A DNA stretch of 64,000 nucleotides from Pseudomonadales bacterium (lineage in GTDB: Bacteria > Pseudomonadota > Gammaproteobacteria > Pseudomonadales > Pseudohongiellaceae): assembly GCA_022822865.1 (NCBI GenBank), contig JAJDYJ010000032.1, positions 1 through 64,000 on the forward strand, read 5' to 3'. Each line of letters opens with the position of its first letter. Positions within the stretch are counted from its first letter, which is position 1. Under the pieces are notes generated by a model. It searched no databases. It was not told the origin of the DNA and was given only the letters and a program-made list of their open reading frames with translations. Position numbers and translations under genes: made by a program. Below, piece after piece: positions 1 to 64,000 of this stretch.

Positions 1-39
1 CTTGGCCAAATCAATGCCCACCCGTGTAATATCGGTCAT
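1..39 (-). mobile_element. IS110-family transposase, first 13 codons at the window edge
   Basis: Reading leftwards from an ATG at 39, the 13 visible codons give MTDITRVGIDLAK, the characteristic start of IS110/IS1111 transposases. The Asp in GIDLAK is the first residue of their RuvC-like DEDD catalytic centre. A GGAG ribosome binding site lies about 8 nt upstream. The remainder lies outside the window, so intactness is unknown. Only about 70 nt separate the ATG from a dispersed genomic repeat at 111-178, which suggests a short left end as in the IS1111 subgroup; that subgroup assignment is inference. Confidence 0.75.
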
Positions 40-113
40 GGTCCGCTCCGTTGTTGAAAAACCCAAAGTCATTTTGGCCTTCGAGGCCGTTGAAATGAAG
101 CGGGGCGGACCAT
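38..113. repeat. Nested inverted repeats upstream of the IS110 transposase
   Basis: ATGGTCCGC at 38-46 is matched by its exact reverse complement at 105-113. Between them a smaller hairpin, GGCCT-TCG-AGGCC at 76-88, is flanked by CATTT and AAATG. The segment lies directly 5' of the transposase start, where IS110 elements carry their non-coding end, so it may be element-end structure. The real element boundary cannot be fixed from this sequence. Confidence 0.4.
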
Positions 114-178
114 CCCATCAGGGATGTATTCACGGCGTCCGTTGCACACAGCCCGCCAGACGGCGACGGCTCGAGGCC
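111..178 (-). repeat. Dispersed repeat A, copy 1
   Basis: Read on the minus strand this copy begins GGCCTCGAGCCGTCGCCGTC and runs through TGGCGGGC to a GACGCCGTGAATACA block, then a TCCC/GGGA tail. The same order of blocks recurs on the plus strand at 13551 and 14914, and in decayed form on the minus strand at 15131. A CGCC-GTCT-GGCG hairpin core is conserved. It lies next to the IS110 end. Confidence 0.7.
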
Positions 179-270
179 GCTGGCATGTCTTGCCGAATCG
201 GGCCTTGGGGGATATTCTGCGAACAAATGCCGGCGGGCGCCGGTGTGGAACAAAAGAGGAGAACGCGACA

Positions 271-792
271 ATGGCAGATACGGCAACGATCGCCAAACGC
301 GCGGGGCTGGGCATCCTGGTGCTGGCCTTGCTCGCCTTGCTTTACTGGACGACGCAATATCCCCGCGACCGGGCGCCGGGCTTTTACCTGTTCGGCAGCG
401 CCGGAGACGAGTCGGTCGAGGATTGGACTTTCGCCAACGAAGTGCCGCTTTGCACCTTGCAGATTTACGCCGGCGGCTGGCGGCCGCATTCGATCAACCT
501 CAATTGCATGGCGACTCCCGCCGGGGACTTGTATCTGAGCTGCTCGGTTTGCGATCGCAAGTACTGGGCCAGCCATGTCGGCACGGACTCGCCGGGCCGG
601 CTGCGTCTGAACGGCGTGGTTTATCCCGTCAAGGTGAATCGGGTTACGGATCAGGCGCTAATGGACCAGTCCTGGACCGCCCGAATCACCAAATTGCAGA
701 ATTTCGGCGACGACCCCTACAATCCCAGGCCGGATGTCGATGCCTTGCGACCGGACCACTGGTGGACATTCCGCGTCGAATCGCGTTCCTGA
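271..792 (+). CDS. Small membrane-anchored protein of unknown function
   Basis: This is a 173-residue protein that I do not recognise with certainty. The ATG at 271 was chosen because AGAGGAG lies about 8 nt upstream and because the residues before it are low-quality sequence derived from the repeat. One hydrophobic helix at about residues 11-28 is followed by a soluble domain that should face the periplasm. That domain has a Cys-rich stretch (NCMA, then SCSVCDRKYW) and a basic, Tyr/Val-rich barrel-like segment near GRLRLNGVVYPVKV. The pattern is vaguely like small split-barrel (PPOX/DUF385-like) proteins, but this is a guess. It ends 18 nt before the next gene and probably shares its transcript. 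Confidence 0.6.
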   Translation: MADTATIAKRAGLGILVLALLALLYWTTQYPRDRAPGFYLFGSAGDESVEDWTFANEVPLCTLQIYAGGWRPHSINLNCMATPAGDLYLSCSVCDRKYWASHVGTDSPGRLRLNGVVYPVKVNRVTDQALMDQSWTARITKLQNFGDDPYNPRPDVDALRPDHWWTFRVESRS

Positions 793-810
793 ACAAGAGG
801 AGAAACAAGC

Positions 811-1755
811 ATGTTACGCATATCGCAAAAGCTGATTCTCGCCGGCGCCCTGCTCGCCGCCTGCGGCGCCGCCCAGGCCCAGAACAGTTGGGTCGATCTG
901 GCGGTGCATAATTTCGGCGCGCCCATCAACACGATGTGGGCGGAAGGCGAATTGTCGTTCGCCGCCGACGGCACCATGGTCTATTGCAGCGCGCGGCAGG
1001 ACATGGCCGTCGCTCCGGGAGATCCGAAAGATCTCTATATCGCCACATTCAACCAGGAGACCGGCACCTGGAACACCCCGGTGAACATGGGCATTCCGGT
1101 CAACGCGGCGCCGGCCACGGACGTCGACCCCTTGCGCAAGGGCGACGACCGCGAGCCCTGGATTACCGCCGACGGCAACACCATCTATTTCAAGTCGGAC
1201 CGGCTGGCGACCACCTCGCCGCAAAACAACAACGATATTTTCGTTACCCGCAAGGTCAACGGCCAGTGGAGCGAACCCGAACTCGTCGGCTATCCGATCA
1301 GCACCGACGAAGGCGACGAACATTGCCCGGCGATTCTGCAGGACGGCGAAACCCTGTGCTTCGCTTCCAGGCGGGCCGGCGGCTTCGGCGGCTCCGATAT
1401 CTATTGTTCGCGCCAGGATGCCGCCGGCAACTGGATGGAGCCGGTCAACCAGGGTCCGAACATCAATACCGACGGCGAGGAATTCCATTTCAGCCAGGCC
1501 GAGGACGGCACGGTCTATTTCACTTCGAGCCGGCCCGGCGGTTATGGCGGCATGGACATCTGGGGCGCGGCGGCCCAGGGCCAGGACAGTTGGGGACCGG
1601 CCTTCAATCTGGGACCCCAGGTCAATACCGCGGGAGCCGACATGTGTCCGGCCCTGCCGCCCGGCCGGGACACGATTACATGGTTTTCTTCCCGCGCCGA
1701 TAACAGTCTGGGCAATATCGACATTTTCTGGACGAGCAAGGTAAATGTCGAATAG
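811..1755 (+). CDS. Exported PD40 (WD40-like) beta-propeller protein
   Basis: The protein has 314 residues and an N-terminal export signal. LLAAC at about residues 14-18 could be a lipobox, while AQA-Q a few residues later could be a signal peptidase I site, so the anchoring is uncertain. The body holds several PD40 repeats, recognisable by DGNTIYFKSDR, DGETLCFASRR, DGTVYFTSSRPGGYGG and a final WFSSRAD-like blade. Such TolB-like propellers bind proteins or glycans in the periplasm. An AGGAG site precedes the ATG. No enzymatic motif is visible and the ligand is unknown. Confidence 0.8.
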   Translation: MLRISQKLILAGALLAACGAAQAQNSWVDLAVHNFGAPINTMWAEGELSFAADGTMVYCSARQDMAVAPGDPKDLYIATFNQETGTWNTPVNMGIPVNAAPATDVDPLRKGDDREPWITADGNTIYFKSDRLATTSPQNNNDIFVTRKVNGQWSEPELVGYPISTDEGDEHCPAILQDGETLCFASRRAGGFGGSDIYCSRQDAAGNWMEPVNQGPNINTDGEEFHFSQAEDGTVYFTSSRPGGYGGMDIWGAAAQGQDSWGPAFNLGPQVNTAGADMCPALPPGRDTITWFSSRADNSLGNIDIFWTSKVNVE

Positions 1756-1762
1756 ATAGTCA

Positions 1763-1768
1763 TATAAT
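1763..1768 (+). promoter_or_regulatory. Possible -10 box upstream of the sterol operon
   Basis: A perfect TATAAT hexamer lies 47 nt before the sdmB start codon, in an AT-rich interruption of otherwise GC-rich DNA and just after the PD40 stop codon. The corresponding -35 region near 1740-1745 is poor, so strength and specificity are uncertain. Confidence 0.35.
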
Positions 1769-1815
1769 GTAGCGAACGTCACCCAACCGCTACGGAAGAA
1801 AAAGCGGATTAACAA

Positions 1816-2979
1816 ATGCCAGGTAACGAGGTGAGCCCAACTTCTACCCCAATTGCCGACTCGCGGGCTGCGCCGGTGCTCGTGACCGGCTCTGCCGGGC
1901 ACGTTGGCGCCAATCTCGTGCGCCGGCTGCTCGACGAAGGCGTCCGGGTAAGGGTCCTGCTGCGGCAGGAAGACAATAACCAGGCGCTGGAAGGCCTCGA
2001 TGTCGAGCGCGTCTGGGCGGATATCCGCTATCTCGACGCCACCCGGCGTGCGCTCGAAGGCTGCCAGGGGGTTTATCACGTCGCGGCGAAGGTCTCGACG
2101 ATCGACGGCAATATCGCCCATCGCCGGGAAATTTACGAATGTAACGTGGTCGGCACCCGCAACGTGCTGCAGGCCGCGCGCGATACCGAGGCCGGACGAG
2201 TGGTGGTAACGGGTTCCTTCAGCGCGGTGGGTTACGATCTCGACGATCCTTCGGCGCCGAGCGACGAAACGATGCAGTTCTATCCCATGGAGCGCACGAT
2301 GCCTTACGAGCGCAGCAAGACTCTCGTCGAGCATGAGTGCCTGCGCGCCGTCGCCAAGGGCCAGGATGTCGTCATCGCGACCTGTTGCGCCGTGGTCGGC
2401 GGCGCAGATTATCTCCCATCCCGCCTCGGCAGGACCATGTGCGACTACACCGACGGCAAGCTGCGCGCCTACATCGACGGCGGATTCGAGTTCGTCGCCG
2501 CGCGCGATATCGTCGCGGGCCATCTGCTCTGCATGGAGAAAGGGCGTTCTGGAGAAAAATACATCTTCAGTTCCGAATACAAGACCATTTCCGACATCAT
2601 CGACCTGTACGAGGAGGTCTCGGGAATTCCCCGCCCGAACCGGAGAATGCCCGCCAATCTCATGTATGCATTTTCGGAAGTGGCGAGTTTCTATCTGAGC
2701 CGCTTTCACCCGGAGTTTCCGCAACGATTCACCCCGGGCGCCATCCGTCTGCTGAAGAAGCGCCGGCACGCCAATCTCGCCAAGGCGAAAAACGAACTCG
2801 GCTACCGGCCGACGACCATCCGCGCGGCCGTGCATCAGGCTTACGCATTCCACTATCATGAGCGCAAGGCGATCACCAATCCGAACGCGAAACCGCCGTG
2901 TGAAGAATCGGCAAACCGGATCGAGAATCCGGTGCGCGAACAGGATATGCAGGTAACTGCGGGAGAAAGTTCAGCATGA
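1816..2979 (+). CDS. sdmB: NAD(P)-dependent sterol reductase SdmB-like (3beta-HSD/epimerase family)
   Basis: This 387-residue extended short-chain dehydrogenase has a nucleotide-binding TGSAGHVG motif near residues 23-30 and the catalytic pair Y164 and K168 in YERSK. Members of this 3beta-HSD/HpnA-like group act on sterols or sugars. Its position directly before a Rieske oxygenase (ATGA overlap) in a sterol operon matches SdmB, the reductase that works with SdmA in bacterial C-4 demethylation as described in Methylococcus capsulatus. It would act after SdmA has oxidised the C-4 methyl group, in decarboxylation and keto reduction. The alternative is a generic hopanoid-associated epimerase, which the neighbours make less likely. 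Confidence 0.82.
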   Translation: MPGNEVSPTSTPIADSRAAPVLVTGSAGHVGANLVRRLLDEGVRVRVLLRQEDNNQALEGLDVERVWADIRYLDATRRALEGCQGVYHVAAKVSTIDGNIAHRREIYECNVVGTRNVLQAARDTEAGRVVVTGSFSAVGYDLDDPSAPSDETMQFYPMERTMPYERSKTLVEHECLRAVAKGQDVVIATCCAVVGGADYLPSRLGRTMCDYTDGKLRAYIDGGFEFVAARDIVAGHLLCMEKGRSGEKYIFSSEYKTISDIIDLYEEVSGIPRPNRRMPANLMYAFSEVASFYLSRFHPEFPQRFTPGAIRLLKKRRHANLAKAKNELGYRPTTIRAAVHQAYAFHYHERKAITNPNAKPPCEESANRIENPVREQDMQVTAGESSA

Positions 2980-4073
2980 ACAAGGCAGTGAGCGCACCTC
3001 CCGGCTTTGAGGAGGCTTCCGGATTGCGCCAGAAATCGCGGGCCGCGGGCCTGGATCCGGATTACTGGTACGCGGTGGAAGAAGTGCGCAACGTCAAACC
3101 GGGGTCGATTGTCGAGGTTGTGTTCTGGAAGCGATCGATCGCATTGTTCCGGACGGCCGACGGCGAGTTTCACGCAGTCGAAAATCGCTGCGCCCATCGC
3201 CAGCTCAAACTGTCGCTCGGGCAAGTGGAAGGCTGCCGCCTGGTCTGCGGCTATCATGGCTGGGAGTATGACGAACAGGGCCGCGTAGTCGGCATTCCCG
3301 ACCTGTTCGGCCGGGAGAAAATACCCGATATCTCGATCAGAAGTTATCCGGTGCAAGTCCGCTACGGCCTGGTCTGGCTGTTTCCCGGCAATCCCGAACT
3401 TGCGGACCAGCGCCTTATCCCCGAGATTCCCGAAATCGAGGGGCCGGGCCGCTGGGCCTGCGTGCCGATCAGCTTCACATGCTCCGCTCACCATTCGATG
3501 ATCATCGACAACGTCAGCGACTTCTCCCACGCCTACCTGCATCGCAAGTACCGGCCCTTCGACGAGGCCGCGCTGTCTCACTTCGAAACCGAGGGCGACG
3601 ACGTCCATCTCGCCTACAACACGCGGGTCGGGCGCGGACGCATTTCAGGATTATTCGTCGACCACGACCGGCTCAACACCAATTTCATCAAGCTTTGCTA
3701 CCAGTATCCCTACCAGTGGTCGAACACCGACGACGAGATCAAGCACTGGCTGTTCGTGCTGCCCATCGACGAGCGCACTACCCGGACGTTCTTCCTGTTC
3801 TACTTCAAGTCGCTGAAAATCCCCTTGCTGCCGGTACGCATCCCGCGTTTCGCCATGACCGCGGTGATGAGGGTGTCGAACCGTTTGCTGATCGGCCCAC
3901 TGCTCGATCAGGACCGGGTCGCCGTCGAGGCGGAGCAAGTGGGTTATGAGCAACATTGGGACGCCCCCGCCATCGAGGTCAATCCGGTGGTCAGCGCATT
4001 CCAGCGAGTGACCGTTCGCAAGTGGCAGGAATACCTGGCTCGGGAAGCGGAGGCCGGCCATGCCGCCGCCTGA
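2976..4073 (+). CDS. sdmA: Rieske non-heme iron oxygenase SdmA-like (sterol C-4 demethylation)
   Basis: The protein has 365 residues. The Rieske [2Fe-2S] ligands are C72, H74, C91 and H94 (CAH followed by CGYH). A mononuclear iron site is visible as DFSHAYLH around residues 180-190. The architecture is that of ring-hydroxylating oxygenase alpha subunits with a C-terminal catalytic domain. In bacterial sterol pathways SdmA oxidises a C-4 methyl group, replacing the eukaryotic ERG25 enzyme. The gene overlaps sdmB by 4 nt and the sterol reductase by 14 nt, so translation is probably coupled. No ferredoxin or ferredoxin reductase gene is present here, so electrons must come from elsewhere. Confidence 0.85.
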   Translation: MNKAVSAPPGFEEASGLRQKSRAAGLDPDYWYAVEEVRNVKPGSIVEVVFWKRSIALFRTADGEFHAVENRCAHRQLKLSLGQVEGCRLVCGYHGWEYDEQGRVVGIPDLFGREKIPDISIRSYPVQVRYGLVWLFPGNPELADQRLIPEIPEIEGPGRWACVPISFTCSAHHSMIIDNVSDFSHAYLHRKYRPFDEAALSHFETEGDDVHLAYNTRVGRGRISGLFVDHDRLNTNFIKLCYQYPYQWSNTDDEIKHWLFVLPIDERTTRTFFLFYFKSLKIPLLPVRIPRFAMTAVMRVSNRLLIGPLLDQDRVAVEAEQVGYEQHWDAPAIEVNPVVSAFQRVTVRKWQEYLAREAEAGHAAA

Positions 4074-5163
4074 AACCGCGCTTGGGCCGATGCTGCTCTC
4101 AGGCGGCGTTCTTCTGGAAGCGGCGGTCATGCTGCTGGTGTTTATCGGCGCCCTGTTCGCCGGTTCCCTGTTCGTGCCGGGACGCATACTGGTTCTGACC
4201 GACGCAGAAAGCGGTAACAGGGAATTCAAACTGAACGGGTTTGCGCTGTTCCTGCTGGTCGTGGCCGTGGCCGCACTCGTCCAATACCTGGGCTGGTTCT
4301 CGTTTTCGTCGCTGTATACCCACTTCGCGGCGCTGTTCGTGACGGCCAATGTCTTCGCCTTCGCGTTTTCCGGCTGGCTGTACTGGCGCGGCGCGGGGAA
4401 GCCGAACGCGCCGGAGGGGTTCTGGCGCGGTTTCTTCATGGGCCGGGAACTCAATCCCACCTGCCTGGGCGTGGACCTGAAGATGTTCAGCTATCGGCCT
4501 TCCCTGATCGGCCTGGCGCTGCTGAACGTCTCATTCGCGGTCATGCAATTCGAGACCTACGGCGAGTTGACGCTGGGAATGACGCTATACCAGGTTTTCA
4601 CCTTCGTGTACGTGTTCAACTATTTCCAGTTCGAACAAGGCATGATCCACACTTGGGACATCGTCAGCGAGCGTTTCGGCTGGATGCTCGTCTGGGGCGA
4701 TTACGTGCTCGTGCCGTTTTTCTATTGTCTTGCCGGCTGGTGGCTGGTCGACGCATCCGGGCCCGCATTGTCACCCATCGCCGCCGCGGGAATCGTGTTG
4801 CTGTTCGTCTTCGGTTTCTGGCTGTTCCGGGGATCCAACCAGCAAAAGCACCGCTTCCGGCAGGACCCTGCAATCAGAATCTGGGGCAAACCCGTCGAAA
4901 CGCTCGATGGACGCCTGCTCGTCTCGGGTTTCTGGGGCATCGGGCGGCATCTCAATTACACCGGCGAGATCTGCGTCTATCTCTCTTTCGTCCTGACCAC
5001 GGGCTTTGTTTCCTGGGCGCCGTTCCTGCTGCCGGCCTGGCTGGCGGCATTGCTCGTGCAACGGTCGCGCCGCGATGAACGCCGCTGCCGCGCCAAGTAC
5101 GGCGAACTCTGGGAGCGCTACACACAGCGGGCGCGATTCGTGATGGTGCCATACGTTTACTGA
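4060..5163 (+). CDS. Sterol C-14 reductase, ERG4/ERG24 family
   Basis: This is a 367-residue polytopic membrane protein with about eight to nine hydrophobic helices. Signature segments of the ERG4/ERG24 family are GRELNPTCLGVDLKMF in the middle, GIGRHLNYTGE in the C-terminal third, and the closing RCRAKYGELWERY...VPYVY region. The family reduces the delta-14 double bond left by CYP51, using NADPH. Its place between SdmA and CYP51 fits that step. It overlaps sdmA by 14 nt and is 8 nt from cyp51. Related family members reduce delta-24 or delta-7, so the exact bond is inferred from context. Confidence 0.87.
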   Translation: MPPPETALGPMLLSGGVLLEAAVMLLVFIGALFAGSLFVPGRILVLTDAESGNREFKLNGFALFLLVVAVAALVQYLGWFSFSSLYTHFAALFVTANVFAFAFSGWLYWRGAGKPNAPEGFWRGFFMGRELNPTCLGVDLKMFSYRPSLIGLALLNVSFAVMQFETYGELTLGMTLYQVFTFVYVFNYFQFEQGMIHTWDIVSERFGWMLVWGDYVLVPFFYCLAGWWLVDASGPALSPIAAAGIVLLFVFGFWLFRGSNQQKHRFRQDPAIRIWGKPVETLDGRLLVSGFWGIGRHLNYTGEICVYLSFVLTTGFVSWAPFLLPAWLAALLVQRSRRDERRCRAKYGELWERYTQRARFVMVPYVY

Positions 5164-5171
5164 GGAACCGG

Positions 5172-6557
5172 ATGACACTGCATAGCGCGGAAGTATCAAG
5201 GGAAGCGACCAGGAAAATCCCCGAGATGAGCGGGGGCTGGCCCGTGCTCGGACATCTGCGGGAGTTCCAGCGCGACCCTGTCGCGACCTTGTATCGCGGC
5301 TGGGATGAGAACGGCGAGTTGTTCCAGTTCCGCATCGGCCCGCGCAAGTTCGTCGTGTTCGCCGGCCCCGAAGCCCACCACGCATATTTCAAGGCGCCCG
5401 AGGAGACGCTCGACCCCAAGTCGGTCTATCAGTTTACCGTGCCGATCTTCGGCCGCGGCGTAGCTTACGACGTTTCGTCCGAAGTCATGACCGAGCAACT
5501 CGGCTTCCTGTTTCCCGCGCTGCGGGAATCGGCGATGCGCCGTTACGTCCGCATCATGTTCGAGGAAGCGGAAAGCCTGGCCGGAACGCTTGGCGAGGAG
5601 GGAGAACTCGACCTGCCGTATGTCATGAACGAATTGACGGTCAATATCGCGAGCCGTTGCTTTCTCGGCGAGGAAATCCGCGGCGAGGTGGACTCCGGAT
5701 TCGCCGAGGCCTATCACGACCTCCAGAACGGCATCAACACCCTCGGCTTCTTTTTTCCGCGGCTGCCCACTCCCGCACATCTGACGCGCGACCGGGCGCG
5801 GCGCAAGATCACCGAAATTTTCAGCGGAATAATGAACGAAAGGCGGCGCACCGGGGCCCAGTCCGAAGATTTCATGCAGACGCTGATGGAGGCCCGCTAC
5901 AAGGACGGACGGCCCCTGAGCGACAATGAGGTTACGGGACTGTTGCTGACGGCCTTGTTCGCCGGCCAGCACACCAGCGCGGTGCTCGCGACCTGGACCG
6001 GTCTTGAATTGCACCGGGATATCCCCTATCTCGACCGGGTTCGCGACGAGATGCGCGAGATTTACAGCGAGGAAGGCGCTCTAAGCTATGCAGGCCTCAA
6101 GCAACAGGAGGTGCTGGAAAACGCGGTTCGCGAATGCGAGCGGCTGCACCCGCCGCTGATCATCCTGATTCGCAAGGCGCTCAGGCCCATGCCCTATGGC
6201 GATTACACGGTGCCCGCAGGCGCCCTGGCGGTAGTGGCGCCGGGACTCTCGCACCTCTTGCCGAACGTGTTTGCCAACCCCGAAAAGTTCAATCCCGACC
6301 GCTTCGCCCCACCCGACAGCGAAGAGAAGCAGCACCCCTACACCCTGATCGGCTTCGGCGGCGGCAAACACCGCTGCATGGGCAAGAACTTCGCCATCCT
6401 GCAAATCAAGGCCATCTGGGCGGTGCTGCTCGACCGCTTCGATTTCCAACTAGACGATCCGTTGCCCGCGCCGAATTACGGAAGCTGGGTGACAGGACCC
6501 AGGCTGCCATGCCGACTTCGCTACAGGCGCCGCTCGCAAGCCGGCGTTTTCCAGTAG
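5172..6557 (+). CDS. cyp51: Sterol 14alpha-demethylase, cytochrome P450 CYP51
   Basis: The protein has 461 residues. The I-helix AGQHTS motif is the hallmark of CYP51. The EXXR pair is ENAVRECER, and the heme-binding loop FGGGKHRCMG supplies the axial thiolate C402. No N-terminal transmembrane anchor is obvious, as is usual for bacterial CYP51. The enzyme removes the 14alpha-methyl group of lanosterol-type sterols in three oxygen-dependent steps, giving the delta-14 substrate of the upstream reductase. Its 3' end overlaps the next gene by 49 nt in another frame. A redox partner gene is not seen nearby. Confidence 0.92.
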   Translation: MTLHSAEVSREATRKIPEMSGGWPVLGHLREFQRDPVATLYRGWDENGELFQFRIGPRKFVVFAGPEAHHAYFKAPEETLDPKSVYQFTVPIFGRGVAYDVSSEVMTEQLGFLFPALRESAMRRYVRIMFEEAESLAGTLGEEGELDLPYVMNELTVNIASRCFLGEEIRGEVDSGFAEAYHDLQNGINTLGFFFPRLPTPAHLTRDRARRKITEIFSGIMNERRRTGAQSEDFMQTLMEARYKDGRPLSDNEVTGLLLTALFAGQHTSAVLATWTGLELHRDIPYLDRVRDEMREIYSEEGALSYAGLKQQEVLENAVRECERLHPPLIILIRKALRPMPYGDYTVPAGALAVVAPGLSHLLPNVFANPEKFNPDRFAPPDSEEKQHPYTLIGFGGGKHRCMGKNFAILQIKAIWAVLLDRFDFQLDDPLPAPNYGSWVTGPRLPCRLRYRRRSQAGVFQ

Positions 6558-9500
6558 GCGCTTCCGCGCTGCCCCACTACGACATTGCCATCGTCGGCGG
6601 GGGTCCGGTAGGCAGCCTTTGCGCGCTGGCCCATGCGCGCAAGGGCGCCAGGGTCGCCCTGCTCGAAGCCAATCCCAAGGCGGCCCAAAGGCTGGCCGGT
6701 GAATGGCTGCATCCGCCGGCCGTCCGGATGTTGCAAAGTATCGGCGTCAGCCTGGAAGGCCGGCCGGGCTTTTTCCCCGGCAAGGGATTCGTGGTGTTTC
6801 CCGAAGACCGGTCGGAGCCCATCCGACTGTCCTATCCGGCCGGCGCCGCCGGGCTGGTGTTCGAACATTCCGCCCTGGTCTCCTGTTTGCACGATACAGT
6901 CGAGAACCAGTCCGGAATCGATATCTATCGCCATGCGCGAGCGCGGACAATCGAAGAGGAGGGAATCGTTTTCAGCTTCGATGGCGCCGAACGCCTGCTA
7001 CAGGCCGGGCGGATCGTCGGCGCCGACGGCCGCGCCTCGATCGTGCGGCAATCGCTGGGTTTGCGGGCCGAGCGCATGACCTGCTCGCGCATGGTCGGGG
7101 TCGTGGCCGAAGGGGTGAAGCTGCAGCACGAAGAATTCGGCTATGTCGTGCTCGGCGCACCGGGACCCATGCTCACGGTGCCGCTGGGCGAGGGCCGCGT
7201 CCGCATCATCGCCGATATGCCATTGGAACTCTGGACGCCGCGGGACCGGATCGGCGTGTTGCTGGAATCTTACGCCGGTTACTTGCCGGAGGATCTCAGA
7301 TCCGCGTTTGTCGATGCGCTCCGGTCGGGGAGATTTCAGGCTGCCGCCAACGAGTTAAGGCCGCGTATGACCTACGGTTCCTCGCGCCGCGTGCTGATCG
7401 GCGACGCGGCCGGTCATTACCATCCGATGACCGCGGCCGGGATGACCCTCGGTTTCGGCGACGCTCTCGCCCTTGCCGAAGGCAAGAACTTCACGGAATT
7501 CGCGAATCGCCGGCTGAAGGAAACCAGGGCTCCGCAACTCCTCGCCATGGGGCTGTACGAAGTGTTCCGCGATCATCGGCTGGAGTCGTCGGTATTAAGG
7601 CAGGCCGTTTACCGGAACTGGCGGGCCAGCAAGCTGGTCCGGACCCGGACCATGCGCCTGCTTGCCTGTGAAGACGCTTCGGTGACGCGACTCGGCGTTG
7701 CGTTCAGCGCGACCGTGGCGACCGGAGTCGTGGGCGAGCTTGGGATGAAAAACGGCATTCTCACCTGGCGCCGGGCGCGAGCAATGATTCGTACGCTGGC
7801 GCTTCGGCTCGTGTGGCTGGTGCGGGGTGCGCGCGAACTGGAAAAGGCGCGCGGCGCCGGCGGGGCCGACGAACAGTCCGCCCTGGATAAACTGTCCGGA
7901 GCCTTTCTGGTTACCATGCGGGAGCATTCCGAAGTTGCGGAAACCGCTCGACCGAACGATCAAGCTCCCGTCGAAGCGGCTTCGGGGCTGGACCTTGCAG
8001 CGAAGCGCCTGGTGGACCTGCAGCGCGAAGACGGCGCCTGGGAAGGCGAGATGACCTGGTGTCCGATGCTTGCCGCGCAATACGTGCTGCTCCACTACCT
8101 GATCGGCCGGCAAATCGAACCCGACCGCCGCCGGCTGCTGCTGCGCCAGTTCGAACAGACCCGCCTTGATGGGGGTCTCTGGGGCCTGCACGAACACTCC
8201 CAGGCAAGCCTGTTCGTCACTACCCTGGTTTACGTCGCGGCCAGACTGCTCGGAGCCGGGCCGGACGACTCCCTGGTCAAGCCGGGCCGGGAATTCTTGC
8301 AGGAAGAAGGCGTTTTGAACATTCCGAGCTGGGGCAAGTTCTGGCTGGCGCTGCTGAATCTCTACGACTGGCGCGGAGTGAACGCCGTGCTGCCTGAATT
8401 GTGGAGTCTGCCGCGCCGATTGCCGCTGCATCCTTCGAACTGGTATTGCCATACCCGCCTCATCTACATGGCGATGGCGACGGTATATTCGCGCCGGTTC
8501 CAGGTTGCGGCAGACCCCTTGATCGAGTCTTTGCGCAATGAACTGTATCCGGAAGGTTTCGCCAGCGTTGATTTCACGGTCGGCCGAAATCGCCTGCGCG
8601 AGGCCGACCTGTTCGCCCGGCCCGGTTGGTGGCTGCGCGCCGGTTATGCGTTGACCCGAATCTACGAACGATTCCACGGCAAGCGCCTGCGCGCCCGCTG
8701 CCGGGAAGAACTGGTCGAGCGCATCCGCTGGGAATTGAGGAGTTCAAGCCATACCAGTATTTCCCCGGTCAGCGGCTTTCTCAACATTCTCGCCCTGTGG
8801 CTGCAAGACCCCGAAGACGGCGACTTCCACAAGGCCGTCGAGGGCCTCGAAGGCTGGATCTGGGAAGACGAGGAAAACGGAACGCGGATTACGGGTGCGC
8901 GCAGCGCATCCTGGGATACCGGATTCGCACTCCAGGCGCTGGCGACCATTTCCAACCGTGACGGTGTGCATCAGGCTCTCCGCAAGGGATCGGACTTTCT
9001 TCGCGGCCAACAGATTCCGGTCAGCTTCGACGGCTTCGGCGAGGCCTACCGCAACGACCCCAGGGGCGGATGGTGTTTTGCCGGCGAATGGCATGGCTGG
9101 CCCGTAACGGATTGCACCGCCGAGGCAGTGACCGGACTCATCGCCGCGGGCCCGGGCGAAGTGGACGAAAAGAGGCTCGGCGAGGCGATCGGGTTCATGT
9201 TGCGCGGCCAAAACCGCGACGGCGGCTTTGGCAGCTATGAAGCGAAGCGCTCGGGAATCAGCCTGGAGTGGCTGAATCCGGCGGAAATGTTCGGCGAATC
9301 GATGACCGAGCATTCGTATGTCGAATGCACTGCCTCCTGTCTCGCGGCGCTGGCGGCGTGCAAGCGGCGCTACCCTCAGGTCGTGGACGGAACAGCGATT
9401 GAATCCATGTCCCGGGCCAATGCCTGGCTGCGCCGGACCCAGGCGCACGACGGAAGCTGGCGCGGCGTCTGGGGCGTGCAATTCATCTATGGCGTCATGT

Positions 9501-9913
9501 TCGGCATCAGGGGCCTGCTTGCCGGAGGCGCGAGCCCCGGTGACCCGGCCCTGCGCCTTGCCGGTCACTGGCTGCTCGACCGCCAGCGGAGCGACGGCGG
9601 CTGGGGCGAACATCACAGCGGCTGCCTTAGCGGCGCATATGTCGCACATGAGCAAAGCCAGGTAATCCAGACCGCCTGGGCGCTGATCGCCCTGCTTGAG
9701 GCGGGAGATTCCCACTGGACCGCGATTTCGCGCGGGGTGCGGTTTCTGCTGGACGCACAGGACGAGGAGGGGGGTTGGCCGAAGCAGGACATGGCCGGCG
9801 TCTTTTTTCGCACGGCGCTGCTCGATTACGAGTTGTACCGGCAGTATTTTCCCCTGCACGCCCTCGGCCTCTACGAGCGGCGGCGGCGCGCCAGACAGGC
9901 TGAAGCCGGCTAG
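6509..9913 (+). CDS. sqe-osc: Natural fusion: squalene monooxygenase + oxidosqualene cyclase
   Basis: This is one uninterrupted reading frame of 1134 residues. Residues about 22-455 are a flavin monooxygenase: GGGPVG at 30-35, ADG around D173, and GDAAGHYHPMTAAGMT starting at G298, the squalene epoxidase GD motif. Residues about 490-1134 are a triterpene cyclase with QW repeats (QREDGAW, QNRDGGF, QAHDGSW, QRSDGGW, QDEEGGW). Its catalytic motif is DCTAE with D868 as proton donor, which is the oxidosqualene cyclase form rather than the DxDD of hopene cyclases. H862 and V866 precede it. The linker at about 440-490 is Ala/Arg-rich. The ATG at 6509 is the only start in frame before the FAD fold. 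In other sterol-making bacteria these enzymes are separate, often adjacent, genes. The fusion could channel 2,3-oxidosqualene. Confidence 0.93.
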   Translation: MPTSLQAPLASRRFPVGASALPHYDIAIVGGGPVGSLCALAHARKGARVALLEANPKAAQRLAGEWLHPPAVRMLQSIGVSLEGRPGFFPGKGFVVFPEDRSEPIRLSYPAGAAGLVFEHSALVSCLHDTVENQSGIDIYRHARARTIEEEGIVFSFDGAERLLQAGRIVGADGRASIVRQSLGLRAERMTCSRMVGVVAEGVKLQHEEFGYVVLGAPGPMLTVPLGEGRVRIIADMPLELWTPRDRIGVLLESYAGYLPEDLRSAFVDALRSGRFQAAANELRPRMTYGSSRRVLIGDAAGHYHPMTAAGMTLGFGDALALAEGKNFTEFANRRLKETRAPQLLAMGLYEVFRDHRLESSVLRQAVYRNWRASKLVRTRTMRLLACEDASVTRLGVAFSATVATGVVGELGMKNGILTWRRARAMIRTLALRLVWLVRGARELEKARGAGGADEQSALDKLSGAFLVTMREHSEVAETARPNDQAPVEAASGLDLAAKRLVDLQREDGAWEGEMTWCPMLAAQYVLLHYLIGRQIEPDRRRLLLRQFEQTRLDGGLWGLHEHSQASLFVTTLVYVAARLLGAGPDDSLVKPGREFLQEEGVLNIPSWGKFWLALLNLYDWRGVNAVLPELWSLPRRLPLHPSNWYCHTRLIYMAMATVYSRRFQVAADPLIESLRNELYPEGFASVDFTVGRNRLREADLFARPGWWLRAGYALTRIYERFHGKRLRARCREELVERIRWELRSSSHTSISPVSGFLNILALWLQDPEDGDFHKAVEGLEGWIWEDEENGTRITGARSASWDTGFALQALATISNRDGVHQALRKGSDFLRGQQIPVSFDGFGEAYRNDPRGGWCFAGEWHGWPVTDCTAEAVTGLIAAGPGEVDEKRLGEAIGFMLRGQNRDGGFGSYEAKRSGISLEWLNPAEMFGESMTEHSYVECTASCLAALAACKRRYPQVVDGTAIESMSRANAWLRRTQAHDGSWRGVWGVQFIYGVMFGIRGLLAGGASPGDPALRLAGHWLLDRQRSDGGWGEHHSGCLSGAYVAHEQSQVIQTAWALIALLEAGDSHWTAISRGVRFLLDAQDEEGGWPKQDMAGVFFRTALLDYELYRQYFPLHALGLYERRRRARQAEAG

Positions 9914-10074
9914 GAGCCTGCGCCGTAGGAATTCGCGATAGCGAAAATCCGATATCGCCGCGCCATTGGCTGATCGATTGAGGCGAATATTGGTGAATAT
10001 GCAACGAAATCGAGCGGCCAATGGCGCGAGTGAGAGCGGATTTGCAGCCGTGAATTCCTACGGCGCAGGCTCCT
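9912..10074. repeat. 163-bp imperfect palindrome between convergent genes
   Basis: Perfect 23-bp arms lie at 9912-9934 and 10052-10074. Inside them are 12-bp perfect arms at 9959-9970 and 10017-10028 (CGCGCCATTGGC and its complement). A third, imperfect pair lies near 9941-9951 and 10037-10045. The left arm begins inside the TAG stop codon of the squalene monooxygenase-cyclase gene. The right arm encodes the last residues of the squalene synthase. The size and symmetry resemble a MITE or an inverted duplication. It could also serve as a bidirectional terminator. Confidence 0.8.
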
Positions 10075-11122
10075 GGCCCGGCCTGGTCGGCAAACCCCTC
10101 GCGGCCCGGCGAAAGAGCCAGCGCAACCCGCGATCGCTTCGCAACATGATGTTGGTGGCCAGCACGGTCGCCCGCACGGAGCGCCGGGAAATCTTCACCT
10201 GATCGGACGAAGTAAAGCCTGGGTTCCGCTGAATCTTCCGCAAGGTCAGCACCGCCAGACCGAGAGCCCACAGGCAGAACCGGCGCATGCCTGCTTCCCT
10301 GGCGGGAAGACGGCAGGTGAACTCCATCGCGTTCCCCAGGTGGCCGTGGGCGATTGCAATCAGTGTATGCAGGCCGTTCTGGAACTCGCTGGTCCGGTGT
10401 TTCTCCTTCAGGTTCTCCAGCGAGAGGCCGTCATCGTCGAATACCGAACGCGGCAACCAGCAGGCGCCTCGTTCGCGGTCGGCCCAGATGTCCTTCAATA
10501 TGTTGGTCATTTGCAGCCCCTGGCCGAAAGAAACGGCCAGCGTTCGCAGTTCCGGACGATTTTCTTCGAGTTCCGGACATTGAATACAAAACAGATCGAC
10601 GAGCATCTCGCCCGCGACTCCGGCGACCGCATAGCAATACGCGTCGAGCTCCGGCAGATCGCGCAATCCCGCCAGACTGCTATTGCGCTGGAATTTCGGC
10701 ATATCGACGCACATGACGGATACGCAGCGCTCCAGAATCCGGCGCTCGGCTTCGGTAAACGAATGAGTGACGCCGACCACCCTGTCTGCGTTGCGCATCA
10801 GTTCCATTTCGGCCGGAGGAATGTCGGGGGAAAGCAGCGACGCCACCGAGGCCGAGAACGCGCTCGCGTCCTCCTGCCCCCTGACGGTGGCCAGGAAACG
10901 TTCGAGATTCGCCTCCTTCCGGCTGAAATCCAGACGGGGGTCGTCCTCGATCGTATCGGCGATGCGGCACAGCAGGTAGGCATTGGTTACCACCAATGCC
11001 AGGCGGCTCGGCAAGGTCGGAATCGTCAGCGCGAAAGTCCGGGATACGTCAGGCAGAATGGCTGCCTGGTATTGCAGATCCGCCTCCAGCGCGTCCGTAT
11101 TGTTCTTGGTCAAGTCAAGCAA
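10058..11122 (-). CDS. sqs: Squalene synthase (trans-isoprenyl diphosphate synthase, head-to-head)
   Basis: The protein has 354 residues. The first Asp-rich motif is DTIED at 56-60. The second is in TNILKDIWADRERG, followed by GACWLPR. Both bind Mg-diphosphate in the squalene/phytoene synthase fold. It would couple two farnesyl diphosphates to squalene, the substrate of the fused monooxygenase-cyclase that converges on it. The start is a TTG at 11122; no ATG in frame precedes the conserved region. The C-terminus, GQEPAP, is encoded by one arm of the palindrome at 9912-10074, so the native end has probably been altered. Hopanoid HpnC or HpnD is less likely given the sterol context. Confidence 0.85.
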   Translation of the reverse strand: MLDLTKNNTDALEADLQYQAAILPDVSRTFALTIPTLPSRLALVVTNAYLLCRIADTIEDDPRLDFSRKEANLERFLATVRGQEDASAFSASVASLLSPDIPPAEMELMRNADRVVGVTHSFTEAERRILERCVSVMCVDMPKFQRNSSLAGLRDLPELDAYCYAVAGVAGEMLVDLFCIQCPELEENRPELRTLAVSFGQGLQMTNILKDIWADRERGACWLPRSVFDDDGLSLENLKEKHRTSEFQNGLHTLIAIAHGHLGNAMEFTCRLPAREAGMRRFCLWALGLAVLTLRKIQRNPGFTSSDQVKISRRSVRATVLATNIMLRSDRGLRWLFRRAARGLPTRPGQEPAP

Positions 11123-11246
11123 TGTCCATTACCTGCTTGCACACGCTTCTTGCGCGACTGCGATACATACTAGCGCATTTCCGCTCGTTCAAGTTGTCAG
11201 CTTAAACTGTTACATTGCGTGCCACGTGACTTGCAGGGTAGCGACG

Positions 11247-12620
11247 ATGCCAAGAAGAATAGCAATCATCGGAGGAGGAGTGTCCGGGCTCGGGGTCGCC
11301 TGGGCTTTGCAACAGAACCCCGACCGGTTCGATTTCCGGCTATACGAAGCTCAGCCCCAGGTCGGCGGCAACGCCGTTACCGCCGACATGCCCCAGGACG
11401 ACGGCTCGTCGATCCCTTTCGACATATCCGTCACCGCCTGCATTCCCACGGTGTATCACCACATCCTGCTGGTGATGCGGCAACTCGGCGTCGAACTCAT
11501 CGATACGAAATTCAGCTATAGCGTGAAATACCAGGGTGAAATCTACGCTCACGATCTCGATACCGAAATCGGGCGCGAGTTGCGGGAGGAAATCGACCGA
11601 TTCCAGAAACTGCTGAAACGGCTGAAATGGTTCGGCGCGCTCAACCGGACCCGATCGAAATTTCTCAACGCGCTCAATCCCTTCAATTACCTGAGCATGG
11701 GCGCGGTGCTGAATTTCGGCCGTTATTCCGGCGACTTCAGATACAAGGTGCTCAAGCCGATGTTCGTCAACTTCCTGATGGCGACGAACGTTTTCGACAT
11801 GCCGGCATCGCTGTTCGCCCGCTACCTGGAATTCTTCGACATCGTCAACGCGACGCCGATGCAGACCTGGGACGGCGGCACGCGCAACATCTACGAAAAA
11901 CTGACGGAGTCCTTTCGCGACAGGATTTACCTGGCCCGGCCGGTGCGCAAGGTGATCCGGCGGGAAACCGAAGTGGAAGTTGTGGACGAGAACGGCGAGG
12001 CCGAAACCTTCGACGAGGTCGTGTTCGCCTGCAACGCCAACCAGACCCTGATGGCGCTCGATAAAGCGAGCTTTTTCGAGACCTGGCTACTGTCGTCGAT
12101 CCGCTACGAGAGCGAGTTGCACAACCACGCCATCGTCCACTCGGACGCATCCCTGCTGCCGGAAAACGAGGCGCAGCCGCTCGACACCCGCAGCAACCAT
12201 ATCGAGCAATACGCCTCCCGCCCCGACAATTACGAAATCACCTACATCATGCACAACCAGCAGCCCTGGGCGAAGCATTCGGACAAGCCCTGCCTGGTGA
12301 CCTACAACGCGATAAGCCCCATCGATGAAGGCAGGATCGTCAAGCGCTGGTGGTTCCAGCACGTCGTCCATGACGTGCGGCATATCGCGCTGCTCGTGCA
12401 CCTGTTCCGCTTCATTCAGGGCAGGCGGCGAAGCTGGCACTGCGGCGCCCATACGCTCATCAACAGCCAGGAGACCTGTTTCGTCACCGGCCTGGTCACG
12501 GCGCGGCAACTCGGCGCGGACTATCCCTTCGACGACAAGGAAGCCCGAAAGTGGTTCAACTTTTACGGGCGCATGATGTACGGCTGGCGCTTCAAGCGAG
12601 CGCGTTCTCGAACAGGTTGA
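11247..12620 (+). CDS. FAD-dependent oxidoreductase, COG2907-like
   Basis: The protein has 457 residues. The N-terminus RIAIIGGGVSGLGVAW is a dinucleotide-binding GxGxxG motif, followed by an acidic E and GG of the amine-oxidase/phytoene-desaturase superfamily. The region FDISVTACIPTVYHHI and the middle segment with MQTWDGGTRN resemble COG2907 predicted FAD/NAD-binding proteins. The ATG at 11247 lies directly before the FAD motif, so the longer upstream frame is not used. It is divergent from squalene synthase. In this locus it is a candidate for a sterol redox step such as side-chain or ring reduction, but no sequence feature proves this. Confidence 0.7.
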   Translation: MPRRIAIIGGGVSGLGVAWALQQNPDRFDFRLYEAQPQVGGNAVTADMPQDDGSSIPFDISVTACIPTVYHHILLVMRQLGVELIDTKFSYSVKYQGEIYAHDLDTEIGRELREEIDRFQKLLKRLKWFGALNRTRSKFLNALNPFNYLSMGAVLNFGRYSGDFRYKVLKPMFVNFLMATNVFDMPASLFARYLEFFDIVNATPMQTWDGGTRNIYEKLTESFRDRIYLARPVRKVIRRETEVEVVDENGEAETFDEVVFACNANQTLMALDKASFFETWLLSSIRYESELHNHAIVHSDASLLPENEAQPLDTRSNHIEQYASRPDNYEITYIMHNQQPWAKHSDKPCLVTYNAISPIDEGRIVKRWWFQHVVHDVRHIALLVHLFRFIQGRRRSWHCGAHTLINSQETCFVTGLVTARQLGADYPFDDKEARKWFNFYGRMMYGWRFKRARSRTG

Positions 12621-13470
12621 GCAATCGGCTCCAGGCGTTTTCGGCCTGCTCTTCGTGATAGACCTGCGAGTCGATCGAGCAAAAGCCGTGCAAGGTGCCT
12701 TCGTATACTTCGATCTCGGCCGGAATGCCCGCCGCTTCATATGCCGCCGCCAGCGTATTCTTGACTTCGGGCTCGTCCGCGTCGTCGTCCGCGGAGACGG
12801 CGTGGAGCATATGCGCCCGGGTGTCCGGAATCAGCAGATGCGGGCTGTTGTCGGCATCGGTCGCTAGGCCGCCGCCGTGGAAAGTCGCGCCCGCGCCGAG
12901 CCGTTCGGGAACGGCGGCTACGGTGCGCATGACCATGGGTCCGCCCATGCAATAGCCGGTGGTGCCGACGCCGCGGCTGGTGTCGACCTCGGGCTGCTCG
13001 TCAATCCAGGCGACGAAAGCGCGGGCGTCGGTGAAATGCGTGTCGGCATTGAGTTGCCTTGCCATCGGCAAGACGATCTCGCGCGTTTCGGGCTGGCCGA
13101 AGCTGGCGCCTACCTCGACCACGGGCGAACGGGCGCTGCGATAGAACGGGTTGACGGTCAGCACGGAATAGCCGGACATGGCCAGCCGCCGGCCCATTTC
13201 CCGAAACGCCGGCCGCAGGCCGAGGATGTCGGGCCAGACCAGCACCGCCGCATGACTGCCGGAGGCGGGATAGGTGAAATAGCAATCGGCGACACCGTCC
13301 GGCGTCGTGATTTCCACGTCTCTTTCGCCGAGTTCCTGTGCATTGGCCACGCTGGGCAGCATCATGCCCAATCCCACGGTAGCCGAAACCTTGCCGAATT
13401 CACGCCGGCTGATTTCGCCGCGGTTGCGCAGGAATTCGTCCGCGCGTAGTTGGGTCTTTTCGTCACACAT
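12592..13470 (-). CDS. Tat-exported dienelactone hydrolase family protein
   Basis: The protein has 292 residues. The N-terminal SRREFGK is a twin-arginine motif, followed by a hydrophobic stretch and a VANAQ cleavage site, so it folds before export. The catalytic domain is an alpha/beta hydrolase of the dienelactone hydrolase family. The nucleophile is Cys in GYCMGG, with an acid later and His in LHGFCS. The substrate is unknown. An AGG site precedes the ATG at 13470. The last 29 nt overlap the end of the convergent flavoprotein gene. Repeat A copy 2 lies in its upstream region. Confidence 0.85.
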   Translation of the reverse strand: MCDEKTQLRADEFLRNRGEISRREFGKVSATVGLGMMLPSVANAQELGERDVEITTPDGVADCYFTYPASGSHAAVLVWPDILGLRPAFREMGRRLAMSGYSVLTVNPFYRSARSPVVEVGASFGQPETREIVLPMARQLNADTHFTDARAFVAWIDEQPEVDTSRGVGTTGYCMGGPMVMRTVAAVPERLGAGATFHGGGLATDADNSPHLLIPDTRAHMLHAVSADDDADEPEVKNTLAAAYEAAGIPAEIEVYEGTLHGFCSIDSQVYHEEQAENAWSRLLNLFENALA

Positions 13471-13550
13471 CTTGGTTTCCTCAAAGCCGGTATCAGAATC
13501 GCCGTTTGTACACCAAAAACCGGGGCTATTTCCACCTGTATTGATTCGTG

Positions 13551-13618
13551 GCTTCGAACCGTCGCTGTCTGGCGGGCGGATTGCAGCGGACGCCGTAAAT
13601 ACATCCCCTGACGATGGG
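13551..13618 (+). repeat. Dispersed repeat A, copy 2
   Basis: It begins GGCTTCGAACCGTCGCTGTC and continues TGGCGGGC, a variable spacer, GCGGACGCCGTAAATACA and a TCCC tail. Over the first 54 nt it matches copy 3 at about 45 positions, and the tail also resembles copy 1. Confidence 0.75.
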
Positions 13619-13701
13619 ACACCCATATCTTTTCTATGCGTGTCCCGCCTTTTTTGTTCCGGGATTGGTGTATATTTTGAAGTCCGGGCGCTTTCTGACG
13701 C

Positions 13702-13742
13702 TGTCGGATTCCTTCCCGGCTTGCGCCGGGCCCCTTCCGACA
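13702..13742 (+). promoter_or_regulatory. Two-tier stem-loop in the leader of the NHL gene
   Basis: Outer arms TGTCGGA (13702-13708) and TCCGACA (13736-13742) enclose an inner hairpin CCCGGC-TTGC-GCCGGG (13715-13730). It ends 46 nt before the start codon of the following gene. No T-run follows, so attenuation or RNA stability is possible but unproven. Confidence 0.45.
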
Positions 13743-13788
13743 CCGTCACGCGCCCTCGGTGCGTTTGCCAATCCCGGAGGTACTTTCC

Positions 13789-14907
13789 ATGATTCATTCC
13801 ACCCGACGGCGATTTCTGCAAACGGGAGCTGTCGCGGGGTTTGGCTTCGCCGGGCGTCCCTTGCTGGGTCAGGCGGGTACGGTGGCTACGGTTGCCGGGA
13901 ATGGGGTTGCCGGGTATGAGCCGGAGCCGGGGGGCGGGGCGGAAGCTACGGCGGCGCCGATCAACAACCCCTATGGCGTGGTGTTCGGTCCGGACAACGG
14001 CTTGTATTTCTGCGAGGTCGACACCGGGCGCACGCGTCGGGTGAATCTGGAGACGAATCGGCTATCGACGGTTGCGGGCAATGGAGAAAAGGGCTGGGAG
14101 GCGGAATCGCTCGTACCGGCGGAGACGGCGTTTTCGGCGCCGCATGAGATTCGTTGGGACAGCGGCGACCTCTATATCGTCGAGCGCGACTCGCATACGG
14201 TGCGGCGCATCGACGGGCGCCTCGGGCTGGTCACCACGCTGGCCGGTAACGGGCAGCCGGGCTATGCGGGGGACGGGCAGCCGGCGGTGCTTTCGCAATT
14301 GCGCCAGCCTCACAGCATCGCTTTCGATCCGGACGGCAACCTGCTGATCTGCGACATCGGCAACAGCCGCCTGCGCCGGGTCGACCGGCAAACGGGGGTG
14401 ATCAGCACGATATCGGGAACGGGAGAGCGGGAACGGACGCCGGACAGCGGGCCGATGGCGGGTACGCCGCTGATGGGGCCGCGCTCGATCGATGTGGCGC
14501 CGGACGGCATGGCCTATCTGGTGCTGCGCGAAGGCAATGCGGTGTATCGGCTCGATCTGGCGGGGGACCGGCTGGAGCGCATTGCGGGGACGGGTGAGAG
14601 GGGCTTGACGGGCGATGGGGGTCCGGCTCTCGATTGCACTTTCAATGGGCCCAAGGGCATTGCGTATTCGAGCCGCGACAATTCGCTGTATATCGTCGAT
14701 ACGGAGAACCATGTGATTCGCCGGATGTCGTTATCGTCGGGGGTGGTTGATACGGTGCTCGGTACGGGTGAGCGCGGGGATGGGCCTGATGGCGATCCGC
14801 TGGGCTGCAAGCTCAATCGGCCGCATGGGGTCTGTATTCGCAATGGCGTGGTTTATGTCACCGATAGTGAGAGTCACCGGATTCGTGCGGTTTATGGGTT
14901 GATGTAG
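13789..14907 (+). CDS. Tat-exported NHL-repeat beta-propeller protein
   Basis: The protein has 372 residues. TRRRFLQTG at the N-terminus is a twin-arginine signal. The rest is a string of NHL-type blades, recognisable by repeated TVAGNG, INNPYGVVFGPDNGLYF, LRQPHSIAFDPDGNLLICD and FNGPKGIAYSSRDNSLYIVD segments, forming a six-bladed propeller. Such proteins bind ligands or act as lyases in the periplasm, but no catalytic set is evident. The ATG at 13789 has CGGAGG 8 nt upstream. The gene is flanked on both sides by directly oriented copies of repeat A. Confidence 0.85.
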   Translation: MIHSTRRRFLQTGAVAGFGFAGRPLLGQAGTVATVAGNGVAGYEPEPGGGAEATAAPINNPYGVVFGPDNGLYFCEVDTGRTRRVNLETNRLSTVAGNGEKGWEAESLVPAETAFSAPHEIRWDSGDLYIVERDSHTVRRIDGRLGLVTTLAGNGQPGYAGDGQPAVLSQLRQPHSIAFDPDGNLLICDIGNSRLRRVDRQTGVISTISGTGERERTPDSGPMAGTPLMGPRSIDVAPDGMAYLVLREGNAVYRLDLAGDRLERIAGTGERGLTGDGGPALDCTFNGPKGIAYSSRDNSLYIVDTENHVIRRMSLSSGVVDTVLGTGERGDGPDGDPLGCKLNRPHGVCIRNGVVYVTDSESHRIRAVYGLM

Positions 14908-14913
14908 GTTTTT

Positions 14914-14973
14914 GGCTTCGAGCCGTCGCCGTCTGGCGGGCCTTATGTAGCGGACGCAGTGAATACAATCTTC
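14914..14973 (+). repeat. Dispersed repeat A, copy 3
   Basis: It begins GGCTTCGAGCCGTCGCCGTC, then TGGCGGGC, spacer and GCGGACGCAGTGAATACA. It has the same orientation as copy 2 on the other side of the NHL gene. The TCCC tail of copies 1 and 2 is not preserved. Confidence 0.75.
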
Positions 14974-15062
14974 AATCATTGACTTCGAGCAAGTTTGTAC
15001 ATGCCGTCCCTGGTGCGAGGCTGTCGACTTCGATAAACCCCAGCCTTGCCATCCATGGCAAG

Positions 15063-15120
15063 TCGTTCGGCCCTCAAAAAGCTTTGCTTTTTGTCGGCTA
15101 CGCCGACCGGGCCTCACCCA
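15063..15120 (+). repeat. Dispersed repeat B, copy 1 (double hairpin)
   Basis: This 58-nt element matches 42241-42298 at 51 positions. It contains two perfect hairpins: CAAAAAGC-TTT-GCTTTTTG (15075-15093) and GTCGGC-TAC-GCCGAC (15093-15107). The differences inside the hairpins fall only in the loops. Confidence 0.8.
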
Positions 15121-15130
15121 TGTCTCGCAC

Positions 15131-15178
15131 GCCCGCTGCAACCCGTCCGCCAGACGGCGACTCACATTGTGCGGAGCC
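15131..15178 (-). repeat. Dispersed repeat A, decayed copy 4
   Basis: On the minus strand it reads GAGTCGCCGTCTGGCGGACG, then TTGCAGCGG, matching the central part of repeat A, while the outer parts have diverged. Confidence 0.5.
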
Positions 15179-15197
15179 CTAGGCTTCCCTCTCCGTC

Positions 15198-15229
15198 ATT
15201 CTGCGCGAAGCGAAGCGCAGTCGCAGAAT
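15198..15229. repeat. Inverted repeat ATTCTGCG/CGCAGAAT
   Basis: Eight-base arms at 15198-15205 and 15222-15229 enclose a GCGAAGCGAAGCGC core that can also fold. It is a small palindromic intergenic element just beyond the 3' end of the DUF4153 gene and could help terminate its transcript. Confidence 0.5.
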
Positions 15230-15250
15230 CTCCCTCCAACTCCCCCTGTC

Positions 15251-17002
15251 TTATGGGACTTGGACTCTCAGGGTAACTTCGCCGATTTGCAGGTCGTTGT
15301 ATTGTGGGGCGACGACCTGGATTTCGGTTTCCATTAGTTGCAGGCTGCTGGCTGGGCGGGCCAAAAAGGGGAAGAATTCGAGTTCGCGCCACCCGTTGTT
15401 TTCCTCGCGAAATCCGGAGACGATCAGTTCCTTTAGATCTACTGCCGGAACGGAGAGGCTTGCCGCAAGGATGTATTCGGTGGCGCCGTCGCCGTCGAGG
15501 TCGGCCTGGAAAATGACCAGTTCGCTGATTGTTTCTGGATCGATGTATGCGGCGACTACTGAGGCCTGCATGGCTTCGGCCAGATCGTCCGGGACGGGGA
15601 AGGGCTCGGGACGGTAGGTGGCCCAGCCGCGGATGTCGAGTCTTTCGAGCGCGTCACTCGTGGTGGCGACAATGGTCGGTCTTACGGGCTCCAGGGCGAG
15701 TTGCGCGAGTTCGGGGTTCGATTCCTGGTTTTCTTCGATTATTTGCTGCATCCAGAGGTATGCGGGGCGGCCTCCGTTTTCGCGGGCGTCGAAGAAATCG
15801 AACTCCTCAAGGGCGATTTCGCCTCGTTCAACCCGGTTTTGCTGGCTGGCGAGGGAGATTTTGCGGAAATCGAGTACGGGGGAGTTGATCAGCAGGACGA
15901 GGGCGAGCATCAGCAGGCTCATGGGCAGGTTTACGCTTGCCAGTTTGCCGGTCCACTCTTCGCGGAAACGAACGACGTTGCCGGCGTAGCCGAGGGAGAA
16001 CAGGGTGATCAGCAAGGCGATCATCAGCGCCCAGCAGCGGGCTACGGTCCAGCCGTATTGATCGACGCGGAGGTACAGGCCGTAGAGCGCCAGCAGGGAG
16101 ATTACGGGCAGCAAGGCGATGCCGATGCAGAGCAGGCGATGCAGGTGCAGGGGATAGGGCTCGCGGCCACCGCTCTGGTAGACGGCGTTGAGCGCGAACA
16201 GGGCGAACAGGTTCAGCGCCATGAGCAGGGCGGTGCCGTTGCCGGTGTCCCATAGCGGCTCGAGGCCGGTGAAAGGCAGGGCGCCTAGAAACAGCACCGT
16301 CACCGTCAGCACCAGGGGCAGCAGCAGCCACATCAGGCCTTGCAGCAGGCCGGTGATTCCGGCGATCACGTTGGCCAGCCCGCGGAAGATGAAGATGCCG
16401 AGGCCGACGACGACGGACAGCACGGGAAACAGGAACCAGTCCTCGGTGAACAGGTCGATGAAGAAGTCGATGCCGATCACCCGGAACAATTCGCCCCACA
16501 ACATCATTACCGCGAACACGCCGAGCGTCAGCGCCCAGGACAGCGCCGCGACCAGGGCGTTGCGCCAGGAATCGGCAAATACTTCGGCATAATCCGGCGC
16601 TCTGTATAAGACAGCGGGCCGTAGAAAAAGCAGGGCGAGGAAACAGCCCAGGATCAGCGGCAGGATAAAGGTGGCGATGATCGAATCGGGCGGAAATTCG
16701 CCGAACGGCGTTACCTGCCAGCCGATATAGGCGCCGAGCAGCGCCAGCAGCGCGCTGAACAGGCCAACGAACAGTTCCGTCCTGCGCTCGTTTCGATCGT
16801 CCAGGCCGAGCAGGAGCAACAGCGGCAAGGCCACGGCGATCGTCCAGAGCGGAAAGTTGGCCACCGGAGTCTGGCTCGGCCAGACCTGGTTTTCTCCCGC
16901 CCGCCAGAGCAGAAACAGGGCGAAACCCTGCGCCAGCGAGATCAACAGCATGAGGGCCAGCCGCGGCCGGGCCGGTATTAGCGCCTGATCGTTCATATTC
17001 AT
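15251..17002 (-). CDS. DUF4153 multi-pass membrane protein
   Basis: This is a protein of about 583 residues. The N-terminal two thirds contain about ten to twelve hydrophobic helices, including the conserved LFRVIGIDFFIDLFTEDWF region and FRGLANVI typical of DUF4153. The C-terminal third is soluble, with an FG-GAP-like Asp-rich turn (QADLDGDGATEY), and probably faces the periplasm. The function of the family is unknown. Two ATGs lie close together (17002 and 16996), both after a GGGGGG stretch; the first is given here. It is the last gene of a minus-strand run with the two upstream exported proteins. Confidence 0.82.
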   Translation of the reverse strand: MNMNDQALIPARPRLALMLLISLAQGFALFLLWRAGENQVWPSQTPVANFPLWTIAVALPLLLLLGLDDRNERRTELFVGLFSALLALLGAYIGWQVTPFGEFPPDSIIATFILPLILGCFLALLFLRPAVLYRAPDYAEVFADSWRNALVAALSWALTLGVFAVMMLWGELFRVIGIDFFIDLFTEDWFLFPVLSVVVGLGIFIFRGLANVIAGITGLLQGLMWLLLPLVLTVTVLFLGALPFTGLEPLWDTGNGTALLMALNLFALFALNAVYQSGGREPYPLHLHRLLCIGIALLPVISLLALYGLYLRVDQYGWTVARCWALMIALLITLFSLGYAGNVVRFREEWTGKLASVNLPMSLLMLALVLLINSPVLDFRKISLASQQNRVERGEIALEEFDFFDARENGGRPAYLWMQQIIEENQESNPELAQLALEPVRPTIVATTSDALERLDIRGWATYRPEPFPVPDDLAEAMQASVVAAYIDPETISELVIFQADLDGDGATEYILAASLSVPAVDLKELIVSGFREENNGWRELEFFPFLARPASSLQLMETEIQVVAPQYNDLQIGEVTLRVQVP

Positions 17003-17047
17003 GCCCCCCGGTTTGAGCAAGCGGCGCCCCGGCGGATTTCCCGCGGA

Positions 17048-18121
17048 TCAGGGCGCTACGGGAACAAATTGCTGAATGCGCCGCCCTTCCTGTTCGGCGA
17101 TATAGACATTGCCGCGTGAATCCACGCCAATGCCGTGGGGCAGTTCGAACTGCCCCGGATAGCGTCCCGGCCCCCCGCCGAAACTTGCCAGCTTTGCGCC
17201 GGATTCGCGATCAATCACATTGACCGTGACACTATTCTGATTGACCACGTAGATGTGCCGTTGTTCCGGATCCGGCGAAAATTCAAGCACCACGGCGGTG
17301 CCGCGGGCTCCACTGGCGCGCCCGGCCGGGTGGGTCATCGGCGAGAAGTCGACGGCTATATTGCGCAGGAATTCGCCTTGGCGGTCGAATACCTGGATCC
17401 GGTCCGCGCGTCGGTCGCAGACGTAAACGAGCCCGTCGTTCGAGACGCGGATGCAATGCGGCAGTTCGACGATGTCTTCTTCGCCCGGCTCGCGCCGCAG
17501 GCGCCATTGGCGCAAAAAATTTCCTTCCTGATCGAGCACCGCGATGCGGGTGTTGCCGCCGGGCAACTCACCGTCGGCGACGTAAATGTCTCCCTCGCTG
17601 TCGGTGTCGATTGCCGCCGGCAGGAAGAACCGCGCGCGGTCGGAGTTGAGCGGCTCGCCCTGGCGGGTGCCGTCGGATGAATCGAAGACCCCGGACTCGC
17701 CGAGCTGCAACAGCAGACGGCCGTCGGTGGGATCGTATTTCTGGATATGGCCGGTAGCCGACGCCACGATCCACAGATTGCCGTCGGCGTCGGCATGACA
17801 ATCGTGCAGGCGGCCGCCGAGCAATTCCGCGTCGCCCCAGCCACGCACGACTTCGCCTTCGGGGTTCAGTTCGATGATCGGCGGGGCAAGCCGGGCGCCG
17901 TCGAGATCGTCCTCGACCACGTTTTGCCGGTTGAGCAGATAGACATGGTCGCGAGCGTCGACGCACATGCCGCCGATGCCGCCGGTCAGCCAGTTCTCAC
18001 CAAGCGGCAATTGCGGCCAGGCCGGATTCACCCGGAATTCAAGCGGCTGCGCCAGGGCGGCCGTACCCGCCGCCGCCAGCAGCAGGCCAGGGATCGCGGC
18101 AATGGTCCGGCGGATATTCAT
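17048..18121 (-). CDS. Exported NHL-repeat protein, peptidyl-amidating-lyase-like
   Basis: The protein has 357 residues with a classical signal peptide (MNIRRTIAAIPGLLLAAAG...ALAQ). NHL blades are seen at GGIGGMCVDARDHVYLLNR, LHDCHADADGNLWIV, LPHCIRVSNDGLVYVCDR and FELPHGIGVDSRGNVYIAEQ. The HDCHADADGNLWI and LPHGIGVD elements resemble peptidyl-alpha-hydroxyglycine alpha-amidating lyase propellers, but catalysis is not established. Its ATG overlaps the stop of the preceding FG-GAP gene (ATGA), so the two are translationally coupled. Confidence 0.82.
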   Translation of the reverse strand: MNIRRTIAAIPGLLLAAAGTAALAQPLEFRVNPAWPQLPLGENWLTGGIGGMCVDARDHVYLLNRQNVVEDDLDGARLAPPIIELNPEGEVVRGWGDAELLGGRLHDCHADADGNLWIVASATGHIQKYDPTDGRLLLQLGESGVFDSSDGTRQGEPLNSDRARFFLPAAIDTDSEGDIYVADGELPGGNTRIAVLDQEGNFLRQWRLRREPGEEDIVELPHCIRVSNDGLVYVCDRRADRIQVFDRQGEFLRNIAVDFSPMTHPAGRASGARGTAVVLEFSPDPEQRHIYVVNQNSVTVNVIDRESGAKLASFGGGPGRYPGQFELPHGIGVDSRGNVYIAEQEGRRIQQFVPVAP

Positions 18122-19542
18122 GGCAAAGGCACCTCGTCGCTTTCGACGGCTCTGGCCCTGGTGAAAGCGGCTGCCGGCTCCGCCGTCCGCACCTGCTCCA
18201 GCCAGAACACGCCATCGTATGGGCGGCTGTTGCCGCGCGTGCCGACGAAATCCACATCGCCGTCGCCGTCGATGTCACGAGCAATGAACTTGTCGAACAT
18301 GCCGCGCTTGCGCCGGGAGATATCGTGGCGGATCCACTCCGACCTCGCGTCGCCCGGATTCTCGAACCAGCCGATCCGGCCGAGGGGATCGTTGAGATCG
18401 ACGTCGCCGTCGCCGGTGCGAAGTCCGCGGCTGTAACTGCCGACCATGACGTCGAGGTCGCCGTCGCCGTCGATATCGGCCACTTCCATGCCGGTCACGC
18501 TATCCGGAGCGAAGCTGCCGATGCGGAAAGCGTTCCAGGCGTCGCCCTTGCGCGCGGGCTGTTCTATCCAGGAAATGCCGCGGGCCGCTGCGCCGACAAT
18601 ATCCAGCCGGCCGTCTCCGCTGAGATCGGCGTACTCCAGATTGAAGCCGGCCATGGCGGGACCGTTGATGCCGATCGCGTGTTCCGCGAATTCGAGATCG
18701 CCGTTCCCCAGGTTCTCGAAAAACACCAGCCGGCTTTCGCCCCGGGCGCCGACCATGATGTCGAGGTCGCCGTCGCCGTCGAGATCCACCGGTTCGGCGT
18801 TTTGCGGAATGCTGTAATTTCCGAGTACCTGGCGTCGCCAGGAGCCGCCGTCGAGCGGGTCGCCGTCTAGCTTGTAGAGTTCCACGGGCGTGGAGCGGGC
18901 GTAATCGTCCGGGCCAGGTGACTGGGCGCCCTTGTTGGGGGCGGTGACTTCGGGGACGCCGTCGCCGTCGAGGTCGGCGGCGAAAACGCGGATGTAGGAG
19001 CCGCGGTCCCGGGTCATCGGCAATATCAGCCGCCGCCAATGTTCCTCGCGAGCGCCGGGGCCGGGATTCTGCAGATAGATGATGTGCGACAGTTCGGCGG
19101 CCGCAAGCACATCGAGATAGCCATCGCCGTTCATGTCGGCCAATGCGGCGTCTTCGGGCGCCGGCGCGTCCTCGCCCTCGGCGATGGTGATATTGGTCCA
19201 GCGATCCGGCGATTCGGATGCGAAGGCTATTCGCACATGGCCGGCGGGCGGCGGCACGAATCCGGGAACGAATTGCGCGGAATCGTATTCGGCGTCGGAT
19301 TCATGAACGGAAACCACGTCTTCGTAGCCGTCTCTGTCGATGTCGCCCATGACGAGGCCGTCGCTGCCGCTGAAAGGCACGCCGGTGACTTCCGAATCGT
19401 CGATGATGTGTTCGCGCCAGCTTATGAAGCTGCCATCCGCGGCCCGGGCGCGGGTGGGCGCGTCGCCGACCGGCGTCTGGGCCAGGGCGGCTCCGCCGAG
19501 AAGCGCCGAAATGACGGCGATGCAGGAAACAGGCTTGATCAT
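18118..19542 (-). CDS. Exported FG-GAP/VCBS repeat protein
   Basis: The protein has 474 residues with a signal peptide ending at about ALAQT. At least seven FG-GAP/VCBS repeats follow, each with a calcium-binding DxDxDG-type loop: GDIDRDGYEDVV, ADMNGDGYLDVL, ADLDGDGVPEVT, VDLDGDGDLDIMVG, ADLSGDGRLDIVG and others. They form an integrin-like propeller outside the cytoplasm. The start at 19542 was chosen because the signal peptide begins there. Its stop overlaps the next gene by 4 nt. The role is unknown, but these proteins are usually adhesive or substrate-binding. Confidence 0.85.
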   Translation of the reverse strand: MIKPVSCIAVISALLGGAALAQTPVGDAPTRARAADGSFISWREHIIDDSEVTGVPFSGSDGLVMGDIDRDGYEDVVSVHESDAEYDSAQFVPGFVPPPAGHVRIAFASESPDRWTNITIAEGEDAPAPEDAALADMNGDGYLDVLAAAELSHIIYLQNPGPGAREEHWRRLILPMTRDRGSYIRVFAADLDGDGVPEVTAPNKGAQSPGPDDYARSTPVELYKLDGDPLDGGSWRRQVLGNYSIPQNAEPVDLDGDGDLDIMVGARGESRLVFFENLGNGDLEFAEHAIGINGPAMAGFNLEYADLSGDGRLDIVGAAARGISWIEQPARKGDAWNAFRIGSFAPDSVTGMEVADIDGDGDLDVMVGSYSRGLRTGDGDVDLNDPLGRIGWFENPGDARSEWIRHDISRRKRGMFDKFIARDIDGDGDVDFVGTRGNSRPYDGVFWLEQVRTAEPAAAFTRARAVESDEVPLP

Positions 19543-19665
19543 CTTCGCACTCCCGGTAACAGGGCGATAGTAACAGAATCGCGCCGCGGCCAAGGACCGT
19601 TCGGAAATCGTGGACGCGACGGCCCGCGGCCGGGATAATTGCGCGCAGATTCGCCGGAAACCGTC

Positions 19666-20973
19666 ATGGCCTCGAACAATTTTCGCTCCTTCACCGTCGT
19701 CGCCGTCATCATCGCCAACATGATAGGCACCGGGGTGTTCACCAGCCTTGGATTCCAGTTGGTGGACATCCGTTCGGGATTCGCCCTGCTCATGTTGTGG
19801 GCCATCGGCGGACTGGTGGCGCTGGGCGGCGCGCTGACCTACGCCGAACTCGGCGCGGCCCTGCCGCGATCCGGCGGGGAATACAATCTGCTGCGTCGGA
19901 TTTACCATCCCGCCGCGGGATTCGTATCGGGCTGGATTTCATCGACAATCGGTTTTGCCGGGCCCACTGCGCTTGGCGCAATGACTTTCGCCGCCTACCT
20001 GTCTTCGATCTTTCCCGACGGATTGAGCGACGGCATGCGCAAGCTGGTGGCCGCCGCGCTGGTCATTGTCATGGCCCTGGCCCACGCCACCAATCATCGC
20101 ACCAGCGGCAGCACGCAACTGTTTTTCACCAATTTCAAGATCGTCGTCATCCTGGGATTCTGTCTGCTGGCCCTGCTCGTCACCAACGAGCCGCAGCCGG
20201 TGAATTTCCTGCCCCAGGCAAGCGACGGGGCGGTGCTGACGAGTTCCGTTTTTGCGGTGTCACTGATCTATGTCAGCTTCGCGTACTCCGGCTGGAACGC
20301 GGCCACCTACCTGAGCAGCGAAGTCGACAATCCGCAGCGGAACCTGCCCTGGATTCTGGTCACGGGAACCTTGATCGTTACCGTGCTGTACGTGTTGCTG
20401 AACTTTGTTTTTCTCTATGTCGCGCCGATGGACGCGATGGTGGGCCAGGTGGAAGTCGGCGCGATCGTTGCCGAAACCGCCCTGGGGACGGCCGGGGGCC
20501 AGTTCGTCGGCCTCGTGTTCGCCTTGCTGCTGATCTCCACCGTCAGCGCCATGAGCATGGCCGGACCGCGGGTGATCCAGGTTATCGGCGAGGATTATCC
20601 GGCATTGGGATTTTTCGGCCGCACCAATCGCCACGGCATCCCCGCCGTCGCCATTTACACCCAGACCGCGGTCGCGCTGACCTTCATTCTGACCTCGACC
20701 TTCGAGTCGGTGCTGGTATTCGCCGGTTTCACCATGGCCCTCAACAGTTCGGCCGCGGTACTCGGCGTTTTCGTCTTGCGCCGGCGGCAACCGGACCTGC
20801 CGCGGCCTTATCGCACTTTCCTGTTCCCGCTGCCGCCCCTGGTCTATTTGACGGTGATGGGCTGGACGCTCACTTTCACGCTGATCAATCGCCCGGTCGA
20901 AGCCCTGGGCTCGCTGGCGATCATCGGCAGCGGACTGCTGTTTTACTTTCTGACCTTGAGATTCCAGCGCTGA
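19666..20973 (+). CDS. APC-family amino acid/polyamine permease
   Basis: This 435-residue membrane protein has about twelve hydrophobic helices. The N-terminal IANMIGTGVFTSLGFQL is the unwound first helix of APC transporters, and GALTYAELGAALPRSGGEY is their signature second-helix region. It would import an amino acid, amine or peptide-like substrate; specificity cannot be read from sequence. The ATG at 19666 fits the family N-terminus better than the upstream TTG. It is divergent from the FG-GAP operon and followed by a cyclase-family enzyme. Confidence 0.88.
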   Translation: MASNNFRSFTVVAVIIANMIGTGVFTSLGFQLVDIRSGFALLMLWAIGGLVALGGALTYAELGAALPRSGGEYNLLRRIYHPAAGFVSGWISSTIGFAGPTALGAMTFAAYLSSIFPDGLSDGMRKLVAAALVIVMALAHATNHRTSGSTQLFFTNFKIVVILGFCLLALLVTNEPQPVNFLPQASDGAVLTSSVFAVSLIYVSFAYSGWNAATYLSSEVDNPQRNLPWILVTGTLIVTVLYVLLNFVFLYVAPMDAMVGQVEVGAIVAETALGTAGGQFVGLVFALLLISTVSAMSMAGPRVIQVIGEDYPALGFFGRTNRHGIPAVAIYTQTAVALTFILTSTFESVLVFAGFTMALNSSAAVLGVFVLRRRQPDLPRPYRTFLFPLPPLVYLTVMGWTLTFTLINRPVEALGSLAIIGSGLLFYFLTLRFQR

Positions 20974-21061
20974 AGGCCGTTACCGGGCCCGACGCGACAG
21001 TGCTATATTGTCGTCAGACCCAATTTCGACGAACCGGCATTCGTTCCGGAGGATCAGAACA

Positions 21062-22114
21062 ATGAGCAAGTCCCGAATATCCGCACTGACTCCCCTCGGT
21101 TTGGCGGCTGCGCTGCTGCTCGCATTATCCGGCGTTCACATCGCGGCGCAGGAATTCCAGGCGCACCCTTCGACCCAGGCCTCCGAAAGGCTGGTTACGC
21201 TGGAAACGCTGGCCGAATGGGAGCAGGAACTTTCCAACTGGGGCCGCTGGGGCCCCGACGACCAGCGCGGCGCGCTCAACCTGATCACGCCGGAGAAGAC
21301 CGTGCAGGCGGCCTCGCTGGTGGAAGTCGGCGAAACCGTGACCTTGCAGCATTTCGTGCTCAAGGAGCGCGCCATGGACAGTCAGTCCTTCGGTCCTTTC
21401 GATCACTGGATGAGCCGGGTCGATCCGGTCACCGGCGAGCCGACGTTCGCTCTCGATGAAATCCAGTTCTCGCTTCACGACGGCATGCTTTCCCACATCG
21501 ACGCGCTCTGCCATTACCGCACCGAGATCGATGGCCGCTATGTGATCTTCAACGGCTACGACCAGAATCTCACGGTCAATGGCTGTGAAGACCTGGCGGT
21601 GGACCGCATGGGCACTTCCTATGTGACCCGCGGCGTTCTCGTCGACATCCCGCTGCTGCGGGGCGTCGACTATCTCGAACCGAGCACGCCGATCTACGTG
21701 GAAGACCTGGAAGCCTGGGAGGAATTCGCGGACGTGACGATCGGCAGCGGCGACGCTCTGCTCGTGCGTACGGGCCGCTGGGCGCGGCGCGACGACGTCG
21801 GCCCCTGGGCCTACGGACAAGGCGGCGCCGGCCTGCATGCCTCGGTGCTGCCCTGGCTGCGCGAGCGCGACGTGGCGATCCTGGTGGGCGACGCGGTCAA
21901 CGACGTGCAGCCTTCCGGCGTGGAGGGCATCAATCGGCCGATTCACCAGCTGACCCAGGTGAATCTCGGCCTGCCGCTGGTGGATAACGGCTACCTGAAG
22001 GACGTGGCGGAAGCGGCCCAGCGGCATCAGCGCTGGGAATTCATGGTGTCGATCCAGATCAACAAGATCGAGGGAGGCACCGCCAGCCCCTTCAACGCCA
22101 ACGCGACGTTTTAG
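21062..22114 (+). CDS. Exported cyclase-family (KynB-like, PF04199) hydrolase
   Basis: The protein has 350 residues with a signal peptide (LGLAAALLLALSGVHIAAQ). The metal-binding signature HDGMLSHIDALCHY corresponds to the HxGTHxDxPxH motif of the putative cyclase/kynurenine formamidase family, and a later RTGRWARRD segment is typical of it. The family hydrolyses amides or lactones with a divalent metal. A GGAGG site lies 8 nt before the ATG at 21062. The final 4 nt overlap the convergent MocR gene. The substrate is unknown. Confidence 0.85.
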   Translation: MSKSRISALTPLGLAAALLLALSGVHIAAQEFQAHPSTQASERLVTLETLAEWEQELSNWGRWGPDDQRGALNLITPEKTVQAASLVEVGETVTLQHFVLKERAMDSQSFGPFDHWMSRVDPVTGEPTFALDEIQFSLHDGMLSHIDALCHYRTEIDGRYVIFNGYDQNLTVNGCEDLAVDRMGTSYVTRGVLVDIPLLRGVDYLEPSTPIYVEDLEAWEEFADVTIGSGDALLVRTGRWARRDDVGPWAYGQGGAGLHASVLPWLRERDVAILVGDAVNDVQPSGVEGINRPIHQLTQVNLGLPLVDNGYLKDVAEAAQRHQRWEFMVSIQINKIEGGTASPFNANATF

Positions 22115-23544
22115 CGTCTGATCAGAAGCGCCAATTGGCGCAGGCCTGATTTGAGCGTCTCGATGTCGGGTTCGGAGTAGCCGATTACCAGGCCGTTGGG
22201 TGGGGATTCCGGGCCGAAGTGGTACCTGCCGGCAGGCGGAACAAGCAGGCTGTCGTGCCGGGCTGCAGCCGAAATTCTTTCCGCGTTCACCTCATGCGGC
22301 AACATCAGCACGGCATGCAGGCCGGATTCGAGTCCGATCAGCTTTCCCGGAATGTCGTATTCCGCGAGACATTCGCGTAGCGCGAGGCGTTTCGCGCGGT
22401 AGACCCTGCGCATGCGGTGGATGTGTTTTTCAAAATGGCCGGCGCGGATGAACTCGGCGAGCGCGGCCTGCACGATCGAGTTCGGCGCGTATTCGTGGAT
22501 GGCGCGATAGCGCTGCATCGCTTCGATCAGCGGCGCCGGAGCGACGGCGAAACCGATCCGAAGATTCGGGAACAGGGTCTTGGAAAACGTTCCAAGGTGA
22601 ACCACGCAATTGTTGCGCATGGCCGCGAGCGGCGGCAGGGGAGGAACGTCGAAGCGGAACTCGCCGTCGTAGTCGTCCTCTAGCACGATGACCCGGTTTT
22701 TCGCCGCCCACCCGATCAGCGCTTCCCGCCGCGACGGCGACAGGCGGCTGCCCATCGGAAACTGGTGGGAAGGGGTGACGTATACGAAAGCGAAATCGCG
22801 CCCGGATTCCGGAAGGGCCTCGACGATCAATCCATTGTCGTCGACGGGGCACGGCAGCACTTCCGCTCCGCTCGTCTGCAGCACCTGCCGGGCCAGCGGG
22901 TATCCCGGGTCTTCCATAATCACTTTCGCACCTCTTTCCAGGAACAATGCCGAAAGCAGGCCGACCGCATGAATGATGCCACTGGTGACTATGATCTCGT
23001 CCGGCTTCGCGACCAGCCCGCGCGAACGCCTGAGATAGTCCGCGACCGCCCGGCGAAGTTCAGGCGAACCGCAAGGGTCGCCGTAATCCGGGGCCCGGTC
23101 TCCGGCTGCCGCCATTGCAAGACAGCGTTTCCAGTGCTGTTGGGGAAACTCTCTCGTGGAGGGTCTGCAAGGCCGGAAATCGAATCGCGCTTCCGCGGCG
23201 GAATCCATGTCCGGGGGTGGAACCTCCGGCAGGGAAACCACGAATTCGGCGCTCAATCCGGATTCGGTATCGTCGAGGCGGGCAGGCGCTTCGGACACGA
23301 ACACGCCCGCGCCCCGGCGCGCCACGAGCAGGTCTTCCGATACCAGGATATCGATTGCCGATGTAATCGTGCCTCGCGCGACGCCAAGTTGCCTGGCAAG
23401 CCGGCGCGAGGCCGGCAGGCGGTCTCCGGGTTTGAGTACGCCCGTCAGGATCGATTGCCTGATCCGTTGCACGAGCGAACCGGCGAGGGTCGTGCCCGTC
23501 TCGCCGCGTTCGAGATGCAAATCAAGCTCGGAATGATGTCTCAT
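22111..23544 (-). CDS. MocR/PdxR-type regulator (GntR HTH + aminotransferase fold)
   Basis: The protein has 477 residues. Residues about 20-85 form a GntR winged helix (LKPGDRLPASRRLARQLGV then ARGTITSAIDIL). The remainder is a fold-type I aminotransferase domain with the PLP lysine in GTFSKTLFPNLRIGF and a DDYDGEFR metal-less Asp motif. Such regulators sense PLP or an amine ligand and usually control a divergent gene, here the rhodanese at 23676. The ATG at 23544 fits the family N-terminus; the open frame before it is intergenic. Direct repeats at 23560-23605 are the probable operator. Confidence 0.9.
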   Translation of the reverse strand: MRHHSELDLHLERGETGTTLAGSLVQRIRQSILTGVLKPGDRLPASRRLARQLGVARGTITSAIDILVSEDLLVARRGAGVFVSEAPARLDDTESGLSAEFVVSLPEVPPPDMDSAAEARFDFRPCRPSTREFPQQHWKRCLAMAAAGDRAPDYGDPCGSPELRRAVADYLRRSRGLVAKPDEIIVTSGIIHAVGLLSALFLERGAKVIMEDPGYPLARQVLQTSGAEVLPCPVDDNGLIVEALPESGRDFAFVYVTPSHQFPMGSRLSPSRREALIGWAAKNRVIVLEDDYDGEFRFDVPPLPPLAAMRNNCVVHLGTFSKTLFPNLRIGFAVAPAPLIEAMQRYRAIHEYAPNSIVQAALAEFIRAGHFEKHIHRMRRVYRAKRLALRECLAEYDIPGKLIGLESGLHAVLMLPHEVNAERISAAARHDSLLVPPAGRYHFGPESPPNGLVIGYSEPDIETLKSGLRQLALLIRR

Positions 23545-23559
23545 TGGCGCCGATTCAGG

Positions 23560-23605
23560 ATTGGACCAGCGAAAATATAGCAAATTGGGCCAAGAAATTG
23601 GGCCA
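23560..23605. promoter_or_regulatory. Candidate MocR operator: three direct repeats
   Basis: ATTGGACCA (23560-23568) is followed by two identical AAATTGGGCCA copies at 23582-23592 and 23595-23605, 13 bp apart. The array lies between the divergent MocR and rhodanese genes. Directly repeated sites are the usual arrangement for MocR binding. A TATATT suited to the minus-strand gene lies within the array, suggesting autoregulation. Confidence 0.6.
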
Positions 23606-23675
23606 GATAGGTTTACAATTCGCCTGCCGGCCCATTCGAATGACACTGGAACGGAGACACAGGAGGGAAAGCGGC

Positions 23676-24071
23676 ATGAACATCGAGCAGATGAACTTCT
23701 ATCAAGGCAAACTCGCGTTCGAAATGGACTCGTGGGACGTTTACGAGGCCCTGGGCAACGGCGAACCCATCGTCGTGGTCGACGGCCGGACCGCCGTAGC
23801 CTACGCGAACGAGCATATTCCCGGCTCCGTCAACCTGCCCCACCGCGAATTGTCCTCCGCTACCACGGCGTCGCTCGACAAGTCGAAAATCTATGTCTGC
23901 TATTGCGACGGCATCGGCTGCAACGCCTCGACCAAGACGGCGCTCAAATTGCTGACCCTCGGCTTCGAAGTGCGCGAGCTCATCGGCGGCATGGACTGGT
24001 GGAAACGCGACGGCTACGCCACCGAAGGCGAGAAAGCCCAGGCCGGAAAGGAACTGGTCTGCGGTTGCTGA
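23676..24071 (+). CDS. Rhodanese-like domain protein
   Basis: This is a 131-residue single-domain rhodanese. VVVDGRTAVAYANEHIPGSVNLPH is split across the two family signatures: the acidic DxR turn and the HIPGSxNLP motif. The active-site region reads CYCDGIGCNAS, with the Cys of GIGCNAS in the catalytic loop position. It would carry sulfane sulfur, probably in the cytoplasm since no signal is seen. An AGGAGGG site precedes the ATG. Divergence from the MocR regulator and the operator between them suggest it is the regulated target. The C-terminal CGC could be an additional thiol pair. Confidence 0.88.
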   Translation: MNIEQMNFYQGKLAFEMDSWDVYEALGNGEPIVVVDGRTAVAYANEHIPGSVNLPHRELSSATTASLDKSKIYVCYCDGIGCNASTKTALKLLTLGFEVRELIGGMDWWKRDGYATEGEKAQAGKELVCGC

Positions 24072-24094
24072 GCCGGGCGACCCGGCAGTCGCCC
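24072..24094. terminator. GC-rich hairpin between convergent genes
   Basis: GCCGGG-CGA-CCCGGC starts immediately after the rhodanese stop codon; an alternative pairing GGGCGA with TCGCCC overlaps it. No T-run follows, so termination efficiency is uncertain, but it would serve both the rhodanese and the opposing redoxin gene. Confidence 0.4.
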
Positions 24095-24109
24095 GTCCAG
24101 CTTCAAAAT

Positions 24110-25264
24110 CTACCTTAGCGCCCGCAGACGGTCGGGACCTTCGGTGTCGAGCACGAATGAGATCGGCACCGACTGGGGCAGATAGCAGATCGCGTCGTCG
24201 CAGGCCTGATAGTTGAGGAATCCCGACAAGGTAATGGTTTCCATGTCGCCCAGCGCTTCCTCGGTTTCCGGCGTCGCGGCCATCACGACTTCCTGCAATA
24301 TCGTGAACGGTTCCTGGAACACGGGCACGTATTCGTCGAGCGGCGCGAAATAGTAGATCTCCGATTCCGGAAACTCCACGGGCTCGAGCCGGTACATGTC
24401 CGAAGGCGCCAGTTCGAGGCCGATCACCCGGTAGCCGTTGCCTTCCGCGCCCGGGGCGTAAACGTGCATGTTCTCGCCGGGCCGCACTTCGATGACGATG
24501 GAAAATCGCGTTCCCATGCCCACGAGGGTATTGCTCGGCCAGGCGGTGAAATCGAGTTGCGGCGACGAGCCTTCGATGGCCTCGATGGGCGAGACGCCGA
24601 TACCTTCCTTGAGCAGCACGTTTGTGGTCGTGTTGCGTTCGCGGTAAAACTCCTCGAAGTAGCGGGAAGTCACGCGGCCTTCGCCATCGACGATGAACGT
24701 GCCGGGATACGGCGTGCCCACGAATAACTGGCCGGCGCCGAATACCGAGACGTAACGCGCCACTTCGGCGACCAGATCAGGATCGTCGCTGCCCTCTTCG
24801 AGCGCTTCCTCGGCGACGGTATTCAGAATGCCGTAGCGCGCGATGACCTCGGACTCTTCATCCGACAAGAGGGGAAAATCGATACCGCGGCGCTGGGCGA
24901 AATCCGCCAGCACAGCGGGAGAATCGTAACTGATGGCCGCCGCGCCGATACCGGCGCTTTCCAGCTCATCCAATCGCTCTTGCAACTCCACGAGTTGCGC
25001 TTTGCAATAGGGTCACCAGTCCGCGGAGCGGTGGAACAGCAACATGGCGCCGTTCGGCCCCATGATCGATTCGAGATCATGAGTATTGCCAAACTGGTCC
25101 ACCATCTCGAAATCCGGCACCAGCTCCCCGACCTGCGGCCCGAGATCGGCCACTACGATCGGCTGCCTTTGCGCGGTCCCGGCCGCATCCTGGCCCACGG
25201 CGCCGCCGGCTAATGCCAGCAGGGCCGAAACAGTCACCGCTACCGGCAATGTGTGTCGTTTCAT
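24110..25264 (-). CDS. Exported redoxin selenoprotein (UxxC) with DsbD-like C-terminal domain
   Basis: The frame is open for 384 codons apart from one TGA at 25013-25015 (codon 84). A signal peptide (residues 1-24) is followed by an AhpC/TSA-type redoxin domain. The active site reads SADW-TGA-PYCKAQL, where Cys-containing relatives have a CPYC motif, so TGA stands exactly at the first redox cysteine and C87 is the partner. After the TGA the same frame continues through the rest of the redoxin fold (DFPLLSDEESEVI) into a C-terminal DsbD alpha-like domain with YQACDDAICYLPQ. A hairpin at 24982-24998 meets the bacterial SECIS pattern. Reading TGA as selenocysteine gives a full-length exported thiol/selenol oxidoreductase. 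The alternatives are a nonsense mutation or a sequencing error. No selA, selB or selC is in the window. Confidence 0.85.
24982..25015 (-). promoter_or_regulatory. Candidate bacterial SECIS element
   Basis: On the minus strand, the UGA at 25015-25013 is followed 14 nt later by GCAACUC-GUG-GAGUUGC (24998-24982), a perfect 7-bp stem with a 3-nt loop. The loop lies 22-24 nt after the UGA and begins with G, fitting the known bacterial rule of a G in the first loop positions within 16-37 nt. SelB binding would recruit Sec-tRNA here. Confidence 0.75.
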
Positions 25265-25572
25265 CAGCTTGATTCCCGCTTGTTCGTCTTTGCCGCCCAT
25301 TCTAGCAACGGAATCGGCAAATTCTGAAGTATCTGGCAATTTTCCTACTTTCGCGGTCGTAAGGTACGAGAAGGTAGGAATTTCCTTGAGAGAAGACGCA
25401 AAATTGCTACTTTCTCGGACCTTGAAACGGAGAATGCAGGAAAAACAGAATCAAGTTCGCCAACTCTGTGAGAGTTCGCGACGCGACTGGGCGCACTCCC
25501 GCAGATAGAGGTTGACAGATGCAGCCTCCCGGTTAATGATACGGAAACGTTACCGGAAACATAGATCCAACC
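25265..25572. other. Intergenic region with an inverted repeat and a promoter
   Basis: This 308-nt gap separates the divergent redoxin and toxin-antitoxin genes. An inverted repeat (TTCCTACTTTCG near 25343, CGAGAAGGTAGGAA near 25367) is followed by a related GCTACTTTCTCGG near 25407. A sigma70-like promoter with CGGAAAC repeats lies at 25512-25560. No gene or RNA is recognised. Confidence 0.55.
25512..25560 (+). promoter_or_regulatory. Promoter and direct-repeat operator of the VapC module
   Basis: TTGACA (25512-25517) and AATGAT (25535-25540) are separated by 17 nt. Just downstream, CGGAAAC occurs at 25542-25548 and 25554-25560, one helical turn apart. This suits autorepression by the antitoxin, as is usual for such modules. 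Confidence 0.55.
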
Positions 25573-25893
25573 ATGAAAAATCTGGAATCCAACTCCACAT
25601 CCGCCAATCGCGTTACCCGTCATCGCAAAGCGGTCAGCGCCAGGGGCGGCAAGCGCGTTGAAGTTACCGTGCCGGCAAACGACGCCATGCTGATTAAAGC
25701 TGTTGCCGACGTATTGCGATCCGGCGGTACCGGCGCCCGGCAAGTTCGGGAAACTCTGCATCCACTGCTCTCCGTTCCGAAAGCGCGAACCGGTAAAGAG
25801 TTGGTCGAGTTTCTGCGCATGTCTCCGCTGGCCAGGACTGAACTGGATATCGAGCGTGATCGTTCAACCGGTCGCACAGTAGAATTCGATTGA
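25573..25893 (+). CDS. Putative antitoxin of a VapC-type module
   Basis: This is a 106-residue small, charged protein. I do not recognise a named antitoxin family with confidence. The N-terminus is basic (RVTRHRKAVSARGGKR); the middle (VPANDAMLIKAVADVLRSG) could be a small DNA-binding or dimerisation unit; the C-terminal half (ELVEFLRMSPLARTELDIERD) is acidic and helical, as in toxin-binding tails. The role is inferred from its size and from its TGATG stop-start overlap with the PIN-domain toxin. A promoter with repeated operator-like sites precedes it. Confidence 0.7.
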   Translation: MKNLESNSTSANRVTRHRKAVSARGGKRVEVTVPANDAMLIKAVADVLRSGGTGARQVRETLHPLLSVPKARTGKELVEFLRMSPLARTELDIERDRSTGRTVEFD

Positions 25894-26333
25894 TGACCTG
25901 GTTGCTTGACACCAATGTCATCAGCGAGACCGCCAAGCCACGTCCGGAGCGGTCGGTGATTTCCTGGATTGAGTCCAGGACGCCAAGCGAACTCTTTCTT
26001 TCCGCGCAAACCATTGGCGAGTTGATGAGGGGAGCGCGCAAACTCAAGGACGCCAGTCATCGAAGCAAGCTTGAAAATTGGATAACGCAAGAACTTGCGC
26101 TGCAATTCGAAGGGCGAATACTCGTTTTCGATGGTCCGGCTGCTGTCGTATGGGGAAAATTGATGGGAGACGGCGACCGCAAGGGCCGCACTCCCCCCGC
26201 GGCCGATGCGCAAATCGCCGCACTGGCAATCCGCTACGAGATGGTTCTGGTAACGAGGAACGAAAAGGACTTCTCCCAGTTTAACCTCGAATTGCTGAAT
26301 CCGTGGAAAACCCGGGAACACATGCCCGCCTGA
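25893..26333 (+). CDS. vapC: PIN-domain ribonuclease toxin, VapC family
   Basis: This 146-residue PIN domain has the first acidic residue in WLLDTNVISE, the second in the TIGELMRG helix, the third in PAADAQIAALA and a final VTRNEKDF. These are the four acidic positions that bind Mg2+ in VapC ribonucleases. The ATG at 25893 shares one base with the antitoxin stop, so the pair is translationally coupled. VapC toxins cleave tRNA or rRNA and are neutralised by the upstream protein. It is followed by an opposing gene 9 nt away. Confidence 0.9.
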   Translation: MTWLLDTNVISETAKPRPERSVISWIESRTPSELFLSAQTIGELMRGARKLKDASHRSKLENWITQELALQFEGRILVFDGPAAVVWGKLMGDGDRKGRTPPAADAQIAALAIRYEMVLVTRNEKDFSQFNLELLNPWKTREHMPA

Positions 26334-26342
26334 CCTCTTCGA

Positions 26343-27353
26343 TTACTCCGTATCCGCCACCTGAGGCTGGCTGCCGTCTCCGGGGAGGCCCATGGACTCG
26401 AGTCGGCGCCAGCCGGCGAGGATGCCGCGCATGCCGTGGTTGCCCTCGTGGCAGGCATATTCGTAGATCGGATCCTCGATGCGCCGTAGCGGAAACTTCG
26501 CCGACCAGGGCACGTCCCAGGTCAGCGGGTCTTCGATGGTGAAATCGTAGTCCAGCGTGTCGGCATCGATGCGGCGGATGCGCTCTTCGATCACCGTTTC
26601 CCGTGACGCGCCCGAACGGCTGTTCTGGTCGAAATAGAAATGGCGCGTGCTGATCACCAGCGTGTCGCCGTCCCAGTGGGCGATGGAATCGCCGTCCCAT
26701 TTGACGTGGCGGGTCTGGTGCTCGTCGTCGAAGCGGATGACCCGCGCACGATGAATCATCTCGTTGAGAATCATCACGTGATCGGCGGTCTGCACGATCT
26801 GGATGTTGTTGTTGTAGGAGCCGGGAATCAGGGGCGGCCCCGCGCCGCCGCTCATCAGGCAGCGGTCCGCCAGGGTGCGGGCTTCCGGGCCGATGCTGTT
26901 GGCGCGCACGTCGGCGCGAATGCGGGCGCGTTCCTGGCCGGACTCGTTGAGTGCCGGCATGCGTCCGTCGGGCGGATCGTAAATCAATGAAGTGCGGCGG
27001 TCGCGGATGGTCTCCACTCCGCGCTCGTACCAGAATTCGTTATAGGAAATCACGCCGGGCGGGTAGCCGGCTCCGCCGACCGAGTCGATGATCAGATCGC
27101 GGTTCTGGCGCCGGTTTTCGTAGGCCTCCCACTCGGTGGCCTCCGCCTCGGTCAACACCTCCCGGTCGGCAAGTTCCGCCGGGCGGTTGAGCGGGGTCAG
27201 CGTTCGATAGGTGTAGATGCCTTGCAAATCGGGAAGCCCATGCTCGGTGCGTGGCACATCGCCCGACTGGGCGAAACCGGTCTGGCCAAACAGCAATATG
27301 GCCGGGCCGAGCAACAGGCCCGCAATTGTCAGTGTCGAAGTTCGAGTTTTCAC
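26343..27353 (-). CDS. Exported protein of unknown function
   Basis: The protein has 336 residues and starts at a GTG (27353) with AGGAGGGG 5-6 nt upstream. The signal peptide ends near GFAQS. The mature part begins DVPRTEHGLPDLQGIYTYRT and contains GPPLIPGSYNNNIQIVQ, an RVIRFDD segment, GDSIAHWDGDTLVISTRHF and a closing EYACHEGNHGMRGIL. This pattern (LPDLQG..., HWDGDTLV, CHEGN) is common in exported proteins of marine Proteobacteria and Acidobacteria for which no activity is known. A lone gene, convergent with the toxin module. Confidence 0.75.
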   Translation of the reverse strand: MKTRTSTLTIAGLLLGPAILLFGQTGFAQSGDVPRTEHGLPDLQGIYTYRTLTPLNRPAELADREVLTEAEATEWEAYENRRQNRDLIIDSVGGAGYPPGVISYNEFWYERGVETIRDRRTSLIYDPPDGRMPALNESGQERARIRADVRANSIGPEARTLADRCLMSGGAGPPLIPGSYNNNIQIVQTADHVMILNEMIHRARVIRFDDEHQTRHVKWDGDSIAHWDGDTLVISTRHFYFDQNSRSGASRETVIEERIRRIDADTLDYDFTIEDPLTWDVPWSAKFPLRRIEDPIYEYACHEGNHGMRGILAGWRRLESMGLPGDGSQPQVADTE

Positions 27354-27508
27354 GATCCCCTCCTCTCACCACTTTGCGCTGTAATTTGCGAAGTTACGCC
27401 ATCGGCAGAATTATGCAAGCAAAACCATTCCGCTAAACCCGCGCCGGCCGGATGTCGTATAGTGGCGGCCGTCAGCCGAAACTTGATTTCAAGTCAAAGG
27501 GGATGCCG

Positions 27509-28870
27509 ATGAGCGGGCAGAACAGGGGCGAGTTGCGGCGCGTGCTGAAAGGAGTCGACGTGCTGGCGCTGGGCTTCGGCGCGATGATCGGCTGGGGCTG
27601 GATCGTCCTGGCCGGCGGCTGGGTGCTGGACGCCGGTTCGCTGGGGGCCGTAGCGGCATTCTTCTTCGGCGGTATCGCCATGGTGCTGATCGGACTCATC
27701 TATGCCGAACTGGCCTCCGCCATGCCCCGGGTGGGAGGGGAGCATGTCTACAGCCACAAGGCGCTTGGCGATGTCGGTTCGTTCGTCTGCACCTGGGCCA
27801 TCGTGTTTGGCTATGCGTCGGTGGTGGCCTTCGAGGCCGTGGCCTTGCCGACGGTGGTCGAATATCTGGCGCCGAACTACAAGGTCGGATACCTGTGGAC
27901 GATCGCCGGAGGCGAAGTTTACGCAAGCTGGGTCGCGGTCGGCGTCGCCGGCGCGCTGTTGATGACCTGGGTGAATTGTATCGGCGTGCGCACGGCCGCC
28001 TTGCTGCAGAAGCTGGTCATCCTGCTGATTTTCGCGGCGGGTTTCCTGTTCTTCACCGGCTCCCTGTTCACCGGTTCGGGCGCAACGATGGAACCCTTGT
28101 TCACGGATGGAGTCAACGGCGTGTTTCTCGTCTTGATCATGGTCCCGTTCATGTTCGTCGGCTTCGACGTCATTCCCCAGGCCGCGGAAGAGATCAATCT
28201 CCCGTTCAGGCAGATCGGGCTGCTGATCGTATTTTCGGTATCCATGGCCGTGTTGTGGTACATGCTTATCGTGCTTGGGCTATCGCGAGTGCTTGACTCC
28301 GCAGAACTGGCAAACGCCGATCTCGGCGTGCCGGAAGCCATGAATGCGATTTTCGGCGGGGCCTGGGCGGGAAACCTGATGATCCTGGCCGGCGTGGCGG
28401 GCATCCTGACGAGCTGGAACGCGTTTCTGGTGGGCGGAAGCAGGGCCGTATTCGCCCTCGCCCGATCGGGAATGCTGCCGAAGTTCCTCGGCAGGCTGCA
28501 TCCGAAATACAACACCCCGGTTAACGCGGTCCTGCTGATCGGAGGCGCTTCGGCGCTGGCGCCGCTGCTGGGAAGAGAAAGCCTGGTGTGGTTCGTCAAT
28601 GCCGGGGGGCTGGGCATCGTGATCGCCTATTCCATGGTGGCCTTGTCGTTTCTCGCGCTGCGCAGAAAATTCCCGGACATGCATCGGCCCTGGAAGCTGC
28701 CGCTGGGAGAGTTTTTCGGCGGTGCGGCGCTGATCCTGTCGCTGGGCATTATGGTGCTGTATTTTCCGGGAAGCCCCGCCGCGCTGCTGTGGCCGCAGGA
28801 ATGGCTGCTCTTCGCCGTCTGGATGGTCGGCGGTTTCGCGCTGTTCGGCTTTACGCGCCTTGCCGGCTGA
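27509..28870 (+). CDS. APC-family permease
   Basis: The protein has 453 residues and about twelve hydrophobic helices. The first helix reads LALGFGAMIGWGWIVLAG and the second LIYAELASAMPRVGGEHVYS, the APC transporter signatures. The ATG at 27509 is preferred over 27503 because AAAGGGG sits 7 nt before it. It probably imports an amino acid or amine. Its 3' end overlaps the convergent M20 hydrolase gene by 20 nt. It could supply substrates to the operon at 28851-34713, but that link is inference. Confidence 0.88.
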   Translation: MSGQNRGELRRVLKGVDVLALGFGAMIGWGWIVLAGGWVLDAGSLGAVAAFFFGGIAMVLIGLIYAELASAMPRVGGEHVYSHKALGDVGSFVCTWAIVFGYASVVAFEAVALPTVVEYLAPNYKVGYLWTIAGGEVYASWVAVGVAGALLMTWVNCIGVRTAALLQKLVILLIFAAGFLFFTGSLFTGSGATMEPLFTDGVNGVFLVLIMVPFMFVGFDVIPQAAEEINLPFRQIGLLIVFSVSMAVLWYMLIVLGLSRVLDSAELANADLGVPEAMNAIFGGAWAGNLMILAGVAGILTSWNAFLVGGSRAVFALARSGMLPKFLGRLHPKYNTPVNAVLLIGGASALAPLLGRESLVWFVNAGGLGIVIAYSMVALSFLALRRKFPDMHRPWKLPLGEFFGGAALILSLGIMVLYFPGSPAALLWPQEWLLFAVWMVGGFALFGFTRLAG

Positions 28871-29984
28871 ATGCGAGCGCTTTCCAGAAATCGACGCCGG
28901 TGCGGATGATCCCGTCATTGAAGTCGTAAGCGGGATTGTGCAGGGACATGCCATGGGCGCCCTCGGTGCCGTTGCCGAGCAGGATGAAGGCGCCGGGGCA
29001 ATGTTGCAGGAACTCCGCGAAATCCTCCGAGAACGTGACCGGGCCGTAATCCCGGTCGACTGCGCTGACGCCGGCCGCGGCGTCGGCGATGATTTCGGTG
29101 CATTCGGCATCGTTCACCAGCGGCCGGAATGAAGTGCTGTAACTCACTTCCCCTTGCGCGGCATGGGCCGCGCAGGCGCCCTGGACGATCTCGTTCATGC
29201 GCGCGCTGATCCTGCTCGACACGTGCTGTTCGAAGCCGCGGCAATCGCCGCTGATCACCACGGTGTCGGGAATGATGTTGCGCGCGCCGTCGGTCTCGAT
29301 TCCGGTGACCGAAACCACCGCGCGGTCGGCGGCGGACACGTTGCGCGAAACGATGGTCTGAAGTTGCTGAATGATCGAACTCGCGACGACGGTCGGATCG
29401 ATGCCTTTCTCCGGCATCGAGGAGTGACCGCCGCGGCCGGTGACGGTGATCTCGAAATTGTCTTCGAAGGCGCAGAACGGGCCGGCCCGGATCGCGAACC
29501 TGCCGGCGGCCATGCCCGGCAGGTTGTGCAATCCGTAGATCTCACGCATCGGGAATCGGTCGAACAGCCCGTCGTCGATCATGGCGGCGGCGCCGCGGCC
29601 GTTTTCCTCGTCTGGCTGGAAAATGAAATGTACCGTTTGCGCAAGGCTGTCGTCCCGCGCCAGTTCCAGCGCCGCGCCGACCAGCATCGTGCTGTGACCG
29701 TCATGGCCGCAGCCGTGAAACTTGCCCTCGTGTACCGAGCAATGCGCGAAGCCGTTCTTTTCGTTGATCGGCAGCGCGTCCATGTCCGCCCGCAGGCCGA
29801 TTGCGGAATCATCCGGTCCGCGGCGCAAGCTCGCCACCAGTCCGCCGCCGATTCCATCCTGCACTTCAAGGCCGGCCTGCTTCAACGTGTCGGCGATAAG
29901 GCCCGCGGTGCGCGCGAGTTCGAATCCCGTCTCCGGGTGCTTGTGCAAGTCCCGCCGGAAAGCGGTCAGGTCAGGATTCGCCAT
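28851..29984 (-). CDS. M20 family metallo-amidohydrolase (hippurate hydrolase-like)
   Basis: The protein has 377 residues. Metal and catalytic motifs of M20D amidohydrolases are present: LRADMDALPI, CGHDGHSTMLVGAA with its metal Cys and His, PDEENGRGAAAMI, and a late LHNPAYDFND. It has no signal peptide, so it hydrolyses an N-acyl amino acid or similar amide in the cytoplasm. It is the last gene of a five-gene minus-strand operon, overlapping the preceding PLP enzyme by 14 nt. Confidence 0.9.
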   Translation of the reverse strand: MANPDLTAFRRDLHKHPETGFELARTAGLIADTLKQAGLEVQDGIGGGLVASLRRGPDDSAIGLRADMDALPINEKNGFAHCSVHEGKFHGCGHDGHSTMLVGAALELARDDSLAQTVHFIFQPDEENGRGAAAMIDDGLFDRFPMREIYGLHNLPGMAAGRFAIRAGPFCAFEDNFEITVTGRGGHSSMPEKGIDPTVVASSIIQQLQTIVSRNVSAADRAVVSVTGIETDGARNIIPDTVVISGDCRGFEQHVSSRISARMNEIVQGACAAHAAQGEVSYSTSFRPLVNDAECTEIIADAAAGVSAVDRDYGPVTFSEDFAEFLQHCPGAFILLGNGTEGAHGMSLHNPAYDFNDGIIRTGVDFWKALAFSRQGA

Positions 29985-31005
29985 TGCCGGGGTCTCCTTC
30001 GGAAATTATGACCAGCGGATTTCCGGGGCCGCCTTCCCGCAGGCACGCGGCGAGTCCGGCTGTCCCCGAGGGCGTACTCTCGATGCCGCCCGCCGTGTCA
30101 TGCGCGGCAAGCCGCTGCGCCGCCAGCGCCGCCTCTTCGTCGGAAACCGTCACGAATCGATCGGCGGCGGACTTGAGTATATCGAAAGCGAGCGCGGACG
30201 GTGTCTTGCAATCGAGCCGGCCCATATTGGAGACCGGCCCGGCAACGGTCACAAGCTTCCCTGCGGCCACGCTTGCCTGCAGGCAAGGCGCGCGGTCGGG
30301 TTCGACCACAATTATCTCGGGCTGTATTTCCCAGCTTTGTCTTATCGACCAGGCAATCGCCCCCGCAAGACCGCCTACCCCCGCCTGCAGGTAAACCCGC
30401 GCCGGCCATTCTCCCGAATTCGCGAAAGCCGCTCTCAGCTCACCGCCGAGAATCGTGTAGCCCTCCATGATCAGGCGGGCCGATTCGATAGAATCCGGCC
30501 AGGATGTGTCGGTCAGATGGACCGCGCCGATTCGTCTCGCGTCGTCCGCCGCGGCGGCGAGACTGTCCTCGTAGATTTCCCCCGAACGCAGAACTTCCGC
30601 GCCCTGGGCGCGCAGCCGCCGGGCAAACGCTTCGGCCACGGTTTCCGCGATGTGTATGCGGGACGATGCGCCGAATATTCTTGCGCCCGCGGCTACTGAG
30701 AGTCCGTGATTGCCGGCGCTTGCGGTTACGAAGCAAAGCCGGGAAGCGATGCGGCGCGCATCTTCGGAAACCAGCGCAGCCGGCTCGATTTCGCCGCGTG
30801 CTTCGCGCGCAACGATCCTGGCGATCGCGTAAACGCCGCCAAGCGCCTTGAACGAACCGAGATTCATGCGCCGGGATTCGTCCTTCAGCCAGATTCGGTG
30901 GCCGTCGAACTCTGCGAGCGACAGCGGCGTCGCCTCATAAGCGGGACAGGCCGACACCCATGCGTGCGCGCCGGTGGAATCGAAAATATCGTCTGGAACT
31001 TCCAC
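29971..31005 (-). CDS. Fold-type II PLP enzyme, diaminopropionate ammonia-lyase-like
   Basis: The protein has 344 residues and starts at GTG 31005. The PLP lysine is in NLGSFKALGG, a sequence typical of diaminopropionate ammonia-lyase; ASAGNHG binds the substrate carboxylate and AGVGGLAGAI the phosphate. The start CPAYEATPL also matches that family. It would eliminate ammonia from a diamino or hydroxy amino acid to give a 2-oxo acid. Threonine/serine dehydratase is an alternative. Neighbours (dioxygenase upstream, M20 hydrolase downstream) suggest breakdown of an unusual amino acid. Confidence 0.82.
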   Translation of the reverse strand: MEVPDDIFDSTGAHAWVSACPAYEATPLSLAEFDGHRIWLKDESRRMNLGSFKALGGVYAIARIVAREARGEIEPAALVSEDARRIASRLCFVTASAGNHGLSVAAGARIFGASSRIHIAETVAEAFARRLRAQGAEVLRSGEIYEDSLAAAADDARRIGAVHLTDTSWPDSIESARLIMEGYTILGGELRAAFANSGEWPARVYLQAGVGGLAGAIAWSIRQSWEIQPEIIVVEPDRAPCLQASVAAGKLVTVAGPVSNMGRLDCKTPSALAFDILKSAADRFVTVSDEEAALAAQRLAAHDTAGGIESTPSGTAGLAACLREGGPGNPLVIISEGDPGNGES

Positions 31006-31020
31006 TGCCTGAGCGGGCGG

Positions 31021-31995
31021 TCAGGCAGCCAGCGAGGCCAGCACCCGGCGGTGGCCGGAATAGGGACGCCGGCCGTGCATGACCTGCATGTTGTCCACGA
31101 GCGCCATGTCGCCGACCTGCCATGCGAGGTCGACGGTCAACTCTTCGGCGATTTCCGCCGCCGCCTGCATGTCGTCATCGGGGATTTCCGAGTGATCGCC
31201 GAAACAGATCGAACGCGCGGCCTCGTTACGGCTGTCGCTCCAGCCGCGCCAGGCGGCTATGAGCTGATTGAAGAATACGCTCTTGCCGCCGGGCAAGGTC
31301 CGCACCGCCGGCAATGCCGGACTGCAGTCCCGCAACACGCCGCCATCGAACCAGGACCAGCCGTAGCCCAGGGATTTCAGGCGCGCTTCGGCTTCGGCCC
31401 TGTTCTTCGCGCCAAGCGTCGCGCACCAGCCGCGGCCCTGGCCCGATTCCATGTCCTCGCCGGCGGGCATGAAGTTGATGTAGCGCACGCCGAGCCGCTC
31501 GCAGCGCTCCACGAATTCCGGTACGCGTTCGCGCAGACGCGCAAGCAGCCGGTCCGAACGGCAGACCGGAGTAGCGCCGCCCGACTCGGGAGCGACTTCG
31601 CAAAAGAAGAACAGCCGCGTCGGATAGACGGGCGTCTGGGCCAGTTCGTGATGCAGGTAAATCTCCACCTCCGGCGGCGCCTCGTTGGCGGTGAAAACGC
31701 GTTCGGTGCGATGCCTTCGAATGGCGTTCGACAGGGAGCCTTCGTAAGGGAAGTTTTCCAACTCGAATGTGCGCAGGGCTGCATCGAAATCTTCGTCGCT
31801 ACCGAGGGGAAATCCGCGAAAAAGGATGACTCCATGCAGCTCGAGCTGTTCCAGCAGGCGCAGCCGGTTCGCCGACAGCCACTCGAGCGCGGCATCGAGG
31901 CGCGGGGCGGGGGCGGGTGGAACACAGATCAAGGGAAACGCACTGTCCCCTGCCCGCCTTTCCGGCTCAACGATATCACCGATTGAGAAATTCAT
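31021..31995 (-). CDS. TauD/TfdA-family Fe(II)/2-oxoglutarate dioxygenase, SyrP-like
   Basis: The protein has 324 residues. The iron triad appears as HHE in IYLHHELAQTP and the distal His in VMHGRRPY, with the 2-oxoglutarate-binding Arg shortly after. FFFCEVAPESGGATPV is typical of the TauD/clavaminate synthase-like group that includes SyrP, an aspartate hydroxylase. It would hydroxylate or oxidatively cleave an amino acid derivative. It lies 5 nt after the aldo-keto reductase and 15 nt before the PLP lyase in the same operon. Confidence 0.85.
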   Translation of the reverse strand: MNFSIGDIVEPERRAGDSAFPLICVPPAPAPRLDAALEWLSANRLRLLEQLELHGVILFRGFPLGSDEDFDAALRTFELENFPYEGSLSNAIRRHRTERVFTANEAPPEVEIYLHHELAQTPVYPTRLFFFCEVAPESGGATPVCRSDRLLARLRERVPEFVERCERLGVRYINFMPAGEDMESGQGRGWCATLGAKNRAEAEARLKSLGYGWSWFDGGVLRDCSPALPAVRTLPGGKSVFFNQLIAAWRGWSDSRNEAARSICFGDHSEIPDDDMQAAAEIAEELTVDLAWQVGDMALVDNMQVMHGRRPYSGHRRVLASLAA

Positions 31996-32000
31996 GGATC

Positions 32001-32981
32001 CTAATCATAAATCGGATGGAAGGTATTGAAAGCCGCTTCGCAGAAGACCCCCGGGTCATTGAAGCGGCGATTGCGGTTCAGGGCGCTGATGCCGGCCATT
32101 TCCTCCTCGTTCAGGCTGAAGTCGAACAGCGCCAGATTTTCACGCAGCCGTTCCCTGCGCGAGGTCTTCGGAATGACGGCGGTTCCGCGCTGCAAGGCCC
32201 AGCGCAACACGATCTGGGCCGGGCTGCGATCGAGCCTCGCCGCCGCCCCGGCCACAACCGGTTCGGTCAACACCGAATCCGTGTCCGCGGCCATCTCGAG
32301 CTCGACGTAAGACGCGGCGCCTAGCGGGGAAAAAGCCGTGGCCGCCAGACCGTATTGCCACGCCAGCCGCAGCAATGCTTCCTGTGTCAGATAGGGGTGG
32401 GATTCCACCTGCAGGACCACGGGCCTGATGCGCGCATAGGCGAACAGATCGTGCAACAGGCCGCTGGTGTAATTGCATACGCCGATTCGCTTGACCAGAC
32501 CTTGCTCGACGAGTTCCTCCATCGCGGCCCAGGTGTCCGACAAGGGTACCGGGGCGAGTTCCATCACCGGCCGCCTTGCGGCGGGATCGAAAAACCATTC
32601 CGGCGGATACCGTTCGGCGAAATCGACATAGCGCAGCGAAATCGGGAAATGCACCAGGTAGAGATCGAGATAATCCACGCCGAGGTCGGAGAGCGTTCTT
32701 TCACAGGCCGGGCGTATGTGATCGGGGTGGTGATAAGTGTTCCACAACTTGGATGTGACCCACAGGTCCTCGCGCCGGCAATGCCCCGCCGCCAGCGCCT
32801 GGCGGATTCCCTCGCCGGCTTCGGGCTCGTTGCCATAGTCGGCGGCACTGTCGAGATGCCGGTAGCCGGCCTCGATCGCATCGAGCACGAGCCCGGCGGT
32901 CCTGTCCCTGGCGATCTTCCACAATCCCAGGCCCACCCTCGGCATGGATGCGCCGTCCGCCAGCCTGATCGATGCTTCCAT
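32001..32981 (-). CDS. Aldo-keto reductase
   Basis: This 326-residue TIM-barrel oxidoreductase has the catalytic tetrad visible as D and Y in HLDSAADYGNE, K in VTSKLWNTYH, and H in LVHFPISLR. NADPH-binding residues lie in IPKTSRRERLRENL. The closing FHPIYD is shared with xylose reductase-like AKR2 members. It would reduce an aldehyde or ketone. It lies 10 nt after a sodium/solute symporter gene and upstream of the dioxygenase, so its substrate may be imported or produced within this operon. Confidence 0.9.
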   Translation of the reverse strand: MEASIRLADGASMPRVGLGLWKIARDRTAGLVLDAIEAGYRHLDSAADYGNEPEAGEGIRQALAAGHCRREDLWVTSKLWNTYHHPDHIRPACERTLSDLGVDYLDLYLVHFPISLRYVDFAERYPPEWFFDPAARRPVMELAPVPLSDTWAAMEELVEQGLVKRIGVCNYTSGLLHDLFAYARIRPVVLQVESHPYLTQEALLRLAWQYGLAATAFSPLGAASYVELEMAADTDSVLTEPVVAGAAARLDRSPAQIVLRWALQRGTAVIPKTSRRERLRENLALFDFSLNEEEMAGISALNRNRRFNDPGVFCEAAFNTFHPIYD

Positions 32982-32991
32982 CTTCTTCCTC

Positions 32992-34713
32992 TCAGTTGTG
33001 CCCTTGGGGCAATAAGGCCGCGGCGGAAATCCCCGGTCGCCACAGCCAGACGATCAGGTTTCCGAGCGCCAGCAGGCCGAGCAAGGGCCAGAATGCCGCG
33101 CTGAGGCCGTCCACCAGTCCAACGGGCGAAAATAGCAGGTAAAGCGCGACAACGCAGGACAGTAATGTTACCGCGCAGGGAATCGCGAAACGCCAGGGCG
33201 TCAGATCGACGAGTTCGCGGCGGCGGAAGGTCCATTCCTCCTGCCGGGGCCGAACCCAGCCGACCGCCAGCATGATCAGCACCTCGACCGCGAACAGGAT
33301 CGCGTACAGGTGCAGGAAATGCAGGCCGGTGCGCTCGCCGAAGACGAACTGGAACAGCCCGTAGGCGACGATGTGAAAAACGATGACGATCTTAGGCCCG
33401 AGCGCCGGCGTGCGGCGGGTGAAGAGTCCTACCATGACGATGGCGATCACCGGGATATTGTAGAAGCCTGTGAAAATGCGAATGATCTGCCACAGCCCTT
33501 CCGGCGCGAATTGCAGCATCGGCGCGATCATGAAAGACACCAGCGCGATGCAGATACCGGCCCGCTTGGCGATGCGCAGCATCTCGTCGTCGTCGAGCTC
33601 GCGCTTCTGCAAGGGCCCCCAGACGTCGAGACAGAACAGCGTGGCGGCGCTGTTGAGCAGCGAATTGAAGGAACTGAACACCGCGCCGAGCAGCACGGCG
33701 AGAAAAAACCCCGCCGCGTAGACCGGCAACACATCGCGGATCAGGCGCGGATAGGCCAGGTCGATGGTGCCGAGCCCCTCGCCGTACAGATGGAAGGCGA
33801 TCACGCCGGGAATCATCATCATTATCGGCACGAGCACCTTGAAGAATCCGGAAAACAGCACCCCTTTCTGTCCCTCGGCCAGATTGCGCGCTCCCAGGGT
33901 TCGCTGGATGACGTACTGATTGGTGCACCAGTAAAACAGGTTGGCGAAAATCATGCCGGTGAACACGGTGGCGAACGGCGTCGGGTCGTCCGGCGAGCCG
34001 ATGGCGTTCAATTTGTGCGATTCGGTCGTGACGAGAATCGTCAGTCCTTCGCTGACGCTGCCCGAACCCAGTTTCGCCAGGGCCAGCAGGGGAATCGCGA
34101 GGCCGACGATCAGCAGGCCGACGCCGTTGATCGTGTCGGAAACAGCGACCGCCCTGAGTCCGCCGAAAACGGCATAGCCCGATCCGATCACGCCGATCAG
34201 CACGATCGTGAAGACCAGCGCGGGAAACTGGCCGACGCCGAGCAATTGCGGCACATCGAAAAATTGCAGCACCGCGATCGAACCCGAATAGAGTACGCCG
34301 GGAATCGTGATCAGCGCATAACCGACCATGAACAGTACGACCGTCATCCGGCGCACGCCGTCGTCGAAGCGGCCGCTGAGAAACTGCGGCAAGGTGGAAA
34401 ACGCTCCCGACAGGTAGCGCGGCAGAAAGAAGAACGCCATGCATACCGTCGCCAGCGCGGCGGTCACTTCCCAGGCCATGCTGCTCAGGTTGAAGCCGTA
34501 GGCGGAGCCGTTCAGGCCGATCAGTTGTTCCGCCGAAAGATTGGTGAGCAGGAGCGAACCGGCGATGAAAGTGGCGCCGAGGCCGCGGCCGGCGAGGAAA
34601 TAGCCGTCCCGGGTGCTGGTCTGGCCCTGGGTCTGGCGATACGAAATCCACGCCACCAGCGCCATGAACAGCACGCAGCTTGCCGCCGTAGCGAGCAGGT
34701 TGTCGGAATCCAA
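32992..34713 (-). CDS. Sodium/solute symporter, SLC5/SSS family
   Basis: The protein has 573 residues and about fourteen hydrophobic helices. GYFLAGRGLGATFIAGSLL at the N-terminus and the GYAVFGGLRAVAVSDTINGVG segment are SSS family signatures, and FSSFNSLLNSAATLF carries the conserved Na2-site serines. The start is a TTG at 34713 with GGGAGG 8 nt upstream; the nearby ATG is out of frame. It should import a sugar, polyol or amino acid-like solute with Na+. As first gene of the five-gene operon it defines the substrate uptake step. Confidence 0.88.
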   Translation of the reverse strand: MDSDNLLATAASCVLFMALVAWISYRQTQGQTSTRDGYFLAGRGLGATFIAGSLLLTNLSAEQLIGLNGSAYGFNLSSMAWEVTAALATVCMAFFFLPRYLSGAFSTLPQFLSGRFDDGVRRMTVVLFMVGYALITIPGVLYSGSIAVLQFFDVPQLLGVGQFPALVFTIVLIGVIGSGYAVFGGLRAVAVSDTINGVGLLIVGLAIPLLALAKLGSGSVSEGLTILVTTESHKLNAIGSPDDPTPFATVFTGMIFANLFYWCTNQYVIQRTLGARNLAEGQKGVLFSGFFKVLVPIMMMIPGVIAFHLYGEGLGTIDLAYPRLIRDVLPVYAAGFFLAVLLGAVFSSFNSLLNSAATLFCLDVWGPLQKRELDDDEMLRIAKRAGICIALVSFMIAPMLQFAPEGLWQIIRIFTGFYNIPVIAIVMVGLFTRRTPALGPKIVIVFHIVAYGLFQFVFGERTGLHFLHLYAILFAVEVLIMLAVGWVRPRQEEWTFRRRELVDLTPWRFAIPCAVTLLSCVVALYLLFSPVGLVDGLSAAFWPLLGLLALGNLIVWLWRPGISAAALLPQGHN

Positions 34714-34857
34714 GCGGCATGCCTCCCGCGGGCGCCTTGAACCGGCCCCGATGATAGGGCAAAACCGTCATCGTCCGAAAGCAAGCGCCTCGCGTTGACC
34801 TTGCGGGTCAGACTGTCACAATTACAGCCCCCGCGAGAGCGCTTACAAGAACGAGGC

Positions 34858-35721
34858 ATGATGCTGATGAGACTTGCGCAATTGCTGATTCCGCCGCTGT
34901 TGCTGGCGGCCTGTTCGGACGTCGTATACATCGAATCGACCAACCAGAACAGCCGCGTAGACTATGTGGTGATTCACGCCACATCGGAGAATTTCGCCGA
35001 ATCCGTCAGATTGCTCACGCAACGCAACGACACCCCTCCGGTGAGCTCGCATTACCTGATTCCCGCCGAAAACGACCCGACCTACCATCGCAACCGATTG
35101 CTGCTGCACCAGTTCGTCGATGAAAAGGAAAGGGCCTGGCACGCCGGCCGCAGCTATTGGGCGGGGGAGACGGCGCTCAACGACCGGTCCATAGGAATCG
35201 AGATCGTCAACGAGTTCGATTGCGAGGCGGCGCCGGGGACGACCCTGGATAGCAGCCTGGACTCGCTGACATGCGATTTCCTGCCGTTCAGCGAGGCGCA
35301 AATCGAGATGACCATTGAATTGCTGCGGGAAATTCAGCAACGCTACCCCGGAATCGATCCGCTCGACTATCTCGCGCACTCCGATATCGCCATCATGCGA
35401 CGGTCGGATCCGGGCCCGCTGTTTCCCTGGAAGCGGCTTTACGAGGAAGGCATCGGCGCCTGGTACGACGAAGAAACCAGATCGCGCTACGAATCCGACT
35501 TCGGGAGCCAGCTTCCCTCTATCGAAAGACTGCAGGACGCGCTGCTGCGACTCGGCTACCTGGTTGAACCAACTGGCGAACTCGACAACCAGACGCGCTT
35601 CGCCGTGCGCGCGATGCAATTGCGCTTCCGCCCCGCCGACATCTCGGGCGAACCCGATTTGGAAACCGTGGCCATCCTCTGGAGCCTGCTTGAAAAGTAT
35701 CGCCGCGGGAACCCGCCCTGA
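34858..35721 (+). CDS. amiD: AmiD-like N-acetylmuramoyl-L-alanine amidase lipoprotein
   Basis: The protein has 287 residues. LLLAAC near residues 14-19 is a lipobox. The amidase_2 domain has zinc ligands in VVIHATSE, AWHAG and LAHSDIA, and the typical DPGPLFPW end. A C-terminal peptidoglycan-binding domain (IERLQDALLRLGYL...TRFAVRAMQLRF) follows. It would cleave the MurNAc-L-Ala bond of wall fragments at the outer membrane. The ATG at 34858 was chosen for the lipoprotein signal. It is divergent from the symporter operon. Confidence 0.9.
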   Translation: MMLMRLAQLLIPPLLLAACSDVVYIESTNQNSRVDYVVIHATSENFAESVRLLTQRNDTPPVSSHYLIPAENDPTYHRNRLLLHQFVDEKERAWHAGRSYWAGETALNDRSIGIEIVNEFDCEAAPGTTLDSSLDSLTCDFLPFSEAQIEMTIELLREIQQRYPGIDPLDYLAHSDIAIMRRSDPGPLFPWKRLYEEGIGAWYDEETRSRYESDFGSQLPSIERLQDALLRLGYLVEPTGELDNQTRFAVRAMQLRFRPADISGEPDLETVAILWSLLEKYRRGNPP

Positions 35722-35845
35722 TTGCATTTGCCGCCGCAAAGTAGTATCAAGCATGGATTAACTCCCGGTTTTTCCGCGCCCGGAAAAATCCACCAGCGGA
35801 CAGCGATTTCGTCCGGGGCGCACACAACTTCAAGGGGGAGCAATC

Positions 35846-36934
35846 ATGCGGCTCATCATTTTCGTGGCCAGTCTGGTTCTGGTTTCCGGCGCCTTCGCCC
35901 AGATTCCGCCGGAAGAAATCACCATGGAAACCATGCCGGAGCACGGGACGAACTGGTTCATCATCAAGTCCGGCAACGGCGCCCGCATCTTCAGCGCCGA
36001 AACCGGCGAAATGTTCGGCACGATTTCGCTTTCCAGCCGCACGCCGGCGGTCGCCCCCTATTTGCCGCGCGGCGAGTTCTATGCCGCGGAATCCTATTAT
36101 TCGCGCGGCGTGCATGGCGATCGCACCGACCTCGTGGCGATCTACGATTACGCGAACCTGAACCCGGTCGCCGAGATCGAGATTCCCAACCACATGGCGC
36201 GGCTGGGTGTGCGCAACCACCTCGGCCTGCTCGGAAACGGCCGCCATCTCGCGGTGCTCAACATGAATCCCGGTTATTCGGTGTCCATCGTCGACGTGAT
36301 CGACCGCGAATTCGTCTACGAAATGTCCACGCCCGGGTGCGCAATCATCCTGCCGGTGGCGGAAAACGATTTCCTGCTGATTTGCGGCGACGGCACCTTG
36401 CAACTCAGCCAGCTCGACATCAGCGGCTTCGAGGAAAACCGCGTTCGCTCGGAAGTGTTCTTCAACGTTCAGGAGGACGCGGTCTTCGACCGCACGGCCC
36501 GCACCGCCGACGGCTGGCTGCTGATCACCCACGCGGGCGTCATCTTCGAAGTCAGCACAGATGACGACGAAATCAATATCAGCGAAGGCTGGAGCATCGT
36601 CGGCGAAGACGAGGCAGGGTGGCGTCCCGGCGGCTTCGAGTTTCTCGACGTCCATCGCGCCAACGGCCTGCTTTACGTGGCCATGCACGAAGGTCCGGTC
36701 GATACGCATCACGATCCGGGCGACGAAATCTGGGTGATCGATCTGGCCAGCCAGCGCCGGGTGCACAGGCTGGAACTCGAGGATCCCGCCGACCATTTGA
36801 CGGTTACGCAGGAGACATCGCCGAAACTGATCGTCGGCACAAGTTCCGGCGATACCGAAATCTTCGACGCCGTAACCTTCAGACACGAGCGCACGATCGA
36901 CGCGCCCGGCGCTTCCATGTACGAGGACTTCTGA
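35846..36934 (+). CDS. mauB: Amine dehydrogenase heavy (beta-propeller) subunit
   Basis: The protein has 362 residues with a signal peptide ending at GAFAQ. Propeller blades such as IYDYANLNPVAEIEIPNH, LLICGDGTLQLSQLD, WSIVGEDEAGWRPGG and GDEIWVIDLASQRRVHRLEL match the methylamine/aromatic amine dehydrogenase large subunit. It assembles with the TTQ-bearing light chain in the periplasm. Its operon order B-E-D-A-cytochrome corresponds to the aromatic amine dehydrogenase (aau) cluster as well as the core of mau, so primary amine specificity is open. GGGGGAG precedes the ATG. Confidence 0.92.
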   Translation: MRLIIFVASLVLVSGAFAQIPPEEITMETMPEHGTNWFIIKSGNGARIFSAETGEMFGTISLSSRTPAVAPYLPRGEFYAAESYYSRGVHGDRTDLVAIYDYANLNPVAEIEIPNHMARLGVRNHLGLLGNGRHLAVLNMNPGYSVSIVDVIDREFVYEMSTPGCAIILPVAENDFLLICGDGTLQLSQLDISGFEENRVRSEVFFNVQEDAVFDRTARTADGWLLITHAGVIFEVSTDDDEINISEGWSIVGEDEAGWRPGGFEFLDVHRANGLLYVAMHEGPVDTHHDPGDEIWVIDLASQRRVHRLELEDPADHLTVTQETSPKLIVGTSSGDTEIFDAVTFRHERTIDAPGASMYEDF

Positions 36935-36937
36935 TTC

Positions 36938-37498
36938 ATGCTCGACCCGCTTGTCATCAAGGTGCTTTCGCTGGCCTTCGCCGTGCTGCTGGCGGCGGCC
37001 GCCTGGCACAAGTTGAGCGATCAAGTCCGCTTCCGCGGCATTCTTTCGGCTTATCAGGTGCTGCCTGAAGCGCTGGTCGCTCCGGCCGCCTGGTTCATGG
37101 CCTTGCTGGAGACAGCGCTTGCCGTGGCATGGGCGCTGGGCTGGAACCTCGGACTTGCGGCCTGGGCAACCGCGTGCCTGCTTTTTCTTTACACGCTCGC
37201 GATTGGCGTGAACCTGCTGCGGGGCCGCACTTACATCGATTGCGGCTGCGGCTTCGGCGCAGCCGGCGTCCAGCAACTGAGCGGCCGTCTGCTGTTGCGC
37301 AACGCCGTGCTGATCGCGCTGGCGCTCGCGGCGGCGCTTCCACCCGCTCCGCGGGAGTTGATACTCGTCGATTACGCCGGTCTGGCGGGCGCCTGCCTGG
37401 TGCTGGCCCTGTTGTACGCCGGCGCCAATCAATTATTGCTCAACGCCCAGGCGATCAATTCCTGGCGCAAGCCTTCGGCCGGGAGCGACGCGACATGA
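36938..37498 (+). CDS. mauE: MauE membrane protein for amine dehydrogenase maturation
   Basis: The protein has 186 residues and about five hydrophobic helices of the DoxX/MauE fold. The central YIDCGCGFG Cys motif is the conserved thiol pair of MauE. It works with MauD in forming the six disulfides of the light chain. It begins 3 nt after mauB and overlaps mauD by 4 nt, so all are co-translated. Confidence 0.9.
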   Translation: MLDPLVIKVLSLAFAVLLAAAAWHKLSDQVRFRGILSAYQVLPEALVAPAAWFMALLETALAVAWALGWNLGLAAWATACLLFLYTLAIGVNLLRGRTYIDCGCGFGAAGVQQLSGRLLLRNAVLIALALAAALPPAPRELILVDYAGLAGACLVLALLYAGANQLLLNAQAINSWRKPSAGSDAT

Positions 37499-38163
37499 CC
37501 GGGGCGCTGCTCGTTTCCAATGTGATTCTATGGCTGCTGGTCATCGGCCTTGCCCTGCTCGTGGTCGCGCTTGCGCGGCAGGTGGGCGTATTGCACGAAC
37601 GCGTGGCGCCGGCAGGCGCCTTGCTGCCGACCAACGGGCCCAAGGTCGGCGAACTGACCACGGCAATGGACATTACCGCGCTCGACGGCGGCAAGGTCAC
37701 GATCGGCGGCGAAAAACCGGACCCCGGCGCCACGCTGGTGTTGTTCATTTCACCTACATGCCCGGTCTGCAAATCCCTCGTGCCGACGGCGAAGTCGCTG
37801 GTGAAATCCGAAAAAGGACGGCTTGCGCTCGTCTTCGCCAGCGACGGCGCGGAGAACGAACAGCAATTGCAGCAGCACAGAGCCTATGTGAAGGATCTGC
37901 GCATCGACGAACATCCCTACGTCATTTCCATGCAACTGGGAATGACCTACCAGGTCAGCAAGCTGCCGTTCGCACTGCTGATCGGCAACGACGGAATTCT
38001 CAAGAGCAAGGGACTGGTGAATTCCCGGGAACATCTCGAAAGTCTGCTGGAATCCATGGAATCGGGAGTCGCCAGCATTCAGGAGTTCGTGGCGCGCGGC
38101 GCGCCGCTCGAACAGCAGGATCAAGACGAATACAAGCCCTCGGCTTTGGAACAGACATCATGA
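37495..38163 (+). CDS. mauD: MauD thioredoxin-like maturation protein
   Basis: The protein has 222 residues. One N-terminal membrane helix (residues 5-28) anchors a periplasmic thioredoxin-fold domain with the redox motif CPVC in ISPTCPVCKSL and the cis-Pro in SKLPFALLI. MauD is needed for disulfide formation and stability of the light chain. The ATG at 37495 overlaps mauE, and the stop overlaps mauA (ATGA). Confidence 0.92.
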   Translation: MTGALLVSNVILWLLVIGLALLVVALARQVGVLHERVAPAGALLPTNGPKVGELTTAMDITALDGGKVTIGGEKPDPGATLVLFISPTCPVCKSLVPTAKSLVKSEKGRLALVFASDGAENEQQLQQHRAYVKDLRIDEHPYVISMQLGMTYQVSKLPFALLIGNDGILKSKGLVNSREHLESLLESMESGVASIQEFVARGAPLEQQDQDEYKPSALEQTS

Positions 38164-38699
38164 ATACGAACCGGATTATGGACCGCGGCTGGTACTGGGT
38201 AGACGAACAGGCCCGCCGCACCACGCTGGCGCTGGCGCGACGCCTGTCGCGCCGCAATTTCCTGTCGCGGCTGGGACTGCTGCTCACGGGCGCGGCCGCG
38301 TTGCCGCTGCTGCCCGTGGCCAGGGCATTCGCCCAGGAAACGACCTTGCGGGAAGTCGGCGATCCGCAATCCTGCGAGTATTGGCGCTATTGCGCCTTGA
38401 GCGGCCAGTTGTGCAGTTGCTGCGGCGGCAGCCATCGCACATGCCCGCCCGGCGCGGAACCGTCACCGATCACCTGGGTCGGAACCTGCCGCAATCCGCT
38501 CGACGAGCGCGAGTATCTGATTTCCTACAACGACTGTTGCGGCAAGGCGGCCTGCGGCCGTTGCGGCTGCCACAACACCGAAGGCGACAAGCCGGTGTAT
38601 TTCAACAGCAACAGCAGCACGGTGCTATGGTGTTTCGGCGTCGAACACACCAGTTATCATTGCACCGTGGCGCTGGTGCTCGGCGAGTCGAACCAGTAG
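38160..38699 (+). CDS. mauA: Amine dehydrogenase light chain carrying the TTQ cofactor
   Basis: The protein has 179 residues. A twin-arginine signal (SRRNFLSRLG) exports it folded. The mature chain is Cys-rich, with CEYWRYC, CSCCGG, CPPG, DCCG, CGRCGC and YHC matching the disulfide network of the family. The TTQ tryptophans should be W106 (ITWVGTC) and W157 (VLWCFG), separated by 51 residues, the same spacing as Trp57 and Trp108 of methylamine dehydrogenase. Post-translational TTQ formation needs extra enzymes; no mauG is present in the window. Confidence 0.95.
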   Translation: MNTNRIMDRGWYWVDEQARRTTLALARRLSRRNFLSRLGLLLTGAAALPLLPVARAFAQETTLREVGDPQSCEYWRYCALSGQLCSCCGGSHRTCPPGAEPSPITWVGTCRNPLDEREYLISYNDCCGKAACGRCGCHNTEGDKPVYFNSNSSTVLWCFGVEHTSYHCTVALVLGESNQ

Positions 38700-38709
38700 C
38701 GGAATAGCA

Positions 38710-39117
38710 ATGAGAGCCGTTTTCCCGATTCTGCTGATCGCCGCGCTGTCCGCCGCCAATGCGGCGTCCGGCGCGAGCCCGCGCACGAATTACCTGCTCT
38801 ATTGCAGCGGCTGCCACCTTCCGTCGGGCGTCGGCAATCCGCCCAATGTGCCGACGCTGCACGACGAACTGGGACGCATGCTGGTTGTCGAGGAAATGCG
38901 CCCCTACCTGGTCCAGGTGCCGGGTTCGTCGCAGACGCCCCTGACGGACGCCGACCTGGCCGCAGTCGTGAACTGGATGCTTTACGAATTCAACGCCGAC
39001 ACATTGCCGGAGGATTTCGAGCCGCTCACGGTGGAAGAGGTAACCGAAGCCCGCAAGACCATCCTCGCCGACCCCCTCAAGTACCGCATCCGGTACTGGA
39101 AAGACTACGACCACTAA
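38710..39117 (+). CDS. Periplasmic monoheme cytochrome c
   Basis: The protein has 135 residues with a signal peptide ending near AASGA. One heme-binding motif, CSGCH, follows TNYLLY. The second part has a possible Met axial region around LYEFNADTLPEDF but no clear ligand Met is assigned. It starts 10 nt after mauA. In aromatic amine dehydrogenase clusters a small cytochrome gene also follows the light chain, so it may accept electrons directly or via a cupredoxin not found here. Confidence 0.88.
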   Translation: MRAVFPILLIAALSAANAASGASPRTNYLLYCSGCHLPSGVGNPPNVPTLHDELGRMLVVEEMRPYLVQVPGSSQTPLTDADLAAVVNWMLYEFNADTLPEDFEPLTVEEVTEARKTILADPLKYRIRYWKDYDH

Positions 39118-39191
39118 TCGCCAATGTTTGAATCTTTCTTCCGCTGATTTAATCTCCGAGCTAGCAGTCATAACTATCGAGAGCTAAAAAT

Positions 39192-39917
39192 ATGAGTCGC
39201 AAGGCGTTTATCACATCTCATGGGGCAACTTGCAATAACTGGATTAATAGCTGGTCATTCATTAATGAATCACAGAAGACTATTATATTCGGTGCTTGGG
39301 ATGTTCATGTTAAAGGCAATAAAACTTTGATTCTTAGCAAAGATTGGGAAAAAAATGAAAAAGGATACACCAATCCAGCCTACAAACAATCTATCCAACA
39401 TATCAGATTTATTGAAAGTAAGGGCTATCGGCTAATGACCTTCGCTATGAAGTACGGCGAAAGCCGTAATGGAAAGGCAAGAATTGAGAGCTTCACTCGG
39501 AAGCTCGAGAGGAAGTTCTTGAGACGAGAGGGAGATAACTGGTACGCAATAAATGAACCAGACTTCACTATTCCAGAAGAACTCGATTCAAGCACAACCT
39601 ACATTGAAGGCGCAGCCGTTACTATTTCTATAAATAATTATGAAAGAAACAGAGAAGCTAGAAACAAGTGCATAGATATTCATGGCTATGACTGTTCAGT
39701 GTGCGGATTCAATTTTGAGAAAAATTACGGAAACATTGGTAAGGAATATATTCATGTTCACCACATTATCCCCATTCATACAGTCAAGAGGGAATATGAG
39801 ATTGACCCAGAAAAGGATTTGATTCCTGTATGCCCAAATTGTCATGCCATGATTCATAAAATCAATCCTCCATTGAGCATCAAAGAACTTAAAGATCGAC
39901 TCAGCAAACAAGGATAA
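39192..39917 (+). CDS. HNH endonuclease, probably modification-dependent (McrA-like)
   Basis: The protein has 241 residues. The C-terminal HNH nuclease is clear: CSVCGFNF, then VHHIIPIHTV, then PVCPNCHAMIHK, a zinc-stabilised beta-beta-alpha metal fold. The N-terminal domain (CNNWINSWSFINESQKTIIFGAWD...LILSKDWE) is probably a DNA-recognition module, possibly for modified bases. The gene is strikingly AT-rich with Lys/Asn/Ile-rich coding, unlike all neighbours, which indicates recent transfer. No methylase is adjacent. Only a weak ribosome binding site precedes the ATG. Confidence 0.85.
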   Translation: MSRKAFITSHGATCNNWINSWSFINESQKTIIFGAWDVHVKGNKTLILSKDWEKNEKGYTNPAYKQSIQHIRFIESKGYRLMTFAMKYGESRNGKARIESFTRKLERKFLRREGDNWYAINEPDFTIPEELDSSTTYIEGAAVTISINNYERNREARNKCIDIHGYDCSVCGFNFEKNYGNIGKEYIHVHHIIPIHTVKREYEIDPEKDLIPVCPNCHAMIHKINPPLSIKELKDRLSKQG

Positions 39918-39995
39918 CTTGCTGTGGTCAGCAGTAAACCTCGCTAGCACGTTAAGTTTTCATCAACTGAACTTATACTATTAGCGAGTCGTTTT

Positions 39996-40385
39996 TCAAT
40001 TCAAACGCAGTACTTTTCTCAAACCTTCGATGGACAATTGCATGCCGCCGCGCACGGTCTCAATGTATTGATCGGGCGAAATTTCGGTGCTCCATTGCAG
40101 AGTGCATGAATCTCCGTTCGGGACTATGCAAATCGTCGCTAAGTGGTGTTCGATGTTCGCGGGCGTGCTGATGGCGCTGTAGCACAGGCGAAGCGCGTCG
40201 TGGTCGACTTCGAGTATCCGTTCCTGTATTTGCCCTACCCCCGCCATCTCGAAAGAGCGCACATCGCCGTTCAGGGTGATGGAATGTACCATCGGCACCC
40301 AGTCCGACCGGCAAACATCGGAAACGATCTCCCAGACAGCACCCGCCGGGCACGCAAGCTCTTGTTCCAAGATTATTGTTTGCAT
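39996..40385 (-). CDS. SRPBCC-family small-molecule binding protein
   Basis: This is a 129-residue single START/SRPBCC domain: it begins TIILEQELACPAGAVWEIVSDV, with the conserved W and VSDV of the polyketide cyclase/dehydrase-like group, and ends with a long C-terminal helix (YIETVRGGMQLSIEGLRKVL). It should bind a hydrophobic ligand in a cavity. The ATG at 40385 was chosen because the domain begins there. It follows higA by 29 nt on the same strand and may be co-transcribed. The ligand is unknown. Confidence 0.82.
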   Translation of the reverse strand: MQTIILEQELACPAGAVWEIVSDVCRSDWVPMVHSITLNGDVRSFEMAGVGQIQERILEVDHDALRLCYSAISTPANIEHHLATICIVPNGDSCTLQWSTEISPDQYIETVRGGMQLSIEGLRKVLRLN

Positions 40386-40414
40386 GGTTTCCTTGTTCGT
40401 TGCTTGCACCGCGT

Positions 40415-40714
40415 TCAGGCTGCGCGACTCCGGCGCGCTTGCGCAAGATCGTAACTGGCTTGCATCCGCATCCAGTGGTCGGCGGTACCCCAACCGATAT
40501 CTTCCAGTGCCAATGCCATGTTCGCCGACATTCCCGCCTTTCCGTTCAGCAAACGCGACAGGGTTCCACGTTCGCAACCAAGGCGCTCCGCGGTCTCGGT
40601 AACGTTCCATCCCGTGGCTTCCATGTTTTCCCGGATCAATTCCCCCAAGTGCGGAGGATTCCGCATCGGCCCGACATTTTCACTTGCAATGTTCTTCATT
40701 ATCAGCACTCCCAT
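40415..40714 (-). CDS. higA: HigA antitoxin, XRE family
   Basis: This 99-residue helix-turn-helix protein has the pattern HLGELIRENMEATGWNVTETAERLGCERGTLSRLLNGKAGMS typical of HigA (split here over three family elements: the GE(L/I)I start, TAERLG and LSRLLNG). It neutralises HigB and represses the operon. It follows higB by only 4 nt, the toxin-first order usual for higBA. Starts at 40714 or at an internal ATG five codons later are both possible. Confidence 0.92.
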   Translation of the reverse strand: MGVLIMKNIASENVGPMRNPPHLGELIRENMEATGWNVTETAERLGCERGTLSRLLNGKAGMSANMALALEDIGWGTADHWMRMQASYDLAQARRSRAA

Positions 40715-40718
40715 GCGT

Positions 40719-40991
40719 TTAGTGGTAATCGACCAAGTCTATATCCACAACTTGTCCATCCTCGAAGCGAAACACCACTCGCCAATTGGCCGAGGCGCGA
40801 ACGCTCCATTGTCCCGCACGATCACCTTTGAGCGGATGCAGCCGGAATCCGGGTGAATCGGCACTGCCGGGATGCGTTGCTTCCTGCAGCTGAAACAGAA
40901 TGCGCCGAAGTCGTGGAACGAGACCGGCTGGCAGTCGCGAAGGATCGTCCCTCTCGTGAAGTGCCCGCAATCCTTTGTGCCTGATCCGCAT
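40719..40991 (-). CDS. higB: HigB toxin, RelE superfamily mRNA interferase
   Basis: The protein has 90 residues. The conserved HigB elements are HKGLRALHE near the N-terminus, PGFRLHPLKGDRAGQWSVRASANWRVVFRFEDG, read here in parts (FRLHPLKG, then WSVRASANWRVVFRF), and VDYH at the end. It cleaves mRNA on the ribosome when free of HigA. The perfect palindrome at 40992-41006 abuts the start codon and is the probable HigA operator. Confidence 0.93.
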   Translation of the reverse strand: MRIRHKGLRALHERDDPSRLPAGLVPRLRRILFQLQEATHPGSADSPGFRLHPLKGDRAGQWSVRASANWRVVFRFEDGQVVDIDLVDYH

Positions 40992-41006
40992 GCGTTACTG
41001 TAACGC
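40992..41006. promoter_or_regulatory. Probable HigA operator palindrome
   Basis: GCGTTAC-T-GTAACGC is a perfect 7+1+7 inverted repeat directly upstream of the higB start codon. Its place overlaps the ribosome binding site region, suiting autorepression. Confidence 0.65.
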
Positions 41007-41021
41007 GGCGCGCTACGCGCC
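41007..41021. terminator. GC hairpin between the XRE-nuclease gene and higB
   Basis: GGCGCG-CTA-CGCGCC is a perfect 6-bp stem-loop immediately next to the operator palindrome. It could terminate transcripts from the upstream minus-strand gene. No T-run follows. Confidence 0.4.
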
Positions 41022-41052
41022 GCAAGCCTAATTGACTATCAGGCCATGGACA

Positions 41053-42105
41053 TCAGGAATCGTCAGCCACGACCACGGCGGGAATCCCCATATCCATTCC
41101 CAGTACTGAGAATGAGGAAACGAGGATGTCGTCATCTCGCATTTTCAGCGTTTCCGCTTCAACGATCTTTCCCTTGTCGTGTTCGCCCCAGGCAACACGC
41201 CGCAGATTTGAAACATCGTCCGCGTGGGAGGAGCGTGTTTCCTTTTGCTTGAAGGACGCGAAACCTTCGAAAAGCCGGACTTCCCTTGTGGGGCGCATGT
41301 CGTACAAGTTCTTCACAAGGTGCATCGTTGCCAGCAGCACGACAGCCCCAGCACCTTGGAACCAGTATCTTGTATTTCCGTTCTTTTTCTCTATGCTGCG
41401 GCCCGTCGGATTTCCGCTGGCATTGAATGCAATCGAAAGCGGCGCTTCGATGAGTAAGTTCAAGGGCATCTTGTCCGACTCCAATACGTTTGCGATACAG
41501 GGTGCCAGATCACCATAGTGGACATCGCGGGGCTGCGAATCATTGATCGCAATACCGCAGCTACTTCGTTTCATCGCAAAGCCGATGTCCACGAACATCC
41601 ATTGTCCGGAATCGCGTCGCGCTTGGTTGCGGACTCCCGCCACAATCGTCTCGACGGGATGTTGCGGCCGCACGCCTCCAGGCATTTCGGCATGGCGCCA
41701 ATTCATCCCCAGCGCACGAGAGACCTCGCACAGTCGCTGATAACTGGCGGACTCATAGCGCGTCGCTTCGTATCGCTGGATCTGTTGCTCCTTTACTTCC
41801 AGACGCTTCGCCAGCGCTCGCTGGCTCAGTCCCGACGAGATTCGGTACTTGATCAAACCTTCCGCAAGATCCTCAACCGATTCGACGGAAATCGCGGACG
41901 GATCGGTGGACTTCAGTTCCTCGTATTCCTTGAGTTCATCGCGCAAATCGGCAAGTTGACTTCGCATTGCGTCCAGTTCGGCGCGCAGCAGCCTTGGATG
42001 AACGTTGGAACTCTGATTGGAAGCCTCGTCGAAACTCTCGATTTCGCGGGCGAATTGAGCCGCCTTCTTTCTCGTGATCCTGTACTGCCTTTCGTTTGTA
42101 ATCAT
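41053..42105 (-). CDS. XRE regulator fused to an RNase H-like (DUF429-like) domain
   Basis: The protein has 350 residues. Residues 1-80 (ITNERQYRITRKKA... and LRDELKEYEELK) are a helical coiled-coil N-terminus found in small XRE antitoxins. Residues about 85-145 form the helix-turn-helix (GLSQRALAKRLEVKEQQIQRYE). From about 175 the sequence changes to a predicted nuclease fold: FVDIGFAMKRSSCGIAI supplies a first-strand Asp, LLIEAPLS a Glu, and VRLFEGFASFKQ...HADD further acidic residues, as in DUF429 RNase H-like proteins. The ATG at 42105 is chosen from the antitoxin-like start. A stand-alone antitoxin normally ends after the HTH. The neighbours (HigBA, HNH nuclease) suggest a defence or addiction role. 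Confidence 0.72.
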   Translation of the reverse strand: MITNERQYRITRKKAAQFAREIESFDEASNQSSNVHPRLLRAELDAMRSQLADLRDELKEYEELKSTDPSAISVESVEDLAEGLIKYRISSGLSQRALAKRLEVKEQQIQRYEATRYESASYQRLCEVSRALGMNWRHAEMPGGVRPQHPVETIVAGVRNQARRDSGQWMFVDIGFAMKRSSCGIAINDSQPRDVHYGDLAPCIANVLESDKMPLNLLIEAPLSIAFNASGNPTGRSIEKKNGNTRYWFQGAGAVVLLATMHLVKNLYDMRPTREVRLFEGFASFKQKETRSSHADDVSNLRRVAWGEHDKGKIVEAETLKMRDDDILVSSFSVLGMDMGIPAVVVADDS

Positions 42106-42259
42106 CAACACAACAATATAGTAGTGTTTCGGGATGATCAATCCCGAGCCTCGACAGTCCGGCCACCGAGCATAGCTCGGTGTCGTTCGGTCTGCGCACG
42201 AAGCGGCGCCTCGTAACCGCTTGCCCTCACCCCTGTCGAGTCGTTCGATCCTCAAAAAG
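42106..42259. other. Hairpin-rich intergenic DNA before repeat B copy 2
   Basis: A 15-nt hairpin CCGAGC-ATA-GCTCGG (about 42164-42178) is followed by TGTCGTTCGGTCTGCGCAC, which resembles a decayed start of repeat B. Repeat B copy 2 follows at 42241. No coding potential is evident. Confidence 0.5.
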
Positions 42260-42298
42260 CTATGCTTTTTGTCGGCTTGGCCGACCGGACCGCACCCA
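42241..42298 (+). repeat. Dispersed repeat B, copy 2 (double hairpin)
   Basis: This 58-nt copy is identical to 15063-15120 at 51 positions. The stems CAAAAAGC/GCTTTTTG and GTCGGC/GCCGAC are unchanged while both loops differ. It overlaps the stop and last codons of the DUF2834 gene. Confidence 0.8.
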
Positions 42299-42580
42299 GA
42301 GATACGCGGGCAGCGCGCAGCTTAGGCCGATAAAGAGGTTGATTGCTATAAAGGGCCAGGGTGACGGGCCGTCGGGGCGGCGCGAGAACATGTAAATCCA
42401 GAACGCCAGAGAGGAAATCAGCAAGTCGGCTACAAAGCCGGTGCCGACATCGTTGGACGTGGCGGCGGCGAGAAAGCCGGCCAGGTCGAGTGAATTTTCG
42501 GCGAAATAGCCAATCAGCCAGTACCAGGGCAGAACAGCGCCGGCGATGGCCAGCAGCAGCCAGACGTTCCTCAAGTTCAT
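42260..42580 (-). CDS. DUF2834 small membrane protein
   Basis: The protein has 106 residues and three hydrophobic helices. MNLRNVWLLLAIAGAVLPW, the FLAAATSNDVGTGFVADLL turn and LAFWIYMFSRR match DUF2834, a family of unknown function often found as single genes. The last residues (GRPSRQKA) are encoded by repeat B copy 2, so the natural C-terminus has been replaced or extended by the repeat. Confidence 0.85.
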   Translation of the reverse strand: MNLRNVWLLLAIAGAVLPWYWLIGYFAENSLDLAGFLAAATSNDVGTGFVADLLISSLAFWIYMFSRRPDGPSPWPFIAINLFIGLSCALPAYLWVRSGRPSRQKA

Positions 42581-42682
42581 CGTAGTCTCCGAATCTTTGG
42601 AATTGCCGCAATTATATGGTCAGCCGGCATCGACGCGTGCCATTTGTGATATAAGAATTATTGAATTTGTGGATTCCTGGGA

Positions 42683-43480
42683 ATGCAGACGATTACATCC
42701 ATGAATGGCCGACTTGCGGCTTTATCTAGTGCTGTGGTGGTACTCGTCGCGACTTCCTGCTCGCCGGGGCCGGAACAGTGGATCAGCCTGTTCAATGGCG
42801 AGAATCTGGATGGCTGGACACCGAAGTTTACCGGCTACCCCGCCGGCGAAAATCATCTCGACACTTTTCGCGTCGAAGACGGACTGCTCACAGTCTCCTA
42901 CGACAACTGGACCGACTTTCAGAACGAGTTCGGTCACTTGTTCCACGAACGGTCGTTTTCCCACTATCTGCTGCGCGTGGAGTACCGCTTTGTAGACGAA
43001 CAGGTCATCAATGGCCCGGGCTGGGCTTTCCGCAACAACGGCATGATGTTGCATAGCCAGACCCCGGATTCAATGACGCTCGATCAGGAATTCCCGGTTT
43101 CGATGGAAGTGCAGTTGCTGGGAGGCAACGGCGCGGACGAGCGATCTACGGCCAATATCTGTACGCCGGGGACACACTTTCGCCTGGAAGACCTGCTGAT
43201 TACCCGGCACTGCACGAATTCAAGTTCGGACACCTTCCATGGCGACCAATGGGTGACGCTTGAGGTCGAGATTCGCGGCAACGAGTTTGTGCGTCACACG
43301 GTAAACGGCGAGATCGTGTTCGAATACGGAGGCCTGCAGCTCGACGCGACCGACCCGGATGCCCAGAGCCTGCTCAACAACGGTGCGCCCGTGGCGCTGG
43401 AAGAAGGACTGATCGCAATCCAGGCCGAGAGCCACCCCACTCAATTCCGCCGCATCGACGTCTTGCCCCTGACTGAATAA
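42683..43480 (+). CDS. DUF1080 (3-keto-disaccharide hydrolase) lipoprotein
   Basis: The protein has 265 residues. A signal with lipobox VATSC near residues 22-26 indicates a lipoprotein. The jelly-roll domain begins WISLFNGENLDGWTPK, the hallmark of DUF1080, and has NNGMMLHSQTP, MEVQLLGG and a late EYGGLQLD segment. Members hydrolyse 3-keto glycosides. Next to it, on the opposite strand, are the GMC oxidoreductase and subunit that could make the 3-keto intermediate and a sugar isomerase. The active-site metal residues cannot be assigned with certainty. Confidence 0.88.
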   Translation: MQTITSMNGRLAALSSAVVVLVATSCSPGPEQWISLFNGENLDGWTPKFTGYPAGENHLDTFRVEDGLLTVSYDNWTDFQNEFGHLFHERSFSHYLLRVEYRFVDEQVINGPGWAFRNNGMMLHSQTPDSMTLDQEFPVSMEVQLLGGNGADERSTANICTPGTHFRLEDLLITRHCTNSSSDTFHGDQWVTLEVEIRGNEFVRHTVNGEIVFEYGGLQLDATDPDAQSLLNNGAPVALEEGLIAIQAESHPTQFRRIDVLPLTE

Positions 43481-43490
43481 GCCGCGGTTT

Positions 43491-45197
43491 CTACAGAACT
43501 CCTTCCCCCAGCAGGTCGGCGGCGTAGTTGGCGGCGCGGGCGCTGAAGGCCATGTAGGTCAGGGACGGATTCTGGCAGGCCGCCGAGGTCATGAAGGCGC
43601 CGTCGGTCATGAACAGGTTGGGCACGTCGTGGGCCTGGCACCAGCCGTTGAGCACCGATTCCGCGGGGTCGCGGCCCATGCGGGCGCTGCCCATTTCGTG
43701 GATGCGGTTGCCGGGATTGGTCAGGTTTACCGGCGCCGAAACGATCTGCTCGCAGCCCGCGGCTTCCAGCATGGCGATGGCGTCCGTGCGCGCCTCTTCG
43801 AGCATGATTTCCTCGTTTCGGCTGTAACGCACTTCGAATACCGCGAGCGGATTGCCCCAGCGGTCGCGCCTGGTCGGATGCAAGGTCACCCGGTTGTCGG
43901 GATTCGGCAATTGCTCGCCGAATGCGCCGATGGATACGCGCCATGGGCCGGGCCGGCGATGGGATTCCTTGAATTCGCGGCCGATGCCCGGAATCTGGCC
44001 GTTTGCGTGACCGAGCGGGCTGGCGCCGCCCTGATAGCCGAAGCCGCGCGAGTACGGCTTGTCGTTTTCCGTGACGTTGGCGTAGCGCGGAATATAGATT
44101 CCACCCGGCCTGCGGCCGAAAACCTTGCGGTCGTCGAAGCCGCGCATGATGCCGGCAGCACCGGCGCCGCTGACATGGTCCATCAGATTGCGGCCGACCT
44201 GGTCGGAACGGTTGGCCAGACCGGTGGGAAAGCTTTCCGACTGCGATTGCAGCAATATCATCGCCGAGGCGATGGCCGAAGCGTTCAGGAAAACGATTCT
44301 GCTCGTATAAGTTCGCGTCTCGTTGGTTTCGGCGTCGACCACGCGGACTCCGCTGACCCGATTGCTCTCCGGGTCGTATTCGAGTGACTGAACGATGGCG
44401 TTATGCACCATGGTCAGATTGCCGGTGCGCTCCGCCGCCGGCAAGGTCGCGTTCAGCGAGGAAAAGTAGGCGCGGAACACGCAGCCGTGATGGCAGCGAT
44501 TGCGAAGTTGACAATTTGAGCGCCCCAGCGAGCGCTGCTCTTCGGTAGCGTCGGTGAGATGGGCGACGCGCGCCGGAATCACGTTGCGGCCGGGAAAGGC
44601 GGCTTCCACTCCGCGCTTGAAGGCCTTTTCCGCTTCGGTCAGTTCGAACGCCGGCTGGAACACGCTGTCCGGCAACTGGCTCAGGCCTTCCTCGCTGCCG
44701 GCGATGCCGACGAAGGTTTCGACTTTTTCGTACCAGGGCGCGATGTCCTCGTAACGCACCGGCCAGTCGATGGCTACGCCTTCGCGCAGGTTTTCCTCGA
44801 AATCCTGCGGCCCCAGGCGGTAGGTCTGGCGGCTCCACATGATCGAACGGCCGGCGGTATGGTAGCCGCGCAGCCATTCGTATCTCGTGCCTTCGGCTTC
44901 GACGTAGTCATGTTCGTCATCCTTGACCCAGAAATCCTTGTTGGACTCCTTGAGCGCGTACGGGACGCCGGGATACTGTCGGAAATAGTGCCGTTCAACT
45001 TCATCCTGGGAAACATTGTCGAAATTTTTCGTTTCCCAGGGCGCCAACTGGTCAGTGTAATCCCGCTCGGGGACGACTTCGGGGCCCCGCTCCAGCACGA
45101 GCACCCGCAGGCCCCGCTCGCACAGTTCCTTGGCGGACATGCCGCCGCTCATGCCCGAGCCAACCACGATCGCGTCGAATTCAGTCGCTTCAGCCAT
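43491..45197 (-). CDS. GMC-family FAD oxidoreductase (glycoside 3-dehydrogenase-like)
   Basis: The protein has 568 residues. The FAD motif VVGSGMSGGMSA lies at the N-terminus; GRSIMWSRQTYRL and NLMDHVSG are GMC signatures. The C-terminal catalytic region has HEMGSARMG and a final NPSLTYMAFSARAANYA. The group contains gluconate 2-dehydrogenase and glucoside 3-dehydrogenase flavoproteins, which need a small subunit 3 such as the product of the next upstream gene, 2 nt away. It has no own signal and may be carried out with the Tat-exported partner. Electron acceptor and sugar are unknown. Confidence 0.88.
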   Translation of the reverse strand: MAEATEFDAIVVGSGMSGGMSAKELCERGLRVLVLERGPEVVPERDYTDQLAPWETKNFDNVSQDEVERHYFRQYPGVPYALKESNKDFWVKDDEHDYVEAEGTRYEWLRGYHTAGRSIMWSRQTYRLGPQDFEENLREGVAIDWPVRYEDIAPWYEKVETFVGIAGSEEGLSQLPDSVFQPAFELTEAEKAFKRGVEAAFPGRNVIPARVAHLTDATEEQRSLGRSNCQLRNRCHHGCVFRAYFSSLNATLPAAERTGNLTMVHNAIVQSLEYDPESNRVSGVRVVDAETNETRTYTSRIVFLNASAIASAMILLQSQSESFPTGLANRSDQVGRNLMDHVSGAGAAGIMRGFDDRKVFGRRPGGIYIPRYANVTENDKPYSRGFGYQGGASPLGHANGQIPGIGREFKESHRRPGPWRVSIGAFGEQLPNPDNRVTLHPTRRDRWGNPLAVFEVRYSRNEEIMLEEARTDAIAMLEAAGCEQIVSAPVNLTNPGNRIHEMGSARMGRDPAESVLNGWCQAHDVPNLFMTDGAFMTSAACQNPSLTYMAFSARAANYAADLLGEGVL

Positions 45198-45199
45198 GA

Positions 45200-45745
45200 T
45201 CAGACTCCTTGCCGGTCGCTTACGACGACGTTCGGATCCCAGCGGCCGGGAACCCCGACCCATTGCAATTCCTCCCGCGCCCCGCCTTCGGTGGCGAAAT
45301 AGGAGCGGGTGACATAGCCCTTGAACGTGCGATAACCGCCGAGTTCATCCGCGGCTTCCTCAAACGCCGACCGGTCGAGTTCGGCGAGCGCGGCCTCGGC
45401 GCCGGTTTCGTCAAGCGCCAGAAAATCGCCGTTAGCGGAGAGACGGCTCGATATCTCCGTCAGTGCCCGGCGATGCGCTGCTCGCGTTTCTTCGCTGGCC
45501 CAGTCCGCCATCAGCCCGTCGATGTATCCCGGCACGTTTACGTCGAGCGCGCCGGGTGTCTCGGTGCGGGGAATGATGAGTTCGGACAGGCGCGAAACCA
45601 GTTCCATCTCTTCCGGCGTATGGAAACGGCCGGGTTCGCCCGTCGCGGTAGCGACCACGACCGGTGCGTCGCCGCAGGCGGCCAGGGCGGATACGCCGCC
45701 GACCGAGACGATCAGTTCGCGCAAAAATTCGCGCCGGGTTTTCAT
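45200..45745 (-). CDS. Gluconate 2-dehydrogenase subunit 3-like protein
   Basis: The protein has 181 residues. KTRREFLRELIV is a twin-arginine signal; LAACG could add a lipobox. The mature part (FHTPEEMELVSRLSELIIPRTETPGA, read in parts, then VPGYID and a TFKGYVTRSYF stretch) is the subunit 3 fold. The partner flavoprotein lacking a signal is probably co-exported by this Tat signal. The genes are 2 nt apart, with this one first. Confidence 0.9.
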   Translation of the reverse strand: MKTRREFLRELIVSVGGVSALAACGDAPVVVATATGEPGRFHTPEEMELVSRLSELIIPRTETPGALDVNVPGYIDGLMADWASEETRAAHRRALTEISSRLSANGDFLALDETGAEAALAELDRSAFEEAADELGGYRTFKGYVTRSYFATEGGAREELQWVGVPGRWDPNVVVSDRQGV

Positions 45746-45761
45746 GAGCGTTTCTCCAGAG

Positions 45762-46589
45762 TCAGAATTCCAACTCGCGCAAATGCCTGATGCTGTTGGC
45801 AACGGATGTAATGCCGTCGCCGGGATTGTCGTGTTCGACGAAATAATGCCGGAACCCGGCATTTTCGGCATGCGCGAATATGCCGGCAAAATCGATCGTG
45901 CCGCCGCCGACATCGACCATGGCGCCGTCGGCGGTGCGGTCTTTCACGTGCAACATGCTGAAACGGCCGGGATAGGCGTTGAACCAGGCCGATGGATCGG
46001 AGCCGGCGTTCACGATCCAGAACAGATCGAGTTCCATGTCGACCAGCTCGGGATCGGTCTCCTCGAGCAGGATTTCGTACGGGATGCGGCCATCGGTGGT
46101 CTCGAATTCGAAACCGTGGTTGTGATAACCCATTTTCAGCCCGGCGCGGCGGCATTCCTCGCCGGCGCGGTTCAGGGTTTCGGCGTGGCGGCGGTAGTCG
46201 TCGAGGCTGCGCTCGTTGCCGGGAAGGCTCGGTACGACGAGAAAGCGTTGGCCCACCTCCGCGGCGAACTCGATTTCCCGCGCCAGGTTTTCGCGAATCG
46301 CGCTTAACTGGATGTGGGAGGCCGGTGAGTCGAGCCCGTTGTCCGCCAGAACCCGGCGCACTTCGGCCGCGCTACGGCCGAAGTAGCCGGCGAATTCCAT
46401 TTCGCCATAGCCCAATTCCGCGACTCTTGCCAGAGCGCCGTCGAAATCCTCGGCCATCTCGTTGCGCAAGGTGTAAAGTTGCAAACCGACCCTGTCCACC
46501 CTTCGACCCTGGGCGAAAACCCTGGAGCCACCGAGAGCGGATGCGGCGAAAGCTGCGCCTAGCATATGAAAAACCTGCCTGCGTCGCAT
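45762..46589 (-). CDS. Exported sugar isomerase/epimerase-like TIM barrel
   Basis: The protein has 275 residues. The N-terminus MRRRQVFHMLGAAF with a VFAQG cleavage site is a signal peptide. The barrel is of the xylose isomerase-like (AP endonuclease 2) family: LQLYTLRNEM, EFAGYFGRSA, MGYHNHGFEF with metal His, MELDLFWI, and HVKDRTADG with late metal ligands. It is first in the operon with the dehydrogenase genes. With DUF1080 the set resembles periplasmic 3-keto-glycoside processing. Confidence 0.87.
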   Translation of the reverse strand: MRRRQVFHMLGAAFAASALGGSRVFAQGRRVDRVGLQLYTLRNEMAEDFDGALARVAELGYGEMEFAGYFGRSAAEVRRVLADNGLDSPASHIQLSAIRENLAREIEFAAEVGQRFLVVPSLPGNERSLDDYRRHAETLNRAGEECRRAGLKMGYHNHGFEFETTDGRIPYEILLEETDPELVDMELDLFWIVNAGSDPSAWFNAYPGRFSMLHVKDRTADGAMVDVGGGTIDFAGIFAHAENAGFRHYFVEHDNPGDGITSVANSIRHLRELEF

Positions 46590-46699
46590 GATTGCCCGAT
46601 TTCTTTTCTTTGTCCTGTCGAGCGGGCTAGCCTAAACCGAATCCCCAATCCGCGCAACGCAACCAATGCAGCCGCTTGACCAATACGGCAAACCGGCGT

Positions 46700-46713
46700 A
46701 ACCTAGCCAGGTT
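46700..46713. promoter_or_regulatory. Palindrome upstream of the Phd-VapC-type module
   Basis: AACCT (46700-46704) and AGGTT (46709-46713) form an inverted repeat 25 nt before the antitoxin ATG, where Phd-type antitoxins usually bind their own promoter. Confidence 0.4.
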
Positions 46714-46738
46714 AGCTATACGATCCCAGGATAGCATC

Positions 46739-46969
46739 ATGCTGATCAATATGCACGAAGCCAAATCCCAACTCTCGAAACTCATAGCCGCTGCGGAAGC
46801 CGGTGATGATGTGGTCATCGCGCGAAACGGCAAACCGGCGGTCAAGCTTGTCCCGCTGAACTCCTCCAAATTCCGCTTTGGCGCACTCGCGCATCTGACC
46901 ACGGCGGTTCCGGATTTCGACGACAGCCTCGACGAAACCGAACTCGGCATGTGGGAGCGTGACGCTTGA
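46739..46969 (+). CDS. Phd/YefM-family antitoxin
   Basis: This 76-residue protein begins MLINMHEAKSQLSKLIAAAE, followed by VVIARNGKPAVKLVPL, the N-terminal DNA-binding fold of Phd/YefM. The acidic tail (DFDDSLDETELG) would bind the toxin. The ATG at 46739 is the family start. The last 4 nt overlap the toxin gene. Confidence 0.92.
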   Translation: MLINMHEAKSQLSKLIAAAEAGDDVVIARNGKPAVKLVPLNSSKFRFGALAHLTTAVPDFDDSLDETELGMWERDA

Positions 46970-47361
46970 GCTCGATTTTACTCGACACCCATGCTTGGGT
47001 CTGGAGTTTGATGGCGCCGCAACGCCTCGGCGGGGTGGCCAAAGCGGCAATCGCGGCGGCGGATTCGGTGTTCGTCAGTCCAATCAGCGTCTACGAGATT
47101 ACGCGCAAGGCGAAACTTGGCGGGTGGCCGGAAATCGTTCCGCATCTCGATGAACTCGTCTCCGAGACCGAGACGTTGACGGCGCCGTTCAACCGCGGGA
47201 TAGCGGCTCGCGCCGCACTTCTCGATTGGCGGCATCGCGATCCATTCGACCGTTTCATCGCGGCCACCGCGATCGAATTGCGCTACCCGCTTGTTTCGAA
47301 GGACGCCGAATTCGATTTGCTCAAAAGCGGAACCGGTTGGCCGGGGCGCGTGTGGTCGTAG
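46966..47361 (+). CDS. vapC: PIN-domain toxin
   Basis: This 131-residue PIN ribonuclease has acidic residues in ILLDTHAWVW, in the SVYEITRKAKLGG helix, and in HRDPFDRFIAATA followed by VSKDAEFD. LDTHAWVW is typical of toxins paired with Phd-type antitoxins. The TTG start at 46966 overlaps the antitoxin stop (TTGA), which couples translation. It is unlike the VapC at 25893 in sequence and partner. Confidence 0.92.
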   Translation: MSSILLDTHAWVWSLMAPQRLGGVAKAAIAAADSVFVSPISVYEITRKAKLGGWPEIVPHLDELVSETETLTAPFNRGIAARAALLDWRHRDPFDRFIAATAIELRYPLVSKDAEFDLLKSGTGWPGRVWS

Positions 47362-47374
47362 GGTCTGAACAAGC

Positions 47375-49372
47375 CTAATTTGCCGTGCCGGGGAGGATTT
47401 CGAAGCCGGGGGCGAAATTCACCAGTACCGAGGCTAATTGCGTCAGTACCGTAGCATCGCCTTGTATCGAGCCCTGGACGGCCTGCAACAGCTCTTCCAG
47501 GGTCGTATTGCCCATGATGACCTCGTTCAGTCGCTCGCGGTCGATACTGACGGTTACGTCCGGCGTCTCCGCCTGAAAGCCCTCGATATTGGTCAGCGTA
47601 CCGCCGCTCAACTCCACGACGAACTGCTGGCCGGTATCCGGGGTAAGGAAGTTCATCGTGAAACCCATGCCGTCGGCGCGCTCGCTATCGACGCGAATGG
47701 CGACCGAGTCCCACCATTGCGAAGTGGTCATGGCCCTGGCCAGACTCGGGCTCGTTCCGCGCGGGGCGGGTATGCGCGGCATGCCGTTGCGCAATTCCTG
47801 GGCGGCGGCGAGGAAAACGTTCCTCATGCTCGCGCTTTCGTACTGGTAGCCGAGTTGCTCGAAGACCGCGGCGAGCAGGTTCTTCGCCTCCCGGTTGCCG
47901 GGCTCGGCGTAGACGAGCTTGTTCAGAATCTCCATCGCCAGCCGGTATTGCCCGTCGTCGTGCAAGGCCCGGGCCCTTTCGAGAATCGGTTCCGCGCCGC
48001 CCATCATTTCCACATACAGCGGCGCCGAATCCGCCGGCGACAATGGCGCCAGCGTGGCCGGGTTGGCGTCCCAGTAGCCGAGATAGCGGTTCAGCACGGC
48101 GCGGGAGTTATGAAACTCCGAGCCGTGATACTGGCGCACGCTCCATTGCCGCCGCAGCGATTCGGGGACGCGGTAACGGTTGTGAATCTCGTTGACGGTG
48201 ACGCCCTGATTGGCCAGATGCAGCACCTGGTTGTTCAGATTGGCATAGGCGTCGCGCTGGGCGCGCATGACCTGCTGGATGCGCTCGTTGCCCCAGCGCG
48301 GCCAGTTGTGCGAGGAAATCATGACTTCCGCTTCGCGGCCGAAGCGGTACAGCGCCTCGTTGATCTGCCGCGCCCATTGCAAGGCGTCCCGGACCAGGGC
48401 GCCGCGCAAGGTGTAGACGTTGTGCACGGTGGCCGAGATGTTTTCCGCCGCCCAGAATACGCGCCGGTCAGGAAACCAGGCGTTCATTTCGGCGGGGGCT
48501 TCGGTGCCCGGCGTGTTCTGGAAAACGATGCGCACGCCATCGATTACGTGTTCCTCGAAGTCTTGCCTGATTACCACGGTCGGCGCGATCAGACCCGTCG
48601 TGCCCGCCGAAAGTCCCTTGCCGATGGCCGAGTCGACCTGGCCGAAAGGGCTCGAAGGAATGGCGCGCCCGTATTGCATCACCGCCCGGCGCGACATCGC
48701 CGTGCCGGCGTACACGTTCTCGGAAACGGCTTCCTGCATGAAGCCCAGGGGAGCGATGACCCGGACCTCGCCCGCGTTGACCTGGTCTTCCGTGATTACG
48801 CCGAGCACGCCGCCGAAATGATCGATATGGGAGTGGGAATAAACCACCGCCCTGACCGGTAATTCGCCCAGCGTTTCGCCGGCGAGCGCCAGCGCCGCCG
48901 CCGCGGTTTCGGCGGTCAGCAGCACGTCGAACAGGATCCAGCCGGTATCGCCCCGGATCAGGGTCATGTTGGCCAGATCGAAGCCCCGCACCTGGTAGAT
49001 GAAATCCGGCACGACTTCGTACAGGCCGAAATTCATGTTGAGCAGGGCCTGGCGCTGCAATGAGGGATGAATCGAATCGAACTCCTCGCCCGCGAGCAGG
49101 AAATCGTAACGGCTCATGTCCCAGACGACATTGCCGGCGGCGCCGAAAATCCGCCTTGAGGCGGGTTCGGCGATCAGGCCGCGGCGCGACTCCTCGAAAT
49201 CCCGCTCATCCTCGAACGGAAGCGAATCGCGCAATGCGGCCTGCAAGGCGCGAGTATGTTCGCTCGGCCCCGCGCCGGCGGGATTGAAATGCTCCTGGGA
49301 AAACGCCAGGCAGGACCAGACAACGCCCAACAGCACGGCGCTGCCGGAAACGAGAGAACGGCAAGTTCTCAT
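47375..49372 (-). CDS. Exported alkylsulfatase, SdsA1-type metallo-beta-lactamase fold
   Basis: The protein has 665 residues with a signal peptide ending near AFSQ. The MBL-fold zinc motif is SHSHIDHFGG; downstream metal ligands lie in APAEMNAWFP and ENISATVHNVYTL. A helical dimerisation region (MMGGAEPILERARALHDDGQ) and a C-terminal SCP2-like domain (RVDSERADGMGFTMNF onward) complete the class III alkylsulfatase architecture of SdsA1. It would hydrolyse alkyl sulfates such as SDS-like surfactants and sulfated lipids in the periplasm. The TPR protein gene precedes it by 19 nt and could be co-transcribed. Confidence 0.92.
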   Translation of the reverse strand: MRTCRSLVSGSAVLLGVVWSCLAFSQEHFNPAGAGPSEHTRALQAALRDSLPFEDERDFEESRRGLIAEPASRRIFGAAGNVVWDMSRYDFLLAGEEFDSIHPSLQRQALLNMNFGLYEVVPDFIYQVRGFDLANMTLIRGDTGWILFDVLLTAETAAAALALAGETLGELPVRAVVYSHSHIDHFGGVLGVITEDQVNAGEVRVIAPLGFMQEAVSENVYAGTAMSRRAVMQYGRAIPSSPFGQVDSAIGKGLSAGTTGLIAPTVVIRQDFEEHVIDGVRIVFQNTPGTEAPAEMNAWFPDRRVFWAAENISATVHNVYTLRGALVRDALQWARQINEALYRFGREAEVMISSHNWPRWGNERIQQVMRAQRDAYANLNNQVLHLANQGVTVNEIHNRYRVPESLRRQWSVRQYHGSEFHNSRAVLNRYLGYWDANPATLAPLSPADSAPLYVEMMGGAEPILERARALHDDGQYRLAMEILNKLVYAEPGNREAKNLLAAVFEQLGYQYESASMRNVFLAAAQELRNGMPRIPAPRGTSPSLARAMTTSQWWDSVAIRVDSERADGMGFTMNFLTPDTGQQFVVELSGGTLTNIEGFQAETPDVTVSIDRERLNEVIMGNTTLEELLQAVQGSIQGDATVLTQLASVLVNFAPGFEILPGTAN

Positions 49373-49391
49373 CTGGATTCCGCAATCACCC

Positions 49392-51059
49392 TTACAAGCG
49401 CGAGCGTTCGAGTTCCACGTCGGCATTGCGCCAGAGCGAATCGAACTGGCGCTTGACGATGATGGCCTCCTGGGTCTTGCCCTGGGCTTCGAGCGCCTGG
49501 GCGAGGCCGAAAGTCGACCAGCCGTTCTGCTGGTTCCACTCCAGGTCCTTGCGATAGACCGCTTCGGCGTCCTCCGCCCGGCCCGCCGTCAGCATCGCCG
49601 CGCCCAGATACAGGCGCATGGACTGGGACCAGTCCGGCGGCTCGGTGTAATTGTTGGCGTCCTGCATTTCCACCGCGGCCTGGTAATGGGCGATGGCGGA
49701 ATCGAGATTACCGCGCGCTTCGGCGATTTCGCCTTGCAGCGCATGGGTCGCGATTCCCAGCACGTGCGAAGCCGGCGTAGGCCCGACCCCGGTATCGTCC
49801 ACGCCGTCGGCTACGGCCTGGGCCTGGATATTGGCCAGTTCGGCTTCGGCCGCGTCAAGCTGGCCGTCGGCGACATAGGCGCTGCCGCGCACATAGCTCC
49901 ACATGCCGTCGAGATATGGCGTGCCGCCATGGCTTTGCTCGCTTTCGAGGATGCGGTCCCATTTGCCGAAGACCTTGTCCACTACCCAGGAATGCACCAC
50001 GCGCTTCTCGCCGCGGTTCACGGCTTCGGCGGCCGTGCCGACGCTGGCGGCGCCGCGCTGGGCCGCCTCGAACGAATCCGCGTAGTTGCCTTGCAGCATG
50101 TTTGCATAGCGCACGAAATCGAGCGCGTGAGGCGCGTGGGACTTGTGGGAAAGTCCGTAGGTGCCGATCATCGGCATTTGGTTGTCGCCCCAGATTTCGG
50201 CGAACTGCAGATCGACGATCTGGGAGCGTTCGTTGGTCGAAATCGCCTTTTCGTATTCGCCCACGCGCAGATAGATGTGCCCGGGCATATGCACCATGTG
50301 TCCCGCAATCGGCACGCTGCCTTCCAGCTTCTGCGCCGAAGGCATGGCCAGTTCGGGTTCGTTGGAAGCTTCCATCAGGTGGATGTAGAGATGGTTGGCG
50401 CCGGGATGGTCGTGTTCGACCGCCATGGCGGCTTCGAGCGCGGCGCGGGCCTCGGCGACCCCGGGTCGGGGCGAACCGTCGGGCTCCCAGTAATCCCAGC
50501 GGGTGGTGTTCATGAACGCTTCGGCGAAGATGGAAGCGATGTCGGCGTCATCGGGGTACTTGTGATGCAAGTCGCGCATGGCGCTGACGAAGGCCTGGTC
50601 CCGCTCGCGGTCGTCGGCGATCGCGTCCGCGTTGTAGAGCACGAACAGCGCGTTGACCATGTCCCGCTCGCGCTCGGTGCCGTTGTTGACGCGCTCGAGC
50701 GCGTTACGGATCGCTTCGAGGCCGGCGCCCTGTGGGTCGTCCGGCAGGCCGGCGTAGCGGCTGTTGGGATTGGGTCCGGCGGCGTGAGCCAGACCGAAAT
50801 ATGGCATGGGGTGATCCGGGTCGTGGCGCGAAGCTTCCTGGTAGGAAGCGATGGACTCCGGAAAGTAAAAGCTCCAGGCCATGCGCAGACCCTGGTCGAA
50901 AAAGGCCTGGGCTTCGGGCGAATCGGTCGAAATCGGCCTGCTGTAAGTGCCGCCGCCGGGAATCAGAATGGCGAGCGCCTCGCCTTCCTGGGCCGCGGCC
51001 ATGTTCCAGGACATCGCGGCCGTCAGCCAGCCGGCGGTGAGAATCATGAATCTTTTCAC
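49392..51059 (-). CDS. Exported TPR-repeat protein
   Basis: The protein has 555 residues. The start is GTG 51059 with GAGG 8 nt upstream; an in-frame ATG at 51047 is possible. A signal peptide ends near MAAAQ. Tetratricopeptide helices run through the whole mature part, for example FDQGLRMAWSFYFPESIASY, then AHALQGEIAEARGNLDSAIAHYQAA and AGRAEDAEAVYRKDLEW, read in parts. HMVHMPGHIYLRVGEYEKA is a conserved His-rich element of this family. Function unknown; probably a scaffold or substrate-binding protein near the alkylsulfatase. Confidence 0.82.
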   Translation of the reverse strand: MKRFMILTAGWLTAAMSWNMAAAQEGEALAILIPGGGTYSRPISTDSPEAQAFFDQGLRMAWSFYFPESIASYQEASRHDPDHPMPYFGLAHAAGPNPNSRYAGLPDDPQGAGLEAIRNALERVNNGTERERDMVNALFVLYNADAIADDRERDQAFVSAMRDLHHKYPDDADIASIFAEAFMNTTRWDYWEPDGSPRPGVAEARAALEAAMAVEHDHPGANHLYIHLMEASNEPELAMPSAQKLEGSVPIAGHMVHMPGHIYLRVGEYEKAISTNERSQIVDLQFAEIWGDNQMPMIGTYGLSHKSHAPHALDFVRYANMLQGNYADSFEAAQRGAASVGTAAEAVNRGEKRVVHSWVVDKVFGKWDRILESEQSHGGTPYLDGMWSYVRGSAYVADGQLDAAEAELANIQAQAVADGVDDTGVGPTPASHVLGIATHALQGEIAEARGNLDSAIAHYQAAVEMQDANNYTEPPDWSQSMRLYLGAAMLTAGRAEDAEAVYRKDLEWNQQNGWSTFGLAQALEAQGKTQEAIIVKRQFDSLWRNADVELERSRL

Positions 51060-51154
51060 TGTTCGTACCTCGTCGATCAATCGAATTTCACATATTTCAG
51101 AGCGCTCGAAGTATAACCCCGCGACGGCTTCTTGTCCGCCTCGGACCAACCGGC

Positions 51155-52759
51155 CTATACCAGTTGGCTCCGCCTGCCTTCCCAGAAGGGTTTGCGCAGT
51201 TCGGTCTTGAGTACCTTGTTTACCGATGACAACGGCATGGGTTCGCTGCGGAAACCGACGCTCACCGGGCACTTGTAGCCGGCCAGGTTCTCCTTGCACC
51301 AAGCGATGAGTTCGTCTTCGCGGGCGCTCGCGCCGGATTCGAGGATGACGATGGCATGCACCGCCTCGCCCCATACTTCGTGCGGGACGCCGATGACCGC
51401 GCATTCCTTGACCGCGGAATGTTCGGTCAGCACGTTCTCGACCTCGATGGGATAGACGTTCTCGCCGCCGCTGACGATCATGTCCTTGGTGCGGCCTTCC
51501 AGGAACAGGAAGCCTTCCTCGTCGAGATAACCCGCGTCGCCGGTGTGATACCAACCGCCGCGCATGGCCTCGGCGGTCAGTCCGGGCTGGCGCCAGTAGC
51601 CCACCATGATATTGGGGCCTCTTGCGAGCACTTCGCCCACGGCCAACGGCGGCAGATCCTCGTCGTTCGCGTCGACGACGCGGATTTCAACGTGGCTCGG
51701 CGGCCTGCCCACCGATCCCAGCTTCGCCGAGAGCGGCCCGTCGGTCACGTGGTAGACCGAATCGAGAATGGTGAGAATGGGCGAAGCCTCGGTCATGCCA
51801 TAGGTCTGGTATTGCCGCACATCGGGCAAGGCTTGCAGCAGCCGCCTTTGCAACGCGAGCGACAACGGCGCGGCGCCACAGGTCACGATCTTCAATGAGG
51901 AAAGGTCGTAGTCGGCGTATTGCGGATGGTCGAGCAGCATCTGCACCATGGTCGGCACGAAAGTCGCCGAATCGATGCGGTACCGCTCGATGGATTCCAG
52001 CACATTGACGGCGTCGAATCGCGCCAGCACCACGCCTCGGCCATAAAGGGCAGCGCAATTGAAGATGCGCGCGCCGGCGGCGAGATGAAACAGCGGCCCG
52101 AGAATGATGAAGCTCCAGCCCCGCTCCATGCGATAGTCCTCAACCGCGCAGGCGGTATTGGACAACATGTTGCGATCGCTCAGCATCACGCCCTTGGACT
52201 TGCCCGTGGTGCCGCCCGTGTAGAACAGCAGGATGGCGTCGTCGCTGCCGCCCGGATTGCTTTCCACGTATGACTGTTCGGCGATGATTTCAGCCAGAGA
52301 GGCTTCGTAGTCGAGAACGCCGGACTCCGTGGCTTCGCCGCCGAAAACGATCACGTGCCGGATATGGGGACAATGTTCCTGCATCGCTTTCGCGGTAGCG
52401 GCAAATTCCGCTTCCGCGAGCAGAACCCGAGGCTCGCAGTCATTGAGGCATTCCCGCAACTCCCTGGCCGCAAGGCGATAGTTGAGCGGCACGAACATCG
52501 CGCCGATGAGCGCCGGCGAGAAGTAGCTTTCGAAACAGACATCGGAGTTGAGGCCGAGCAGGGCCACCCGGTCACCCTTGCCGACGCCGAGTCTTGCCAG
52601 CAGCGTGGCGGCGGCGCGGCAGCGCGATTCGACTTCCGCCCAGTTCCGGGTCGCACCGTTGAAACTCACCGCGGGCGCGTCCGGCGCTCCCCGCGCCGCC
52701 TCGTGCAACAACTCGGCGATATTCGAGAACGCGTTGCCGCGGATTACGGTCTCGCTCAT
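51155..52759 (-). CDS. Acyl-CoA synthetase (AMP-dependent)
   Basis: The protein has 534 residues. The adenylate-forming signature YTGGTTGKSKG binds ATP; YGMTEASP and GWYHTGDAGYLDEEGF are the A5 and A7 motifs; the catalytic Lys is in SVNKVLKTELR. It is a medium/long-chain or aromatic acyl-CoA ligase. As last gene of the seven-gene operon, it overlaps the CoA-transferase gene by 4 nt. It would activate the acid that the other operon enzymes degrade. No signal or membrane segment. Confidence 0.92.
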   Translation of the reverse strand: MSETVIRGNAFSNIAELLHEAARGAPDAPAVSFNGATRNWAEVESRCRAAATLLARLGVGKGDRVALLGLNSDVCFESYFSPALIGAMFVPLNYRLAARELRECLNDCEPRVLLAEAEFAATAKAMQEHCPHIRHVIVFGGEATESGVLDYEASLAEIIAEQSYVESNPGGSDDAILLFYTGGTTGKSKGVMLSDRNMLSNTACAVEDYRMERGWSFIILGPLFHLAAGARIFNCAALYGRGVVLARFDAVNVLESIERYRIDSATFVPTMVQMLLDHPQYADYDLSSLKIVTCGAAPLSLALQRRLLQALPDVRQYQTYGMTEASPILTILDSVYHVTDGPLSAKLGSVGRPPSHVEIRVVDANDEDLPPLAVGEVLARGPNIMVGYWRQPGLTAEAMRGGWYHTGDAGYLDEEGFLFLEGRTKDMIVSGGENVYPIEVENVLTEHSAVKECAVIGVPHEVWGEAVHAIVILESGASAREDELIAWCKENLAGYKCPVSVGFRSEPMPLSSVNKVLKTELRKPFWEGRRSQLV

Positions 52760-53970
52760 GGGGCCGCTCCCGCTACCAGTTCGCGGTCGTGCAATTTGCC
52801 GATCTCCGCGGCGCTCAGGCCGAGTTCCTCGGCCAGAATCTCGTCGGTATGCTGGCCGAGCAACGGCGCCGGCGCAGGCGGCTCGGTTTCCAGGCCGCCG
52901 AACTGCAAAGCCTGTGAAGGCGTCAGCAAATTGCCGATTCCCGGTTGCTCGATGCGGCTGAACAGCGGATTGCCGGTGGAGCATTCCGCGTCCTGTTCGA
53001 CAAGTTCCGCGACCGTCTGATACGGCCCCCAGCACACTTCCTTCTGGTCCAGTTCCGCACTTGCCTGCGCGAAGTCGCGTTGCGCGAACCAGGGCGCGAA
53101 CAGGTCCGCCAGTTTTTCCCTGGCGCGGAATCGGTCCCCTTCGCAATTGAAATCCATCCGTAGTTCCTTTTCCAGGGCGCTCACCTCGTCTCCGGTTCCC
53201 GTCACCGCGACGATGGCGCGCCATTGCCTCGGACTGACGCCCACGATCATGACCCGCCGCCCGCAACGGCAGGCGAAATCGTAACCGAAACTGCCGAACA
53301 CGTGGTTGCCCACGGCCTGCCGCCCGGTACCGTTCGTTTCGACTTCGGCGATGTATCCCAAGTGTCCCATTACCGCCAGGGCGACATCGGCAAGCGCGAT
53401 ACGCACGAACTGCCCGGCCCCGGTCAATCGGCGATGCCGCTCGGCGGCAAGCAGGCCGAGGGCGATCTGCTGACCGGCGAGCAGGTCCCAGGCCGGCAGC
53501 GGATTGTTCACCGGGCGGTCGTCCACGGCGCTGAGCCAGGGCAGGCCGAGCCGGCAGTTGACGGTATAGTCGAGCGCCGTGCCGCCGTGCCGGTCGCCGC
53601 TCAGGCTCAGATAGATCAGGTCTTCGCGCCGCGCGCGCAGTCCCTCGTCGGCGAGCCAGCCGCGAGCGGGAAAATTGCTGAGGAAGACGCCCGCGTCTTC
53701 GCCGGGACGGGCGATCAGTTCGGCAAGCAGTTCCTGGCCTTCGGGCCGGCGGAAATCGATGGCGATGGATCGCTTGCCCTTGTTGAGTCCGTGCCAGTAG
53801 AGGCTGTTGCCCTTGCCGTCGACGGGCCAGCGGCGATAGTCGAGGCCGCCGCCGATCAGGTCGAAACGGATGACGTCGGCGCCGAGCTGGGCCAAGGTCA
53901 TGCCGCCTGAAGGCGCGGCGATGAAGGCGCTGCCTTCCACGACCCGCATTCCCTTCAGAATTGCCTGCAA
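52756..53970 (-). CDS. Family III CoA-transferase, 2-methylfumaryl-CoA isomerase-like
   Basis: The protein has 404 residues and starts at TTG 53970 with GGGGAG about 9 nt upstream. The CaiB/BaiF fold is clear: LAQLGADVIRFD, LNKGKRSIAIDFRRPEG, and AWDLLAGQQIALGLLAAE with the probable catalytic Asp. IGGGLDYRRWPV and DYTVNCRLG resemble Mct, the 2-methylfumaryl-CoA isomerase of the 3-hydroxypropionate cycle. It would move CoA between or within acids. Identity as Mct is uncertain, as the rest of that cycle is absent. Confidence 0.83.
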   Translation of the reverse strand: MQAILKGMRVVEGSAFIAAPSGGMTLAQLGADVIRFDLIGGGLDYRRWPVDGKGNSLYWHGLNKGKRSIAIDFRRPEGQELLAELIARPGEDAGVFLSNFPARGWLADEGLRARREDLIYLSLSGDRHGGTALDYTVNCRLGLPWLSAVDDRPVNNPLPAWDLLAGQQIALGLLAAERHRRLTGAGQFVRIALADVALAVMGHLGYIAEVETNGTGRQAVGNHVFGSFGYDFACRCGRRVMIVGVSPRQWRAIVAVTGTGDEVSALEKELRMDFNCEGDRFRAREKLADLFAPWFAQRDFAQASAELDQKEVCWGPYQTVAELVEQDAECSTGNPLFSRIEQPGIGNLLTPSQALQFGGLETEPPAPAPLLGQHTDEILAEELGLSAAEIGKLHDRELVAGAAP

Positions 53971-53987
53971 GAATTTTCTCCCCGGAA

Positions 53988-54845
53988 TCAGCCGGTCAGA
54001 AGATAACCGTTATTGATGACGATCTTGTCCTGTTCGAGCGACTTGCAGCGGAACGCCACTTCATCGCCGTCGCGCCAGATCTCGGTGCGGATCGTATCGC
54101 CCGGATAGACCGGCGCCGAGAAGCGCAGCCGCATTCGCCTGAAGCGGCTGGGGTCATAGTCGCAGCAGGTTTTCATCAAGGCGTGGGTGGCGACGCCAAG
54201 CGTGCACAGCCCATGCAGAATGGGTTCGCGGAAACCGGCGTTGCGGGCTATTTCGGGTACGGCGTGCAAGGGGTTGTAATCCCCGGACAATCGATAGAGC
54301 AGCGCTTGCTGCCGCAAGGTGGGCAGGTCGCAGATTTCGTCCGGTTCCTCCACCGGCACCGCATCGGGCCGGGCGGTCTGCTTGCGCTCGCCGCCGAAGC
54401 CACCGTCGCCGCGGGCGAGAATCGTCGTGATCAGGGTGGAAAGGTCTTCGCCGGTCTCTACGTCGCGCACCACCCGGTCGGAAATGATCAGCGCGCCGAT
54501 GCGGTCGCCCTTGTCGATCACTTCGGTGACGCGGGTCGTCGCCTCGACCGTGCCCGAGGCCGGAAAAGGCTTGTGCAGGACGATTTCCTGGCCGGCGTGC
54601 AGCACCTTGACCCAGTCGAGCCCGGTCGCGTCCTCTTTGGCCCAGAAGCCGGGATGCGCCATCATCACCGCCTGACTCGGCAAAACCTTCAGGCCGTCTT
54701 CGTAGAGAAACGGCAGGCACTCTTCGTCGAGCGGGTCCATTCCCATGCCGACACCGAGAGCGTAGAGTATGCAATCCCTGGCGGTATAGGTATGCCTGAT
54801 CGTGCGGAACTCCTTTTCCAGCAGGCTGCGGGGGTCAAATGACAT
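53988..54845 (-). CDS. MaoC-like enoyl-CoA hydratase 2
   Basis: This 285-residue double hot-dog protein has the hydratase 2 motif YRLSGDYNPLH, with catalytic Asp and His, followed by GFREPILHGLCTLGVA; this is the MFE-2 type found in peroxisomal multifunctional enzyme and in steroid side-chain degradation. It hydrates trans-2-enoyl-CoA to (3R)-hydroxyacyl-CoA. It starts at 54845, 14 nt after the SDR gene that would oxidise the product. Confidence 0.9.
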   Translation of the reverse strand: MSFDPRSLLEKEFRTIRHTYTARDCILYALGVGMGMDPLDEECLPFLYEDGLKVLPSQAVMMAHPGFWAKEDATGLDWVKVLHAGQEIVLHKPFPASGTVEATTRVTEVIDKGDRIGALIISDRVVRDVETGEDLSTLITTILARGDGGFGGERKQTARPDAVPVEEPDEICDLPTLRQQALLYRLSGDYNPLHAVPEIARNAGFREPILHGLCTLGVATHALMKTCCDYDPSRFRRMRLRFSAPVYPGDTIRTEIWRDGDEVAFRCKSLEQDKIVINNGYLLTG

Positions 54846-54859
54846 GGCTTCGGCTTCTC

Positions 54860-55774
54860 TCACATCGGATCCCAGCGGAACACGTCGCCGGAACGCTCCA
54901 GCGGCGTGAAATCGGCGGCGAAGGCGGGCAGCGCGCGGTCGAGCACCTGCTCGGCGGTCCAGCCTTCGCCCTGATGAGCGTAACGGATCGGGCGATTCTG
55001 ATTGAACAGGAAAATCTCGTTGTTGCGCACGCCGAAAATCTGACCGGTGACCTCGGCCGCGGCATCGCTGCACAGTGCGATCGCCAGTGGCGCGATCTTG
55101 TCGGGAGTCATCTGCTGGATTTTCGCCACGCGCGCCTGTTCTTCCTCGGTGCGGGTGGGAATGGTGCCGATCAGGCGGCTCCAGGCGAATGGGGCTATGC
55201 AATTCGAGCGGACGCGAAAGCGGCCCATATCGAGCGCCATGGATTTGGAAAGCCCGACGATGCCGAGTTTCGCGGCGGCGTAATTGGCCTGACCGAAGTT
55301 TCCGATCAGCCCGGAGGTGGAAGTCATGTTGACGAAACAGCCGCTCGTCTGGGCGCGGAAATGCGGCGCCGCAGCGCGGCTGACGTTGAACGTGCCTTTC
55401 AGATGGACATTGACGACTGCGTCGAAGTCTTCCTCGGTCATCTTGTGGAAAATCGCGTCGCGCAGATTGCCGGCGTTGTTGATCACGCAATCGATGCGGC
55501 CGAAATTGTCGATCGCGCTGGCGACGATGCCATGGGCCGAATCCCAGTCCGCGACACTGGCGCCGTTGGCGACCGCCTCGCCGCCGGCGGCCCTGATCTC
55601 GTCGACCACCGAGGCCGCGGGCCCGGTATCCTGGCCGCTGCCGTCCTCGGCTCCGCCGAGGTCGTTGACGACGACCCTGGCGCCATGGGCAGCCGCCAGC
55701 ATGGCTACGCCCCGCCCGATGCCGCGGCCGGCGCCGGTTACGACCACGACCTTGTTCTCCAGCAATCTTTGCAT
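54860..55774 (-). CDS. SDR-family 3-hydroxyacyl-CoA dehydrogenase, HSD17B4-like
   Basis: The protein has 304 residues. TGAGRGIG binds NAD; NNAG, the Ser in STSGLIGNFGQ, and YAAAK form the SDR active site. ARVVVNDLGG and the extended N-terminal insert (GSGQDTGPAASVVDEI) match the dehydrogenase domain of peroxisomal multifunctional enzyme type 2. It oxidises (3R)-hydroxyacyl-CoA. Between the acyl-CoA dehydrogenase and the MaoC hydratase it completes one beta-oxidation turn. Confidence 0.9.
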   Translation of the reverse strand: MQRLLENKVVVVTGAGRGIGRGVAMLAAAHGARVVVNDLGGAEDGSGQDTGPAASVVDEIRAAGGEAVANGASVADWDSAHGIVASAIDNFGRIDCVINNAGNLRDAIFHKMTEEDFDAVVNVHLKGTFNVSRAAAPHFRAQTSGCFVNMTSTSGLIGNFGQANYAAAKLGIVGLSKSMALDMGRFRVRSNCIAPFAWSRLIGTIPTRTEEEQARVAKIQQMTPDKIAPLAIALCSDAAAEVTGQIFGVRNNEIFLFNQNRPIRYAHQGEGWTAEQVLDRALPAFAADFTPLERSGDVFRWDPM

Positions 55775-55798
55775 ATCCAGACCTTTTCCCCGGGTTGA

Positions 55799-57472
55799 TC
55801 AGGCTTTGGCGACGAGTTGCCTGGCGATGACCTTCAGCGCCAATGTCTCCTCGGCGCCTTCGAAAATCGACAGCACCCGCGCATCGACGAACAGGCGGCT
55901 GACCATGGATTCTTCGGCGTAACCGATTCCGCCATGCAATTGCATCGCCTCCCTTGTAAGCCATTCCGCCGCCCGGCAACTGAACAGCTTCACCAGGCTC
56001 GCTTCCATCTGTCCGTCGCCGGCATCGAGCTGCCGCGCGACTTCGTAACTGAATTGCCGCGAGGCGGTCAGCCGGGCGAGCATGCGCGCGAGTTTAACCC
56101 GGCTAAGCTGGAAGTCCGCAAGCGCGTGCCCGAAAACCCGCCTGTCGCCGGCGTAGCGCAATGCCTGCTCGAAAGCCGCCTGCATCACCCCCGTCGCGCG
56201 TGCCGCGGTCTGGATGCGCCCGCCGGTGAATCCCGCCATGGTGCAATAAAACCCCTTGCCTTCGCCGGCCTTTCTGCCCACGAGGTTTTCCTCGGGTACG
56301 AAGTAATTTTCGAAGAACAGGTCGAAGGAATGCATGCCGCGATAGCCCAGGGTGGCGATCGCCTTGCCGGTCAGGCTGCCTCCCTGTTCCTGCTCGTGAC
56401 GAAACTCGTGTCCCGCATAAGCGGGTTTCTCGACCAGGAACAGGCTCAGGCCGCGATGGCCGAGCGACGCGTCCCGGCTTGTGCGCGCCAGCACCACGAG
56501 CAATTCCGAACGGCCGGCGAAAGTAGACCAGGTCTTGCCGCCGTTGAGCAGCCAGCCGCCTTCGACCCTGCGCGCCGCCAGCGAAACCGCGGCGACATCC
56601 GACCCGGTATCCGGTTCGGTAATCGAAATGGCGCAAAGTTTCTCGCCCGAGGCGAGCAATGGCAGCCATTTTTTCTGCTGCTTTTTCGTTCCGCCCGCGA
56701 GCAGCGCGCGCGCGGCGATTTCGGGCCGGGTAATCAGGCTGCCCGCGGCGCCGAGCGAGCCGCGGGACAGTTCTTCGGTCACCACGATCATCGCCAGGCT
56801 GTCGGGACGGTCGTCGGGCTGCAGGCCGCCGAATCGCTCCGGAATGCTCGTGCCGAAACAGCCGAGTTCGGCGGCGGCCTCGATCAGGCTTTCCGGTATG
56901 TCGAGATCCTGCCTGTGAATCTGTTCCGCCTGCGGTTCCACCACTTCGTCGGCGAAGCGCTGGAAACTGCCGCGTACGATTTCGACTTCTTCCGACAGCG
57001 AGGACGGCAGCCGGATTCGCTGTTGCTCGCAAATTTGCCGGCCGAGATCTTCCCAGCAGTCTGCGGACAGATTCGTATCGATGAAGTCGCGCACGTCGTC
57101 GCGCTGGGCCAGAGCCGTCAGGCTGCCGGCGCCGAGCCCCATCTCAGAGGCGCGAATGCCAAGCCGCTCGATCAATCCGTGGTAGGTTTCCGCGGCAAAA
57201 CTGAGCGCGATCCCTTGCACCAGCTCATCGTCCGGCAATTGCCCCGCGTACTCGAGCATGGTCCCGGCGGCGCTCAGTTCGGCCGTTGTCAACGCCAGTT
57301 CGTAACAGAGTTGTTGATGCCGGTCGAGCAGGGACGGATCGAATTTCCCGCCTTTTTCGCAGAACCGCCGAATCTGCCGCAGCCCGCGTCCGATCTGCCG
57401 GCGCAACTCGCCGTGCAGTCGCGACGCGACCGCGTGTTCCGTTTCCGTATGCGCTGCAGCTTCGGGCTTCAC
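55799..57472 (-). CDS. Acyl-CoA dehydrogenase with methylsuccinyl-CoA dehydrogenase-like N-terminal extension
   Basis: The protein has about 557 residues if it starts at GTG 57472; no ATG precedes the conserved region, so the start is uncertain. About 160 N-terminal residues (DRHQQLCYELALTTAELSAA ...) form a helical extension like that of (2S)-methylsuccinyl-CoA dehydrogenase. The rest is a standard ACAD with ITEPDTGSDVAAV, a flavin-binding WSTFAGRSELLVV, and LHGGIGYAEE. A catalytic base is expected near the C-terminus (FEGAEE). It would act on a branched acyl-CoA. The thiolase gene ends 12 nt upstream. Confidence 0.82.
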   Translation of the reverse strand: MKPEAAAHTETEHAVASRLHGELRRQIGRGLRQIRRFCEKGGKFDPSLLDRHQQLCYELALTTAELSAAGTMLEYAGQLPDDELVQGIALSFAAETYHGLIERLGIRASEMGLGAGSLTALAQRDDVRDFIDTNLSADCWEDLGRQICEQQRIRLPSSLSEEVEIVRGSFQRFADEVVEPQAEQIHRQDLDIPESLIEAAAELGCFGTSIPERFGGLQPDDRPDSLAMIVVTEELSRGSLGAAGSLITRPEIAARALLAGGTKKQQKKWLPLLASGEKLCAISITEPDTGSDVAAVSLAARRVEGGWLLNGGKTWSTFAGRSELLVVLARTSRDASLGHRGLSLFLVEKPAYAGHEFRHEQEQGGSLTGKAIATLGYRGMHSFDLFFENYFVPEENLVGRKAGEGKGFYCTMAGFTGGRIQTAARATGVMQAAFEQALRYAGDRRVFGHALADFQLSRVKLARMLARLTASRQFSYEVARQLDAGDGQMEASLVKLFSCRAAEWLTREAMQLHGGIGYAEESMVSRLFVDARVLSIFEGAEETLALKVIARQLVAKA

Positions 57473-57483
57473 CGCGACTCGAT

Positions 57484-58680
57484 TTACAAGTGCCCGATCA
57501 TGGAGATGCTGCAGATGTTCTGGTGGGGGAAACCGCCGAGATTGTGGTTCAGTCCCAATTTCGGGTCCGCCAGTTGCCGCGGCCCGGCCCTGTCCTGCAA
57601 TTGCAGGTAGTTCTCGTAGATCATGCGCAGGCCGGAAGCGCCGATCGGGTGGCCGAAGCATTTCAGGCCGCCGTCGATCTGGCAGGGCAGCTTGCCTTCG
57701 GCGTCGAAGTCGCCGTCGAGCACGGCGGTCACGCCCTTGCCTTCTTCGGTCAGTTGCAAGTCTTCCATGGTCACCAGTTCGGTAATGGAAAAGCAGTCAT
57801 GCACTTCGGTCATGCTGATTTCCTGCGCCGGCTTGCGCACGCCGGCCTCGTCGTAGGCGCGCTGCGCGGCGATGCGCGTGGTCTTGAGATAGGAGCCGTC
57901 CCAGCTCTCGTGGCCGGATTCGGTGCCGTTGGATACTGCCAGTTGCAGCGCCTTGACCGAAACCAGGTGTTCCTTGCCCAGGCCGCGGGCGATTTCCGGG
58001 GTCGTGACGATGGCGCAGGCGGAACCGTCGCTGACGCCGCAGCAATCGTACAGTCCGATGGGTTCGGCGATAAACGGCGCGTCGATCGCCTGCTGCTCGG
58101 TGATCTCCCGGCGCAGATGGGCTTTCGGGTTCTTGGCGCCGTTGGCGTGGCTCTTCACCGAGACATGGGCCATGGCGCGTTTCAGATCCTGCTTGTTATG
58201 CCGGTGCCGTGCGCGATAGCCGGTGGCCAGTTGCGCGAAAGCGCCCGGGGCGGAAAGGTTGGGCCAGTACATGTCGTTTTCGACGCCTCTCGAGCGTTGC
58301 GGCAGGCCGCCGTAGCCGGTGTCCTTGAGCTTTTCCACGCCGAGCGCGAGAGCGATGTCGCAGGCGCCCGAAGCGACGGCGTACACCGCGCCGCGAAAGG
58401 CCTCGGTGCCGGTGGCGCACATGTTCTCCACCTTGGTCACCGGAATGTAGTTCAGGCGCAAGGCGATAGCCATGGGCATGGCGCTCGCGCCGACGTGGAA
58501 GGCGTCGATGCCGGCGCCGAACCAGGCCGCCTCGATTTCATTGCGTTCGATGCCCGCGTCGCCGAGGCATTCCTCGAACGCTTCCACCATCAGGTCCGAA
58601 GGGCTCGCGTCCCAGCGTTCGCCGAACTTGCTGCAGCCCATGCCCAGGATTACGACTTTGTCTTTGATGCCATCAGCCAC
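57484..58680 (-). CDS. Thiolase, SCP2-thiolase-like
   Basis: The protein has 398 residues with a GTG start at 58680 and GAGG upstream. The nucleophile is C88 in ENMCATGTEAF. The active-site His are in EVHDCFS and FGHPIGASG; HNLGG closes the fold. The SCP-x/lipid-transfer thiolase subgroup acts on branched or sterol-derived 3-ketoacyl-CoA. It is second in the operon after the HMG-CoA synthase-like/DUF35 gene, a partnership seen in several branched-chain and steroid catabolic clusters. Confidence 0.9.
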   Translation of the reverse strand: MADGIKDKVVILGMGCSKFGERWDASPSDLMVEAFEECLGDAGIERNEIEAAWFGAGIDAFHVGASAMPMAIALRLNYIPVTKVENMCATGTEAFRGAVYAVASGACDIALALGVEKLKDTGYGGLPQRSRGVENDMYWPNLSAPGAFAQLATGYRARHRHNKQDLKRAMAHVSVKSHANGAKNPKAHLRREITEQQAIDAPFIAEPIGLYDCCGVSDGSACAIVTTPEIARGLGKEHLVSVKALQLAVSNGTESGHESWDGSYLKTTRIAAQRAYDEAGVRKPAQEISMTEVHDCFSITELVTMEDLQLTEEGKGVTAVLDGDFDAEGKLPCQIDGGLKCFGHPIGASGLRMIYENYLQLQDRAGPRQLADPKLGLNHNLGGFPHQNICSISMIGHL

Positions 58681-58727
58681 TGTCTTGCCTCGTTGTCTGT
58701 TCGCGCCCGCGATTCGGGCGACGATTG

Positions 58728-60176
58728 TTACTCCAGGATTCGCGCTTTCCAGAAATACTTTCGAAATCCGCGTTGCGGGTCATTCTGCCGCACGCGGAAA
58801 TGCACCGAGATTCTTGATCCGGATTCTATACTGCCTTCGCGCACTTCGGTGAAATCCATCATCAGTTTGCCGCCGCCGTCGAACTGCACCATGCCGAAAT
58901 AGGCCGGCGGGCTCGGGTCGAAAGTGAGGCGGTCGGCGGTCCAGGTGAGTACTTCGCCCTGTTTGTCGGCGAAGCTGTACGGGTCCTGGCTGTCGAGGGC
59001 GTTGCACTCCGGATTGACGCAATACTTTTCCCGCGGAATCTGCACGGTGCCGCATGTCCTGCACTTGCCGCCGGCGAAGGAAGTCACCAGGTCCCGGCGG
59101 CGATTATAGCCGGACAGGTACGTCTGCTTGTCGGTTTCGCCGCGCTTGCCGATGTCGCGCTCGATCAGGTCGTTGAACGCCAGGAATCTGGCGTAGTTCG
59201 TTTCCTCGCGGCCTGAGGCGAGCGCCCCGGATACGCCGCTTGCAGGCTTGAAACCGCCGATCGCATCGGTGGCGCGGAACAGCAAGGCGTCGCAGCCTTG
59301 CCCGAAACCCGTGAGCAGGATGAGGTCGCCGGGTTTGGCGGACTCGAGTGTTTTGGCGAGCAGCAGGAGCGGTTGCGCCGCTCCCGCAACGCCCACGGTC
59401 GCGGCCTGGTTGTCGACGATGGCGCTGGGATTGATGCCGAGCCGCTTCGCCACCGCCGGCGGCGTGCGCGCCTGATCGGTCGGCAAGATGAAATGCGCGA
59501 TGTCTCCGGCTGCGACGCCGCAATTTTCAAACAAGCGATTGACGGTTTCCGGCACGATCTTCAGATAGCCTTCGTCGCGGATCCAGCGTTCTTCCCAATC
59601 GTAGTCGAACTCGCCGCCGCGATAGTGATCGACGAAGTCCGTCGCGAGACTTTCGCCGCCGAGGAATTCGGCGAGCGCCGGCCCGCCGCCGGTAGCGATG
59701 GCGGCCGCCGCATCGCCCCAAAGCATCTCGGCGCGGGAGCCGGCCTTGGACCGGCGATGTTCCGAGGCGATCACCATGCCGTCGCGGTCGCCTTGCAACA
59801 GCGCCAGCAAGGCCGATGTTGCGGCGCGCTGGGAGGCGCCGATATCGAGCGCCTGCACCTGCCGCGGCAGGTCGAGGGCTTCGGCGAGCACGACGGAGTT
59901 CTGGCGGTCGAGAAAGGGAAAGGTGGTCGATGCGAAATAGAGGCTTTCCGGCGCGTAGCCGTCGAATCCGGTGAGACAATCGACGGCGGCTTCGACGCCC
60001 ATGGTGATGGTGTCCTCGTCCCAGTTGCACATGCTGCGCTCGCCGCGGCCAAGCCCTTTCAGACTTGCGTCGAACCAGGCGTTCGCCTCGGCGATGACGG
60101 CCCGTTGCAGCCGCGCCTGCGGAATATAGGCGCCGAATCCGGTGATTCCTCTGCTCAATTCGTTTTCCTCGGCCAC
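58728..60176 (-). CDS. HMG-CoA synthase-like domain fused to DUF35 OB-fold zinc ribbon
   Basis: The protein has 482 residues with GTG start at 60176 (weak ribosome binding site). Residues 1-340 are a thiolase-superfamily domain of the KASIII/HMG-CoA synthase type (ITGFGAYIPQARL, ATVGVAGAAQPLLLL). The site that normally carries the Cys nucleophile reads IGASQRAATSAL with Ser instead, so condensation activity is doubtful. Residues about 360-480 form a DUF35 module: zinc ribbon CRTCG...CVNPEC followed by an OB fold. It probably acts with the thiolase as a substrate-binding or acyl-CoA chaperone subunit. First gene of the acyl-CoA operon. Confidence 0.85.
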   Translation of the reverse strand: MAEENELSRGITGFGAYIPQARLQRAVIAEANAWFDASLKGLGRGERSMCNWDEDTITMGVEAAVDCLTGFDGYAPESLYFASTTFPFLDRQNSVVLAEALDLPRQVQALDIGASQRAATSALLALLQGDRDGMVIASEHRRSKAGSRAEMLWGDAAAAIATGGGPALAEFLGGESLATDFVDHYRGGEFDYDWEERWIRDEGYLKIVPETVNRLFENCGVAAGDIAHFILPTDQARTPPAVAKRLGINPSAIVDNQAATVGVAGAAQPLLLLAKTLESAKPGDLILLTGFGQGCDALLFRATDAIGGFKPASGVSGALASGREETNYARFLAFNDLIERDIGKRGETDKQTYLSGYNRRRDLVTSFAGGKCRTCGTVQIPREKYCVNPECNALDSQDPYSFADKQGEVLTWTADRLTFDPSPPAYFGMVQFDGGGKLMMDFTEVREGSIESGSRISVHFRVRQNDPQRGFRKYFWKARILE

Positions 60177-60252
60177 TCGTTTGCGCCCGGGCGCACAAGA
60201 CCGCGGATTTTATTGGAAACGCGAGGTGATTTCAGCTTTAGCAACGGAATGT

Positions 60253-60275
60253 GGCTTCGAACCGCCGGCGGCTAA
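60253..60275 (+). repeat. Possible remnant of repeat A
   Basis: GGCTTCGAACCG followed by CCGGCGGC resembles the beginning of repeat A, but the rest of the element is missing. It lies in the short gap between the HMG-CoA synthase-like gene and the YdeI gene. Confidence 0.3.
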
Positions 60276-60294
60276 CATCGTGGGTTTTCGGGCT

Positions 60295-60891
60295 TTAGCG
60301 GTACTTGTCGTGGAGGCCGATGCCGGCGAGGATTTGGGGGTGGGATTTTTCCAGGCGGGAGAGGCGGGTTTTTTCCTGTTTGGCGCTGCCGATGTGCTCG
60401 GCGTATTCCTTTTGTTTGCCGGGGGTGAGCTTGTTGAAGGCCTTGTCCAAGGCGGAATCTTCTTTCATGGCGTGTTCGAGTTCATGTGGAATCCGCAATT
60501 GTCGGGATACCGGTTTTACCTTTTTGCCGGCTTTGTGATTTTCGATGGCTTCGAGGACGTAGGCGCGTAGCAGGTCGCGGGGGACTTCCTCGCCGGGGGC
60601 GAACTTCCATTGGCGCATGGCCTGGGTTTTGCCTTCCTGGGCGTTGGTCAGTTTGCCGGCCTTGTCCTTGAGGAAAACGCCCTGGTGGAACCAGAGCGCG
60701 CAATGTTGCTTGAAGCCGGCGAAGCCGATCAGGTTCTTGCCGTCGCAGAGATAGGCGGGAATTCCCCACTTGATGTCTTCGTTCAGCCCGATGGCGAGCA
60801 GAACTTCGCGAAAAGCGAGAAACTGCTCGCGCCATTGGGGATGTTTGTCCAGGTACTCGTCGACCCGGCTGTCGCTTTTGCCGGCCTTCAT
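60295..60891 (-). CDS. YdeI/DUF1801 family protein
   Basis: The protein has 198 residues. The DUF1801 part shows WREQFLAFREVLLAIGLNED, IKWGIPAYLCDGKNLIGFAG and ALWFHQG; the OmdA-like C-terminus has LDKAFNKLTPGKQKEYAEHI and a Lys-rich end. YdeI proteins are small cytoplasmic proteins of unclear function, linked to stress resistance in some species. The ATG directly follows the stop codon of the serine hydrolase gene without a gap, so both belong to one transcript. Confidence 0.88.
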   Translation of the reverse strand: MKAGKSDSRVDEYLDKHPQWREQFLAFREVLLAIGLNEDIKWGIPAYLCDGKNLIGFAGFKQHCALWFHQGVFLKDKAGKLTNAQEGKTQAMRQWKFAPGEEVPRDLLRAYVLEAIENHKAGKKVKPVSRQLRIPHELEHAMKEDSALDKAFNKLTPGKQKEYAEHIGSAKQEKTRLSRLEKSHPQILAGIGLHDKYR

Positions 60892-62148
60892 TCAGCTTCT
60901 GCGCTCGACGATGGCTTCGTCGACCAGGCGTCGGAAATTTTCGCGGAAGCCGCCGCCGCGAGAGGGTGAGACCTGGCCCATGATTACCATGACCATGTTC
61001 TCGTTGGGGTCGATGAAATAGCGCGTGGCCGCGGAGCCGTCCCACCAGATCACGCCGTTGCTGACGGGGAAGTCGTAGGCTTCGGATTCCATGACAAGGT
61101 TGAAGCCGCCGAGGGTCCAGCCCGAGCCGAGCCAGTAGCCGCCGGCGCCGATGGGCATGGCGGCGTCGGGCACGGCGTTCTGGTACATCAGTTCGGCGGT
61201 TTCGGTTTGCAGCACGCGCTCGCCGTCGAGTTCGCCCCTGTTCAATATCATCTGGCTGTAGCGCATGAAGTCGGGCGCCGTGGACAGCAGGCCGACGCCG
61301 CCTTCTATCAGCGGCGGCCGCGATGTCCATGGCACCTGTTCGATCTGGTAGGGATTCAGGCGGCCGTCCGCGGGCCGGTAGACCACCGCAAGCCGTTCGG
61401 CGTCTTCGCCTTCGGCCCAGAACATGGTGCTGTCCATGCCAAGAGGTTCGAACAGGTTCTCTTGCAGGTATTCGTCGAAAGGCTGGCCGGACCAGACTTC
61501 GACGAGCTTGCCGAGGATGGTGGCGTGGATGCCATAGCGGAAAGCCGTGCCGGGGTCGTGGTATAGCGGGATGCGCGCGGCATTGCTCGTCATTTCATCG
61601 AGGCTGATCGACTTGTCGCGCACGTTGTGCTCGCGATAGAGCGCGGAACTGCGAGACCCGAGTCCGGAAGTATGCGTGAGCAGATGCGCCACGGTAATGT
61701 CGCCGACGCGCTCGCGGGTTTGCGTAATGTCGGTGCCGCCGGGGTCGAGCAGCACGCGCTGGTCGGCGAATTCGGGAAGGTACATCGAGATCGGGTCGTC
61801 GAAATCGAACTTGCCCTGTTCGTATTGCTGCAAAACGGCGGTGCTGGTGACCTGCCGCGTCATCGAATAGATGCGGAACAGGGTGTCCGGCCGCATTGCC
61901 CGGCCGTTTTCCAGGTCGTATTGTCCCAGGGCTTCGAAGTAGACGAGCTTCCCGTCGCGGGCGACCGCCGCTACCACGCCGGGTATGTCGCCGTCGTCGA
62001 TGTGCTGTTGCAGTCTGGCGGTAACGAGTTCCAGTTTCGCCGCGTCCATGCCGGCCGAAGCCGGATCCGCCGGTTGCAATTCCTGTCCCGCGGCAAGATT
62101 CGCCAGCAGCAGCGGAAAACAAAGAACAGCACGTGCGAGCGTTTTCAT
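60892..62148 (-). CDS. Exported serine hydrolase, class C beta-lactamase/EstB family
   Basis: The protein has 418 residues with a signal peptide ending near LAAGQ. The fold is clear from GVVAAVARDGKLVYFEALG, HLLTHTSGLG and the late GGYWLGSGW region. The nucleophile motif reads YSMTRQVTS: the usual Ser-x-x-Lys has Arg in place of Lys. The Tyr of the YxN-like motif may be in FRYGIHATILGKL. If the Lys is truly absent, the general base must be supplied otherwise. The substrate is unknown. Confidence 0.87.
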   Translation of the reverse strand: MKTLARAVLCFPLLLANLAAGQELQPADPASAGMDAAKLELVTARLQQHIDDGDIPGVVAAVARDGKLVYFEALGQYDLENGRAMRPDTLFRIYSMTRQVTSTAVLQQYEQGKFDFDDPISMYLPEFADQRVLLDPGGTDITQTRERVGDITVAHLLTHTSGLGSRSSALYREHNVRDKSISLDEMTSNAARIPLYHDPGTAFRYGIHATILGKLVEVWSGQPFDEYLQENLFEPLGMDSTMFWAEGEDAERLAVVYRPADGRLNPYQIEQVPWTSRPPLIEGGVGLLSTAPDFMRYSQMILNRGELDGERVLQTETAELMYQNAVPDAAMPIGAGGYWLGSGWTLGGFNLVMESEAYDFPVSNGVIWWDGSAATRYFIDPNENMVMVIMGQVSPSRGGGFRENFRRLVDEAIVERRS

Positions 62149-62238
62149 GGACGATCTCCCGAAAGAATCTGTCAGCCGGCGGCCACTCAAGTTATACCGA
62201 CTGCCGTGTTTTGTCTAACCCCCGACCGCAGCCCTGAA

Positions 62239-63432
62239 TCAGACCGCGGTGAAGGCCTGAATGCCGGTCTGGGCGCGGCCGAGAATCAGGGCGTGGATGT
62301 CCTGGGTGCCTTCGTAGGTGTTGACGACTTCCAGGTTCTGCGCGTGGCGCATGACCGGGAATTCGTCGGAAATGCCGTTGCCGCCGAGCATGTCGCGGGC
62401 CTCTCTGGCGGCGTCGAGCGCCTTGAGGCAGGAATTGCGCTTGAGCATCGAGATCAGCGGCGGCGCGAGCTTGCCTTCGTCGCGCAGGCGGCAGGCGCGC
62501 AGGCAGCCTTGCAGGCCGATGCTGATGTCGGTCTGCATTTGCGCGAGCTTTTTCTGAATCAGTTGATTCGCCGCCAGGGGCCGGTTGAACTGCTTGCGGT
62601 CGAGCGTGTATTGCAGGGCTGTATGCCAGCAGGTCCGGGCCGCGCCAAGGGCGCCCCAGGCGATGCCGAGCCGGGCGGAGTTCAGGCAACTGAAAGGACC
62701 GCCGAGCCCGCGAGCGCCCGGCAGCAGGTTTTCTTCGGGAACGAACACTTCGTCCATCACGATTTCGCCGGTGATCGAGGCGCGCAAGGCCAGCTTGCCT
62801 TCGATCTTCGGTGCGCTCAGGCCTGCCATGCCCTTGTCGAGGATAAAGCCTCGGATCACGCCATCGTCGTCCTTGGCCCAGACGATGAAAACGTCGGAGA
62901 TGGGAGAGTTGCTGATCCAGTTTTTGGCGCCGGTCAGAACATAGCCGCCGTCGGCGCTGCGCGCCCGGGTAATCATGCCGCCTGCGTCGGAACCGTAATC
63001 GGGTTCGGTCAGGCCGAAGCAGCCGATCAGTTCCCCTTTGGCGAGGCCGGGCAGGTATTTCCTTTTTTGCGCTTCGCTGCCGAAGGTGTTGATGGGATGC
63101 ATGACGAGGCTCGATTGCACGGACATCATCGAGCGGTAACCGGAATCGACGGCTTCGACTTCCTGCGCCACGAGCCCGTAGCAGACGTAGTTCATGCCGG
63201 CGCAGCCATTGCCTTCGATCATGCAGCCGAGCAGGCCCAGTTCGCCCATTTCGCGAAAGATTTCGGGATCGGTTTCCTCCTTACGATAGGCTTCGCGCAC
63301 CCGTGGCAGCAACTTCTCCTGCGCATATTGCCGCACGGTGTCGCGCACCATGCGTTCCTCTTCGCTGAGTTGCTCGTCAAGGAGGAAGGGGTCGTCCCAC
63401 TGGAAGGGAAATGCGTCGGGATTCCTGGACAT
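62239..63432 (-). CDS. gcdH: Glutaryl-CoA dehydrogenase
   Basis: The protein has 397 residues. [21 protein letters not shown] at its start, [33 protein letters not shown], and [19 protein letters not shown] with the catalytic Glu match GcdH closely. It oxidises and decarboxylates glutaryl-CoA to crotonyl-CoA in lysine/tryptophan degradation. It stands alone on the minus strand, divergent from uvrD. Confidence 0.94.
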
Positions 63433-63516
63433 GCCGGCCTCCGGGCCATATTCGGGCTGCGGCGCGAAAGTCTACCAGATTAAGCGGCGCGGGCAGAGCA
63501 CTGCTAGAATTGGGGC

Positions 63517-64000
63517 ATGGATTCCTCGCCTATTCTTGATTCCCTTAACGAACAGCAACGCGAAGCCGTGACCAGCCGGGCGCAGAACCTGCTGGTGCTG
63601 GCCGGCGCGGGCAGCGGGAAGACCCGGGTGCTCGTGCATCGGATTGGCTGGTTGCTGGCTACGGGGCAGTGTTCGCCTTTCGAATTGCTTGCGGTGACTT
63701 TTACCAACAAGGCGGCGCGGGAGATGCGCGAGCGGGTCGAGGCCCTGTTGGCGGCGGGCCTGGGCGGAAACGGGGAAGCGCAGGCCGCCGGCCTCGTGCG
63801 GGGGATGTGGATCGGGACTTTTCACGCGCTAGCGCGGCGGCTGTTGATGACGCACCAGCAGGAGGCCGGGTTTCCGGGCGGATTTACCGTCATCGACAGC
63901 GACGACCAGTTGAGGATGATCAAGCGGCTGGCGCGGGACATGCATATCGACGATTCGCGCTGGCCGGCGCGGCGCTGCCAGTGGGCCATCAATTCCTGGA
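63517..64000 (+). CDS. uvrD: DNA helicase II UvrD, 5' part
   Basis: The frame opens at ATG 63517 and runs off the window end after 161 codons. It reads [18 protein letters not shown], then the Walker [13 protein letters not shown], motif Ia [15 protein letters not shown], and [10 protein letters not shown], the hallmarks of the UvrD/PcrA superfamily 1 helicases. UvrD acts in nucleotide excision and mismatch repair. It is divergent from gcdH with an 84-nt gap. Confidence 0.93.

Follow-up and report, generated by a model that had tools for sequence, protein, structure and literature searches.

A squalene epoxidase–oxidosqualene cyclase fusion predicted in a Pseudomonadales genome, and evidence for its re-splitting among relatives

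A fused squalene epoxidase–oxidosqualene cyclase of 1134 amino acids is encoded at positions 6509..9913 (forward strand) in a Pseudomonadales bacterium (GTDB family Pseudohongiellaceae; contig JAJDYJ010000032.1), as indicated by translation, Pfam and NCBIfam models, relatives and an AlphaFold2 (AF2) model. All positions refer to the window, that is, the whole stretch of 64,000 nucleotides that was analysed. Judged from sequence comparison, this single chain would very likely convert squalene to 2,3-oxidosqualene and then to lanosterol, thereby opening the pathway encoded by a sterol gene cluster, and it probably has a history in which fusion was followed by splitting. Squalene epoxidation and oxidosqualene cyclisation form the O2-dependent entry to sterols and, if this account is true, evolution has first joined these two steps and later separated them again. 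The architecture itself is already known; what is new here is the evidence that the fusion was split again.

The fused gene and its predicted reactions

A preliminary description of this DNA had reported an uninterrupted 1134-codon frame at 6509..9913, which translation bears out: the frame runs through 1134 residues to its stop codon with no internal stop. The mechanically defined open reading frame begins earlier, at 6134, within the preceding CYP51 gene, and the ATG at 6509 overlaps the 3′ end of that gene (6557) by 49 bases. This ATG is the likely start, because the five nearest relatives listed (P0002-P0006) are also each 1134 amino acids long. An alternative start at codon 16 was considered; since that codon is GTA, which is no start codon, the ATG at 6509 was retained.

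The same description had placed a complete FAD monooxygenase of the squalene epoxidase type and a complete cyclase in this frame, and both domains are indeed found above the Pfam cut-offs. FAD_binding_3 (82 bits, cut-off 22) and SE (PF08491; 64.9 bits, gathering cut-off 20.1) together span residues 24-386, and the two cyclase halves, SQHop_cyclase_N (155.3 bits, cut-off 26.2) and SQHop_cyclase_C (179.9 bits, cut-off 26.1), span residues 496-1123. The squalene epoxidase (SE) domain is assigned to residues 22-449 (6572..7855, forward strand), which include two long C-terminal helices (392-412 and 417-446), and the oxidosqualene cyclase (OSC) domain to residues 488-1130 (7970..9898, forward strand), within which the expected DCTAE motif is found at residues 868-872 (9110-9124, forward strand). 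The linker between them, at about residues 450-487 (7856..7969, forward strand), is delimited by conservation, by pLDDT and by the break points of split gene pairs: conservation is 0.46-0.60 per 20-residue block over residues 441-500, lower than in the flanking domains, and pLDDT falls under 50 at residues 473-483.

The AF2 model, a single model built from 49 fusion sequences that gives the domain orientation but no estimate of inter-domain error, has a mean pLDDT of 83.8 and a pTM of 0.85. In this model, residues 22-449 superpose on residues 122-572 of human SQLE (6c6r), from which the epoxidase half appears to be complete, C-terminal helices included, and residues 488-1130 superpose on residues 71-727 of human OSC, lanosterol synthase (1w6k). 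Each half is thus like its human counterpart in predicted fold over the catalytic length, whereas the human enzymes are two proteins, with 20% and 37% identity to the respective halves of the fusion. The GxGxxG, DG and GD-type motif stretches of the SE half align with human SQLE.

In the cyclase half, matches to human lanosterol synthase were read by hand from the alignment. H232, W387, F444, V453 and D455 of the human enzyme are kept as H648, W802, F857, V866 and D868, and C456, Y503, C533, W581 and F696 are kept as C869, Y910, C940, W988 and F1099; two other relevant positions differ, T381 being replaced by A797 and Y98 by M515. The top NCBIfam model for the fusion is 2,3-oxidosqualene cyclase (TIGR03463), at 726.6 bits against a cut-off of 851; the model for squalene/oxidosqualene cyclases (TIGR01787) is passed (497.3 bits, cut-off 322.7), and that for squalene-hopene cyclase (TIGR01507) is failed (256.5 bits, cut-off 431.1).

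That the cyclase half gives some other triterpene (cycloartenol, an arborane-type compound or another), or cyclises squalene itself, is in our judgement quite improbable. The score of the top model under its cut-off and the differences at T381 and Y98 would fit such a product, and a bacterial OSC that produces arboranes is known. Against it, the hopene cyclase model scores far below the squalene/oxidosqualene cyclase model, the neighbouring genes are by homology a CYP51 and a Delta14-reductase, which act on lanosterol-type sterols, and V453 is kept, valine at this position being the lanosterol-synthase state according to the legend of Figure 7 in PMC4919349.

The fusion is real, complete and probably functional. 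With lanosterol as the preferred product, the FAD domain would epoxidise squalene with O2 to 2,3-oxidosqualene, which the cyclase domain would convert to lanosterol. Both domains may be bound to one and the same membrane leaflet and connected through a flexible linker of ~40 residues, and oxidosqualene could be handed over locally between them; the later enzymes of the pathway would then yield a sterol demethylated at C-14 and partly at C-4. The fusion is a candidate part for bacterial lanosterol production.

The sterol gene cluster

The genes of the window cluster lie on one strand in the order SdmB-SdmA-ERG24-CYP51-(SE-OSC), followed by squalene synthase on the opposite strand. The first gene (1816..2979, forward strand) encodes an SdmB-like NAD-dependent 3-beta-HSD/epimerase with a predicted role in C-4 sterol demethylation (NCBIfam SdmB, 303 bits; Pfam Epimerase and 3Beta_HSD), and the second (2976..4073, forward strand) an SdmA-like Rieske 4-beta-methylsterol monooxygenase (NCBIfam SdmA, 412 bits; Pfam Rieske and VanA_C), both scores being under the equivalog cut-off of 600. 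They are followed on the forward strand by a Delta14-sterol reductase of the ERG24 family at 4060..5163 (Pfam ERG4_ERG24, E 4e-70), of which the best solved match is the Delta(14)-sterol reductase 4quv (E 8e-66), and by a CYP51 sterol 14-alpha-demethylase at 5172..6557 (Pfam p450; best solved matches CYP51 entries, E 2e-105). The squalene synthase gene (10058..11122, reverse strand) is convergent with the fusion and is assigned by Pfam SQS_PSY (E 1e-51) and by matches to solved squalene synthases; its NCBIfam squalene synthase score of 86.7 bits is under the cut-off of 286.75. Based on the families of these neighbouring enzymes, the window genome probably encodes the steps that lead from farnesyl diphosphate to a sterol demethylated at C-4 and C-14.

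Much of this arrangement recurs around related fusions. The four upstream genes are present in order at 56 of the 66 loci (out of 80) that have at least 4.8 kb of upstream sequence; at the other ten, at least one of the four is missing from its place, and at five of these all four are. Squalene synthase is present at 10 of the 80 related loci. Beyond it in the window, an FAD amine-oxidase-like enzyme of uncertain start is encoded at 11232..12620 on the forward strand (Pfam Amino_oxidase; nearest solved relative LkcE), with a close homologue at 18 of the 80 fusion loci; in most of the distant loci the match starts near residue 84 of the mechanical open reading frame. The sterol C-24 methyltransferase family PF08498 is matched in 24 of the 26 genomes queried, including two matches on other contigs (C50 and C39) of the window's own genome, which bears on side-chain alkylated sterols and sterane biomarkers. 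Elsewhere in the window, an alkyl-sulfatase-like protein with a weak C-terminal match to an SCP-2 sterol-transfer domain is encoded at 47375-49426 on the reverse strand.

Relatives and previously described systems

Among 7984 candidates scored, 669 proteins match the fusion at E<=0.001. The best 120 of these are all full-length fusions of 1116-1186 amino acids with SE and cyclase Pfam domains, 64-96% identical across at least 97% of the query. The database check for proteins that align with both domains end to end, proposed in the preliminary description, has returned them in number, and the suggestion made there that the architecture could be undescribed fails: in addition to these matches, a bifunctional squalene epoxidase/sterol cyclase, msbE, was reported in 2020 from a symbiont of the sponge Melophlus (PMC7074536), and fused SMO/OSC proteins appear in PMC10070321.

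When genomes were scanned, each species being represented by one, 126 relatives came up; 80 were retained for study and 46 left out. By NCBI ranks, the 80 comprise Pseudomonadota (46), Chloroflexota (9), Actinomycetota (8), Nitrospirota (6), Binatota (2), Rhodothermota (2), Bacteroidota (2), Acidobacteriota (1), Gemmatimonadota (1) and unnamed organisms (3), so that among these 80 of the 126 relatives the fusion occurs in nine named bacterial phyla. Within smaller groups its occurrence is sporadic. A full-length match was found in 6 of 61 genomes of the window's own genus and a fused frame in 3 of 369 genomes drawn from its own class (verified for G123 and G274). Of 198 genomes from the class to which G473 belongs, G473 is the only one with the fusion, whereas of 198 from the order that includes G485, five show a cyclase match at E 0, in fusion-sized frames of 1120-1484 codons. 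Titles with jk18x naming, as used for the isolates of Kelly et al. 2022 (PMC9531527), account for 20 of the 80 loci, and two further titles (L029 and L049) name Spongia or sponge; many of the titles look like those of sponge metagenome bins, which the jk18x names and these two titles bear out for their own loci. A literature search on three candidate host genus names returned two papers, neither of them about sponges by title. As a single-chain enzyme of many uncultured bacteria, the fusion bears on the source of sponge sterols and on the origin of the sterane fossils used for dating early animals.

The source genome is a 105-contig draft, in which an assembly or binning artefact could in principle have joined two neighbouring genes. 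The chance of this is negligible, because independent assemblies of other genomes show the junction too. Both halves lie in one stop-free frame at 84 of 87 loci (the 80 relatives, six from same-genus and own genomes, one of which, L103, duplicates L023, and the window itself), three of the 84 ending at a contig edge. Moreover, a single-contig genome of the same genus (G056) holds the fusion at 85% identity, and the junction in the window lies away from the contig end. Two loci, L070 and L086, each carry one in-frame stop, from either sequencing error or decay, inside an otherwise continuous fusion; the stops align with residues 665 and 1026 in the protein of the window. A second fusion, ~60% identical, occurs in the same bin as the window (L102, on C47, 5045 bases), with one in-frame TAG and a cut at the contig end. 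It is possibly a stray contig from another organism, given its GC content of 0.571 against 0.619 in the window.

MsbE is the closest described system, and the window fusion is assigned as MsbE-type by domain order, gene content and the cyclase valine. As described in PMC7074536, MsbE belongs to a gammaproteobacterial symbiont of Melophlus sarasinorum and has, as here, an N-terminal epoxidase and a C-terminal cyclase with the lanosterol valine, to which V866 of the window fusion corresponds at the human V453 position; the fusion would work like MsbE. The genes msbA-D are given there as an oxidoreductase, a Rieske oxygenase, a sterol reductase and a C-14 demethylase (PMC7074536), a content equal to that of the window cluster. 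The two systems differ in that squalene synthase is on another scaffold in the msb system and beside the fusion in the window, and in that the methyltransferase gene msbF lies inside the msb locus (PMC7074536), whereas the methyltransferase matches of the window genome are on other contigs. A protein labelled 'uncultured bacterium' (P0096; 1153 amino acids, 66% identical to the window fusion) may be MsbE itself (MT026193).

The Methods of Brown et al. 2023 mention, in one sentence, "fused SMO/OSC homologs" of the same architecture that were trimmed for a tree; in the main text of that paper 'fused' occurs once and 'fusion' never, and no function of the fusion was found there (PMC10070321). Steroid-gene clusters (CSGs) with ERG24-CYP51-LSS operons were described by Kelly et al. 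2022 from Ircinia symbionts of 11 classes and 10 phyla, with evidence for horizontal transfer and purifying selection; the gene is termed lanosterol synthase there, and the words fused, epoxidase and monooxygenase are absent from the main text (PMC9531527). Another protein fusion of the bacterial sterol pathway, the CYP51-ferredoxin of Methylococcus capsulatus, joins a demethylase to its ferredoxin, whereas the fusion considered here joins two consecutive steps (PMC13277303). A literature search conducted mostly without subscription journals, preprints and supplements found neither a biochemical test of an SE-OSC fusion nor a report of fusion splitting.

History of fusion and splitting

Searches with each half alone returned lone cyclases, many of 644-652 amino acids, and lone epoxidases, many of 444-478 amino acids, which were often listed with contigs of equal size. 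In an OSC tree of 171 rows, in which 86 of the 120 listed half-alone matches served as unfused rows, 51 of the unfused group together, with a support of 100, inside a mostly fused radiation. Likewise, in a concatenated SE and OSC tree of 102 rows (thinned from 114), a clade of 24 unfused rows has a support of 100 and is nested in a starred set of 84 rows that also holds 56 fused rows. Grouping of all fused proteins as one clade was rejected with the concatenated data (AU p 6.2e-5) and with SE alone (p 3.1e-6). Six of the 87 loci (three with a stop and three cut in the cyclase) and the duplicate L103 were left out of the trees. Long branches meet at the outgroup in the concatenated and SE trees, and the concatenated tree, its AU test and the label test described below were run without a mixture model. 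Of the 30 in-family unfused pairs in the concatenated tree, 26 were paired by equal size of their listed contigs; for three (L188-L190) both genes were seen on one contig, and the partner assigned to L139 is an SE that its genome carries on a different contig.

Direct views of split genes come from the family of G473, in which 10 of 51 genomes match at E<=1e-60: seven have fusions and three have SE-then-OSC gene pairs on one strand. The paired genes are in different frames with 46-101 bases between them, SE homology stopping at residues 478-486 and OSC homology restarting at 488-489, so that these relatives break near the linker end, at about residues 478-489. A single in-frame stop is recorded for three of these seven fusions; in one of them it was placed at residue 14, and in the other two no stop was seen within the alignments.

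The fusion was probably re-split at the linker in the unfused clade, and the simplest reading is that the domains were fused once, early on, and came apart later. In a hand-picked tree of 65 rows with deeper relatives, the 58-row family clade has fused proteins on each side of its first division (support 84-90, unstarred), with unfused rows outside the family clade including proteins named from Moorea and Hormoscilla. We therefore regard it as fairly likely that the fusion arose once, in the common ancestor of the family, spread over at least nine phyla, apparently largely in sponge symbionts, and subsequently came apart at the linker more than once, most clearly in one large clade including Acidimicrobiaceae.

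The opposite course, in which separate SE and OSC genes are ancestral in the family and fusion arose several times independently, appears unlikely. It would suit two outgroup gammaproteobacterial genomes, G231 and G343, in which the same two reactions are predicted for adjacent genes encoding two proteins in the order OSC then SE, the OSCs being about 46% and 33% identical to that of the fusion. State changes between fused and unfused number 5, 7, 8 and 17 on the concatenated, SE, 65-row and 171-row OSC trees, respectively, which agrees with repeated fusion, although these counts alone are unable to tell gain from loss. Weighing against repeated fusion are the fused rows on each side of the first division of the family clade, the SE-then-OSC order and the 88-105 residues between domain matches that the fusions share, and the opposite order in the outgroup genomes. 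An origin of the fusion by read-through of an ancestral OSC-SE pair is likewise unsupported, because the OSC-then-SE order of both these genomes is the reverse of that in the fusion.

Wholesale horizontal mixing was also considered and set aside. On the concatenated tree, phylum or class labels require 9 changes against a minimum of 8 (64 labelled rows, with the window entered as Gammaproteobacteria, and 38 unlabelled rows), and a single clade of Gammaproteobacteria was not rejected with the concatenated data (p 0.675). The class labels are thus arranged on the tree almost as vertical descent alone would leave them, which points to a few old transfers between phyla followed by mostly vertical descent.

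The fusion may have been kept because oxidosqualene is channelled between the domains, a proposal that is compatible with the single early fusion and that we hold only tentatively. The two reactions are consecutive and lie within one chain, and purifying selection on the cluster genes has been reported for Ircinia symbionts (PMC9531527); the persistence of a large clade with separate genes speaks against it. Because some relatives encode SE and OSC in two neighbouring genes, we argue that the covalent SE-OSC link would not be indispensable. With matched natural fused and split enzymes, channelling of oxidosqualene would be directly testable.

The number of splits is uncertain, since some single unfused rows are probably effects of contig edges or gene calls; several of them stand beside nearly identical fused rows in the OSC tree, and the OSC part of one is identical to that of a fused row. 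G268 is a candidate for a further split, its family-mate G123 being fused. Its lone cyclase is 58% identical to the fused one, and a relative of the epoxidase is encoded on a different contig of G268 (L139 and L146).
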